NCBI GenBank assembly: GCA_903882875.1
Contig: CAIRYQ010000031.1
Coordinates: forward strand, 1 to 45,108
Direction: 5' to 3'
From: an uncultured Spartobacteria bacterium
GTDB taxonomy: Bacteria; Verrucomicrobiota; Verrucomicrobiia; Chthoniobacterales; Chthoniobacteraceae
DNA: 45,108 bases
The translations under genes and the position numbers were made by a program. Below the pieces are notes generated by a model that had not been told where the DNA came from, made no database searches, and worked only from the letters and a program-made list of their open reading frames with translations. Position 1 is the stretch's first letter, and every line of letters begins with the position of its first letter. Positions 1-45,108 of this stretch are shown one piece after another.

Positions 1-149
1 GGAGGAAGCGCGCGCGGAGCGACGCGCTCCACCGGCGCTGCGCATTCATCCAAGAACGGCCCCGCTTTCACTGAAGCCGCTCCAGGGAAATGAACGGGGG
101 CTTTCCGTCTGGCCACGACGGAGGAATCGCAGGCGGATGGCGCGAGACC

Positions 150-1388
150 TTATCTGCTCACGCTGAGTGTCACCGGCTCGCCCGTGATCTTCAGCCCCGC
201 AACTGTGATGAGCCCGTGTGTGTCCGCCCTGCCTTCGCCTTTGGCGGCGCCGAAAGTCCACCGGAAGGAAGCGCCGGGCTGGAGTTGGAAATGCTGGAGG
301 CGGCGGAGCGTGACGTCGGCGGTGGCGGCCTTGGGAATTTCAAAGCTCGTCTTCAACTCCGTGGCCGAAACCAAGTGGAGCGACAGATCGATCTTGTCCG
401 CAGTGTCGCTGATGTTCTTCCAGCGGAAGAATGCGTTCACCTGTCCCGGTGCCGTGTTTTTCAGATCGTCGGGCCACGGGAGCTTGGTGTTGCCGGATGC
501 GTTCGTGAATGCCGCGTACGGTTCGTTCTTTTTCACGCCCAGCCAGTCGAAGGAATCAATCAGGTCGTTCACTTTCATGATCTGCGCGGAGTTGTTGGCA
601 TGGCCGAATGGCCCCCAGTAAAAATAGAGCGCGTATTTCCGGTCGTTCATCGCCTGCACAAACCGCTCGTGCCCGGCGGACCATCCGTCGTTCTGCCCGG
701 AATAGTCCACGCAGACGGGCGGGTCGGGCAGCTTCACCGTTTCCGGGACCGACTGCGGCGGAAAATACATGCGGTTCGAGACGTGTTCGATTCCCGCGGG
801 GACATTGGCCTTGATCGCGGCGAAGACGTCGCCGTGTCTCATGCCAATGCCAAGCGTGCCGCTGCCGCCCATGGAGTTGCCGCACAGGTACACGCGGTTC
901 GGATCGATGCCGTATTTTTGGATCGTCCATCGCACGGTATCCATCACGCGTTTCTCGGCGGGCATGGGATCGCCGCCGGAATTTTTTGCCGTCAGCGCGG
1001 CGTCCTTCAGGTGCATCCCGCCCCACCACCAGTCGCCCATGTTTTTGCGGCAGTCCACGTAGAGCGCGTAGTGATCGTCGGGGGAGCGGTAGATGTCGTG
1101 GTTGCCGACGGTCTTCGTGCAGTTCACGCAGGAGAACACATCGTGTCCGGCCGAGTGCAGCACGACATACAGCGGCGCATTGGCACGATCTGCCGCGGGA
1201 TGAACGACGATGAATGTGTCCTGCTGCGGCGCCGCGTAGCCCCACTCCGGCTTCACGCCGTGCTGGAATGTCTCCATCGCGCGTCCGTTGACGGTCGTGT
1301 CCTTGGTCTGGTCCTTGATAGGAGCCCACTCCTCGGCGCGCAGTGAAATGGATGCGAACAGGAGCAGGGCGATGGATGTGATTTTCAT
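150..1388 (-). CDS. secreted alpha/beta-hydrolase (putative esterase)
   Basis: A 412-residue protein that begins with a typical Sec signal peptide (MKITSIALLLFASISLRA, cleavage probably after residue 18) and carries a nucleophile-elbow motif G-N-S-M-G-G with the presumed catalytic serine at about residue 172, followed by a glycine-rich turn. The layout (signal peptide, then an alpha/beta-hydrolase core, then a beta-rich C-terminal extension of about 100 residues) resembles secreted PHB-depolymerase/feruloyl-esterase-like proteins; the substrate cannot be read from the sequence. A longer reading frame upstream exists, but the start at 1388 is chosen because it places the signal peptide at the N-terminus. 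It is the last of four minus-strand exported-protein genes, 99 bases after the DUF1552 gene. Confidence 0.8.
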   Translation of the reverse strand: MKITSIALLLFASISLRAEEWAPIKDQTKDTTVNGRAMETFQHGVKPEWGYAAPQQDTFIVVHPAADRANAPLYVVLHSAGHDVFSCVNCTKTVGNHDIYRSPDDHYALYVDCRKNMGDWWWGGMHLKDAALTAKNSGGDPMPAEKRVMDTVRWTIQKYGIDPNRVYLCGNSMGGSGTLGIGMRHGDVFAAIKANVPAGIEHVSNRMYFPPQSVPETVKLPDPPVCVDYSGQNDGWSAGHERFVQAMNDRKYALYFYWGPFGHANNSAQIMKVNDLIDSFDWLGVKKNEPYAAFTNASGNTKLPWPDDLKNTAPGQVNAFFRWKNISDTADKIDLSLHLVSATELKTSFEIPKAATADVTLRRLQHFQLQPGASFRWTFGAAKGEGRADTHGLITVAGLKITGEPVTLSVSR

Positions 1389-1487
1389 GGGGTTTTCAAA
1401 ATGGAACTGAATGCCAGTGGAGCACAGCGAGCACACCCGCAGCGAGGACGGGATTCACCGCGCGTGCAAATCGCATCGCGTAGCCCG

Positions 1488-2840
1488 TCAGACGATTTCC
1501 TTCACGATGCCGTCCGACTCGCCGCCCTGGAAATTCGCGGGCACCGGCACGCCCATGCGCTCGAACATCGTGCGCCACAGGTTACCGAGCCGCATGTCTT
1601 CCTTCACGATGTGGCCCTGATGCTTGATGCCAAGGCGCGCGCCGCCGGCGATCATCGTGGGCAGGTGATGATTGTGGTGCGCATTGATCGCGCCGCCGCT
1701 GCTGCCGTAGGCGACGAGCGAATGGTCGAGCAGCGTGCCGTCGCCTTCCTTCACCGACTTGAGCTTGTTCAAAAAATAAGCCCACTCCTCCATGTACCAC
1801 ACGTCCGACTGCGTGAACCACTTCAGCTTGTCCGAGTCTTCGCCGTGATGCGTCATCTCGTGGTAGTTGTAGGGATTTCCCATGTCGTGGTAAGTGCCCG
1901 TGCCATCCTGTCCGTCGAGGCGCGGCATGTAGGAAATGACGCGCGTGCTGTCCGTCTGGAATGCGAGCGTGATCACGTCGAACATCAGCCGCTGGTAGCG
2001 CCGGTAATCGAGGCCCGGCTTGTCGGGGTCGAGGCCCTGCTCCTTGCCGAAGGTCAGCATCTCGACGCTCGGCTTCGGCCTGCGCAGCCATTCCTTTTCG
2101 TCCTGCATGCTGCGCTCGAGGTCGCGGATGCCGGTGAGATATTCGTCGAGCTTCGCGCGGTCGTCCGCGCCGAGCGAATTGCTGAGACGCTTCGCCTCCG
2201 CGCGCATGGAATCGAGCACGCTCGTGCGGCGGGCGAACGCGGCCTCGCGCTGGTTCAGCGTCTCCGCGGTGTCTGGCCGGAAAAGCTGATCGAACAAGAC
2301 GTGCGGACGATTTTCCGAGGGAATGGGCGTGCCGCTCGGAGCCCACGAGACAGTGAGATCCTGGTTTCCGCCGAAGCCGGTGCCGCGCTTCACGCCGAGC
2401 GTCATGGAAGGAAACCGCGTGGCCCGTCCGACGGCCGCCGCGAGTTCCTGATCGCACGAGACACGGAATTTGCATCCGGCTGAACGCGTGTTCGTGCCGG
2501 TGAGGAAGGAGCGGTCGCCGGTGTGGCCGCCGGCAAAATTGAGCTTCATGCCCGAGATGACCGTGAAGTCTTTCTTCAGCGCCTCAAGCGGCTTGAGGAT
2601 CGGCGTGGCCGTGTAATTCAGCCCCGTGTCGGCGGGCGTGAAGTCGCGCCCGTTGATCCCGAGCCCCCAGAAAGTGAACAACGCGCGCCGCGGCGTTTCG
2701 CCCGCCCCGATCGAGCCGGCCTTCGTGAGCGATCCGGCATGGGCGCTCATCGCGTCGAGCCACGGCAGAGCGAGCGTGATGCCCGCGCCTTTCAGAAAAG
2801 TGCGACGCGGCATGGGCTTGGGATGATGGATGATGTTCAT
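1488..2840 (-). CDS. DUF1552 family Tat-exported protein
   Basis: A 450-residue protein with a twin-arginine signal (R-R-T-F-L-K-G at residues 12-18, followed by a hydrophobic stretch ending near A-H-A). The body carries features of the DUF1552 family common in Planctomycetes and Verrucomicrobia: a GINGRDFTP-like N-terminal region, 'SGMKLNFAGGHTGDRSFLTG', 'SYMPRLDGQDG' and the C-terminal 'SSGGAINAHHNHHLPTMIAGGARLG' type segment. Its molecular function is not established; family members are almost always encoded next to DUF1592 genes, as here, which suggests that both exported proteins act together in the periplasm or at the cell surface. It lies 63 bases after the leucine-rich-repeat gene, probably in the same operon. 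Confidence 0.88.
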   Translation of the reverse strand: MNIIHHPKPMPRRTFLKGAGITLALPWLDAMSAHAGSLTKAGSIGAGETPRRALFTFWGLGINGRDFTPADTGLNYTATPILKPLEALKKDFTVISGMKLNFAGGHTGDRSFLTGTNTRSAGCKFRVSCDQELAAAVGRATRFPSMTLGVKRGTGFGGNQDLTVSWAPSGTPIPSENRPHVLFDQLFRPDTAETLNQREAAFARRTSVLDSMRAEAKRLSNSLGADDRAKLDEYLTGIRDLERSMQDEKEWLRRPKPSVEMLTFGKEQGLDPDKPGLDYRRYQRLMFDVITLAFQTDSTRVISYMPRLDGQDGTGTYHDMGNPYNYHEMTHHGEDSDKLKWFTQSDVWYMEEWAYFLNKLKSVKEGDGTLLDHSLVAYGSSGGAINAHHNHHLPTMIAGGARLGIKHQGHIVKEDMRLGNLWRTMFERMGVPVPANFQGGESDGIVKEIV

Positions 2841-2903
2841 GGATGGCTCCTTGTTCTTGTTTGGGATGACTCGATTAACGTGGGATCAGAGGCGGCTCGG
2901 CGG

Positions 2904-3785
2904 CTAATACTTTGCGTCGAGCACGGTTTGAATCCGTTGCAGTTCCATTGGCGTTGGTGTGGCCCATTTGATCTGCGCGCTTGGCAGTTCAGCTTTGAGT
3001 TTTGCCACGTCGGATTCAGGGATGTCGATGCCGGTGAGGGTGAGGCTCTTCAAGGCGGGAAGTTGCTTCAACAAAGACAGGTCCGCCAAGGGTAGGCGCT
3101 CTTCCACCAGCGTGATGGATTCGAGCGATTTGACCGCTGACAGATGCGCCATCGCAGCGTCGCCCTGCAAAGTGACCGGCTTGTAGTTGAGCAGGAGCGA
3201 CCGCAGGTCCTTCAACTCCTTCAAAGCCGCAAGCCCCTGCGAATCGAAATGACAATGATAGATGTGCAGGTTCTTCAAATGCGACAGCTTCCCGATGGCC
3301 GCCACTCCTTCATTTCCGAAGACGCGGCTTCCTCCAACCCTGATGCTCTCAAGTTTGGGAAGCGCGGCGAGATCGGCCAGTCCCACGCCCGTGAATTTCT
3401 GGCCGGGGTGGAAGAATGTGAGGAAGGTCAGGTTCTTGAATTTTGCGAGCTGCCGCACGCCATCGTCGTCGAGTTGCGCACCGTTCGTCGTGAACGCTGT
3501 CACCTCCGGCAGATGAGTCAGCAGCGACAGTTGGTGATTGGTCAGGCCCAATCCGAAGCCGAGTTTCTGGACGTGCGACAGTTGCCCGATTTTCTTGAAG
3601 TCATCATCGCTCCACTTCGTGGGATCCGGCAGATCAAATCCGGTGATCACGCCCTTTGTCTCCGTGAGCTTGGCGCCTTTTTCGGTCAGCTCCTTCGTCA
3701 GCCCGGCGTCGTCACCACGGCTCGCGGTGGCGACGAGTAGAAAGAGAGCGACAATGAAATGAATGGCCGTTGAGCGAGTGTGCAT
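2904..3785 (-). CDS. secreted leucine-rich-repeat protein
   Basis: A 293-residue protein with a Sec signal peptide (MHTRSTAIHFIVALFLLVATASRG) followed by about eight or nine leucine-rich repeats of roughly 23-26 residues (for example 'LPALKSLTLTGIDI', 'LKDLRSLLLNYKPV', 'LSHLKNLHIYHCHF'), which fill most of the mature protein. Such repeats form a curved protein-binding scaffold; no catalytic domain is visible. The start at 3785 is preferred over one 21 bases upstream because it opens directly on the signal peptide. It starts 7 bases after the DUF1592 gene stops, so the two are almost certainly co-transcribed. A partner role for the DUF1592/DUF1552 pair is inference from position only. Confidence 0.8.
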   Translation of the reverse strand: MHTRSTAIHFIVALFLLVATASRGDDAGLTKELTEKGAKLTETKGVITGFDLPDPTKWSDDDFKKIGQLSHVQKLGFGLGLTNHQLSLLTHLPEVTAFTTNGAQLDDDGVRQLAKFKNLTFLTFFHPGQKFTGVGLADLAALPKLESIRVGGSRVFGNEGVAAIGKLSHLKNLHIYHCHFDSQGLAALKELKDLRSLLLNYKPVTLQGDAAMAHLSAVKSLESITLVEERLPLADLSLLKQLPALKSLTLTGIDIPESDVAKLKAELPSAQIKWATPTPMELQRIQTVLDAKY

Positions 3786-3792
3786 TTTTTCT

Positions 3793-6426
3793 TTACTTGG
3801 TCCCAAAGGGTTCGCTGATGATGATCGCCTTGATGAGCGGCTGGATGCGGTAGTCGTTTTTCTTCAGCGCGTCGGCGAGCGAATCCACGACCTCGTGGTC
3901 CGTGTAGCCGACGGGCCGGCCGAGCGCGTAGGTGAGCAGTTTCGTGCTGAATGCGCGCGCGAACTTGTCTTTCTGCGCCATCAGCCCCGCCTTGTATTCG
4001 GCGAGCGTGCCGAATTTTTTCCCGTCGGGAAATTTGCCGCTCACGTCGAGCAAGGGTGCTGTCGTGCTGCGGATGCCTTCGCCGTTGAGCCGCTCGCGCC
4101 ATTGGCCGATCGCGTCGTAGTTTTCCAGCGCGAGGCCGAAAGGATCGAGTTTCGCATGGCACGACGCGCAGATTTCGTCGCGGCGGTGCAGGTCCAGCCG
4201 CTCGCGGATGGTGAGGCTCTTGCCGCCGGTGTTCGGCTGGATTTCGCCGGCGTTCGGAGGCGGATTGTTCGGCGGATCGTTGAACAGCTCGCGAAGTACC
4301 CACGATGCGCGGCGCAGCGGCAGCGTGCGCGTGCCGTCGGCTAGGAAAGTCATCAGCCCCGCCATGCCAAGCACGCCGCCGCGGTGATGCTCGGGTTTGA
4401 TGGACACTTTGCGGAATTCCGCGCCGCTCACGCCCTCGATGCCGTAGTGCTTCGCGAGGCGCTCATTCACGACGAGGAAATCGCTGTCGAGGAAGTTGGT
4501 GATCGGAAGGTCATGCGTCAGTATCTCTGTGAAAAATGCGTACGGCTCCTTCTGTCCCGCCGCCTTCAGCAGCTTGTCAAAATTGGAATACTCCGCCGCG
4601 GGCTGCACGGATCCGTAGTCGCGCACCGACAGCCATTGCCCGGCGAAATTGCGTACGAAGCGATCCGATTTCGGATCTGCGAGCATCCGCCGAATTTCAG
4701 ACGACAGTACGCCCGGCTCGCGCAATTTCCCTGCGGCGGCACGGGCGAACAGCGTCTCATCGGGCATCGTGCTCCAGAGGAAATACGACAACCGCGATGC
4801 CAATTCATAGTCGTTGAGCGGGCGGCGCTGCGATTGCGGCGCAGGCTCCTGAATAAAAAGAAAACCCGGCGAGCAGAGCACGCGCTGCAAGCCCAGCCGC
4901 ATAGCTTCGGTGAACGACTGTTTGCCGTCTGTCATCGCCTTGTCCACGACCGCGACGATGGCTTCGGTCTCCTCCTTCGTCACCGGACGGCGGTACGCTC
5001 GCGGCAGGAACCGCGCGAAAATCTCGCGGGCGTAGCCGATGTCCTTGCGCTCATCGCCCGCGAAGAAAAGCGACTTGTGGCTCGCAGGCGGCCATTCCTT
5101 TTCGATCGGCCCCTCGACTTCGATGGATTCGATCAGCAGCCGCGGCAGCTTCTCGACATCCAGCGCGGGATTGTAGGTGTTCTTCGGCCCCGTCCATGAA
5201 TCGAGAATCTTGACAGCCTCATCCCGTTTCTTGCGCAGTGCCTCCTTTTCCGATTCCGGTGCGCGGCGCGTGGTCGCGCGTTCCAATTCCCCCGCCAGCT
5301 TGACTTTCTCCCAAAATACTTTCCCGAAGTTCGGCTCCATGATGACGACCTTCTCCGTGTGGTTCCACAGGAGCTTGAGCTCCTGCGGTCCCTTCACCTC
5401 GCCGTTTTCATCCGGCCCGCGCAGGAACATCATCGTCTCCGTCGTTCCCGACGGATCCACCAGCACTTCTTTGTCAGCCTGGATTGGCGAATTGTGCCCG
5501 TAGATGATGCGGAATTTGTTCGGAGTCGTCCGTGCCCGGTTGTCCACTTTCGCCTTGATGCGGATGCGATAATTCCCGTCGCGCGTGACGGTCTTCGATA
5601 CAATGGGATGATCGAGCACGCCCCAGCCGTCATATTCCTTGGCATACATGGGATACCCTTGGATGTGCTCGATGCCCTCGGGTTTCACAAAATGGTCGCG
5701 TGCACCGGTCGGGATCAGATGCTTGGAAAACTCGTAGGCCGGCACCATCTCCGGCGGAGGCCTCTTCTGCTGCAGCTCGAAGCGTGTGATGAAATGATTC
5801 ACCTTCGGCATCTCGGTCACGATCGCGAGCGACGAGATTTTTTCCGCCGCCGCCATGCTCCGCTCGATCTGCGACCGATCGAAAAAGAGCGCCACACCCA
5901 GCCGGTCAAAACCCTCGGCCTTGCCGTCGCCCGGCAGTTCCTCGGCGATCGGCCCGATGGTATTCACATCCATGTGCAGCAGATCGCTGACAGTGTTCGC
6001 GTATTCGTCGCGATTGAGCCGCCGCATCGGGATGCGCCCGCCCGCCTTTTTCGCCGCCAGCTCGACTTCGTGCAGTTGCCCGTTCACCCAGCCGACAAAT
6101 GCCGCCGCCTGCTTCGCATCCGGTCGCGATTTTCCCTCCGGCGGCATCTCGCCCGCATTGATGCGATCCACGACCTCCTTCCACTGATCCGCGACTTTCG
6201 GCGCGGAAAAATCCGAGCCGAGCAAATCAATCCGAAACCCCGCCTTCGCCTTTTTCTCCCCGTGGCAGTCGAGACAGCTCTTCTCGATGAACGGCTGCGC
6301 CATCTCGCGGAAACCGGGCGCTGCCTTCCCATTCTCTGCAGCGCCGGCCGGCGACGCAGCGCCGAGGCACAGCAGCAACGACAGACGGCGCATGAAACGG
6401 GGTGAAAACTTTTCGGGAGTGCTCAT
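3793..6426 (-). CDS. DUF1592/DUF1588/DUF1585 cytochrome-like exported protein
   Basis: A large exported protein of about 877 residues with the domain string typical of the planctomycete/verrucomicrobial family: N-terminal signal (MRRLSLLLCLGAASPAGAA), a PSCyt1-type heme-c site (C-L-D-C-H), DUF1587 ('RRLNRDEYANTVSDLL'), DUF1595 ('LPRAYRRPVTKEETEA'), DUF1592 ('NDYELASRLSYFLWSTMPD'), DUF1588 with a second C-A-S-C-H motif, and DUF1585 at the end ('LLTYALGRPV'). Two CxxCH motifs imply two covalently bound hemes in the periplasm. The reaction is unknown. Two starts are possible (6426, or 6393 directly at the MRRLSL signal); neither has a strong ribosome-binding site. First gene of the exported-protein operon. 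Confidence 0.9.
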   Translation of the reverse strand: MSTPEKFSPRFMRRLSLLLCLGAASPAGAAENGKAAPGFREMAQPFIEKSCLDCHGEKKAKAGFRIDLLGSDFSAPKVADQWKEVVDRINAGEMPPEGKSRPDAKQAAAFVGWVNGQLHEVELAAKKAGGRIPMRRLNRDEYANTVSDLLHMDVNTIGPIAEELPGDGKAEGFDRLGVALFFDRSQIERSMAAAEKISSLAIVTEMPKVNHFITRFELQQKRPPPEMVPAYEFSKHLIPTGARDHFVKPEGIEHIQGYPMYAKEYDGWGVLDHPIVSKTVTRDGNYRIRIKAKVDNRARTTPNKFRIIYGHNSPIQADKEVLVDPSGTTETMMFLRGPDENGEVKGPQELKLLWNHTEKVVIMEPNFGKVFWEKVKLAGELERATTRRAPESEKEALRKKRDEAVKILDSWTGPKNTYNPALDVEKLPRLLIESIEVEGPIEKEWPPASHKSLFFAGDERKDIGYAREIFARFLPRAYRRPVTKEETEAIVAVVDKAMTDGKQSFTEAMRLGLQRVLCSPGFLFIQEPAPQSQRRPLNDYELASRLSYFLWSTMPDETLFARAAAGKLREPGVLSSEIRRMLADPKSDRFVRNFAGQWLSVRDYGSVQPAAEYSNFDKLLKAAGQKEPYAFFTEILTHDLPITNFLDSDFLVVNERLAKHYGIEGVSGAEFRKVSIKPEHHRGGVLGMAGLMTFLADGTRTLPLRRASWVLRELFNDPPNNPPPNAGEIQPNTGGKSLTIRERLDLHRRDEICASCHAKLDPFGLALENYDAIGQWRERLNGEGIRSTTAPLLDVSGKFPDGKKFGTLAEYKAGLMAQKDKFARAFSTKLLTYALGRPVGYTDHEVVDSLADALKKNDYRIQPLIKAIIISEPFGTK

Positions 6427-6565
6427 CGGGAGAGGGTGATGCCAGCCTATGAGACGCACCTTCCCGCGCAAGCGCCAATCACCGGACGTGAATGCGAACG
6501 GACGCGCATCGTGATCTAATCGCTCCCGCGATCACCGTCGGTTGCACCGATGGATCAAAATGATG

Positions 6566-7942
6566 TCACAGCGACCAGCCGGCCCGGTATTCCTTGTGGA
6601 CGTATTGGTTCAACTCGGGCGCGTTTTTCATCTTCTGATTCTCGCCGTCCCATTCCAGCCGCATCCCCGGCGATCGCAACGCCAGAACGCCGAGCAGCAC
6701 CGTCTCGGTTAGCGGACCCGCGTAGTCGAAGTTGTCCACTGGCCGCTTGCCGCCCATGCATGCTTGGTACCACTCTTCGTAGTGGCCGGGTGAACGCGCG
6801 ATAGTCTGGGGGACCGCGCTGGCTTGTTCGACTAATGTTTCCGGCAAGAGCTTTGGCATGCCGCCGTGCGAGCCGTGATACATCTTTCCCTTGCTGCCAA
6901 CATACAGGACGCCGTTGTCCGGCAGCTTCTCACCGGCGGGCATCTCGATCGGTGTCGGCGGCATCAGCCCGCAGTCGTACCAAGTCAGCCGCACCGGAGG
7001 CAGATTCCCTCGCGCGGGAAAATCGTAAGTGATGATCGCGGCGATCGGGTAAGTTTCAAAGTTCCGCTCCTTCTTGCTGATGAACGAGCCGTCGAGTGTG
7101 ATTCGGGACTCGATTGTCGCCGGTGCGCCGAGATTCAAAGCCCACACGGGATGGTCTATGATATGACAGCCCATGTCGCCCAGTGCCCCGGTACCAAAGT
7201 CCCACCAACCTCGCCAGTTGTGGGGAACATAGGCCTGATGGTAAGGCCGCTCCCGAACCGGGCCGAGCCACAAATTCCAGTCCAGCGTGGGAGGCACCGG
7301 CGGAGTGTCCGTGGGCCGCAGCAATCCTTGCTTCCACCATCCCGAAGGGCGATCCGACCAGCAGTGAACTTCGCGGACCTCTCCGATGATGCCCGCTTGG
7401 ATCCATTCATTCGTCACTCGCGACCCCTCGGTCCCGTGCCCTTGGTTCCCCATGGATGTCATCACGCCCGACTTGCGTGCGGCCTCGGTCAGCACCCGGC
7501 ATTCATGCAGCGTCTGAGTCAACGGCTTTTGCACGTACACATGTTTCCCCGCCTGGATCGCAGCCATCGCCGCGACTGCGTGAATATGATCCGGCGTGCC
7601 TACCGAAACCGCGTCGATGTTCTTCGCTTCCTTTTCGATCATCTCGCGAAAATCCTTGTACCGTCGCGCATCCGGATGCGCCTTGAAAGTTACGGCTGCG
7701 CGCTCATCGTCCACATCGCACAGCGCGACATATTCCGCCCCGAGAGCGGTGAGCTTGGCAATGTCGCGTCCGCCCATGCCGCCGCATCCGATGCCCGCAA
7801 TGCGGACGCGCTGTGACGGCGCTGCATTTCCCTGCTGGCCGAACAGACGGCGGGGCATGATCGTGGAGACTGCGGCCGCCGTCGTCGTCGCGAGGAAGGC
7901 GCGACGTGAAGTGTCAGCGGAAGCGTTTGGTTTGGTGGTCAT
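6566..7942 (-). CDS. Tat-exported Gfo/Idh/MocA family oxidoreductase
   Basis: A 458-residue protein with a twin-arginine signal (S-R-R-A-F-L-A-T near residues 13-19, then an alanine-rich hydrophobic segment). A Rossmann dinucleotide-binding motif (G-I-G-C-G-G-M-G-G) follows at about residue 50, and the 'V-Q-K-P-L' sequence corresponds to the E-K-P motif of the family. The C-terminal half contains the GFO/IDH/MocA beta-sheet domain with a tryptophan-rich stretch ('WNLWLGPVRERPYH') typical of the large exported subfamily in Verrucomicrobia and Planctomycetes. Members oxidise or epimerise sugars and cyclitols with NAD(P); the substrate here is unknown. The start at 7942 (MTTKPN) is preferred to one 18 bases upstream. 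It is separated by 139 bases from the DUF1592 operon. Confidence 0.9.
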   Translation of the reverse strand: MTTKPNASADTSRRAFLATTTAAAVSTIMPRRLFGQQGNAAPSQRVRIAGIGCGGMGGRDIAKLTALGAEYVALCDVDDERAAVTFKAHPDARRYKDFREMIEKEAKNIDAVSVGTPDHIHAVAAMAAIQAGKHVYVQKPLTQTLHECRVLTEAARKSGVMTSMGNQGHGTEGSRVTNEWIQAGIIGEVREVHCWSDRPSGWWKQGLLRPTDTPPVPPTLDWNLWLGPVRERPYHQAYVPHNWRGWWDFGTGALGDMGCHIIDHPVWALNLGAPATIESRITLDGSFISKKERNFETYPIAAIITYDFPARGNLPPVRLTWYDCGLMPPTPIEMPAGEKLPDNGVLYVGSKGKMYHGSHGGMPKLLPETLVEQASAVPQTIARSPGHYEEWYQACMGGKRPVDNFDYAGPLTETVLLGVLALRSPGMRLEWDGENQKMKNAPELNQYVHKEYRAGWSL

Positions 7943-8430
7943 GGTAAGTTGTGGGTGCATTCAAGAATGCACGCTGCTGCCTGTGTATCAGGCGGAGCGC
8001 GAATCAGTGTGCGGGAATGTGGGGGTCACTTGGGAAGGATCATTTGGCAAGCGGCTGACACTCCCACAGCGTGCCCGCGCCGCCGGTGGCGCAAAGAAAT
8101 ACCAGCGATGAAAAGTTCCGGATGCGGTGGGAGGATGATTTGCGGGGCATGTTCATTGGGAGAACACGAATCGGCCGAGCCTACCCGCCGCAACTCGACA
8201 AGCAAGCACCGCGTGCGCGGAATGCGGGGAGAATGTGGAATTGCGAGGATGCTCAGCCTGGCTCGGAAGCCGCCCGTGCTGGCCGCAGGGGGATGACAAG
8301 GATGTGCTCCTCTTTTTGAAAGAGCCCGACATCCGGCGCGAGGCTCACTTCCGTCCGTCCGATGCCGCATCCGGCCTCCTCAACTCTCAACTTTCAACTC
8401 CCGACTGCTTCGTGCAACGTGCGTGTCCGC
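7943..8430. other. gene-less stretch between divergent genes
   Basis: About 490 bases lie between the divergently transcribed oxidoreductase and peptide-binding-protein genes. Short open frames exist on both strands, but none has a ribosome-binding site, a recognisable domain or codon use like its neighbours. The stretch presumably holds the promoters for both flanking genes; I could not pick a convincing -35/-10 pair, structured RNA or repeat in it. Confidence 0.4.
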
Positions 8431-10038
8431 GTGAACCCAACCGCCCGCAGACTGATCCTTTTTTTCCTCGTGATGACGCTGGCCTCCGGCTGCGGAAGGC
8501 CGCCGGATCGCGCCGATCTCGTGGTGATCAACGGCGGCGAGCCGGACACGATCGATCCCGCGAAAATCCGCGGCCAGCCCGAGGGGCGCATCGCGTATTC
8601 GCTCTTTGAGGGCCTCACGCGCTACACGGTATCGGGCGACACCGAGCCGGGCATGGCCGATCGCTGGGAAATTTCGCCGGACGGGCTGCACTACACTTTT
8701 CATCTGCGCGAGGGCATTCGGTGGACGAACGGCGATCCGGTCACCGCGCAGGATTTCGTGTGGTCGTGGCTGCGCGCGCTCCGCGAGCCCGAGGCGGAAT
8801 ACAAATACCAGCTTTATTACATCAAGGGTGCGGAGGCATTCGGCGAGGCGAAGGACGAGGCCTCGCGCCCGCCCGCGGACACCGTCGCGGTGCGCGCGCC
8901 CGATGCGCGCACGCTGACGATCGAACTGAAAAACCCGACGCCATTTTTCATAGACCTCTGCGCATTCTACACGCTGAACCCGGTGCATCCCGCGACCGTC
9001 ATCGCCGCGGAAAAATCCGGCAAGTCGTGGCTGCGGCCCGGCGCGATCGTGAACAACGGGCCGTTCCTGCTCACCGAGTGGCGGCTGAACGACCGCATCC
9101 GCCTCACGCGAAATCCGAGCTATTGGGACGCCGCAAATGTGAAGCTGAACACCGTGGACGTGCTGCCCGCGCCGACGCCGAACACCGCGTTCAATTTTTA
9201 CCACAGCGGCGTGGCAGACCTCATCCTCGACAAGTCGCTCGTGCCCACGTCGCTCGTGCCGGATTTGAAAAAGCGCGCCGACTACCACGCGACGCCGATC
9301 CTCGCGACGTACTTCATCCGCTACAATGTGAAGCGCGCGCCGTTCACCGATGTGCGGGTGCGCAAGGCGTTCTCAATGGTCGTGGACAAGGTGCTGCTCA
9401 CGGAAAAAGTCACGCAGGCCGGCGAGCCGCCGACGGACGCATTCGTGCCGCCCGGCACCGCGGGCTACCAGCCGCCCGCGGGCGTGAAGCGCGATCCCGA
9501 GGCGGCGCGAAAACTTCTCGCTGATGCCGGCTTCCCCGGCGGCGCGGGCTTTCCCGTCGTGCGCTACCTCTACACAAACAAGAGCGAGACGGATGAAAAA
9601 ATCGCGGTCGAGGTGCAGGCGATGTTCAAGCGTGAACTCGGCATCTCCGTGCTGCTCGCGAAGCAGGAGTGGGCCGTCTATTTGAATTCGCTCTCGGCGC
9701 TCGACTTCGATTTCTGCCGCTCGTCGTGGGTCGGCGACTACAAGGATCCGAACACCTTCATGGACATGTTTCTCACCGGCGGCGGCAACAACAACTGCGG
9801 CTGGAGCAACGCGTGCTACGACGAGCTCATCGCGCTCGCGGCAAAGGAGACCGATGAGAAAAAGCGGTTCGATCTTTTCCGCGAGGCCGAGACGATCCTC
9901 ATCCGCGACGAGATGCCCGTGTGTCCGCTGTTCAACTACGTCGTGCTCATGTTTTACAGCGACCGGCTCGGCGGCGTCGCGGGCAATCTCATGGACGAAC
10001 ATCCGTTCCGCACGATGCACTGGAAGACGAAGAAGTGA
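8431..10038 (+). CDS. oppA: peptide ABC transporter substrate-binding lipoprotein (OppA type)
   Basis: A solute-binding protein of the SBP_bac_5 family (about 535 residues). The N-terminus is a lipoprotein signal: charged R-R, hydrophobic LILFFLVMTLAS, then G-C with the lipid-modified cysteine at about residue 21. Family landmarks include 'GGEPDTIDPAKI', 'EGLTRY', 'TFHLREGIRWTNGDPVTAQDFVWSW' and 'RKAFSMVVDK', and the end 'RTMHWK'. It would bind oligopeptides in the periplasm and hand them to an Opp permease, which is not encoded in the window. An ATG-initiated frame begins at 8362; the GTG at 8431 is preferred since it starts the lipoprotein signal directly, but GTG at 8419 is also possible. 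Its stop overlaps the start of waaF (TGATG), indicating translational coupling of two functionally unrelated genes. Confidence 0.88.
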   Translation: MNPTARRLILFFLVMTLASGCGRPPDRADLVVINGGEPDTIDPAKIRGQPEGRIAYSLFEGLTRYTVSGDTEPGMADRWEISPDGLHYTFHLREGIRWTNGDPVTAQDFVWSWLRALREPEAEYKYQLYYIKGAEAFGEAKDEASRPPADTVAVRAPDARTLTIELKNPTPFFIDLCAFYTLNPVHPATVIAAEKSGKSWLRPGAIVNNGPFLLTEWRLNDRIRLTRNPSYWDAANVKLNTVDVLPAPTPNTAFNFYHSGVADLILDKSLVPTSLVPDLKKRADYHATPILATYFIRYNVKRAPFTDVRVRKAFSMVVDKVLLTEKVTQAGEPPTDAFVPPGTAGYQPPAGVKRDPEAARKLLADAGFPGGAGFPVVRYLYTNKSETDEKIAVEVQAMFKRELGISVLLAKQEWAVYLNSLSALDFDFCRSSWVGDYKDPNTFMDMFLTGGGNNNCGWSNACYDELIALAAKETDEKKRFDLFREAETILIRDEMPVCPLFNYVVLMFYSDRLGGVAGNLMDEHPFRTMHWKTKK

Positions 10039-11039
10039 TGGAGCGAATCGTCATCCGCTCCTCCAACTGGCTCGGCGATGCCGTGATGACCGTGCCCGCG
10101 GTGCGCGCACTCAAGCGCGGCAATCCCTCCGCACACATCGCCGTGCTCACGCCGGAAAAAATCGCGGACGTGTGGCGACTCGTCGCGGAGGTGGACGAGG
10201 TGATCGCATTTCCCGCGGCGAAAATCTTCGGTGTCGCGAAGCTGATCCGCGCGGGCAAATTCGGCACCGGTGTGATTTTCCCGAACAGCCTGCGCACCGC
10301 GCTGGAGATGTGGCTGGCGCGCGTCCCGCGTCGCGTCGGCTACGCGGGACACTCGCGGCGCTGGCTGCTCACGGATGTTTTTTCGCAGGAAAAAAGCGCG
10401 CCGGCGATCGGGCCGGGCCAGCATCAGGTGCACCATTACCTGCGCCTCGCGGAGCATCTCGGCGCGAGCGCGGATGCGGATGCGACGTTCGGCTTCCCGG
10501 ATGCCGCCGCCAAAAAACGCGCGCCGGGAAAACCCGCGCGCATCGCCATCTGCGCCGGGGCGGAGTATGGCCCGGCAAAACGCTGGCTGCCGGAGCGGTT
10601 CGCCGAGGTCGTGCAGACGCTGGACGATCCCGCGGGTTCGCACTGGCAGCTCGTCGGCACCGCGAAGGATCGCGAGGTCGCGGAAAAAATCGCGGTGCTC
10701 TGCGAGGCTCCGGCCAACGTCGAAAACCTCTGCGGCAAAACGACGCTCGCGGAACTTATCGCCGTGCTGCTCGAGAGCGATGCGCTGCTCACGAACGACA
10801 CCGGCACGATGCACCTCGCTGCGCTGCTCGGCGTGCCGGCGGTCGCGATTTTCGGCAGCACCGAACCCGCGCTCACCGGTCCGCTCGGCACGGGCCACGC
10901 CGTCGTGCGCAAGCGCGTCGAGTGCAGTCCGTGCTTTCTGCGCGAGTGCCCGATTGATTTCCGCTGCATGAAGGAAGTCGAGTCCGCGACCGTCGCCGAG
11001 GCGCTGCGAGCCGTGCTCTCCGCGCAGCCGCGCGTGTGA
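10038..11039 (+). CDS. waaF: lipopolysaccharide heptosyltransferase II
   Basis: A 333-residue glycosyltransferase family 9 protein. Family features: N-terminal 'IRSSNWLGDAVMTVPAVRAL', the central 'GAEYGPAKRWLPERFAEV' and the C-terminal 'TNDTGTMHLAALLGVPAVAIFGSTEPALTGP' nucleotide-sugar-binding region, then a short cysteine-containing tail ('ECSPCFLRECPIDFRCM') also typical of WaaF. It would add the second L-glycero-D-manno-heptose to the LPS inner core on the cytoplasmic face of the inner membrane, from ADP-heptose. The ATG at 10038 overlaps the stop of the preceding gene and begins exactly at the conserved N-terminal strand. With lpxK elsewhere in the window it shows an LPS-bearing outer membrane. 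Confidence 0.93.
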   Translation: MERIVIRSSNWLGDAVMTVPAVRALKRGNPSAHIAVLTPEKIADVWRLVAEVDEVIAFPAAKIFGVAKLIRAGKFGTGVIFPNSLRTALEMWLARVPRRVGYAGHSRRWLLTDVFSQEKSAPAIGPGQHQVHHYLRLAEHLGASADADATFGFPDAAAKKRAPGKPARIAICAGAEYGPAKRWLPERFAEVVQTLDDPAGSHWQLVGTAKDREVAEKIAVLCEAPANVENLCGKTTLAELIAVLLESDALLTNDTGTMHLAALLGVPAVAIFGSTEPALTGPLGTGHAVVRKRVECSPCFLRECPIDFRCMKEVESATVAEALRAVLSAQPRV

Positions 11040-11108
11040 AAGCGCAGGCTGATTTTCCGCGAAAAAAAGCAAAGGATGCCGACGCGTTCACAGGCGCGGC
11101 TCCGGGAG

Positions 11109-11148
11109 AAAAAAGAAAGCCCCAACCTGGGCGACGGCTGGGGCTTTC
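11109..11148 (-). terminator. intrinsic terminator of the Pur-alpha-like gene
   Basis: A perfect 10-bp inverted repeat, GAAAGCCCCA (11115-11124) and TGGGGCTTTC (11139-11148), with a 14-base loop. Read on the minus strand the stem is followed at once by six T residues (11114 down to 11109), the classic rho-independent arrangement. It lies 44 bases after the stop of the small gene at 11193-11423. It has no T-run on the plus side, so it should not act efficiently on waaF. Confidence 0.85.
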
Positions 11149-11192
11149 GATGGCCTGTGGGGAATCACAGGCGTTGCAATCCGTGGGGCGGA

Positions 11193-11423
11193 CTACAGCT
11201 TGGACTCGTACTCTACCAAGCGCGCGAGTGCTTCCAGGAAGTCCTTGAAGGCCGCTGCAGGCAGCATGATCGTGTCACGCCGCCCACCGACGTCTTCGGT
11301 GATCTTCATGAAGCGCCCGCGCTGGTTCTCCTTGAGGTCAATGAAGAAGACCTTGCGGTCAATCGTCACCTTCTCAGAGGCGATCGGCTCGGAGGGCATC
11401 CTCGGTCCGGCGTTCTCTTGCAT
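11193..11423 (-). CDS. Pur-alpha-like (DUF3276) nucleic-acid-binding protein
   Basis: A 76-residue protein matching the bacterial PUR-alpha/DUF3276 family: a basic start of the domain ('RKVFFIDLKENQRGRFMKITE', residues about 23-43), then an acidic-glycine turn ('DVGGRRDTIMLP') and a helix ending 'FKDFLEALARLVEY'. This is one PUR repeat (beta-sheet plus helix), which dimerises and binds single-stranded DNA or RNA in characterised members. The start at 11423 (MQENAG) is preferred because it gives the usual family length; a longer frame reaches 11528 but its extra residues look non-coding. It stands alone, with its own terminator and a leader hairpin. Its cellular role in this phylum is unknown. 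Confidence 0.85.
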   Translation of the reverse strand: MQENAGPRMPSEPIASEKVTIDRKVFFIDLKENQRGRFMKITEDVGGRRDTIMLPAAAFKDFLEALARLVEYESKL

Positions 11424-11457
11424 GTTTTTCTTTGTTGGTGTTTCAGTCCTCGATGGC

Positions 11458-11478
11458 CAGCCCACGACGTGTGGGCTG
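11458..11478 (-). promoter_or_regulatory. hairpin in the leader of the Pur-alpha-like gene
   Basis: An 8-bp perfect inverted repeat, CAGCCCAC (11458-11465) and GTGGGCTG (11471-11478), with a 5-base loop, 34 bases upstream of the ATG at 11423. If transcribed it forms a stable stem in the 5' leader. Because the encoded protein binds RNA or ssDNA, feedback control through this hairpin is conceivable, but that is inference only. Confidence 0.4.
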
Positions 11479-11664
11479 CGAGGAGATGGGGAAGTGGCGA
11501 ATCTGTGAAGCGATCCTTCGACGTGCAAGTGTTAATTGCGCGCAGGCGAAGTCTCGGAATTCAGTTCCGCCGTCCCAAGAAAGAACCGCGCAGGCAAGTG
11601 CCATTAGGAAGTTCTCCAAGAAGACTGAGTTCACGCCTCTGCCGGGGGACGTGAATCGTAATTA

Positions 11665-12173
11665 TCAATACACCAGCCTCGGCGCGGAGAGGAAAATCTC
11701 GCCCTCCATCGCCTGCCGGTTGCCGTCGAGCAGGAAGAGCGTGTCCCCTCGATGGGCAGATGCACCTCGCCATCATTCGCCCCGCCCCAGTGGCCCCACA
11801 CCACTGAAGAGGGGCGCTGCTCCGCGCCTGCATCCGGCAGCGGGATCATCGTCTGCCCGCTGTCCGCCGTGGGCCGCAGCGGGAACGTGACGTAGCGCCA
11901 GCCCTTCCACGAGACCGGCTCGCCGCGCACCTGATGCACCTGCCCCGTCGCATCGCGCAGGCGGATGCACGGCGTGCCGCCCTGCCCGTCGCCATGCACC
12001 CAGATGCCGAACGCCCCCGGCTCGCCCTCGATCTTCCTCGCCGCCGCGTCCTTCGGCTCGATGCGGACAAATTTCCACCCCGCGCCGAACCGGTAGCGCA
12101 GCCCCACGCCCGGCGTCCCCGAAACCGAAGCTCCCTCCGCCGGCTGCCCGTCCGCGAGGCTCTCGCGATGCAT
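11665..12173 (-). pseudogene. truncated, frameshifted remnant of a beta-sandwich (carbohydrate-binding-like) protein
   Basis: Reading on the minus strand, 'GLRYRFGAGWKFVRIEP', 'FGIWVHGDGQGG', 'RLRDATGQVHQ' and 'WKGWRYVTFPL' give a beta-sandwich of the type found near the C-terminus of large secreted glycoside-hydrolase-like proteins (a typical F-G-I-W-V-x-G-D module). After 'GEVHLPIEG' the frame breaks at a GGGG run near 11750; adding one base restores 'DTLFLLDGNRQAMEGEIFLSA' and a stop at 11665-11667. At the other end the frame has no plausible start and the homologous sequence ends about where the restriction-modification cassette begins. I therefore read it as the 3' part of a gene that was cut by that insertion and is no longer functional. 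The enzyme class of the original protein cannot be stated. Confidence 0.6.
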
Positions 12174-12225
12174 GGGACGCGGTCATGTCTTTACTCAGAG
12201 GCTTGAGAGGGCCACGAATATCGCC

Positions 12226-13062
12226 ATGTCGCCCTACCAAGACTTCACCGCTCGCCTGAAGTTGCTGATCAGCAAGAATCCGCATCTCATCACGACGACA
12301 TTGAGCAACATCTTTACGATGCGGTTGATCGGGAACAAGACGCATGGCGATCTGGCTGAGATCGCGATAGCAGAGTTCATCAACCAGTTCATGTATGACT
12401 TCAAATCGGTGCATGTCGGCAAAGACCTCTACCGCGCAAAAGAGCGCGAGGAGGACATCAAGATCATCAATGAAATCACGAAGGCAGAGTTTCCCGTCAG
12501 CCTCAAGGCGTATGGAAACGGCCCACTTCAACTTTCCACCGACAAAAAGGCAGTCATGTTTGCGAAGTTGAAGGGCATGGGGAAGACAATCGAGGATGCT
12601 GAAGGGATTCGGGGACTCTGGAAGGATTCAGCGTTCTCGAAATTTAGCGGAATCAACGTCCTTCCGCTCATTTACGATGAGAAGAAAAAGCGATGTAACA
12701 TCCTCGTTTTTGATGCAAAGCGGGCAAAGGCGGCGGTAACCAAAATCGTTTTAGAAAAGAAGGGTAAGAAGCGAAAACACCCGGTCTTTCGCTTCTACGA
12801 CGGCGATGGCGATTACGTTTGTGAAGTACGCTACGGGAGCGGGACGGCCAATGCTTTGCAACGCGGCCTTTGGACTCACACGAAGAACGGGTTCAAGTAT
12901 TTCGAGAGCGCTACCAGCGGCTGGATTGACTACTCACACAATTACGTTCTCGTGAAGCTGTTTTCCCACGCTCTCATTGCAACCAGCAAGGGACACGAGG
13001 CGGCGTTGGAGGATCTCAAACAGGACGTTGAAGAGCAAAAACTACGGTCGCATTTGGCATGA
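12226..13062 (+). CDS. putative type II restriction endonuclease
   Basis: A 278-residue protein, unrecognised at subfamily level, directly overlapping an adenine methylase gene. A PD-(D/E)xK-like core can be proposed: G-D-L-A-E-I-A-I-A-E-F (residues 41-51) for the helix, acidic E-E-D-I near 75-78, and 'F-P-V-S-L-K-A-Y-G' (89-97), with S-x-K in the position of the usual E-x-K. 'LKAYGNGPLQLSTDK' has the look of a type II endonuclease active-site strand. The start at 12226 (MSPYQDF) has only a weak purine-rich sequence (GAGAGG) 15 bases upstream. Base composition is clearly more AT-rich than the surrounding genes. The recognition sequence is unknown; function is inferred mainly from the neighbour. 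Confidence 0.7.
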   Translation: MSPYQDFTARLKLLISKNPHLITTTLSNIFTMRLIGNKTHGDLAEIAIAEFINQFMYDFKSVHVGKDLYRAKEREEDIKIINEITKAEFPVSLKAYGNGPLQLSTDKKAVMFAKLKGMGKTIEDAEGIRGLWKDSAFSKFSGINVLPLIYDEKKKRCNILVFDAKRAKAAVTKIVLEKKGKKRKHPVFRFYDGDGDYVCEVRYGSGTANALQRGLWTHTKNGFKYFESATSGWIDYSHNYVLVKLFSHALIATSKGHEAALEDLKQDVEEQKLRSHLA

Positions 13063-14198
13063 GTGCTCAGACCTTGAACCTGTTCCACGATCTGGTGGTA
13101 GATGCCCCGCCGACAGAGGGCATCAAATACGCTGGCTCAAAGCTCAAGCTGCTGCCCCATATCCTGCAACTTGTCAAAAGGGTGAAGCCGCGCACCGTGC
13201 TCGACGGATTCTCCGGCACGACGCGCGTTTCGCAAGCGTTGGCGCAAACCGGTTATCGCGTGATCGCAAATGACCTCTCCGCTTGGTCCGAAGTTTTTGG
13301 GAAATGCTACCTGCTCAATCCGCATCCGCCGGAGCACTACCAGCCATTGATTGACCAACTCAACTTGCTGCCGGGTAAGGATGGCTGGTTCACCGAGTAT
13401 TACGGCGGAGAGGCGAATGGCGGCTGTTCGGTCAGTGATGATGGCCTCAAGAAGCCGTGGCAGAAGCACAATACGAGGCGACTGGATGCGATTCGCGAGG
13501 CGATTGACCGGCTCGCGCTGTCCGATGTCGAACGGTCTGTGTTGCTGGCGAGCTTGATTCTTGCGCTCGATGAAGTGGAAAGCACGATGGGGCATTTCGC
13601 TTCCTATCTTAACGATTGGTCGCCTCGCTCCTACAAGAAGCTTCAGTTGCGTGTGCCCCGCTTACTCCCGAAACGGGAAATCCACGCCGTCCATCGTGGT
13701 GACATCTTCGGCCTCTTACCGGAAGTTGAGGTGGACTTGGCATACTTCGACCCGCCCTACGGATCGAATAACGAAAAAATGCCTCCATCGCGTGTCCGCT
13801 ACGCCGCCTACTACCATCTCTGGACGACAGTTTGCCTGAACGACAAGCCGCCAGTCTTTGGTAAAGCCAAACGCCGCGCAGACACTTCGGACAAAGTTTC
13901 CAGTTCCTTATTTGAGGAGTTTCGCCGTGGCGACACAGGTCACTTCATCGCGGTTGAGGCGATCGAGCGATTACTCCGTGAAGTCCGCGCGAAACATATC
14001 ATTTTGTCCTACAGCTCAGGCGGACGTGCGACCGCAGCAGAATTGAATGAAACCATTTCGTCAGTTGGTCGGGTCGTGGAGGTTTTGGAAATTGATTATC
14101 GCAAGAACGTCATGGCTGGGATGCGTTGGACAAACGAATGGGTCTCGGAAGCCGAGTCTCCGAACAGGGAGTTCTTGTTCCTCATCGAAAAGCCGTAA
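13059..14198 (+). CDS. D12-class N6-adenine DNA methyltransferase
   Basis: A 379-residue DNA methylase. Near the N-terminus 'GIKYAGSKLKLLPHI' is the AdoMet-binding motif of Dam/D12 enzymes, followed by motif I 'VLDGFSGTTRVSQAL' (about 48-61) and catalytic motif IV D-P-P-Y (231-234, 'DLAYFDPPYGSN'). About 170 residues between them form the target-recognition region. The order motif I - target region - DPPY is that of alpha-class adenine methylases. It would methylate adenine in the site cut by the upstream endonuclease. Its ATG overlaps the endonuclease stop (ATGA), so the pair is translationally coupled, with toxin-like enzyme first. The target sequence cannot be inferred here. Confidence 0.92.
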   Translation: MSAQTLNLFHDLVVDAPPTEGIKYAGSKLKLLPHILQLVKRVKPRTVLDGFSGTTRVSQALAQTGYRVIANDLSAWSEVFGKCYLLNPHPPEHYQPLIDQLNLLPGKDGWFTEYYGGEANGGCSVSDDGLKKPWQKHNTRRLDAIREAIDRLALSDVERSVLLASLILALDEVESTMGHFASYLNDWSPRSYKKLQLRVPRLLPKREIHAVHRGDIFGLLPEVEVDLAYFDPPYGSNNEKMPPSRVRYAAYYHLWTTVCLNDKPPVFGKAKRRADTSDKVSSSLFEEFRRGDTGHFIAVEAIERLLREVRAKHIILSYSSGGRATAAELNETISSVGRVVEVLEIDYRKNVMAGMRWTNEWVSEAESPNREFLFLIEKP

Positions 14199-14232
14199 AT
14201 AGCCGCGCAGCTCCGCGAATTTCTCGCCAGTC

Positions 14233-14640
14233 ATGCCCGTAACCCGCGAAGACGAAGTCGTATTGTTATACGCCCTTTACTGCTGCGATGGCGCTGCAAC
14301 AAAGCGACGGGCGATCAACTTCATCTTAAGCAACGATCTCTTGCAGTCCCTTCCTGGAGACAATGACATCCTCAGTTCACGCGAATTACGGGTGGAGAAC
14401 AGAATTGCGTGGACACGGCAGAATCTGAAAACCAAGGGGGAATTGTCCATGCCGCAACGTGGCACATGGAAGCTTACTGACACGGGACGTGAGCGCCTTT
14501 TCAGAGCGGTCGATCTATTCCAAACTGGAAGGGAAGCTAGCGGAGCGATTGCCAACGATCTCGCATGGGATCGTTTTTCGCCAACTTTTCTAAGCCGGCT
14601 CCGCGACTTGAGTGCGAAGCTGCACAATGCCGGCGGATGA
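14233..14640 (+). CDS. stand-alone Mrr_N-like winged-helix protein
   Basis: A 135-residue protein whose residues about 5-95 match the N-terminal winged-helix domain of Mrr-type restriction proteins: helix-turn region 'LLYALYCCDGAATKRRAINFI', the conserved 'RVENRIAWTRQNLKTKGEL' helix and the wing 'PQRGTWKLTDTGRERL'. The Mrr endonuclease domain is absent; the remaining 40 residues show no catalytic motif. It begins 34 bases after the methylase stop, on the same strand and with similar base composition, so it belongs to the restriction-modification cassette. It might be a controller (transcription regulator), a specificity helper or a leftover of a larger nuclease; the sequence does not decide among them. 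Confidence 0.7.
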   Translation: MPVTREDEVVLLYALYCCDGAATKRRAINFILSNDLLQSLPGDNDILSSRELRVENRIAWTRQNLKTKGELSMPQRGTWKLTDTGRERLFRAVDLFQTGREASGAIANDLAWDRFSPTFLSRLRDLSAKLHNAGG

Positions 14641-14680
14641 GCAGGCGCAGCGCGCGATATTCCTCGGCGCTGCGCTGCGA

Positions 14681-15727
14681 CTACTTCGCGTCAAGCGCCG
14701 CCCGCACGTCCGCCGCGAGCGCATCCACATCCTCCGGCTGCGTGTCCCACGAGCACATGAAGCGGCAGCCGCCTGCGCCGATGAACGTGTAGAACTTCCA
14801 TCCGCGCGCGTGCAGCTTTTGGATCGCGGCGACGGGCAGTTCGACGAAGACGCCATTCGCCTGCCGCGGGAAAAGCAGCTTCGCGCCCGGCAGCCCGCGC
14901 AGCGTCGCTTCGAGCCGCGCGGCCATCGCGTTCGCGTGTGCCGCGTGCTTCAGCCATGCGCCGTCCTTCAGCATCCCGACCCACGGTGCGCTGAGGAAGC
15001 GCATCTTGCTCGCGAGCTGCCCCGCCTGCTTGCAGCGCCACTCGATTTCGTGAGCCAGCTCGCGGTTGAAAAACACGACCGCCTCGCCCGCGGCCATGCC
15101 CTGCTTCGTCCCGCCGAAGCACAGGACATCCACGCCCGCCTGCCACGTGATTTCCTTCGGCGCGCAGCCAAGGCTCGCGATGGCATTCGCGAAGCGCGCG
15201 CCGTCCATGTGCAGCTTCAGCCCGAGCGATTTTGTCTTCGCCCAGATCGCTTTGATTTCGTCCGGCGAATACGTGGTGCCGACCTCGGTGCTCTGCGTGA
15301 TCGAAACGGCGTGCGGTTTTGGAAAATGGAGATCCGTGCGCTTTTTCACGGTGCGTTCGATGCCCGCGGGATCGATCTTCCCGTTCTCACCCGGCAGCAG
15401 CAGCACCTTTGTGCCGTTGCTGAAAAATTCCGGCGCGCCGCACTCGTCCGTCTCCACGTGCGCGAGTTCGTGGCACAGGATGCTGTGGTAGCTCCGGCAG
15501 CAGCTCGCGAGCGCGAGCGAATTCGCCGCCGTGCCGTTGAAGACGAAGAAAACGCTGCAATCCGTCTCGAACAATCCACGAATCATGTCCGCCGCCCGCG
15601 CCGTCCATTCATCGTCGCCGTAGCCCGGTGCATGGCCGTGCCGCGCCTCATCCATCGCAGCCCAAGCCTCGGGCGTGCATCCGGCGTAGTTGTCGCTCGC
15701 GAAATGTCTGCGGTGGGTGCTGCTCAT
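14681..15727 (-). CDS. low-specificity L-threonine aldolase
   Basis: A 348-residue fold-type-I PLP enzyme. It shows 'FASDNYAGCTPEAWAAM' at the N-terminus, 'VFFVFNGTAANSLAL' (PLP phosphate binding), 'HMDGARFANA' with the aspartate that contacts the pyridine nitrogen, and 'CFGGTKQGMAAGEAVVFF' with the Schiff-base lysine. It cleaves L-threonine/allo-threonine to glycine and acetaldehyde in the cytoplasm. The start at 15727 (MSSTHRR) is close to the conserved N-terminus; ATG at 15739 is equally possible, and the long upstream extension to 15931 looks spurious. It is divergent from mqnC with about 140 bases between. Confidence 0.9.
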   Translation of the reverse strand: MSSTHRRHFASDNYAGCTPEAWAAMDEARHGHAPGYGDDEWTARAADMIRGLFETDCSVFFVFNGTAANSLALASCCRSYHSILCHELAHVETDECGAPEFFSNGTKVLLLPGENGKIDPAGIERTVKKRTDLHFPKPHAVSITQSTEVGTTYSPDEIKAIWAKTKSLGLKLHMDGARFANAIASLGCAPKEITWQAGVDVLCFGGTKQGMAAGEAVVFFNRELAHEIEWRCKQAGQLASKMRFLSAPWVGMLKDGAWLKHAAHANAMAARLEATLRGLPGAKLLFPRQANGVFVELPVAAIQKLHARGWKFYTFIGAGGCRFMCSWDTQPEDVDALAADVRAALDAK

Positions 15728-15869
15728 GATGGCGTGCATGGGAAAGCACGCGCACGATTTTGCCAAGCGCGCAACGCATGTTCCTCTTTGACGTTGAGCG
15801 GCGGACGTTTGAAGTTCCGAAAAGCTGGCCGCTGGACTCCGCCGCGCGATGCGGCTTACTTTTGCGCAA

Positions 15870-16952
15870 ATGAACACCGCCGCTCTCGCCGAATCCGTGG
15901 CCGACAAGGTCCTCGCTGGCGAACGCATCACCAGAGATGACGCGTTGGAACTTTACCGGCTGCCGCTGAATGAACTCGGCGAACTCGCGCACCTGCGCCG
16001 CAACATGGCTGCGGCCAAAAATGGACGAGAGCGCATCGTCACCTACATCGTGGACCGGAACATCAACTACACGAATGTCTGCAAAGTGTACTGCAAGTTC
16101 TGCGCGTTCTACCGCACGGAAAAGGACGAAGACCACTACGTGCTCACGTTGGAGCAGCTTGATCAAAAACTCGACGAACTGACGGCCATCGGCGGCGTGC
16201 AGATTTTGCTCCAGGGCGGGCATCATCCGAAGCTCGGGATCGATCACTACCTCACAATGCTCGCGCACATCCGGAAAAAATATCCGCACATCAATATCCA
16301 CGGATTTTCGCCGCCGGAGTTCCAGCACTTCGCGGAAGTTTTCAAAATGCCGCTGCGCGAAGTCATCGCGAAATTCAAGGAAGCCGGGCTCGGCAGCATC
16401 CCCGGCGGCGGCGGCGAAATCCTCGTGGACTCGGTGCGCGAACGGATCGCGCCTTTGAAATGCAAGACCGACGCGTGGCTCGAAGTGATGCGCATGGCGC
16501 ATGGGCTCGGATTGAATTCGAGCTGCACGATGATGTTCGGCCACGTCGAGACGATCGGGGATCGCATCGAGCATTTGCAGCGGCTGCGCGACTTGCAGGA
16601 CGAGACGGGCGGCTTCACGGCGTTCATCTGCTGGACGTTCCAGCCCGAGCACACGCGGCTGCGCGCGGAACCCGTCGGCAGCAGCGAGTATCTGCGGATG
16701 CAGGCGCTCGCGCGCATCTTCCTCGACAACATCCCGAACGTGCAAAGCTCATGGGTGACGCAGGGCCCGCGCATCGGCCAGATCGCACTGCGCTACGGCG
16801 CGAATGATTTCGGCAGCGTGATGATGGAGGAAAATGTCGTCTCCAGCGCGGGCACGGCGTTCCGCTTGAACAAGGAGCAAATCGAGCGGCTCATCGGCGA
16901 CGCGGGTTTCGAGGCGCGGCGGCGAGACAACTGGTACCGGCCGCTGAACTGA
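15870..16952 (+). CDS. mqnC: cyclic dehypoxanthinyl futalosine synthase
   Basis: A 360-residue radical-SAM enzyme with the cluster-binding cysteines C-x3-C-x2-C at residues 71, 75 and 78 ('NVCKVYCKFCAF'), 'ILLQGGHHPKLGIDHY', 'HGFSPPEFQHFAEVF' and 'SIPGGGGEIL', all typical of MqnC rather than of MqnE or CofH. It cyclises dehypoxanthine futalosine in the alternative (futalosine) route to menaquinone, so the organism should use that route; no other mqn gene is in the window. A start 21 bases upstream (15849) is also in frame. It converges with the FGGY kinase gene across a short repeat element. Confidence 0.93.
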   Translation: MNTAALAESVADKVLAGERITRDDALELYRLPLNELGELAHLRRNMAAAKNGRERIVTYIVDRNINYTNVCKVYCKFCAFYRTEKDEDHYVLTLEQLDQKLDELTAIGGVQILLQGGHHPKLGIDHYLTMLAHIRKKYPHINIHGFSPPEFQHFAEVFKMPLREVIAKFKEAGLGSIPGGGGEILVDSVRERIAPLKCKTDAWLEVMRMAHGLGLNSSCTMMFGHVETIGDRIEHLQRLRDLQDETGGFTAFICWTFQPEHTRLRAEPVGSSEYLRMQALARIFLDNIPNVQSSWVTQGPRIGQIALRYGANDFGSVMMEENVVSSAGTAFRLNKEQIERLIGDAGFEARRRDNWYRPLN

Positions 16953-16961
16953 AGCGGCATT

Positions 16962-17082
16962 ATCCGCAGATTGCGCAGATGGGCGCAGATTGAAGAGGAT
17001 TGAACCGCGGAGCAGCGACGCGCGCGAAGGCAGGCAACTGACCTCAAGATTCCCTCCGCGAAAATCTGGGCACTCTGCGGAT
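16962..17082. repeat. short element with imperfect terminal inverted repeats
   Basis: The stretch between the mqnC and kinase stops begins with ATCCGCAGA (16962-16970) and ends with its exact reverse complement TCTGCGGAT (17074-17082). The similarity of the two ends continues inward for roughly 27 bases with a few mismatches (both contain CAGAT and CGC blocks in register). The total is about 121 bases and encodes nothing. This is the structure of a small non-autonomous interspersed element (MITE- or REP-like); it ends only 9 bases from the kinase stop codon. It could also act as a bidirectional transcription barrier between the convergent genes. Confidence 0.55.
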
Positions 17083-17091
17083 CACACCGCT

Positions 17092-18543
17092 TCAACTCAG
17101 AATTTCTTCGAGCCTCCGCTGGCGCTCGCGTGCCGCGGCGTATTCGTGTGCGGCGGCCTTGCGCGGTTTGACGGGGTTGATCAATTTCGGCGCGGGTATC
17201 GGGAATCCGAGGTGTTCCAGTGCGAAAGCTGCCGCGCCTCGCAGGTGCGGCTCCGGCTCGTCGCACGGATAGACGGGCTGGCCGAGGACGTTCGCGAGAC
17301 GATCGAGGCCGCTCGCGGATTTCGTGATCGCTCCGCTGACGATCAGTTTCGGCGCACCGCCGCCATTTTCACCGAGCGTCTCCAGCGCGCGCGCGATGCG
17401 GTGATATTTTGCCTCCGTGACGGCCTGCAGGATGTCGAGTGCAGTCGTGCCCTGGCGGATGCCGTGGATCGTGCCGGCCGCGTCCTCGTTCCAAGTCGGT
17501 GCGCGCTCGCCATTCCACGAGGGCAGCACGACGAGGCCGTGCTGCGGGCCGGGACGCGCAGCGAGCGCGGCGTCGAGTTCGGGGCCGTCGGTGAGGCGCA
17601 GTTCGCGCAGGCACCACGCGCGCAGATTGTCACCGTTGCTCACGGTCGCGTCCACAAAATGCCGCGCTGCATCCATTCGGAATGCGCACATGCCGAACGG
17701 TGCGGCGGGCGGGCCCTCGCGTGCGACCCGGACCGCTGCACGGTCGCCGAGGTGGATCGCCGCGAGGCCCGCGCGCGACGCACCGGTGCCGAGGCTGCAC
17801 GCGATGCCGTCGCCGATTCCGGGGAACCAAGGCACGCCGCGCAACTCGGGAAATTCCTGCGCGAACGGCCCGGCGAACGGCGACGGCGCGTCGTTGAGCG
17901 GGCGCAGTTTTTCCGGTGAAAGCTCGGCGCATTTGAGCATGGCGGCGTCCCATTTCATCGCGGCGGAATCGAAAAGCCCGGTGCCCGTCGCCATTCCGGT
18001 CGCGCAGTTCGCATCGCCCGCGAGCCGGAGCTGGATCCATTCGGCGGGCGACATCCACTGCCGCACCCGCGCGAAGAGCCGCGCCTCGGTGCGCTGGAGC
18101 CGCGCCATTTTCGCGGGCCAGAAATCCGCGCGCAACATGCAGCCCGTGCGTGCGTGGATTTTCCGCTCGTCGAATCTTTTCCGCAGCACCTCCGCGGCGT
18201 CGCGGCTGCGCGAGTCTTCCGCCGTGATGATGCGCGTGATGGCCTCGCCCTTTTCCGTGCAGCCGACCACGCTGTGCCAGAAGCACGAGACGCCGATCGC
18301 CGCGAGGGGACGCCCTCGCAGCCCCGCATCGGCACGCCGGCGGTGCAGCGCCTCGGTGATGCACACGCGCACCGCGCCGAGCAGCGCGCCGGGCTCGATC
18401 TCGGACATGCCGTCGCGCGAGGTGAGCAGCGGATATTCGTGATGAGTCACAGGAATCGCCGCGCGCCGCGCAGTGATGTCGAAAAACGCCACCCGTGCGG
18501 ACGAGGCACCCAAGTCGAGTGCGAGGATGAGCGGCTCTGCCAT
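17092..18543 (-). CDS. FGGY family carbohydrate kinase (gluconokinase-like)
   Basis: A 483-residue sugar kinase. It starts 'LILALDLGASSARVAFFD' (phosphate-1 motif of the actin/hexokinase fold), has 'IGVSCFWHSVVG', a 'PSWNGERAPTWNEDAAG' segment equivalent to the P-x-x-x-G-E-R motif of gluconate/xylulose kinases, and 'KLIVSGAITKSASGLDRLANVLGQPV' near the C-terminus (adenosine motif). It phosphorylates a sugar or sugar acid in the cytoplasm with ATP; gluconate is the best guess but not proven. The start at 18543 (MAEPLIL) coincides with the conserved first strand; the longer frame upstream is spurious. It stands alone in a minus-strand unit. Confidence 0.88.
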   Translation of the reverse strand: MAEPLILALDLGASSARVAFFDITARRAAIPVTHHEYPLLTSRDGMSEIEPGALLGAVRVCITEALHRRRADAGLRGRPLAAIGVSCFWHSVVGCTEKGEAITRIITAEDSRSRDAAEVLRKRFDERKIHARTGCMLRADFWPAKMARLQRTEARLFARVRQWMSPAEWIQLRLAGDANCATGMATGTGLFDSAAMKWDAAMLKCAELSPEKLRPLNDAPSPFAGPFAQEFPELRGVPWFPGIGDGIACSLGTGASRAGLAAIHLGDRAAVRVAREGPPAAPFGMCAFRMDAARHFVDATVSNGDNLRAWCLRELRLTDGPELDAALAARPGPQHGLVVLPSWNGERAPTWNEDAAGTIHGIRQGTTALDILQAVTEAKYHRIARALETLGENGGGAPKLIVSGAITKSASGLDRLANVLGQPVYPCDEPEPHLRGAAAFALEHLGFPIPAPKLINPVKPRKAAAHEYAAARERQRRLEEILS

Positions 18544-18700
18544 GGCGACCGTGACGATGAGCCGCAAACGGCACGCGACGAAAGCAGGAAATTTTCCACG
18601 GCACCTGTCACACGACTGTCGCTTTGGGAGCACATTTCCCGCTTCCCATTCCCACCCGTGCCGGACAATTTTCCGCGCAATGCCTGCCGAAGCCCGCGTC

Positions 18701-19243
18701 ATGAAAACTTGGATCCAGCAGAAGGGCCTCATCCCGGTCTTTCTGTTCGGCTTTGCGCTTTGGTTCCTGTGGGACGGGCTCATCGGCTGGCCGCGGAGCA
18801 ACGAACGCTTCGACGCGCACGAACGCCTCAAGGAAAAGTCCGGCGAATGGGAAAAGCTCTGTGCCGCGCGCGGCTGGACGACCGAGGTGCCGCACAAGCG
18901 CTACGAGCGAAGCGACATCGTCGTGCAGTTTGCCATCTCGGCGCTCACGGGATCGATCGGCGCGTTCAGCCTCGTCTTCTGGCTGCGCGCGAAGAAGACA
19001 TTCATCCGCTCGGAGACCGACGCGGTGATCACGCCGTCGGGCAGGCGCGTGCCGTATTCGAACATCACGGATCTCGATTTGCGAAAATGGAAATCCAAGG
19101 GCCTCGCGACGATTGTCTATTCGCTCGAAGGTGCGAAAGGCCGCTTCATTCTCGACGACGCTAAATACGATCCAAACGGTCTCGATGCGATCTTGGCGGA
19201 TATCCGGCAGCAGACTGCGGGGCGTGCGCAGGTGGACGAGTGA
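18701..19243 (+). CDS. two-TM membrane protein, PH-like C-terminal part, unknown function
   Basis: A 180-residue protein I do not recognise. Two membrane segments are clear: residues about 8-27 ('GLIPVFLFGFALWFLWDGLI') and about 68-90 ('VVQFAISALTGSIGAFSLVF'). Between them lies a charged, alpha-helical loop of 40 residues with many K/E/R. After the second segment, about 90 residues carry alternating beta-strand character ('TFIRSETDAVITPSGRRVPYSNITDLDLRKW', 'ATIVYSLEGAKGRFILDD'), which resembles bacterial PH-like (YcxB/PH_8) domains facing the cytoplasm. Start: ATG at 18701; ATG at 18680 is possible. It precedes the RhlE gene by 63 bases. Confidence 0.65.
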   Translation: MKTWIQQKGLIPVFLFGFALWFLWDGLIGWPRSNERFDAHERLKEKSGEWEKLCAARGWTTEVPHKRYERSDIVVQFAISALTGSIGAFSLVFWLRAKKTFIRSETDAVITPSGRRVPYSNITDLDLRKWKSKGLATIVYSLEGAKGRFILDDAKYDPNGLDAILADIRQQTAGRAQVDE

Positions 19244-19306
19244 GACCGGCGCGAATTTGCGCGAAGTAGTTTCCCTTTTCCGCGGAGTGGCGCATGTTCG
19301 CGGGCT

Positions 19307-20569
19307 ATGTCATTTCGCGCACTCGGGCTTGGGGACAGAATTTTTCAAGCCATCCAGGAAGCAGGATACACGGAGCCGACTCCCATCCAGGCGGCGGCGA
19401 TCCCGCTCGTTCTGGCGGGGACGGATCTCATCGGCATCGCGCAGACGGGCACGGGAAAGACGGCGGCCTTCACGCTGCCGATCCTCGCGCGGATGGCGGG
19501 AATGGTGAACGACGGCACGCCTCGGCGCACGCGCACGCTGGTGCTTGCGCCGACGCGCGAACTCGTCGTGCAGATCGAGGAGAACATCCGCGCTTACGCG
19601 AAGCATCTGCCGTTTCGCATGGCGACGATTTTCGGCGGCGTGGGCGAGCGTCCGCAGATCGAGGCGCTGCGTTCGGGGACAGACATCATCATCGCGTGTC
19701 CGGGGCGGCTGCTCGATCTCATGGACCGGCGCAACGGCGACTTTTCCGGCCTGCAACATCTCGTGCTGGATGAGGCGGACCGGATGCTGGACATGGGCTT
19801 CCTGCCGAGCATCCGCCGCGTGATCCGCAAGCTGCCGGTGAAGCGGCAGACGCTGATGTTTTCCGCGACGCTCTCGAAGGAGATCGAGGCGCTCACGCAT
19901 GAATTCCAGCAGCACCCGAAGACGGTGCAGATCGGCCGGCGCTCGAATCCCGCGGAGACGGTGACGCAGTTTGTTTACGAGATTTCCGGCCATCTGAAAC
20001 CGACGCTGCTCGTCCACCTTTTGCAGGATGAAAAGATGGACAGCGTGCTCATCTTCTCCCGGACCAAGCACGGCGCGGACAAGATCGCGCGGCGGCTGGA
20101 GCAGGCTGGCATCAAGTGCGGCACGCTGCACTCGAACCGCTCGCAGAACCAGCGGCTGAAGGCGCTGAATGAATTCAAGGCCGGCACGGTGCGCGTGCTC
20201 GTGGCGACGGACATCGCGGCGCGCGGCATTGATGTGGACGGCATCTCGCACGTCGTGAACTACGATTTCCCGATGCACTCGGAGGACTACGTCCACCGCA
20301 TCGGCCGCACGGGGCGTGCAAACCAAATCGGCGACGCAATCAGCTTTGTGAGCCAGGACGACTACGGCGCGCTGAAATCGCTCGAGCGTTTCATCGGTCG
20401 CGGGATCGTGCGGAAAAAAGCGGAGGGATTCGACTATCACCAGCCTGCGCCGCCGCGTCTGCCGGAGGCTCCGCGCGGACCCGGAGGCCGTGGACAGCAG
20501 CAGCGCCGCGGCCAGGGCGGTGGAGGGCGGCGCGACGATCGCGGGCAGGTCGGCTACCGCTGGCGGTAG
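19307..20569 (+). CDS. rhlE: DEAD-box RNA helicase, RhlE type
   Basis: A 420-residue helicase with all core motifs in order: Q motif ('GYTEPTPIQAAAIP'), Walker A 'AQTGTGKT', 'PTRELVVQI', Walker B/DEAD 'VLDEADRMLDMGF', 'FSATLS', 'LIFSRTKHGAD', 'ATDIAARGIDVDGI' and 'HRIGRTGR'. After the core (about 375 residues) a short tail is rich in P, G, R and Q, as in RhlE proteins, and probably binds RNA nonspecifically. It unwinds RNA duplexes in ribosome assembly or RNA decay. Starts at the conserved 'MSFRALGL'. Confidence 0.92.
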   Translation: MSFRALGLGDRIFQAIQEAGYTEPTPIQAAAIPLVLAGTDLIGIAQTGTGKTAAFTLPILARMAGMVNDGTPRRTRTLVLAPTRELVVQIEENIRAYAKHLPFRMATIFGGVGERPQIEALRSGTDIIIACPGRLLDLMDRRNGDFSGLQHLVLDEADRMLDMGFLPSIRRVIRKLPVKRQTLMFSATLSKEIEALTHEFQQHPKTVQIGRRSNPAETVTQFVYEISGHLKPTLLVHLLQDEKMDSVLIFSRTKHGADKIARRLEQAGIKCGTLHSNRSQNQRLKALNEFKAGTVRVLVATDIAARGIDVDGISHVVNYDFPMHSEDYVHRIGRTGRANQIGDAISFVSQDDYGALKSLERFIGRGIVRKKAEGFDYHQPAPPRLPEAPRGPGGRGQQQRRGQGGGGRRDDRGQVGYRWR

Positions 20570-20656
20570 TTTTCACGCAGCGCAGGCGCGACGATGAACG
20601 GCAAATAATCGAGAGATCATTTGCAACACGCGGAGCAGGCGCTTTTCTCCCCTCGG

Positions 20657-21760
20657 ATGAAAGGCATGATTCTCAGCGTCGCAATGTGTCTGGTGCTGTC
20701 GCGCGTGCATGCCGATCCGGACGACGTGAGCGCCGCGCTGGAGAAAATCCGGGACGGCCACGACGTGCCGGGGCTCGCCGCTGCGGTGATGGATGAGGGG
20801 AAGCTCGTTGCGTTCGGCGCGACCGGCATGCGGAACGCGGGACGCATGGTGCCGGTGATGCTCGATGACAAGTGGCACCTCGGCTCCTGCACGAAGAGCA
20901 TGACGGCGAGCGTCGCGGCGATGCTCGTCGAGGAGGGGCTGATCCGCTGGAACACGACGCTGGGCGAAATTTTTCCGGAGGAGATCGAAGAGATGGATCA
21001 TGCGTGGCGCGACGTGACGCTGGAGCAACTGCTCGTCCACCGGGGCGGCGCACCACACGATCCGCCAAAAGACATTTATGCCGTGGCGCTGAAACAGGAA
21101 GGCGAGCCGAGGCGGCAGCGCAGGGAATTTGTCACCGGCCTGCTGCGCAAGCCGCCGGCGAAGCCGCCCGGCACGCACTGGATCTACAGCGACTGCGGCT
21201 ATGCCATCGCGGGCACGATGCTGGAGCGCGCGAGCGGCGAGGCGTGGGAGGATCTCATGCGGAAACGGCTGTTTGAGCCGCTCGGGTTGAAGACCGCGGG
21301 CTTCGGCGCCCCGGCGACACCGGAGAAGATCGATCAGCCGTGGGGGCACCGCGGCTACGAGGCGCCGTTCAAACCCGTGCCGCCGGGACCGGATGCGGAT
21401 TACCCTCCCGCACTCGGCCCCGCCGCGACGATCCACATGAGCATCGCGGATTTTGCAAAGTACGCGCAATGGCATGTGGACGGCGCACGCGGGGACTGCC
21501 GGCTGCTGAAGGCGGCGTCCTTTCACAAGCTGCACACGCCGCCCGACGGCCAGGAGTACGCGATGGGCTGGGCGGTGACGAAGCGCCGCTGGGCCGGCGG
21601 CACCGCGCTCATGCACAGCGGGGACAACAACATGTTCTACGCCGTGATGTGGCTCGGTCCGCGTGAGAACACCTGCTTCGTCGCCGCGTGCAACGCCGAC
21701 AACTGGGAGGCAACCGCGGCATGCGACGATGCCGTGCGGATGCTGATCAACAAATACTGA
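20657..21760 (+). CDS. exported serine hydrolase, beta-lactamase/class C-like
   Basis: A 367-residue member of the beta-lactamase-related serine hydrolases. It opens with a signal peptide (MKGMILSVAMCLVLSRVHA), has the catalytic S-x-x-K motif as S-C-T-K at residues 77-80, and Y-S-D at about 177-179 in the place of Y-x-N; a 'MHSGDNN' segment near the C-terminus corresponds to the third motif. Such proteins are esterases, peptidases or lactamases in the periplasm; the absence of a canonical Y-x-N tends to argue against beta-lactam resistance. A longer frame starts at 20621; 20657 places the signal peptide first. Confidence 0.85.
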   Translation: MKGMILSVAMCLVLSRVHADPDDVSAALEKIRDGHDVPGLAAAVMDEGKLVAFGATGMRNAGRMVPVMLDDKWHLGSCTKSMTASVAAMLVEEGLIRWNTTLGEIFPEEIEEMDHAWRDVTLEQLLVHRGGAPHDPPKDIYAVALKQEGEPRRQRREFVTGLLRKPPAKPPGTHWIYSDCGYAIAGTMLERASGEAWEDLMRKRLFEPLGLKTAGFGAPATPEKIDQPWGHRGYEAPFKPVPPGPDADYPPALGPAATIHMSIADFAKYAQWHVDGARGDCRLLKAASFHKLHTPPDGQEYAMGWAVTKRRWAGGTALMHSGDNNMFYAVMWLGPRENTCFVAACNADNWEATAACDDAVRMLINKY

Positions 21761-21871
21761 GCACACCCACTCTTCGCGGTCCGGTATGCTGCCGGATCAT
21801 TCCGCAATGGGACGCGTCCGGAACTGTCCGCGAGATTCGTGCAGCGGCTCTGCTGCCGCCGATGCGCGATC

Positions 21872-23110
21872 CTACCTGCGGCCGATGAATTCCTCAAACG
21901 CGCCGCCGAGCAGACCGTGGACATCGCGCTCGATCTCCTCGCGCGTCGGCTGCCAGCCGGTCGCCGCGAGATCATCGTATTTTTCCGCGAGCACCTTCGC
22001 GATGATCGGGCGGCTGTGCGCCCACTTGTAGGTGAGCTGATCGAGCACGCGGCAGTCGCTGTGCTGCGGCGTGACGCTCAGGCCGATCAGCTCCAGCCTC
22101 ATGCGCGTGATTTCCTCGATGATGCTCGGCACATTCATGAACCACCAGCAGCCGAAGATGTGCAGGTTGCGAAATTTCCGCGCGGCGACGCAGAGCGCGT
22201 GCTGGTTTTCGCGCGCGAGCATCGTGCAGAGGAATTTGTTCTGCGGAAACGCCGCGCACAACCGCTCGACGGCGGTGACATCCGCGATGCCCACGCTGTC
22301 GCCCGCGAGTTGGAGCTGCGGATTCACATTGCGGCGCACGCCGATCATCAGCGCGAACGCCTGATTGTGCTCTCGGCCGTGCGGCATGATCGCGTGCTCG
22401 ATGATCTTCGCGGCATCCGTCTGCGCGGGGAACTCGAAATCCGGCGGCAGCGAGACCATGCAATACTGCGCGCCAATTTTTTTCGTCCAGTCGGCGAGGA
22501 AGCGGCGCACTTCGGCGAAGGTCTGCCCGGAAAAATCTGCGCTCACCTTGTAGCCCCAGCCGTGCAGGCGCTTCGCGGCGTTCGGCCAGTCCACGAGCAG
22601 CGGATCAAAACGGAGCGCGGCGGCGAAGCGCGGGTCACGAGTGAAACCGCGCTCCCACACGGGGCGCTCGGCGTCGTCGAACGGCGTGTTGGTCATCGCG
22701 ATCTTGCGCACATTCGCCAGCTCGCAGCAGCGCGTCACATAGTCCTCGGGCTTCCAGCCCGCGAACCACTTTCGCAGCGAAGGCAGGTCACGCTTGTTCA
22801 CGTCGAGCCCGAGCTTGTTCAGCACGGTGAGCACACCGCGGCACGCCTCGCTCACGGGCGAGTGCTTGAGGAAAAGCTCGTTCCAGATCCACTCCGTCTG
22901 CTGCTGCTTTGGCGCGGCCCAGAATTTTTCATACGGCATGTCCATCCACCGGAACGACTCGCTGACGAGGTAGTGGTAGATGAGCAGCTCATCAATTCCC
23001 CACAGCAGCAGGTCACCAAACACCGGATCGTAGAGGTGCGTGTGGATGTCAAAGACAGGCGTCTTCTCGACAACTTCGGCGACGGTGGCGCGGAGCGATT
23101 GTGCGTGCAT
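21872..23110 (-). CDS. uronate isomerase-like metal-dependent hydrolase
   Basis: A 412-residue amidohydrolase-superfamily protein that resembles glucuronate isomerase (UxaC). The N-terminal metal-binding H-x-H sits in 'PVFDIHTHLYDP' (about residue 20), followed by 'LLLWGIDELLIYHYL' and 'WIWNELFLKHSPV', and near the end 'LARENQHALCVAARKFRNLHIFGCWWFMNVPSIIEEIT', a characteristic UxaC stretch. It is shorter than the E. coli enzyme (about 470). It would interconvert uronates and their keto forms in pectin or uronate breakdown, though related subfamilies have other substrates. The start at 23110 (MHAQSL) is chosen; the N-terminal extension to 23248 overlaps the divergent thrB and is unlikely. Confidence 0.78.
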   Translation of the reverse strand: MHAQSLRATVAEVVEKTPVFDIHTHLYDPVFGDLLLWGIDELLIYHYLVSESFRWMDMPYEKFWAAPKQQQTEWIWNELFLKHSPVSEACRGVLTVLNKLGLDVNKRDLPSLRKWFAGWKPEDYVTRCCELANVRKIAMTNTPFDDAERPVWERGFTRDPRFAAALRFDPLLVDWPNAAKRLHGWGYKVSADFSGQTFAEVRRFLADWTKKIGAQYCMVSLPPDFEFPAQTDAAKIIEHAIMPHGREHNQAFALMIGVRRNVNPQLQLAGDSVGIADVTAVERLCAAFPQNKFLCTMLARENQHALCVAARKFRNLHIFGCWWFMNVPSIIEEITRMRLELIGLSVTPQHSDCRVLDQLTYKWAHSRPIIAKVLAEKYDDLAATGWQPTREEIERDVHGLLGGAFEEFIGRR

Positions 23111-23207
23111 CGGCGGACAACTAGCCGCTGGCTTTCTCCGGGTCAAACGCGGGCGGACCGCATTCGACGTTTGACCGCGGTGCGCTTGCGGCGGTTTCAT
23201 GGTCACG

Positions 23208-24065
23208 ATGAAAAGCGTGACCACTCGCGTGCCAGCGACGACGGCCAATCTCGGCCCCGGCTATGACTGTCTCGGTGTTGCGCTGAACATCGCGAACCAC
23301 GTCACAGTTCAGCCCGCGGAGGGCATCGAGCATCCGAAGATCGTCGCGGATGCAGCGGCGCTCATTTTCCAGACTGCCGGGATCGAGCCGTTCGGATTTG
23401 CGTGGAGCATCGAGGGCGAAGTGCCGCAGTCGCGCGGGCTCGGCAGCAGCGTGACGGTGCGGCTCGGCGTGCTGTACGGGCTCGATGCGCTGGGTGGTGG
23501 CAAGCTCGGGTCAAAGCGCCTCTACGAGCTGTGTGCGGAACTTGAAGGCCACCCTGATAACGCGGCGCCTGCGGCATTTGGCGGCTTCACCGTCGCGCGT
23601 GCGGGTGCGGAGACGCTGCGCTGTGAGGTGGATGACACGCTGAAGTTCATCCTGCTCATTCCCGATTTCGAAGTCTCCACGCCCGAGGCGCGCAAGGTTT
23701 TACCCGACATGATTCCGCGCAGGGGTGCAGTCACGAGCGTCGCGAACGCCTGCCGCATCACTGCGGCATTTCTCCAAAAGCGCTACGATCTGCTGCGCGG
23801 CTGCTTCGCCGACGGGCTGCACCAGCCGTTCCGCGAGCCGCTCGTGCCGTTCCTTTCACGCGTCATCACCGCAGGGGAAAAGGCGGGCGCGCTTGGGGGA
23901 TTTCTGAGCGGAAGCGGCTCGACGATCTGCTGCGTCACACTCGACAGCGAGGACGCTATCACGACCGCCATGCTCGATGCAGCGCCTCCCGGATCACGCA
24001 TCGTGATCACGACTGCGGACAACGAAGGCACGCGACCCGCGGAACCCGGCGATGTCATTCCGTGA
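23208..24065 (+). CDS. thrB: homoserine kinase
   Basis: A 285-residue GHMP-family kinase. It shows 'VPATTANLGPGYDCLGVAL' at the N-terminus, the ATP-loop 'P-Q-S-R-G-L-G-S-S' (about residues 77-85), 'LEGHPDNAAPAAFGGF' and 'SGSGSTICCVT' near the C-terminus, all diagnostic for ThrB. It phosphorylates L-homoserine on the way to threonine. The start at 23208 is preferred to 23199. It overlaps the following lpxK by 14 bases, an unusual pairing of amino-acid and lipid A genes that implies co-transcription. Confidence 0.93.
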   Translation: MKSVTTRVPATTANLGPGYDCLGVALNIANHVTVQPAEGIEHPKIVADAAALIFQTAGIEPFGFAWSIEGEVPQSRGLGSSVTVRLGVLYGLDALGGGKLGSKRLYELCAELEGHPDNAAPAAFGGFTVARAGAETLRCEVDDTLKFILLIPDFEVSTPEARKVLPDMIPRRGAVTSVANACRITAAFLQKRYDLLRGCFADGLHQPFREPLVPFLSRVITAGEKAGALGGFLSGSGSTICCVTLDSEDAITTAMLDAAPPGSRIVITTADNEGTRPAEPGDVIP

Positions 24066-25257
24066 CAACATAGACCGCTTCGAGCAGTTCGCGACCGACG
24101 TCATCCTGGAGCGCCGGTTCGGAAAGCGCGCGCTGCTTTTGCGATGGCTGCTCTACGCGCTGTCGTGGGTTTTCCGTGGCATCGCACAGACGCGCATCTG
24201 GCTCTACCGCGTCCGCATCCGAAAGGCGCGGCAGCTTGGCGTGATGGTCGTCAGCGTCGGCAATCTCACCGTCGGCGGCACGGGCAAGACGCCGGTCGTC
24301 GAGCGCCTCGCGCGCGAGCTGAAGGACGGCGGGCGCAACGTCGCGATCCTCAGCCGCGGCTACAAAAACCGGAAGCTCCCCGTGCTGCGACGGCTGCGGC
24401 GGAAATTTTTCGGCAAGTTCAAGCCGCGCGTCGTGCATGACGGGAAGAAGCTGCTGCTCGATTCCGCGTGGGCCGGCGACGAACCCTACATGCTCGCGCG
24501 CAGCCTCGGCGACGTGCCAGTGCTCGTGAACAAGAACCGCGCGCGCACCGGAGCCGTCGCCGTTGCGGAGTTCAAGGCCGACGTGCTCATCCTCGACGAC
24601 GGCATGCAGTATCTCGACATCGAGCACCGCGTGGACATCTGCCTTATCGATCGTCAGGCACCGTTCGGAAACGAGTTCCTCCTCCCGCGCGGGACACTGC
24701 GCGAGCCGCCGGGCAATCTTCGCCGCGCGAATCTCATCCTCATCACGAAGGCAGTTCCCGGCATGAGCGGCCCGCTGATTCAGCGCATCCGCGAATACAA
24801 CCGCACCGCCGACATCGTGGAGTGCTTCCACAAGCCCGTGCGTTTGCAAAACCTCTACGACCCAGCCGACACGCGTCCGCTCTCCGACTTGCGTGACAAA
24901 TACATTGGCGTGCTCAGCGGCATCGCGCGCCCCGAGAGCTTCGAGGGCACGCTGCGCGGACTCGGTGCGAACCTCGAAATCACGACGCGATTCGCCGACC
25001 ACCACCGTTTCCGCGGGCAGGAGCTGCTCGACTTCATCGCCCGCTGCGCGCGGCGTGATGCGGACTTCATCGTCACCACGGAAAAAGACGCCGTGCGCTT
25101 CCCCGCGCGTCTCGGCGCTTCCGGCAGGCCCGAGGTGCCGATCTATTTTCTCCGCGTGGAGATCGAGATCACCGCAGGCCAGGAAAACTGGGACCGGCTC
25201 ATCGCGCGGCTCACGCAGCGCCGGGAAATCGTCGCGCCCGAGCGCGTGCTGGTGTGA
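24052..25257 (+). CDS. lpxK: tetraacyldisaccharide 4'-kinase
   Basis: A 401-residue lipid A kinase. A hydrophobic N-terminal membrane-anchoring helix ('[21 protein letters not shown]') precedes the P-loop '[22 protein letters not shown]' (G-G-T-G-K-T at 75-80). 'AILSRGYK', 'GDEPYMLAR', '[39 protein letters not shown]' and 'FADHHRF' are LpxK signatures. It adds the 4'-phosphate of lipid A at the cytoplasmic face of the inner membrane. It is somewhat longer than the E. coli protein (328), mainly at the N-terminus and around residues 110-150 (a basic insertion). Starts inside the 3' end of thrB. Confidence 0.93.
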
Positions 25258-25299
25258 AGCTTTGAAAAGGCGGCTGCAGGAATGAAGACGCGGCGGCGC

Positions 25300-25320
25300 G
25301 CTGCTCCCGTTCTGGGCAGC
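25300..25320. terminator. weak hairpin between convergent lpxK and trpS
   Basis: G-C-T-G-C (25300-25304) and G-C-A-G-C (25316-25320) pair and extend by a wobble and a C-G pair, giving a stem of about 7 bp with an 8-base loop in the 88-base gap between the convergent genes. Neither side has a run of T, so intrinsic termination is uncertain. Confidence 0.25.
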
Positions 25321-25345
25321 GTAAAAATAAGACGATCTCGTTTCG

Positions 25346-26314
<969 letters not shown>

Positions 26315-26383
26315 GCGGCCGGGAAAATGCGGAGCGCGTCGCGGTGTGTCGAGCGCGTCGTCGCGCGCACGCAACAGCGCCGC

Positions 26384-27271
26384 TCAGAATTTGTAGTGCC
26401 CGATCCCGCCCGCATTCAGCGCGCCGCCGAGGAAGCCGACGATGCCGATCAGGAACGCCCCAAGCAGCAGCGAGCCTCGGAAACGCCTGCGCGCAAGCGA
26501 GCCTTCCTCGCATTCCGCGATGCACACGAGCGTCGCGCACACGAGCGCCCACACGGATGTCGCCGTGCCGAGGATCTGGTGGAAGCGGTAGATCGTCGCC
26601 AGTTCGCTGCCGCTGACGGTCGGGAAATTCGAGAGCCAGCCGAGCACGGTCGTAGGCACGCTGCTGAGGGCGCCGAGCACGGTGAGGAACCGCACGAGCA
26701 GCATCCATTCTTCGCGCCGCAGCCACCACGCGATCGCCTCGGCGAGCACGGCGGTCAGCAGCAATGCCACGGGGAAATGTGTGGAGACCGGGTGGAATTT
26801 CCCGAGCCAGTTCGCGACGCGCCGGAGGAAGGAGACCTTCGGTTCCTGCCTGGTCTCCGGCGCTGCGGGTGTCGCAGAGACGCCGGCCGGCAGCTCGTGC
26901 GGCGCGCCCGCGAGCACCCATGCCTCGACGGTCTTCTTTTCCTCCGGCGTGAGCGGCGGCACATCGGCATCCTCGCCCGGCATCTCGTCGTTCTTCACCA
27001 TCTGGAAAAGCTCCGATTCCTTCGGGTCGCCGCCCACGATGTACTTCTGGTTTTCTGAGACGCGCTTCAGATCCAGCACGTAGCCGAACTTTCCTTTCGG
27101 CTTTGGCAGATGGGCGCCATGGCAGTCCGCACATTTTGCCTCAAAAATTTTGAAGACCTCGCCCGCGAGCCGCAGCCTCTCGTCCTTGCCCGGCGGTTTC
27201 GCAGGGGTGGCGGCGGATGCACGGGCCATCGTGAAAACTGCGGCAAGCAGCAGGGGAAAAACACGCATCAT
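26384..27271 (-). CDS. membrane cytochrome c with DUF2231-like domain
   Basis: A 295-residue protein: signal peptide (MMRVFPLLLAAVFTMARASA), a PSCyt1/cytochrome-c-type domain with heme site C-A-D-C-H at 47-51 and a likely axial methionine in 'NDEMPGEDAD' near residue 98, a proline/alanine linker, then four membrane helices from about residue 160 starting at 'HFPVALLLTAVLAEAIAWWL', the DUF2231-type segment. Such fusions are common in Planctomycetes/Verrucomicrobia and probably move electrons between periplasmic heme proteins and the membrane, although no substrate is established. Two adjacent ATG codons are possible starts. Confidence 0.82.
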   Translation of the reverse strand: MMRVFPLLLAAVFTMARASAATPAKPPGKDERLRLAGEVFKIFEAKCADCHGAHLPKPKGKFGYVLDLKRVSENQKYIVGGDPKESELFQMVKNDEMPGEDADVPPLTPEEKKTVEAWVLAGAPHELPAGVSATPAAPETRQEPKVSFLRRVANWLGKFHPVSTHFPVALLLTAVLAEAIAWWLRREEWMLLVRFLTVLGALSSVPTTVLGWLSNFPTVSGSELATIYRFHQILGTATSVWALVCATLVCIAECEEGSLARRRFRGSLLLGAFLIGIVGFLGGALNAGGIGHYKF

Positions 27272-27361
27272 GTGGCTGTCGGTTTCAACTCGTTCATCAC
27301 CGGGCTTCTTAGCAGGAACCGTGAAACTTTTGCGAGCACTCGCTCAAACTTGCCACAGCGA

Positions 27362-28099
27362 TCAGATGCTATCGCCGAGGAATGTGTGGATGCCGCACTC
27401 GGCCTTGTCGAAGCCCGTCCAGCGTCCCGCGCGTTCGTTTTCGCCTGCGTCCGTGGCACGCGTGCAGGGCCAGCAGCCGATGCTCCGGTAGCCGCGGTCG
27501 TGGAGCGCATTGTAGGGCAGGCCGTTTGCCTTGATGTAGTCCCACACGGCCTCGCGTTTCCACGTCGCCATCGGGTTTGCCTTCAGGATGTAAAGGTCGC
27601 GCAGCACATCGAAGTGATACAGTCCGAGAATCTGCGCGCCCTCGCGCGTGTCGCTCTGCTGGCGGCGCAGGCCGGTGATCCACACGGCGAGCGTGCTGAG
27701 TTTTTTTTGCAGCGGCACCACCTTGCGCAGCGTGCAGCACACATCGGGGCCCTTTTTCCAAAGCTCCGCGCCATACTCCGCGGCCTGCTGCTCGGGCGTC
27801 TGCTCGGGCTGGAGTCCCTCGATGGTGATGCCCCAGCGCTTTTCCAGCCGCGCCTTGAGTTCGTAGGTCTCGGGGAAAAGGAGGTTCGTATCGAGCGTGA
27901 AGACCGGGAAGCGCAGGCCTGCATTAAGCGCGTGATCGATCATCACGAGCCCCGCGCCCTGGAAGCTCGTGCCGATGGCCGCGCGCTCGCCGAACTTTTC
28001 CCACAGCCATGCCAAGACCTCCGTGAGCGGCGCGCCTTCAAACTCTGAAGCGAGCCGCTTCACCTCATCGCGATCAATTTCAGAAGGCTGCAGCGACAT
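27362..28099 (-). CDS. cysH: assimilatory APS/PAPS reductase
   Basis: A 245-residue PAPS/APS reductase. It shows 'FGERAAIGTSFQGAGLVMIDHAL' (P-loop-like nucleotide site), 'VFTLDTNLLFPETYEL', 'TGLRRQQSDTR' and the catalytic C-terminal 'E-C-G-I-H' (cysteine 235). It also has C-C at 121-122 and C-W-P-C at 209-212, the 4Fe-4S ligands that mark the adenylyl-sulfate (APS) type. It reduces activated sulfate to sulfite with thioredoxin. The start at 28099 is the first methionine just before the conserved region. No other sulfate-assimilation gene lies in the window. Confidence 0.92.
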   Translation of the reverse strand: MSLQPSEIDRDEVKRLASEFEGAPLTEVLAWLWEKFGERAAIGTSFQGAGLVMIDHALNAGLRFPVFTLDTNLLFPETYELKARLEKRWGITIEGLQPEQTPEQQAAEYGAELWKKGPDVCCTLRKVVPLQKKLSTLAVWITGLRRQQSDTREGAQILGLYHFDVLRDLYILKANPMATWKREAVWDYIKANGLPYNALHDRGYRSIGCWPCTRATDAGENERAGRWTGFDKAECGIHTFLGDSI

Positions 28100-28163
28100 G
28101 GAAAAAATGGGCGTCACGTATCGTGGCGAGCGTCCGGTTTTGCAAGCCCTTGCAGCATGCTTG

Positions 28164-28322
28164 TCAATCCGCACATGACGGAGCTTTTGCACTCATTGTG
28201 TGGGGCTGTCCGTCCGCTCTCCTTCTGTTCGTGGGAGGCGCGGGAGTCGCAAATGTAATCGGCGGGACTCCGCTTTCACTGCACTTGGGGCAGCGGTCTC
28301 TGCGGCCCTCCGTGCGCTGCAT
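28164..28322 (-). CDS. small ORF (52 residues) with CPKC motif
   Basis: A short reading frame between the DUF6580 and cysH genes on the same strand. It is preceded by a perfect AGGAGG (28331-28336) with an 8-base spacer to the ATG at 28322, the best ribosome-binding site of the region. The peptide begins MQRTEGRRDRCPKCSESG, so a basic start leads into a C-x-x-C knuckle, but the second half (proline/alanine-rich, two more cysteines absent) does not complete an obvious zinc ribbon. A single-base shift would give a frame with further cysteines ('CKSSVMCG'). Either a genuine small protein or a frameshifted zinc-finger protein. Confidence 0.4.
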   Translation of the reverse strand: MQRTEGRRDRCPKCSESGVPPITFATPAPPTNRRRADGQPHTMSAKAPSCAD

Positions 28323-28330
28323 TGTCATTT

Positions 28331-28336
28331 CCTCCT
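28331..28336 (-). promoter_or_regulatory. strong Shine-Dalgarno of the small ORF
   Basis: AGGAGG on the minus strand, 8 bases before ATG at 28322. It chooses that ATG over the one two codons earlier, which would sit only 2 bases from the site. Confidence 0.6.
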
Positions 28337-28394
28337 GGCTTCCGTCACCGCCGTGGCGGCGAGTGGAATCTTGCGCCGCCCGGATGGATCCCAA

Positions 28395-29015
28395 TCAGAT
28401 TCTTACGCCATTCGCGGCGGCGGGCTGCTGAGTGAGCGCAGGCCCGGGCTTCTTGCTCCAGTGCAGGCACGAGAGGAAAAGCACCGCGAAGAGCATGTCG
28501 CTCACGAGCGTGTTGCGGTAGAAAGTCCACGTCTGCGGGTAGCCCGGCAGGCCTGTGGTCAGCGCCTGAAGCCAGCCGGTGGCCGTCTTTGCGTACGCGG
28601 GCTCGTAGAGCCACGAGGCGGTGTTCGTCGTGAGGTAAAAAAGGAAGGAGCTGCCGAGCACTGCTGGCAGAATCACCGCCGTGCGCGCATTTTTGCGGAG
28701 CATCCAGCCGATGGCCACCACTCCGGCGAATGCGATGGTCTTCCCTGCAATTTCCACTGTGAACAGCGGGACACCGTAGTGGGAATTCAAAATGATGTCC
28801 GTGCCGAACAATGCCGCGAACGGCAGCACTAAGGCCAGGCGGCGCGGGAGGAACGCAGCGCCGCAGAGGCAGAGCGCGGCCATCGGGGAGAAATTCGGGA
28901 GCCACGCGGGCTGCTGCAGCTTCACATGGAGCAGCACGGGCAGGAGGCGGTACACGACGGTGGCAGCAATGAGGACGAGTCCGGCAATCATTTTGCACAC
29001 GGTGTATCGGGTCAT
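28395..29015 (-). CDS. DUF6580 family membrane protein
   Basis: A 206-residue protein with about six hydrophobic segments. The N-terminal 'PNFSPMAALCLCGAAFLPRRLALVLPFAALFGTDI' is the hallmark of the DUF6580 family of putative transport proteins, which resemble the substrate-binding subunit of ECF-type transporters. Further membrane spans occur around 'IAFAGVVAIGWML', 'ILPAVLGSSFLFYLT' and 'DMLFAVLFLSCLHW'. The transported substrate is unknown. It is the first gene of a probable minus-strand unit with the small ORF and cysH and is divergent from the NYN-domain gene (135 bases between). Confidence 0.8.
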   Translation of the reverse strand: MTRYTVCKMIAGLVLIAATVVYRLLPVLLHVKLQQPAWLPNFSPMAALCLCGAAFLPRRLALVLPFAALFGTDIILNSHYGVPLFTVEIAGKTIAFAGVVAIGWMLRKNARTAVILPAVLGSSFLFYLTTNTASWLYEPAYAKTATGWLQALTTGLPGYPQTWTFYRNTLVSDMLFAVLFLSCLHWSKKPGPALTQQPAAANGVRI

Positions 29016-29150
29016 CGCGGATCAATCAACCGCGAAACACGCACGCGCAACGGCGCATCATTACGCAACGGCGCGCATCTTTCTAAACGGATGCGGCAGG
29101 CACAGATCACAGACGGTGACATGCACGCGGCGCAGCGATAGATTGCGCGG

Positions 29151-29720
29151 ATGATGAAAGCACGAAAGTCGCAGAAACCGATCGAGACCACCCGTGTCCT
29201 CGTGCTCGTGGATGAATCCAATGTCGTCAGTTCCGCGTGGGCTGCGAAGCGGGGCATGGACTGGCTGAAACTGCGCGATTTTCTATGCGACGCGGAGCGT
29301 GGCCGCATGCTGATCGAGATGGTCGTCTATGTCGGCCTGCCGCCTGCGATGCCGGCGTGGCAGGCTGAACGTGAGAGGAAGAACAAGTTCATCCATTGGC
29401 TTCGCACAAACGGCTTTCTCGTCGTGACGAAGGACGGTTCTCCGGCCGATGAGGGACACTACAAATCGAATGTGGACGTGATGATGGCGATTGATGCGAT
29501 TGACCTTTCCACCGCGATGCAGCCGGATGTGGTGACCCTTGTGACGGGGGACGCAGATTTCGCCTACCTCGCGCTGCAACTCAGGCGACGGGGCATCCGT
29601 GTGGAAGCAGCTTCGGTCGCAGCAAACCTCGGAAGCGGGCTCAAATCAGCGGTGAATGCAGTGATTGATCTGGCCGAACTGCTGGCATCCTTCGAACCAC
29701 CGAAGAGCCCTGAAAAATAA
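29151..29720 (+). CDS. NYN-domain (LabA/DUF88) putative ribonuclease
   Basis: A 189-residue protein. The PIN-like NYN fold is visible as a first strand with acidic D-E-S-N (residues 21-24, 'VLVLVDESNV'), a central 'KSNVDVMMAIDAID' (about 104-117) and 'VVTLVTGDADFAYLALQLRRRGIRVE' (about 125-150), together supplying the three or four acidic metal-binding residues. Members are single-strand-specific endoribonucleases; their targets in this phylum are unknown. Two ATGs occur at the start; either is possible. Confidence 0.85.
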   Translation: MMKARKSQKPIETTRVLVLVDESNVVSSAWAAKRGMDWLKLRDFLCDAERGRMLIEMVVYVGLPPAMPAWQAERERKNKFIHWLRTNGFLVVTKDGSPADEGHYKSNVDVMMAIDAIDLSTAMQPDVVTLVTGDADFAYLALQLRRRGIRVEAASVAANLGSGLKSAVNAVIDLAELLASFEPPKSPEK

Positions 29721-29738
29721 TCCTTGCAGCGGCTCCGC

Positions 29739-30665
29739 CTACGGGCTGGCGAAGGGATTGATCACCTTGCTGGCACCCGAAAGTGAGACGGACTGCGCGA
29801 TTACCTCGCCATTCACCACCGATGCGCCGGTTTGCTTCACGGCACGCGTCGTGGCGAGGATGATGCCGGTTGCTTGAGAACCGCCGCTCAATGTCACGTC
29901 ATATTGAACGTGGTTGATTGAGTTTTGATTCACATTGTAGAGGACATTCGCCGCCGTGAGACCGCCTGAGAGATTGATCTGCGCACCGCCGCTCAGAGAC
30001 ATGTAGCGATCAATGTTGATGATGTAATTGGTCGTGGCTGTTCCGTGCAATGTGAGGATGGCGCTCGTCCCTTGGAGGATCAGGTCGGTGAGGTTCAGAA
30101 CGTAAGTATTCCCCGCCAATGGGCCGGTGATGCCGAGATCTGCCTCGGTCTTTCCGGACGTGAAGACTGCCGTGGTGACCGTGCCCGGCGTGGCCGTAAG
30201 TGCGGCCGCAGCGGCTGAGGCGGCGATGGCATCGTTATGAGCGAAAGTAATCAGAGCGGAATTGACTCCGATGGTTCCCTTGAAGTATGGGTTGGCTCCG
30301 TTTCCGGCAAGGGACGAGCCGAGAGTATTCTCAGAAACATATCCGTCAGCATAGGAGTCCGTCATGCTCAATTTTCCGGAGCCCGCAATGCCGATGTTGC
30401 CGATCACATCGTAACTTGGAACGCTCCCGGGGGTGTACGGGGTCGGATCCGTGATGGTCACGTTGCCTGAGAGTGAAAAGATCGCCCAGTTGTTGTGGCC
30501 ATTGGCTGGGGAACCACCACTTGCGTTGCCAAGGTTGACTGTACCATCAATCGTGTTATCGAAGAAGTTTTGCGCCTTGACTGAGGCGGCACCGGCGAGC
30601 GCGAGTGTGGCGATGAGGAGCGCCCGGGAGAGATGGGACATTTTGGAGATGATGTCGGTTTTCAT
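29739..30665 (-). CDS. secreted anchor-A-like beta-rich protein
   Basis: A 308-residue exported protein: signal peptide near the start ('ALLIATLALAGAASVKA') followed by a glycine/serine/threonine-rich, beta-strand-rich body. The order 'NWAIFSLSGNVTI', 'IGNIGIAGSGKLSMTDSY', 'VLYNVNQ', 'SGGSQATGIILA' and 'ASVVNGEVIAQSVSLSGASKV' resembles the choice-of-anchor-A / ice-binding-like families of surface proteins, which form right-handed beta-helix folds. No C-terminal sorting signal is visible, unlike the PEP-CTERM gene nearby. Possible role: matrix or surface adhesin. Start either at MKTDIISK (30665) or at the internal MSHLSRALL. Confidence 0.65.
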   Translation of the reverse strand: MKTDIISKMSHLSRALLIATLALAGAASVKAQNFFDNTIDGTVNLGNASGGSPANGHNNWAIFSLSGNVTITDPTPYTPGSVPSYDVIGNIGIAGSGKLSMTDSYADGYVSENTLGSSLAGNGANPYFKGTIGVNSALITFAHNDAIAASAAAAALTATPGTVTTAVFTSGKTEADLGITGPLAGNTYVLNLTDLILQGTSAILTLHGTATTNYIINIDRYMSLSGGAQINLSGGLTAANVLYNVNQNSINHVQYDVTLSGGSQATGIILATTRAVKQTGASVVNGEVIAQSVSLSGASKVINPFASP

Positions 30666-30739
30666 GGTGGGATGCTTCGGGTTGCGACGGATTTTCAGAA
30701 AGAGTGGCGGAACGGGAATGGGTTGTCAATACGCTCTTT

Positions 30740-32155
30740 TCAATACGCTGTTTTTGGGGGAGAAAGCAATTGCCAGGCCGTGCGCGCGATGATCGAGAGA
30801 TCCAGTGCGAGCCGCCAGTTTTCGAGGTAGCAGATGTCGCTTTCGAGCCGCTTCGCGATCTCCTCCTCGGATCGCGCCTCACCGCGGAAGCCGCGCACCT
30901 GGGCGAGGCCGGTGATGCCTGGCTTTACGAAGGTGCGGATGTGGTAGTTCGCCATCTGCTGGGCGAACTGCGCGTTGTGTTCGATCATGTGCGGGCGCGG
31001 CCCGGTCACGCTCATGTCGCCCTTGAGCACGTTGATGAACTGCGGCAGCTCGTCAATGCTGAGCCTGCGCATCCAGCGCCCGAAGCGGAACACTCGAGCA
31101 TCACCCTGCACGGCCTGACGGGCTTCGTCGGGGTTGTTCTGGTTCATGGTGCGGAATTTGATGATCCTGAATTCGCGGTTCTGGATGCCCGCGCGCTTTT
31201 GCAGAAAGAAGATCGGGCCGGGTGACTGGAATCGCTGCACGATCCAGATCACGAGAATGAGCGGCGGGAGGATGAAAAGCACGACGGGCAGAGCGACCGC
31301 GAGATCCAGCGCGCGCTTGGCGAACCGGTTCAGGGGGTTCTCCAGCGGCTCCGCGCGCAGCGTGATGAAGCGCATTCCTTCGTCCTCTATATGCACGACG
31401 GGGTGCTCAAGCAGTTCCTCGAGATTGCTCAGGATGAGCAGGCGGACTCCCACTTTCTCAAGCACCCGGACTACTTCCCGGTGCTGCTCGCGCTCCTGCG
31501 GCAGCTCAAGGACGATGACCTGCGTGATCCCCTCGCGGCGGATGACTTCCTCCAGATCCGCGACGCTGCCGAGGCACGGCAGGCCGGCGCATTCCGTGCC
31601 GCCCGGAGCATCAGTACGCAGGATGCCGATGGTGCGCAACCCGTATGCCTCCTTGCCGCGCAACCAACTGCGGATGCGCCCGGCGTGCTCGGCCTTGCCG
31701 ACGAGGAGGGTGCGCTCGACCCATTTTCCGTCAAAAATCCGCCGGGCAAGAATGCCGGGCAGCCAGTAATTCGAGCAGAGCAACCCACCGTAGAGGCTCA
31801 CACCAAAAATTGCGAGAAACCAGCGCGAGATGGTCTGATCCTTGGTTCCCGCGAGGTAGATGAGCAGTACCCCGATCGCGTAGGCGCACTGCCGCGCGGT
31901 GACACGATGCTGGTCGAGGAAACTATGCTGCCAGAGATTCATGCGGACCCGCGCACGGTCGCGGCTCATGGATTCGATGACCAGGCCGCCCATCACGGCG
32001 AGGGCGTAGATCGGATAATGCGAGACGAGCGAGGCTTCGATTCGCGCGACCGAAGTGAACGTCATCAGCCCGGAGATGAGAAGAATCACCGGTACCAGCA
32101 AGAGCTGGCACAGGAGCAGCGTGCTCTGTAGTCCGCGTGTGCGTTGGCCGATCAT
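30740..32155 (-). CDS. undecaprenyl-phosphate sugar transferase (WcaJ/EpsE type)
   Basis: A 471-residue polyprenyl glycosylphosphotransferase. Four to five N-terminal membrane helices, a middle nucleotide-sugar-related domain (CoA-binding-like, 'TLLVGKAEHAGRIRSWL'), one further membrane helix ('AVALPVVLFILPPLILVIWIV') and the catalytic C-terminal domain: 'FFLQKRAG', 'FRIIKFRTM', 'SIDELPQFINVLKGDMSVTGPRPHM' and 'KPGITGLAQVRG'. It transfers a sugar-1-phosphate to undecaprenyl phosphate, starting an exopolysaccharide repeat unit. It lies next to the secreted anchor-A-like gene, which fits a matrix-related region, and may be linked to PEP-CTERM/exosortase biology. Confidence 0.92.
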   Translation of the reverse strand: MIGQRTRGLQSTLLLCQLLLVPVILLISGLMTFTSVARIEASLVSHYPIYALAVMGGLVIESMSRDRARVRMNLWQHSFLDQHRVTARQCAYAIGVLLIYLAGTKDQTISRWFLAIFGVSLYGGLLCSNYWLPGILARRIFDGKWVERTLLVGKAEHAGRIRSWLRGKEAYGLRTIGILRTDAPGGTECAGLPCLGSVADLEEVIRREGITQVIVLELPQEREQHREVVRVLEKVGVRLLILSNLEELLEHPVVHIEDEGMRFITLRAEPLENPLNRFAKRALDLAVALPVVLFILPPLILVIWIVQRFQSPGPIFFLQKRAGIQNREFRIIKFRTMNQNNPDEARQAVQGDARVFRFGRWMRRLSIDELPQFINVLKGDMSVTGPRPHMIEHNAQFAQQMANYHIRTFVKPGITGLAQVRGFRGEARSEEEIAKRLESDICYLENWRLALDLSIIARTAWQLLSPPKTAY

Positions 32156-32428
32156 AGGGGGAGTGAACTCTCTGTTATTTCCTGCCGGAATGCAAGATCA
32201 GTTCCGCACTTTTTATCAGGTCAAACTTGGTGAACCGCCAACGCGCACGGCGACCGATGAGCGCGCACCGTACGAGCGTGCCAACCAGTATCGGTGCCGC
32301 AGTTCCGGCACATGTGCGGATCGAGGAAGGTCAAACCAAACTTCATTTCGGTCGCCGGGAGCGAAGCCCCTGAGCTTAAAGCCCGGCGATAAAATTTCCG
32401 AAGCCGACATTCAGACTGCCACTCGTGC

Positions 32429-33760
32429 CTACAGACCCGTGACGTGGCTCTTATCCCGGAAGGCGATAATCTGCGGCCGCGCGGTGAGTTCGGTGAGGCG
32501 CTTGTCGAGATACATTGCGGACTGCGTGGCGGCCTTGCCGAGTTCGGTTGTCGCGCCGAATTCGCCGGCGAGCGTGCGCAGGATAGGCAGGGCCTCGGGA
32601 CGCTGTGTGTCGCCGAGCGCCTGCACGGCGGCGAGGCGATAGACGGGATGCGTCTGCGTCTCACGCGCCCATTTTGGCAGCATCTCAAGGGCGACATCCG
32701 GGTAAAAGCGCGCGATGCCGAAGAGCGCGTAGTGGCGCGTGCTCGGGCTGCCCTCAAGCAGCTCGTGCTTCCAGAATTCCCACTCCGTCGTCTCGGTGAT
32801 GCCGTAGTATCGCTTCGCGGCCTCGCGGCTGAGCGGCTCGATCATGGCCTCGATGCGGAGCTGAGGGTCGAGGGCGATGGAAAATGTCTCCATCTTCGCG
32901 CCGCAGTCGCGCAGCGCGGTGAGCGCGGCGATGAGGTCGGCAGGCTCGGCGCGGAAGGCGTCGGTGTTCTGCTCGCCGGGCTTGCTGGCGGCGAATTTTG
33001 CGAGCGCCTGGAGCGGGAGGTTTTCCGTGAGCGCGAGAACGACGACCTGCATCGCCGGCGCGGTGAGATCACAGTGCTCGGAGGCCCATTTCAGAAATCC
33101 CTCGACGCGCTCGGCATTGTGATACGAAAATTTGTAGGGTGCGTCGCCGACCATATTCGAGGAATGGAGCGCGGCCGTGACGAGCTTCAGCTCGACGGTG
33201 CGCGCGGGCGTCAGTTCGGCGGTCGCCGCGCGGGTGACGACGACGCGGTTGCGCCCGCCTTCGAGAAGCTGGCCGGTGGTGACGGCGACGCGCAGCGGAG
33301 TGGGGCTGTTATTGCGAAGTTGCACCGTCATGCGATCGCGGCCATTGCCGCGCAGCGTGGCCTGGATGATCCCCTGCTGCACTGCGGCGAGCAGGTCGGC
33401 CTCCTCAAATTCCACCTCGCCCTTTTTCTTCACACTTGCGGCCTCCGCGGCGGCGACAGCAGGCGCAGTGGCAGGCGGTGCGATCGGCACGGGGCCGGCG
33501 AGAGAAAGACTGACAGGCGTCGGATCCGGCAGCAAATCTGCGAGTCCGGGCTCCGGAACGATCAGCTCCGGCGCGGAACTGCGCATCGCGACCATGCCGG
33601 CCTTTGCTTTCGTGGCCGATGCGATGGTGAGGGCCGCGGTCTGCTGCACGGCCTGCGTGCCGAGGGGAAGTTTCGTGTACACTTTGTCGGCGATGCTGAA
33701 GCCGGACCATCCGATCACGGCAGAGAGGCAGGCGACACCGAGGACTTTTGTGGAGTTCAT
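32429..33760 (-). CDS. single-span protein with HEAT-like C-terminal part, unknown
   Basis: A 443-residue protein. The N-terminus is a signal anchor ('VLGVACLSAVIGWSGFSIA', about 5-23), followed by a proline/alanine-rich linker (about 60-110). A beta-rich region around 'RDRMTVQLRNNSPTPLRVAVTTGQLLEGGRNRVV' could be an Ig-like fold. The C-terminal third is helical and shows two short repeats that look like HEAT motifs ('HYALFGIARFYPDVALEML', 'YRLAAVQALGDTQRPEALPILRTLAG'). No catalytic motif. It is probably periplasmic, tethered by one helix. The start at 33760 is preferred to 33778. The gap from its stop to the sugar transferase start (273 bases) holds nothing I recognise. Confidence 0.6.
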   Translation of the reverse strand: MNSTKVLGVACLSAVIGWSGFSIADKVYTKLPLGTQAVQQTAALTIASATKAKAGMVAMRSSAPELIVPEPGLADLLPDPTPVSLSLAGPVPIAPPATAPAVAAAEAASVKKKGEVEFEEADLLAAVQQGIIQATLRGNGRDRMTVQLRNNSPTPLRVAVTTGQLLEGGRNRVVVTRAATAELTPARTVELKLVTAALHSSNMVGDAPYKFSYHNAERVEGFLKWASEHCDLTAPAMQVVVLALTENLPLQALAKFAASKPGEQNTDAFRAEPADLIAALTALRDCGAKMETFSIALDPQLRIEAMIEPLSREAAKRYYGITETTEWEFWKHELLEGSPSTRHYALFGIARFYPDVALEMLPKWARETQTHPVYRLAAVQALGDTQRPEALPILRTLAGEFGATTELGKAATQSAMYLDKRLTELTARPQIIAFRDKSHVTGL

Positions 33761-33826
33761 GCAAAGCTGCAAATGCACGGCCCGTGCCAGCGCCGGGACT
33801 TTTCTCGGCGCCCGCCCCGCGGCGGC

Positions 33827-36800
33827 TCACGCAGCCTTGCGGAACAGCCGCCCGATCCTGCGGCGCTCACGGAAACCGACGAATGCAACCAGCCCAATTG
33901 CGCCGAAGATCGTCGCGGGCTCCGGCACAGGGACGATTTCGTAAAGCCCGCCGCCGACATTGAACGCGATCGATCCCGGCGCGTGTCCCGTGAAGGAAAT
34001 CTCGCTCAGGAAAGTCGAGTCCACCGGCCCGGCGCTCGCCACGAGAAACTGATCCGGGTTGCCACTGGTAAATTCGGTGCCCGTCCAGTTGTTCACTGTG
34101 AGCCCGCCGCCCGTCCATGCCGCGGAGGAAAATTGCAGGTGGACGTTGTTGCTCGTGCCAAAGTCGAGCGTCGAGTTTGCCGAGAGCGTGAGCGCGCCGA
34201 GCGTGTCGCTGAAGCCGCCGGTGTTCAGCGTGCCGCCGTTGAAATTCACGCCGGTGCTGCCACCAATTTTGTTTGCTCCGCCGAGCAGCAGCGTGCCGCT
34301 CGTGAGCCGCACCATGCCGGGCGCGAATGAATTCGCGGCCGAGGGATTCACGGTCACGGATTTCGTATTGTCGGAAAAATTGACCTCGATCGTGCCTGCG
34401 CCGCTGGCCGCGCCGGTGAGCGTGATGCTGTTGCCGCCGGTGATCTGGTTTCCGGCGACGTTGTTCACCACGATGCTGTTTGCCAGCGAACGCGTGCCGG
34501 AGTCGGAGGCCAGCGCGCCGCCGTTGAAAGTCACGCTGCCGCTGCTGAACGCGGAGTTGTTCCCCGCGATCACCGTGCCCGCGGTGAGCGTCGTGCCGCC
34601 GGTGAAGCTGCTCGCACCCGTGAGCGTGAACGTGCCGGCGCCGACTTTTGCAAAAGCGCCGGTGCCGGAAATGCCGCCGCTGAACGTGGTGCTCGCGCCA
34701 TTTCCGCCGACAGTGAGCGCGCCGCCGGTCGTCGTGCCGAGCGTGACACTGCCCGCGCCCGCGAGCGAGCCGAGGCTTTCCGTGAAATCATGCACATCGA
34801 GCGTCGCGCCCGATACGACGGTCACATCCTGGCCGTTGGTGAGCACGCTGCTCGCGGTGAATTGCACCGTGCCCGAGTTCACCGCGAGCGTGCCGGTGAA
34901 AGTATCCGCACCGCCGAGCTGGAGCGTGCCTGTTCCGCCCTGTGCGAGCGTGCCGGTGCCGGTGATCGCGCCGGGCACGCTGCTCGTACCCGCGCCGACG
35001 AATGTGAGTGCGTGCCCCGAAAGATCAATCGGTCCGCTGAGCGCGAGCGAAGCGCCGGATGCCGCACCCATCGCCGCATCGGCGGAAAGCTGGATCGGGC
35101 CGTTCCAAGTCGCCGCGCCGACATCCACACGCAGCGCGCCCGCGCCGCGCTGCCGGAGCCTGCGATGATGAGCGGCTCGCTGCTCACGGTGATTCCCGCG
35201 GCGAGGATGATCTGGCAGCCCGCGAGGACTTCGGGATCGCCGAGCGCGTTGTTTGAGAGGACGTGGATGGTCCCGCCGGAGACGGTGATGAGGCCGGTGA
35301 ACGAGCTGCTGCCCGAAAGGCTCCATGTGCCCGATCCGCCCTTCGTGAGCGAACCCGCGCCGGTCTGGATCGCCGCGCTGATTGCAAAATTCCCCGAGCC
35401 CGCGAGCGCGAGATTCATCCCGCTGCCGGTGATGCTCGTGCCGCTCACGGTGAGCGTGCCGCCGTTGTTCGTCCAAGTCTGCGCCGCCGCTCCGTTCACG
35501 CTCGTGATGCCGCCGGTGCCGATGGTCAGCGTATTCGTGCCGCCGATCGTCGCGGTCGCACTGCCCTAGGTGAAATTGAGGCTCTTGTCGAAAAGTCCGC
35601 GCCGAGCGTGTTCGTGAGGTTCGTCGCGCCGCTGGTCGTGGTAAAAGACACGTCGGTCGTCGCGCCGGGGATTTGGAGCGTGTTCGTCGTCGCGCCCGCG
35701 GTGGTGAACCAATTCGTCGGATTCGCACCCGTACCGAACGTGTTCCACTGCGCGCCCGCGCCGCCATTCCAATAAGCAACCGCAGGCGTCGTGACCGCGG
35801 TGACGACCAGATTTTCCGCCGTGGCCGTGTGCGAGAGCGTGTAGGCGAAGCCGCCATATCCGGCCGTGCCGAGCGAATACGCGCCGGTGAGCGTGTCGCT
35901 CGCGAAGGTGACGAGCGGATACGTGCCCGCCGCGAGCACCGTGCCCGCGAGCGGCGTGAGATTGATGACCGCGCCGCTCGCATTCACCTGCGCCTTTTGC
36001 AGAACGACGACCTTGTCCGTGCTGCTCGCACCGGTTTCGAGGTTGATCGCCGAACTCGCACCCGCCGCGCCGCCAAGGATGAGCGTGACTGTGCCTGCGC
36101 CGCTGCTGTTGCCGGTGACGGTGAGCGTGTTGATCGCGCCGTCCACGAGATTGAGCGAGCCGCCGCCGACATTCACCACGCCGCCTGTCGCGCTCGACGA
36201 GCTGCCAAATGCGCCTGAGCCGGCAACCGAGCCGCCGGAGTTCACCGTGATGGTCGTGCCGGAGACCGAGCCGGTAATGAGCAGCACACCGGCGTTCACA
36301 GTCGTAGCGCCGGTGTACGTATTCGCACCGCTGAGCGTCTGCGTGCCGGCGCCCACTTTCGTGAGTCCGCCCGTGCCGATCAGCGTGCCGGAAAAATTCG
36401 TCGAGGTGTTGTCATTGCCCGTCGTGAGCGTCGCCGAGCCGAGGTCAATCGTGCCCGCGCCGGAGATGGAGCCGACGCTCTGCGCGTAGTTGCCCGCAGT
36501 CACGCCGACCTTGGTGGTTGGCGCGTTCAGCGAGAGCGTGGCACCCGCACTCACGTTCACCGCGCTGCCCGAGGGAATCGCGTTTGCCACGCCGAGGAAG
36601 AGCTTGCCTGCCGTGATGTTCGTCGGGCCCGTGTAGATGTTCTGCGCGTTGAACGCGATCCAGAAGAGCGTGTTCACGCCGTCCTTCGAGATGCCGCCGG
36701 AGCCCCTGATCACGCCGTTGAAAATGATGTCGTAGCTCGCTGCCGGGCTGTAAAAACCATTCGGATTCGCGATCAAATGGATGCCCGGTGAGAGCACGAT

Positions 36801-37402
36801 GGCCGTGTTCACGATGCTCGCCGGAAAAGTCCGCGCCGAAGTGCCGTAGTAGGAAATGGTGCCGTTGAGATTGAACGCGCCCTTCACCGTGCCGGAATCC
36901 GCAAGCGTCGTCTGTGCGGTCACAGTGCCGTCGCCGAACGTGATGTTGCCCGACGTCGGGCTCTGGCCGTGGATATCGAACGTGCCGCCGAGCATCGTGA
37001 GATCGCCGGACGTGGGAAATGCGGCGGACGAATTCAGCGAAAGCGTGACTGCGCCATTTTTCACGAGGCTGCCGCCAGTGCCCGTGGTGTTGCCGGAAAA
37101 AGTCGTGCTGGTCGTGTCGCCGACCGTCACCGCGCCGGTGCCGAGATTCAGATCGTGCGCCGTCGTCGTGCCACCGCCCGCAAAGGTGAAGTCGCCATTG
37201 ATCGTCACGCCGTAGTTCGCATTCGTGAACGTCGCATTCCACGTCGCGCCGGTGTGCCACCGCCCGGGTAGCTCGCGCCCGCCGTCAGATCCGTCGCCGT
37301 TGTGAGCACATCCTTCTCGGCGTTCGCCGCCATCGCGCGGCTGGTCCACGGCGTCGTGTGGGAAAGGAGCATCCCCAGCACGATGCGGGCGATCTGCGGC
37401 AA
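33827..37402 (-). pseudogene. broken autotransporter beta-strand-repeat protein with PEP-CTERM tail
   Basis: On the minus strand the reading is: hydrophobic N-terminal segment ('ARIVLGMLLSHTTPWTSRAMA', possible TTG start at 37402), many autotransporter-associated beta-strand repeats ('GTGGLTKVGAGTQTLSGANTYTGATTVNAG' and variants), and a C-terminal PEP-CTERM signal ('VPVPEPATIFGAIGLVAFVGF' plus a basic tail). Four lesions break it: a frameshift near 37260 ('ASYPGG' / 'WHTGATWNATF'), one near 35590 ('LGADF' / 'DKSLNFT'), an in-frame TAG at 35566-35568, and one near 35145. In an intact form this would be a surface protein of roughly 1,200 residues sorted by an exosortase. Either decaying or, since shifts lie in short runs, an artefact of sequencing; the substitution to TAG favours decay. 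Confidence 0.75.
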
Positions 37403-37755
37403 TCTGCGCGGCCCGCGGCCGCATTCGCTGCTCGCCGATGCTTCACATTCAGTCCGACCGTATGGGAAAGAAGACCACTGCTCATACGTCCCTCATCGCG
37501 TGGAGCGATGACGGGGGAGCGTAATCATTGCGGTGTTTCGGGTTCATTTTGGAGAGCCCGCTACCTAGCAACCCTGATACATCTACGGACTTTCCCTCAG
37601 AATTTCTGAGGGTTTGCCGGAATTATTATTCTCAGTCTTCCACACGCCACTTCCGCGTTTTCCCCATTCCTGCGTCCAACGGCCATGCAGGAACACCCCG
37701 TATTCGCACCGGAGACGATGCAGTTTTGCCCGGCCGATTCTGACCCCGCGCCAGA
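37403..37755. other. gene-less gap with a hairpin
   Basis: About 350 bases between the efflux pump stop and the broken repeat protein. It holds a perfect 7-bp inverted repeat, CCCTCAG (37594-37600) and CTGAGGG (37606-37612), with a 5-base AATTT loop. The strand that would end the efflux operon has no T run after it, so it is either a weak terminator or a leader stem of the downstream gene. I see no promoter or small gene I can defend. Confidence 0.4.
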
Positions 37756-40700
37756 TCAGGCTTCGACCGCTTTGATTTCGTGTTCCGCGGTCACACGCAA
37801 CGTTCCGACCCCGCGTTTCCCCGCAGACCGGTCGCTCGCGATGAGCATGTAGATCGCCGGCAGCACGAAGAGCGTGAAGAGCGTCCCGATGATCATGCCG
37901 GAGACGAGCATGATGCCGATGCTGTTGCGCGAGCCAGCGCCGGGACCGCTGGCGAGCACGAGCGGGAAATGGCCGGCGACGGTCGCGCACGAGGTCATCA
38001 GGATTGGCCGCAGGCGTGTGCCCGCGGCCTCAGTCACGGCTTGGAGTTTCGCCATGCCGGATTCCTGGAGCGAGTTGGCAAACTCCACGATGAGGATCCC
38101 ATTTTTCGCCACCAGCCCGACGAGCGTGATGAGGCCGACCTGACTGTAAATGTTCAGCGTCGTGAAGCCGAGGAAGCTGAACAGCAGCGCGCCCGACAGC
38201 GCGAGCGGCACCGAGCCGAGCAGGATGATGAACGGATCGCGGAAGCTCTCGAACTGTGCGGCGAGGACGAGGAAGATGAGCACGATCGAAAGCAGCAGCG
38301 TCGTGCTCAGCTTGCTGCCCTCGACACGGAGCTGCCGCGCCTCGCCCGCGTAGTCTATCGAGAAGCCCCGCGGCAAAATTTTCGCGGCCTCGTCCTCCAG
38401 GACTTTCAGAGCCTGATCGAGCGTGACGCCCGGCGGGATCGCGCCCTGGATTTTCGCCGAGTTGAGTTGCTGGAAACGGTTCAGCGTGCGCGGCTCGGTG
38501 GACTGTTTCACACTGGCAAATGTCGAGAGCTGCACGAGTTTTCCGCCGGGGCCGCTGACGTAATAATCCTTGAGCTGCTCGGGGTTCAGCCGCTCGGTGC
38601 GGCGCACCTGCGGGATGACCTTGTAGCTGCGCCCCTGGATGCTGAAGCGGTTCACAAAATTGCCGCCGAGCATCGTGCCGAGATCCGCGCCGACCTGCCC
38701 GAGATTCACGCCGAGCGACGCCACTTTGTCCCGGTCGAATGCCACTTCGGCCTGTGGCATGTCGTACTTCAGATCGGAATCGGCGAACATGAAGACACCG
38801 CTCGCGTACGCCTTTGCCACGAGCTGGTTCGCAAATTCGAGCAGGTCTCGCGGCTCGGCCGTCGAGGCGATCACAAACTCCAGCGGGAATTGTCCGCCGC
38901 CCGGAAGCGGCGACGGCGTGGTCACGATGACGCGCACACCGGGGATCGCGCTGACCTTCCCGAACGCCTCGGGGAGCATCTGCTCGGTCGTCCGCTTTCT
39001 TTCGCTCCACGGCTTCACACCCATCCCCGTAACGCCGCCGAACGGCTGCGTGAGCTGAAACGTGTGCTTCGTCTCCGGGATCGATCGGAATGCCTCGTTC
39101 ACCTTGTCGGTGTAGAGCGAGGTCTGCTCGATCGTGGAATTCGGCGAAGCCTGCACGATGCCGAGGATCACGCCCTGATCTTCCTTCGGCGCGAGTTCGG
39201 ACGGCGTGAACAGGAAGAACGGGACACCGAGCAGGATCACGATCACCGCGAGCGTGATCGTCACCGGCCGCCAGCGGAGCGAATTGGAAAGCGCGCGCAC
39301 GTAGCGTTTGCGCAGCCCGTCGAAGCGCCGGTTCACCCAGCCCGCGAAGCCGCGGTGCGAATCGCCCTCGCGCAGGAGCTTCGAGGACATCATCGGCGAA
39401 AGCGTGAGCGCGACGACACCGGAAACGATCACCGCCCCCGCGAGCGTGAACGCGAACTCTCGGAAGAGCGTTCCGGTGAGCCCGCCTTGCACGCCGATCG
39501 GCGCATAGACCGCGGCGAGCGTGATCGTCATTGCGATGATCGGACCGACGAGTTCGCGCGCGCCTTTGATCGCCGCATCGAACGGGCCGAGCCCCTCGTG
39601 CAAATGCCGCTCCACATTTTCCACGACGACGATCGCATCGTCCACGACGAGCCCGACGGAGAGCACGATGGCGAGCAGCGTGAGCAGGTTCAGCGTGAAG
39701 CCGAATGCGAGCATGAGGAACGCCGCGCCGATCAGCGAAATAGGGATCGCGAGGACGGGGATGATCACCGAGCGCCACGAGCCGAGGAAAAGGAAGATCA
39801 CCACGACGACGATCACAAGCGTCTCGGTGAGCGTGCTCATGACTTCGCTCAGCGCGTCCTGGATGTATTTCGTCGCGTCGTACGGCACGCCGACTTTCAT
39901 CCCCGCGGGCACCTGCCGCTCGATTTCGGGAATCTCCGCGCGCACGGCCTTGATCACGTCGAGTGAGTTTGCAGTGGGCAGCACCCAGATGCCCATGAAG
40001 GTCGCCTTCTGCCCGGAAAAGCGCACGTCCATGTCGTAGTCCTCCGCGCCGAGTTCCACCTCGGCGATGTCCTTGATGCGGACGATCGCGCCGCCATGCT
40101 CGCGGATCGCGAGTTCGCGGAATTCGTCGGCATTCCGCAGGTCGGTGTTGGCGATGAGGTTGATCGAGGTCATCGAGCCCTTCGTCGTGCCGACGGCGGA
40201 GAGGTAATTGTTCGCCGCGAGCGCCGCCCGCACCTGGCTCGGAGAGATGTTCAGCGCCGCCATGCGATCCGGCTTCAGCCAGACGCGCATCGCAAACGTG
40301 CGCGCGCCGAGGATGTCCGCCTTTTGCACGCCGCTCACGGCGGTGAGCTTCGGCTGCACGACGCGCGTGAGATAGTCGGTGATCTGGTTCGGCGTGAGAT
40401 CGTCCGACGAGAAGGAAATGTACATCTGCGCGAACTGCGTGTCGCTCAGCGTGAGCTCGATGATCGGCGCCTCGGCCTCGGGCGGGAGATCGTTGCGCAC
40501 CTGCGCGACCTTCGCCTGCACCTGCGTGAGCGCGGCGGTCGTGTCGTAGTTCAGCTTCAGGTGGACGGTGATGATGCTCAGGCCCTGCGAGCTGCTGGAA
40601 TCAATGTAATCAATCCCGTCCGCGCTTGCGATGACGCGCTCCAGCGGCGTGGTGACAAAGCCGCGAACAAGATCCGCATTCGCGCCGATGTAGCGCGTCT

Positions 40701-40842
40701 TCACGTTCACCACCGCGATGTCGCTGCGCGGGTACTGGCGGACATTCAGCGAGCGGATGGACTGCAAGCCCGCGAGCAGGATCACGAGGCTGACCACGCT
40801 CGCAAACACGGGCCGCCGGATGAAAAAATCAGTGAATTTCAT
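37756..40842 (-). CDS. RND (HAE1) efflux pump, AcrB/MexB type
   Basis: A 1028-residue inner-membrane proton/drug antiporter with twelve membrane helices in two homologous halves. It starts 'MKFTDFFIRRPVFASVVSLVILLAG', has two large periplasmic porter loops, and the proton-relay aspartates in helix 4 ('VGLVVDDAIVVVENVERH'). 'IGALFLMLAF' and the second-half 'LTLVGLVAKNGILIVEFAN' are RND signatures. It exports toxic compounds with the adaptor encoded just upstream and an outer-membrane channel that is not in the window. The start at 40842 is fixed by the conserved first helix. It follows the adaptor by 13 bases. Confidence 0.95.
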   Translation of the reverse strand: MKFTDFFIRRPVFASVVSLVILLAGLQSIRSLNVRQYPRSDIAVVNVKTRYIGANADLVRGFVTTPLERVIASADGIDYIDSSSSQGLSIITVHLKLNYDTTAALTQVQAKVAQVRNDLPPEAEAPIIELTLSDTQFAQMYISFSSDDLTPNQITDYLTRVVQPKLTAVSGVQKADILGARTFAMRVWLKPDRMAALNISPSQVRAALAANNYLSAVGTTKGSMTSINLIANTDLRNADEFRELAIREHGGAIVRIKDIAEVELGAEDYDMDVRFSGQKATFMGIWVLPTANSLDVIKAVRAEIPEIERQVPAGMKVGVPYDATKYIQDALSEVMSTLTETLVIVVVVIFLFLGSWRSVIIPVLAIPISLIGAAFLMLAFGFTLNLLTLLAIVLSVGLVVDDAIVVVENVERHLHEGLGPFDAAIKGARELVGPIIAMTITLAAVYAPIGVQGGLTGTLFREFAFTLAGAVIVSGVVALTLSPMMSSKLLREGDSHRGFAGWVNRRFDGLRKRYVRALSNSLRWRPVTITLAVIVILLGVPFFLFTPSELAPKEDQGVILGIVQASPNSTIEQTSLYTDKVNEAFRSIPETKHTFQLTQPFGGVTGMGVKPWSERKRTTEQMLPEAFGKVSAIPGVRVIVTTPSPLPGGGQFPLEFVIASTAEPRDLLEFANQLVAKAYASGVFMFADSDLKYDMPQAEVAFDRDKVASLGVNLGQVGADLGTMLGGNFVNRFSIQGRSYKVIPQVRRTERLNPEQLKDYYVSGPGGKLVQLSTFASVKQSTEPRTLNRFQQLNSAKIQGAIPPGVTLDQALKVLEDEAAKILPRGFSIDYAGEARQLRVEGSKLSTTLLLSIVLIFLVLAAQFESFRDPFIILLGSVPLALSGALLFSFLGFTTLNIYSQVGLITLVGLVAKNGILIVEFANSLQESGMAKLQAVTEAAGTRLRPILMTSCATVAGHFPLVLASGPGAGSRNSIGIMLVSGMIIGTLFTLFVLPAIYMLIASDRSAGKRGVGTLRVTAEHEIKAVEA

Positions 40843-40855
40843 GCGCGCGATCCGG

Positions 40856-41983
40856 TCAGGAATTCGGTGGATTCGGCCGCGGCTCGTTGCCGGGCTGCAC
40901 GCTGTTGTCCACGCGCACTGGCGCACCGGGCCGCAGTTTGAAAACGCCCGCGGACACCACTTCGTCGCCGTCCTTCAAGCCGGACGACACCGAGACCTGA
41001 TCGCCGCGCGTCGGCCCGAGTTGCACGACCTGCTGCTCGACGATCTTCGCAGGCTTTCCGTCCGGCCCCGGTTTTTCGCGCACAACGAAAACAGAGTCCC
41101 CGTACGGCGCATACGAGATCGCGGACGACGGAATGGCGAGCACGCCGCTGCTCTCGGGGAGCAGCACTTCGACATCTGCAAACATGCCGGGCCGCAGCCG
41201 CAGCTCCGCATTTTTCACCGTGGCCTGGACGAGAATGTTGCGCGTGTTCGGATCCACGAGCGAGTCAATCGCCGTGATTTCGCCCTCGAATTTCACCGCG
41301 TCCAGGCCGTTCACCGAGAGGCGCACTTTCCGCCCTGTCTCGATGGATGCGAAGTGCTGCTGCGGCAGGGAGAATTCGACGAAAATCGGATCGAGCGACT
41401 GGAGCGGGACGATCGCCGCGCCGGGATTCACATACTGCCCGAGGCTGATCTGGCGGATGCCCACAAGCCCGTCGAACGGCGCAGTCAGCCGCTTCCTCGC
41501 GACCAGCGCGCGCATCTCCTCGACGGACGCCTTCATCTGCTCGAGCTGGCTCTCGGCGGTGTCCCAGTCCGACTGCGCGATCGCCTTCTTCGTGATGAGA
41601 TCGCGCTTCCGCTCAAGGTCTGTCTTCGCGAGACTGAGCTTGGCCTCCGACGAGCGGAGCTGCGCCTCCTCCTGCTGCGTGTCGAGCTTCACGAGCAGGG
41701 CGCCTTTCGTCACCGCCTTGCCGGATTCAAATGCGATCTCCGATACGATCCCCGCGAGATCCGTGCTCACCGTCACGCCATTCACGGCCTTCAGCGAACC
41801 CACGGCACGCAGCACCGGCTGCCATATCTGCGGCTTGACGGTCACGGTCGTCACCGCCGTCGGCGGCGGGCCGAATTTTGCACCCGCGGCCATCCCCTTG
41901 CGGACGATCGTGTATTTCCAAAACCCGATGGCCGCGATGAACGCGGCCGCCAGGACGAGCATGATGAGCATTCGTTTCGTCAT
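40856..41983 (-). CDS. RND efflux periplasmic adaptor (membrane fusion protein)
   Basis: A 375-residue adaptor. It begins with a membrane-anchoring helix ('MLIMLVLAAAFIAAIGFW'), then a first half-lipoyl strand ('SGKAVTKGALLVKLD'), an antiparallel helical hairpin (about residues 110-165, 'AQLRSSEAKLSLAKTDLERKRDLI'), the second lipoyl half ('APFDGLVGIRQISLGQYVNPG'), a beta-barrel and a membrane-proximal domain ('VSAGVFKLRPGAPV'). It joins the RND pump to an outer-membrane channel. Second gene of a compact three-gene operon, 16 bases after marR-like gene. Confidence 0.93.
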   Translation of the reverse strand: MTKRMLIMLVLAAAFIAAIGFWKYTIVRKGMAAGAKFGPPPTAVTTVTVKPQIWQPVLRAVGSLKAVNGVTVSTDLAGIVSEIAFESGKAVTKGALLVKLDTQQEEAQLRSSEAKLSLAKTDLERKRDLITKKAIAQSDWDTAESQLEQMKASVEEMRALVARKRLTAPFDGLVGIRQISLGQYVNPGAAIVPLQSLDPIFVEFSLPQQHFASIETGRKVRLSVNGLDAVKFEGEITAIDSLVDPNTRNILVQATVKNAELRLRPGMFADVEVLLPESSGVLAIPSSAISYAPYGDSVFVVREKPGPDGKPAKIVEQQVVQLGPTRGDQVSVSSGLKDGDEVVSAGVFKLRPGAPVRVDNSVQPGNEPRPNPPNS

Positions 41984-41999
41984 GAGAGAATGGCGGGCG

Positions 42000-42536
42000 T
42001 CAGCGCGCCGGAGAGGTGTGATTCGAGGGCTTCGGCACCGGGAGCCCGCGCTGGATTTTTTGCAGCAGCGCGACGAGCTGGCTGCGCTCGGTGCGGTTTA
42101 GCGGCTGCATCATTTTCGTCACAAATGCGAAGTAGCCGGGCACCATCGCGCCGAGGAGTTTCCGTCCCGCCGCGGTGAGCCGCACCAGCACGGTGCGGCG
42201 GTCGCCGGGATCGCTCCTGCGCGCCACGAGCCCGTCCTTTTCCAGCGTGTCCACGAGCCCGGTCATCGTTGCGCGCGTCACGCCCGCCTCGTCGGCGAGA
42301 TCCGCGGGCTTCGACTGCTGCCCGGCGCAGCGGTTCAGCAGCATGAGCACCATGAAGCGCCCCTGGCTGATGTCGTGCTTCGCGAGATGCGCGCCCTCCG
42401 CCGCGGCCACCGCGTCGCCGGTCCTCAGCAGGTGCAGGAACGCCTCGGAGGCCGACGGATTGAGCGTCGGGTATCGCTCCGCAGCCTTGAGCAGGCATTC
42501 GTAGCGAGGGACATCTTTGAGCATCAGAAGGGGCAC
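42000..42536 (-). CDS. MarR family repressor of the efflux operon
   Basis: A 178-residue winged-helix regulator. The HTH lies in 'KPADLADEAGVTRATMTGLVDTLEKDGLVARRSDPGDRRTVLVRLTAAG', with the D-x-R-D-x-R wing typical of MarR, flanked by the dimerising helices. The start is GTG at 42536: an AAGGAG (42552 to 42547 on the minus strand) lies exactly 10 bases upstream, whereas the ATG at 42524 is 22 bases from it and the frame above 42536 runs across the promoter. First gene of the operon; probably represses its own operon when no ligand is bound, via the palindrome in its leader. Confidence 0.9.
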   Translation of the reverse strand: MPLLMLKDVPRYECLLKAAERYPTLNPSASEAFLHLLRTGDAVAAAEGAHLAKHDISQGRFMVLMLLNRCAGQQSKPADLADEAGVTRATMTGLVDTLEKDGLVARRSDPGDRRTVLVRLTAAGRKLLGAMVPGYFAFVTKMMQPLNRTERSQLVALLQKIQRGLPVPKPSNHTSPAR

Positions 42537-42546
42537 GGTCGTGGTT

Positions 42547-42552
42547 CTCCTT
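42547..42552 (-). promoter_or_regulatory. ribosome-binding site selecting the GTG start of the MarR gene
   Basis: AAGGAG on the minus strand, 10 bases from GTG at 42536. It decides the start of the regulator gene and overlaps the operator candidate. Confidence 0.7.
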
Positions 42553-42561
42553 AAATTTAGG
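42549..42561 (-). promoter_or_regulatory. candidate MarR operator
   Basis: CCTTAAATTTAGG (plus-strand reading) is an odd-length palindrome with one mismatched pair around a central A. It sits right after the predicted -10 box, over the transcription start and the ribosome-binding site, where a repressor would block transcription. AT-rich palindromes of this kind are typical MarR targets; the assignment is positional. Confidence 0.5.
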
Positions 42562-42564
42562 CAA

Positions 42565-42593
42565 CTGATAATAAGGCACCGAATCAAAGTCAA
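42565..42593 (-). promoter_or_regulatory. sigma70-type promoter of the efflux operon
   Basis: On the minus strand TTGACT (42593-42588) and TATCAG (42570-42565) are 17 bases apart, a good -35/-10 pair in an AT-rich window. Transcription would start near 42558, giving a leader of about 20 bases before the GTG start at 42536. Confidence 0.55.
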
Positions 42594-42747
42594 GCCGCAG
42601 CTTTTTTCCGTGCCAAAAAATACGCGCGTACGGATCCTGCGCCGCGGATTCGGGAGGGCAGGGCCGACGAACGAAACACGCTGTGAACCGAGGCGCGGGG
42701 ATTTTCACACGTTTGCCCGTGCCCCTCACGCTTGCTCTCGGCGGCAA

Positions 42748-44070
42748 TTATTTCGATTTCAGGCCCGCGGTATTCACCGCAATGACGCGGTATTGGTGCG
42801 TCTCGCCGGGCGCGGCGCTTTTGTCCGTGAAGTGCATCTCGGCGAGCGGCTGCACGGGCGTGTCGCTGTATTGCAGGTTTTGAAAAAGGGGACGTCCGAA
42901 GGGATTCCTGCCCTGTTCGGGGACGGTCGCGATTTGCGCGCCGTCGCGCTCGATGATGAAGTGCGCGATGCCGCTCTCGAGATCGGCCTCGGCGTTCCAA
43001 GTGATGTCGTTGCCTTTCACCTGGAGATTTGTCGGCGCGGGCGGCGGCGTGGTGTCGGCGACGCCGGTGTCCTTCACGTATTGCATCCACGATTTCGCGA
43101 TCGTCTCATTTGGCAGCCAGACGGATTTTTCCTTGTCGCCGGAAAATTTTGCGGCGGGAACGGCTTCGCTTCCGAGCAGCGGCGCGAGCCACGCGCCGTC
43201 GCCGGGCATCGGCTTCAGCGGCTCGCCCGCTTTTTCCGCCAGCCGCGCGGTGAGGCACGCATCGAGCCACGGGATCGCGAGGTATCGCTGGTTGCCGCAC
43301 TCGTGCGCGGTGAGCGGATCCACGGCCACACCGATGAGCCCTCCTTTCGCCCGCAACGCGGTGAAGAACGCCTCGTTTGCAGGCCACACTCCGGCGAAGC
43401 GGCCGTCCTTCACGGTCACGCCCTCCTTCGTGCCCATGTTGCACATCAGCGGCACGCGGAGCGCGGCATCGGGAACGGCGTATGCCTTGATCGCGGGCCG
43501 TGCAGGATTGGCTCCGAGCAGCGGCACGCCGGAGCGCAGCCACGCGGCGGCGACGCGGTCGGGATGCAGGAGCACCATGCCGCCCGCCCAATGTCCGCCG
43601 CCGCTGTGTCCCCACAATGCCCACGGCACGGCGGCGAGTTCCGGGTGGCCGGACTTTGCGCCGAGGTCGGCGAGGGATTTTTGAAAGACGGCGTCGGAAC
43701 CGTTGCGCGGGTCGCACCACATCTGGCAGTCGGCCTTTTCCGGCTGCTCGTAGGATGGCGCGAGGAGCGCGCAGCCGTGCCTTTTCGCGAGCGCCTGCCA
43801 GTGCAGATCGAATGCGCCCGTGAGTCCCGATTTGCACGAGCCTTCGCCGCAGCCGTGCTGGTGGACGATCACGCCGCGCAGGGTCTTCACGCCCGGCGGA
43901 AGCCAGACGGTGTAGTTCACCGGGAAGATCAGTTCGCCCGGTTTCGTCGAGGCTTCGTAGCGCACGCGGAAATAGGGCGGGTCCGCGGGCGGGAATACAT
44001 CGTAAGGCGGCTGCTGCGCTGAGAGCGGAGCGGCCACGGCGAGAAACAGGAGGAGGAAAAGGGAACGCAT
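42748..44070 (-). CDS. secreted alpha/beta-hydrolase with C-terminal fibronectin-III-like domain
   Basis: A 440-residue exported protein. Signal peptide [18 protein letters not shown], then a hydrolase core with an oxyanion-type '[11 protein letters not shown]' and the nucleophile elbow G-H-S-G-G (serine at about 156, '[11 protein letters not shown]'). After about residue 330 a linker '[13 protein letters not shown]' opens a fibronectin-III-like module ending '[15 protein letters not shown]'. It has several cysteines between residues 74 and 119 that could form disulfides. It is probably a secreted esterase acting on polymers, the C-terminal module aiding attachment; the substrate is unknown. 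The long extension upstream of 44070 would cross the palindrome cluster and is rejected. Confidence 0.82.
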
Positions 44071-44303
44071 GGGATCGAAGGAAAAGTCACGATGGCGGGG
44101 AAGTTGCAAGCACGGCTGGCGGGCGCCGTGAGATGGCGCAATCGCATCAAAGAGAGGCCGTCCTTCCTGCGTGGGACGCCGCGCGGGCGGAGGACAGTGG
44201 CTCCATTTGAATGAGACGGGATGCATTCTCGTTGTCTCGATCATGCTCCTGCTCTCGAAAACCCGGCTGACAGAGCAGGGGAGGATCAAAACCAAGAGAC
44301 AAG
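44071..44303. other. intergenic, no feature recognised
   Basis: Stretch between the esterase start and the palindrome cluster. It must contain the esterase promoter; no clear motif seen. Confidence 0.3.
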
Positions 44304-44501
44304 CCGGTGGTGGAGCGACGAAGGAGCGGGAACCACCGGATCCCGTCCACCCGAGGCGATGCGCCCCGGAGGGTGCGCTGGAAATCCCGCCGCAGATTCC
44401 GGCACCCCATCCGGGGTGCAACGTCGTGCGGATGCGAACCGGTGGTTGCGCTCGCGTTGCTCGCTGCACCACCGGCTACAATCCGTGACGCCTCCGGCGT
44501 C
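44304..44501. repeat. cluster of REP-like palindromes
   Basis: At least three unrelated palindromes in 200 bases: CCGGTGGT...ACCACCGG at 44304-44339; GCACCCC/GGGGTGC with a 4-base loop at 44402-44419; CCGGTGGT...ACCACCGG again at 44439-44475; GACGCC/GGCGTC with a 3-base loop at 44487-44501. The first and third share the same arms and enclose different centres. They look like repetitive extragenic palindromes (REP/BIME type) mobilised by REP-associated tyrosine transposases elsewhere in a genome; no transposase is in the window. Confidence 0.65.
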
Positions 44502-44517
44502 CGAGGCAGGCCGGACG

Positions 44518-44940
44518 CTATTTCTCCGCCGCCGGGGCCGGGGGCTCGATGCGGGGGAAGAGGGGGACGGGTTTGCCGAGGACGTGGCCATCCCGCAGGC
44601 CGCCCCAGACGGCATCCGCGAGACGGAAACGCGTGTCCTTGCCGAGTTCACCGCACTCAGCCCGGAGTTCATTGAACACCGCCCGGAGTTCGTCGAACAC
44701 AGCCCGGAGTTCGTTGAACACAGCCCGGAGTTCGTCGAACACGGCCCGGAGTTCGTCGAACACAGCCCGGAGTTCGTCGAACACCGCCCGGAGTTTGTCG
44801 AACACCGCCCGGAGTTCGTCGAACACAGCCCGGAGTTTGTCGAACACCGCCCGGAGTTCGTCGAACACGGCCCGGAGTTTGTCGAACACCGCCCGGAGTT
44901 CGTTGAACACGGCCCGGAGTTTGTCGAACACATGGCCCAC
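44518..44940 (-). CDS. heptad-repeat (coiled-coil) ORF joined to a MetRS-like C-terminal tail
   Basis: A 140-residue reading frame with GTG start at 44940 (or GTG at 44931 region); an in-frame stop lies about 30 bases upstream. Residues 4-94 are thirteen copies of a seven-residue unit, V-F-(D/N)-(E/K)-L-R-A, which would form a long amphipathic coiled coil; a decayed fourteenth unit (E-C-G-E-L-G-K) follows. The last 40 residues, including 'RLADAVWGGLRDGHVLG' and 'PVPLFPRIEPP', resemble the extreme C-terminus of methionyl-tRNA synthetase, where P-L-F-P-R-I-E marks the end of the anticodon-binding domain. The rest of a synthetase is absent. No good ribosome-binding site is visible, so expression is uncertain. 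Confidence 0.5.
   Translation of the reverse strand: MGHVFDKLRAVFNELRAVFDKLRAVFDELRAVFDKLRAVFDELRAVFDKLRAVFDELRAVFDELRAVFDELRAVFNELRAVFDELRAVFNELRAECGELGKDTRFRLADAVWGGLRDGHVLGKPVPLFPRIEPPAPAAEK
44661..44933. repeat. 13-copy 21-bp tandem repeat
   Basis: Thirteen uninterrupted units of 21 bases (plus-strand start CCCGGAGTTCGTCGAACAC plus two bases). Differences are single substitutions at three positions only: the C/T at unit base 10, the region around bases 11-12, and base 20 (C, A or G). The unit length is a multiple of three, so all frames stay open. In the minus frame used above, base 20 changes are synonymous (Ala codon) and the others give D/N and E/K. Confidence 0.95.
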
Positions 44941-44956
44941 TTTTGCGGCAAAAGTG
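44938..44956. promoter_or_regulatory. perfect palindrome at the start of the heptad-repeat ORF
   Basis: CACTTTTGCGGCAAAAGTG: two 9-base arms around one central base, overlapping the proposed GTG start. It could be a protein-binding operator or a transcript stem; nothing further supports either. Confidence 0.4.
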
Positions 44957-45019
44957 CCCGAAAACCCTGCTTATCCGGTTGCCTGACACAGACAGGCTCG
45001 GCGAGGGCTTCGAGAATAG

Positions 45020-45039
45020 CCCAGCACTTCAGTGCTGGG
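45020..45039. repeat. REP-like palindrome (AGCACT type)
   Basis: CCCAGCACT (45020-45028) and AGTGCTGGG (45031-45039), a 9-bp perfect palindrome with a 2-base loop, unlike the palindromes at 44.3-44.5 kb. Confidence 0.65.
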
Positions 45040-45063
45040 TAAAAGATGGTGAAAACGAGCAAA

Positions 45064-45108
45064 GTCCCGCCAGGGACGGCAGAACGCTCCTTCCGTCCCT
45101 GCCGGGAC
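45064..45108. repeat. long inverted repeat at the window end
   Basis: GTCCCGCCAGGGACGG (45064-45079) and CCGTCCCTGCCGGGAC (45093-45108) pair over 16 bases with one mismatch, loop of 13. Each arm is itself a small palindrome (GTCCC...GGGAC). It runs to the last base, so it may extend beyond the window. Confidence 0.7.

Follow-up and report, generated by a model that had tools for sequence, protein, structure and literature searches.

A second metG 3' end, a 21-bp tandem array and a MITE at one locus of an uncultured Spartobacteria bacterium

The right-hand end of the window (the whole stretch of DNA analysed, 45,108 bp, which is the entire contig C31 of the draft genome G000 of an uncultured Spartobacteria bacterium) carries a tandem array of 21-bp units. 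On one side the array is joined to a second copy of the 3' end of metG, the gene for methionyl-tRNA synthetase (MetRS), and on the other it is followed by a short perfect hairpin and by a MITE, inside which the contig ends (Table 1). The original prediction, made from the letters of the window, had read array and tail as one minus-strand minigene of heptad repeats fused to a MetRS-like tail and bracketed by palindromes. It had offered three origins for this arrangement: a coiled-coil module that slippage expanded on a duplicate of the metG tail, a wrecked metG, or a new regulatory or structural minigene.

Table 1. Positions of the features at the right-hand end of the window
Feature	Position	Strand	Remarks
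Imperfect inverted repeat, beyond the metG copy as seen from the array	44302..44477		71.5% over 179 aligned positions
Frame of 140 codons with GTG start, proposed earlier	44518..44940	-	Translation not supported
Second copy of metG 3' end, including stop codon	44518..44644	-	93% to own metG, 92% to G004 metG
Degenerate 14th unit (ECGELGK)	44638..44658	-	At junction with metG copy
Array, 13 units of 21 bp	44659..44931	-	VFDELRA, VFDKLRA and VFNELRA in the proposed frame
Leader hairpin, perfect 19-bp palindrome	44938..44956		CACTTTTGC-C-GCAAAAGTG on minus strand
8-bp target-site duplication, CCGAAAAC	44958..44965		Same 8 bp beside metG at the end of C123
Part of MITE of ~238 bp, terminal repeat GCTTATCCGGTTGCCTGACACAG	44969..45108		94% to reference positions 99-238

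The array is as regular as was first described: its 13 near-identical units are each exactly 21 bp long and run from 44931 to 44659 on the minus strand, and its score of 438 is the top of three TRF rows in the window. Across the 13 units compared, 17 of the 21 positions are invariant. The D/N and E/K sites and the third base of the alanine codon vary as predicted (10 G and 3 A; 9 G and 4 A; and 5 G, 5 T and 3 C, respectively), and one additional third base is variable (12 C, 1 T). Nearly identical units set head to tail, in a small number of variants that partly alternate, as expected if units were added two at a time, are also what is seen in bacterial minisatellites (VNTRs), and the array is most likely a minisatellite that has grown by slippage or unequal exchange. 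It differs from these, however, in having a hairpin leader before it, and the same is true of a diverged array elsewhere in the genome.

This second array lies on contig C6. It is a paralogue of the window array, with 69% identity over 239 bp, and the hairpins that precede the two arrays are related to one another. On the far side of the C6 array one unit ends GACTCCGGGCT and one begins GTGTTCGGCGAACTCCGG, both of them near to the window unit. A gapped pattern for the leader hairpin, built from the window and C6 leaders so that matches to those two are no test, found nothing beyond them in the 10 genomes of the genus. The gene neighbouring the C6 array is found, besides in its own genome, only in G004 among the 10, where a contig end cuts it. 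It is conceivable, if improbable, that hairpin and 21-bp units together constitute a new kind of small repeat that disperses by inserting at the ends of genes without loss of their function, the array growing out of the hairpin and the metG site and C6 representing two stages.

Is the proposed frame translated? The 140 codons do stay open across array and tail, with an in-frame stop upstream, at 44973, as had been claimed, and the tail is free of stops and frameshifts and has few non-silent changes. By direct reading, phenylalanine and leucine stand at positions suiting a coiled coil. HMM searches with the frame returned, at E values up to 1, 68 families from Pfam and 30 from NCBIfam; among the best 25 of the 68, HALZ, NepR and Ykof exceeded their Pfam cut-offs, and among the best 25 of the 30 no NCBIfam family did so. 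All of this could be expected if selection maintained a protein in which a heptad (coiled-coil) module is joined to a MetRS tail, but the matched families are mutually unrelated, and we take them to be matches to heptads or to composition. The substitutions, which had been thought to favour a translated minus frame, do not single it out. Four of the six frames are open across all 13 units, the remaining two having stops inside some units only, and two of the four variable sites alter a residue in the proposed frame. In the matching frame of the C6 paralogue, moreover, 9 of the 14 units printed contain proline, so that the heptads have not been kept there as protein. No promoter-like site was found in 44100-45108, no ribosome-binding site for the frame is visible on inspection, and a search for the array pattern (up to two mismatches) came up empty in all nine other genomes of the genus. 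A translated minigene is thus very unlikely, the array most probably being repeat DNA that is not translated.

The units could alternatively act as DNA or RNA, as quasi-palindromic 15-mers (GTGTTCG-A-CGAACTC) that are bound by a protein or fold into hairpins. The window unit pairs at six of seven positions around its centre, the leader is a perfect palindrome, and the last window unit can be turned into a C6 unit by exchanging its outer pair and altering a single other base, all of which would be consistent with such a role. However, 10% of shuffled units pair equally well, the C6 unit does no better than chance (0.41), and the RNA folds are ordinary, with z scores of -0.87 and -1.74 (equalled by 15 and 6 of 100 shuffles, respectively). 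We consider a function of this kind unlikely. The LexA box of Verrucomicrobia is TGTTC-N4-GAACA; the spacer of the unit is N3, not N4, and this reading of it was dropped.

For the tail, the resemblance to MetRS that had been noticed earlier is upheld at the DNA level. Positions 44539-44644 of the window (106 bp) share 93.4% identity with a stretch near the 3' end of the same genome's intact metG, within the last 118 bp of that gene; against the metG of G004, from the same genus, the identity is 92% over 127 bp, stop codon included. Profile searches with the 43-residue tail found no family, MetRS or other, in Pfam or NCBIfam, so that its kinship to metG rests on DNA identity. The intact gene, of 580 codons, is on contig C123, and the genome has one metG-family match above cut-off. 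We therefore reject the idea that the window holds the wreck of metG itself; the intact gene is probably next door. One search with the metG end gave a single match in each of the nine other genomes of the genus and two in G000. In a comparison of the metG on C123 with those of G001, G003, G004, G007 and G009 (the G001 and G004 sequences being partial), a region ahead of the conserved C-terminus, ~80 residues long in the intact gene, shows very little similarity from species to species of the one genus, whereas its flanks are well conserved.

The copy terminates in EPPAPAAEK before its stop codon and the metG of G004 in EPPAPTAEK; the intact gene terminates in EAPKAE and the metG of G007 in EAPIATP. 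Both kinds of ending thus occur in the genus, implying that the termini of the two ends, which diverge abruptly after ATCGAG, do not tell which end is older. Over 105 bp the intact gene and the copy differ at 7 positions, the intact gene and G004 at 8, and the copy and G004 at 7; the two ends of this one genome have diverged to about the extent seen between two species. Silent differences make up five of the seven between the two ends (P = 0.023 under random substitution) and two of the three changes on the copy's own branch (P = 0.20).

These comparisons bear on one account of the second end, a plain duplication of the metG 3' end within the genome, in which the minisatellite grew in the spacer and the gene end was not replaced. 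In its favour, the third base of codon 16 is G in both the copy and the intact gene, against C in G004, G007 and G005 (G003 also has G), and no recombinase or integrase was found between the two metG ends by direct reading. Against it stands the abrupt parting of the termini. In addition, an unconstrained copy of the age implied by the distances would be expected, by inference rather than from simulation, to show more changes than the three on its branch, and mostly non-silent ones. We regard a plain duplication as possible but rather unlikely; on balance, two ends that each stayed functional before being united explain the data better than a single duplicate evolving neutrally.

Palindromes had been predicted on both sides of array and tail, and both are present, the left one as the imperfect inverted repeat of Table 1 and the right one as part of a multicopy MITE. 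A search of the genome for this MITE, in which 40 of 59 candidates were scored, yielded at least 73 rows, a count that includes both strands and partial matches. Four full-length copies (at least 92% identity) are internal to contigs; an exact 8-bp target duplication flanks three of these intact copies, while the copy on C101 agrees at only 2 of 8 positions. It is thus a short, multicopy element of ~238 bp with terminal inverted repeats and target duplication, as MITEs are, the C101 copy being without the duplication. The inner palindrome (window 45004-45039) matches the Rfam family Acido-Lenti-1 with 30 bits and an E value of 0.00034, below the gathering score of 37 bits, and among seven related loci there was no match at gathering score. 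The entry for this motif in PMC2864571 records it for Acidobacteria and Lentisphaerae; it may form part of such repeats. Shorter elements of about 135 bp have the same terminal repeats and other interiors (C103:18373-18521 of G000, and L015, L016, L018 and L020 of G004), so that these ends belong to more than one kind of MITE.

The contig that carries the intact metG, C123, ends within the same MITE, which starts there after 35 bp past the metG stop codon. C123 carries reference positions 1-116 and C31 positions 99-238, with an exact overlap of 18 bp. This overlap does not decide the join, because C123 and C24 end in identical MITE sequence, and the overlap of each is 18 bp with C31 and 36 bp with C50. 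As for the target duplication, the 8 bp that flank the MITE end are identical on C31 and C123, and among 12 pairings of MITE ends (four ends by three, each side including one internal truncated copy) all eight positions match only for C31-C123 and C69-C24, the next best pairing matching at six. From the identical duplication we infer that C31 and C123 are likely to be neighbours across the MITE. On the metG strand the likely order would then be metG, MITE, hairpin, array and second metG end, which puts the two metG ends, by arithmetic, ~0.7 kb apart. In the parallel pair, the ends of C69 and C24 share the exact 8-bp duplication GAAAAACG across the MITE, and these contigs are probably joinable despite one mismatch in 111 bp.

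An assembly or binning artefact, in which array and tail came from another strain or from misjoined reads, might be suspected in a draft genome of 129 contigs with 1.92% contamination, since assemblies fail at repeats. Yet the same MITE occurs in many contigs of the genome, a related array lies on C6, and the duplicated 8 bp at the MITE link C31 to the contig of metG. We consider such an artefact very unlikely.

What, then, could have left a second metG end beyond an intact gene? We tentatively favour, at somewhat less than an even chance, the explanation that it is a displaced gene end left by an insertion, of the icdC type, and not a new gene. DNA would have inserted at the 3' end of metG, either bringing a replacement 3' end with it or recombining one from a relative, so that metG was kept whole and its former last ~42 codons were pushed downstream as a fragment. 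The hairpin and the 21-bp minisatellite, grown by slippage or unequal exchange, would have come to lie between the two ends, and a MITE may later have jumped in beside the hairpin, where the assembly broke. The agent may have been a decayed element, or related DNA that recombined through homology on one side and illegitimately on the other.

The model for such an event is the prophage e14 in icd of E. coli K-12, for which the account of the insertion in PMC11148124 describes icdC as a 165-bp copy showing 12 exchanges and two replacements, both conservative; PMC6379469 contains a similar account of icd/icdC and e14. There, as here, an intact gene has a full 3' end. A second 3' end lies downstream beyond the insert at icd and probably does so at metG, and the differences, mostly silent at icd, may be so at metG as well (12 exchanges in 165 bp for icdC; 7 differences in 105 bp here, in a copy of ~127 bp). 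In contrast to icd, the metG site is without prophage or integrase, the two metG ends would be neighbours across a contig gap, and either end could be the native one. By direct reading, the DNA between them amounts to ~0.36 kb plus the MITE, comprising spacer, MITE, leader and array, and thus lacks the recombinase gene that an insert of this type should carry. The partial direct repeat of the metG 3' end that such an insertion should leave is seen, with the proviso that same strand and closeness hold only if C31 follows C123. The interpretation of the second end as displaced is weakened by G007, whose ending, EAPIATP, shares the start of the EAPKAE of the intact gene. Synteny is uninformative on the history of the gene end, since the relatives examined (seven stretches, one of only 2.1 kb) do not share the genes that follow metG here.

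The first of the three origins proposed in the original prediction, in which slippage extended a repeat on a duplicate metG tail, therefore comes close. The present analysis adds the likely site behind the intact metG, the MITE that split the assembly, and the possibility of a displaced gene end. An apparent 'new gene' in raw sequence can arise when ordinary processes coincide at one site, here a minisatellite, a MITE and a presumably displaced gene end. If the gene-end explanation is true, metG would be a site at which DNA inserts and ends are exchanged while the essential enzyme is retained. Matching target duplications, moreover, offer a means of recognising neighbouring contigs in a draft genome.

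Finally, similar arrays were sought more widely. No earlier description was found among the literature matches listed. A scan of genome contigs with the array pattern gave 296 matches, of which four passed tblastn; these four loci were rejected, two being gammaproteobacterial arrays with 24-bp units and two being enzyme genes of SAR202/Dehalococcoidia, presumably aminotransferases. Among viral contigs there were 15 pattern matches, none confirmed, and plasmids and phages gave no array match. Across 38 genomes, with at most the best 18 candidates scored per genome, three were matched: the genome itself, G004 through MITE ends only, and G024 inside a gene that we take to be UvrA-like. Among 212 other genomes of the order the pattern was found in G025 only, as a weak, intergenic, three-copy array of 21-bp units. 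This array (positions 1491-1553 of locus L032) comes right after the end of a gene and reads VFEPLRR-like in one frame.
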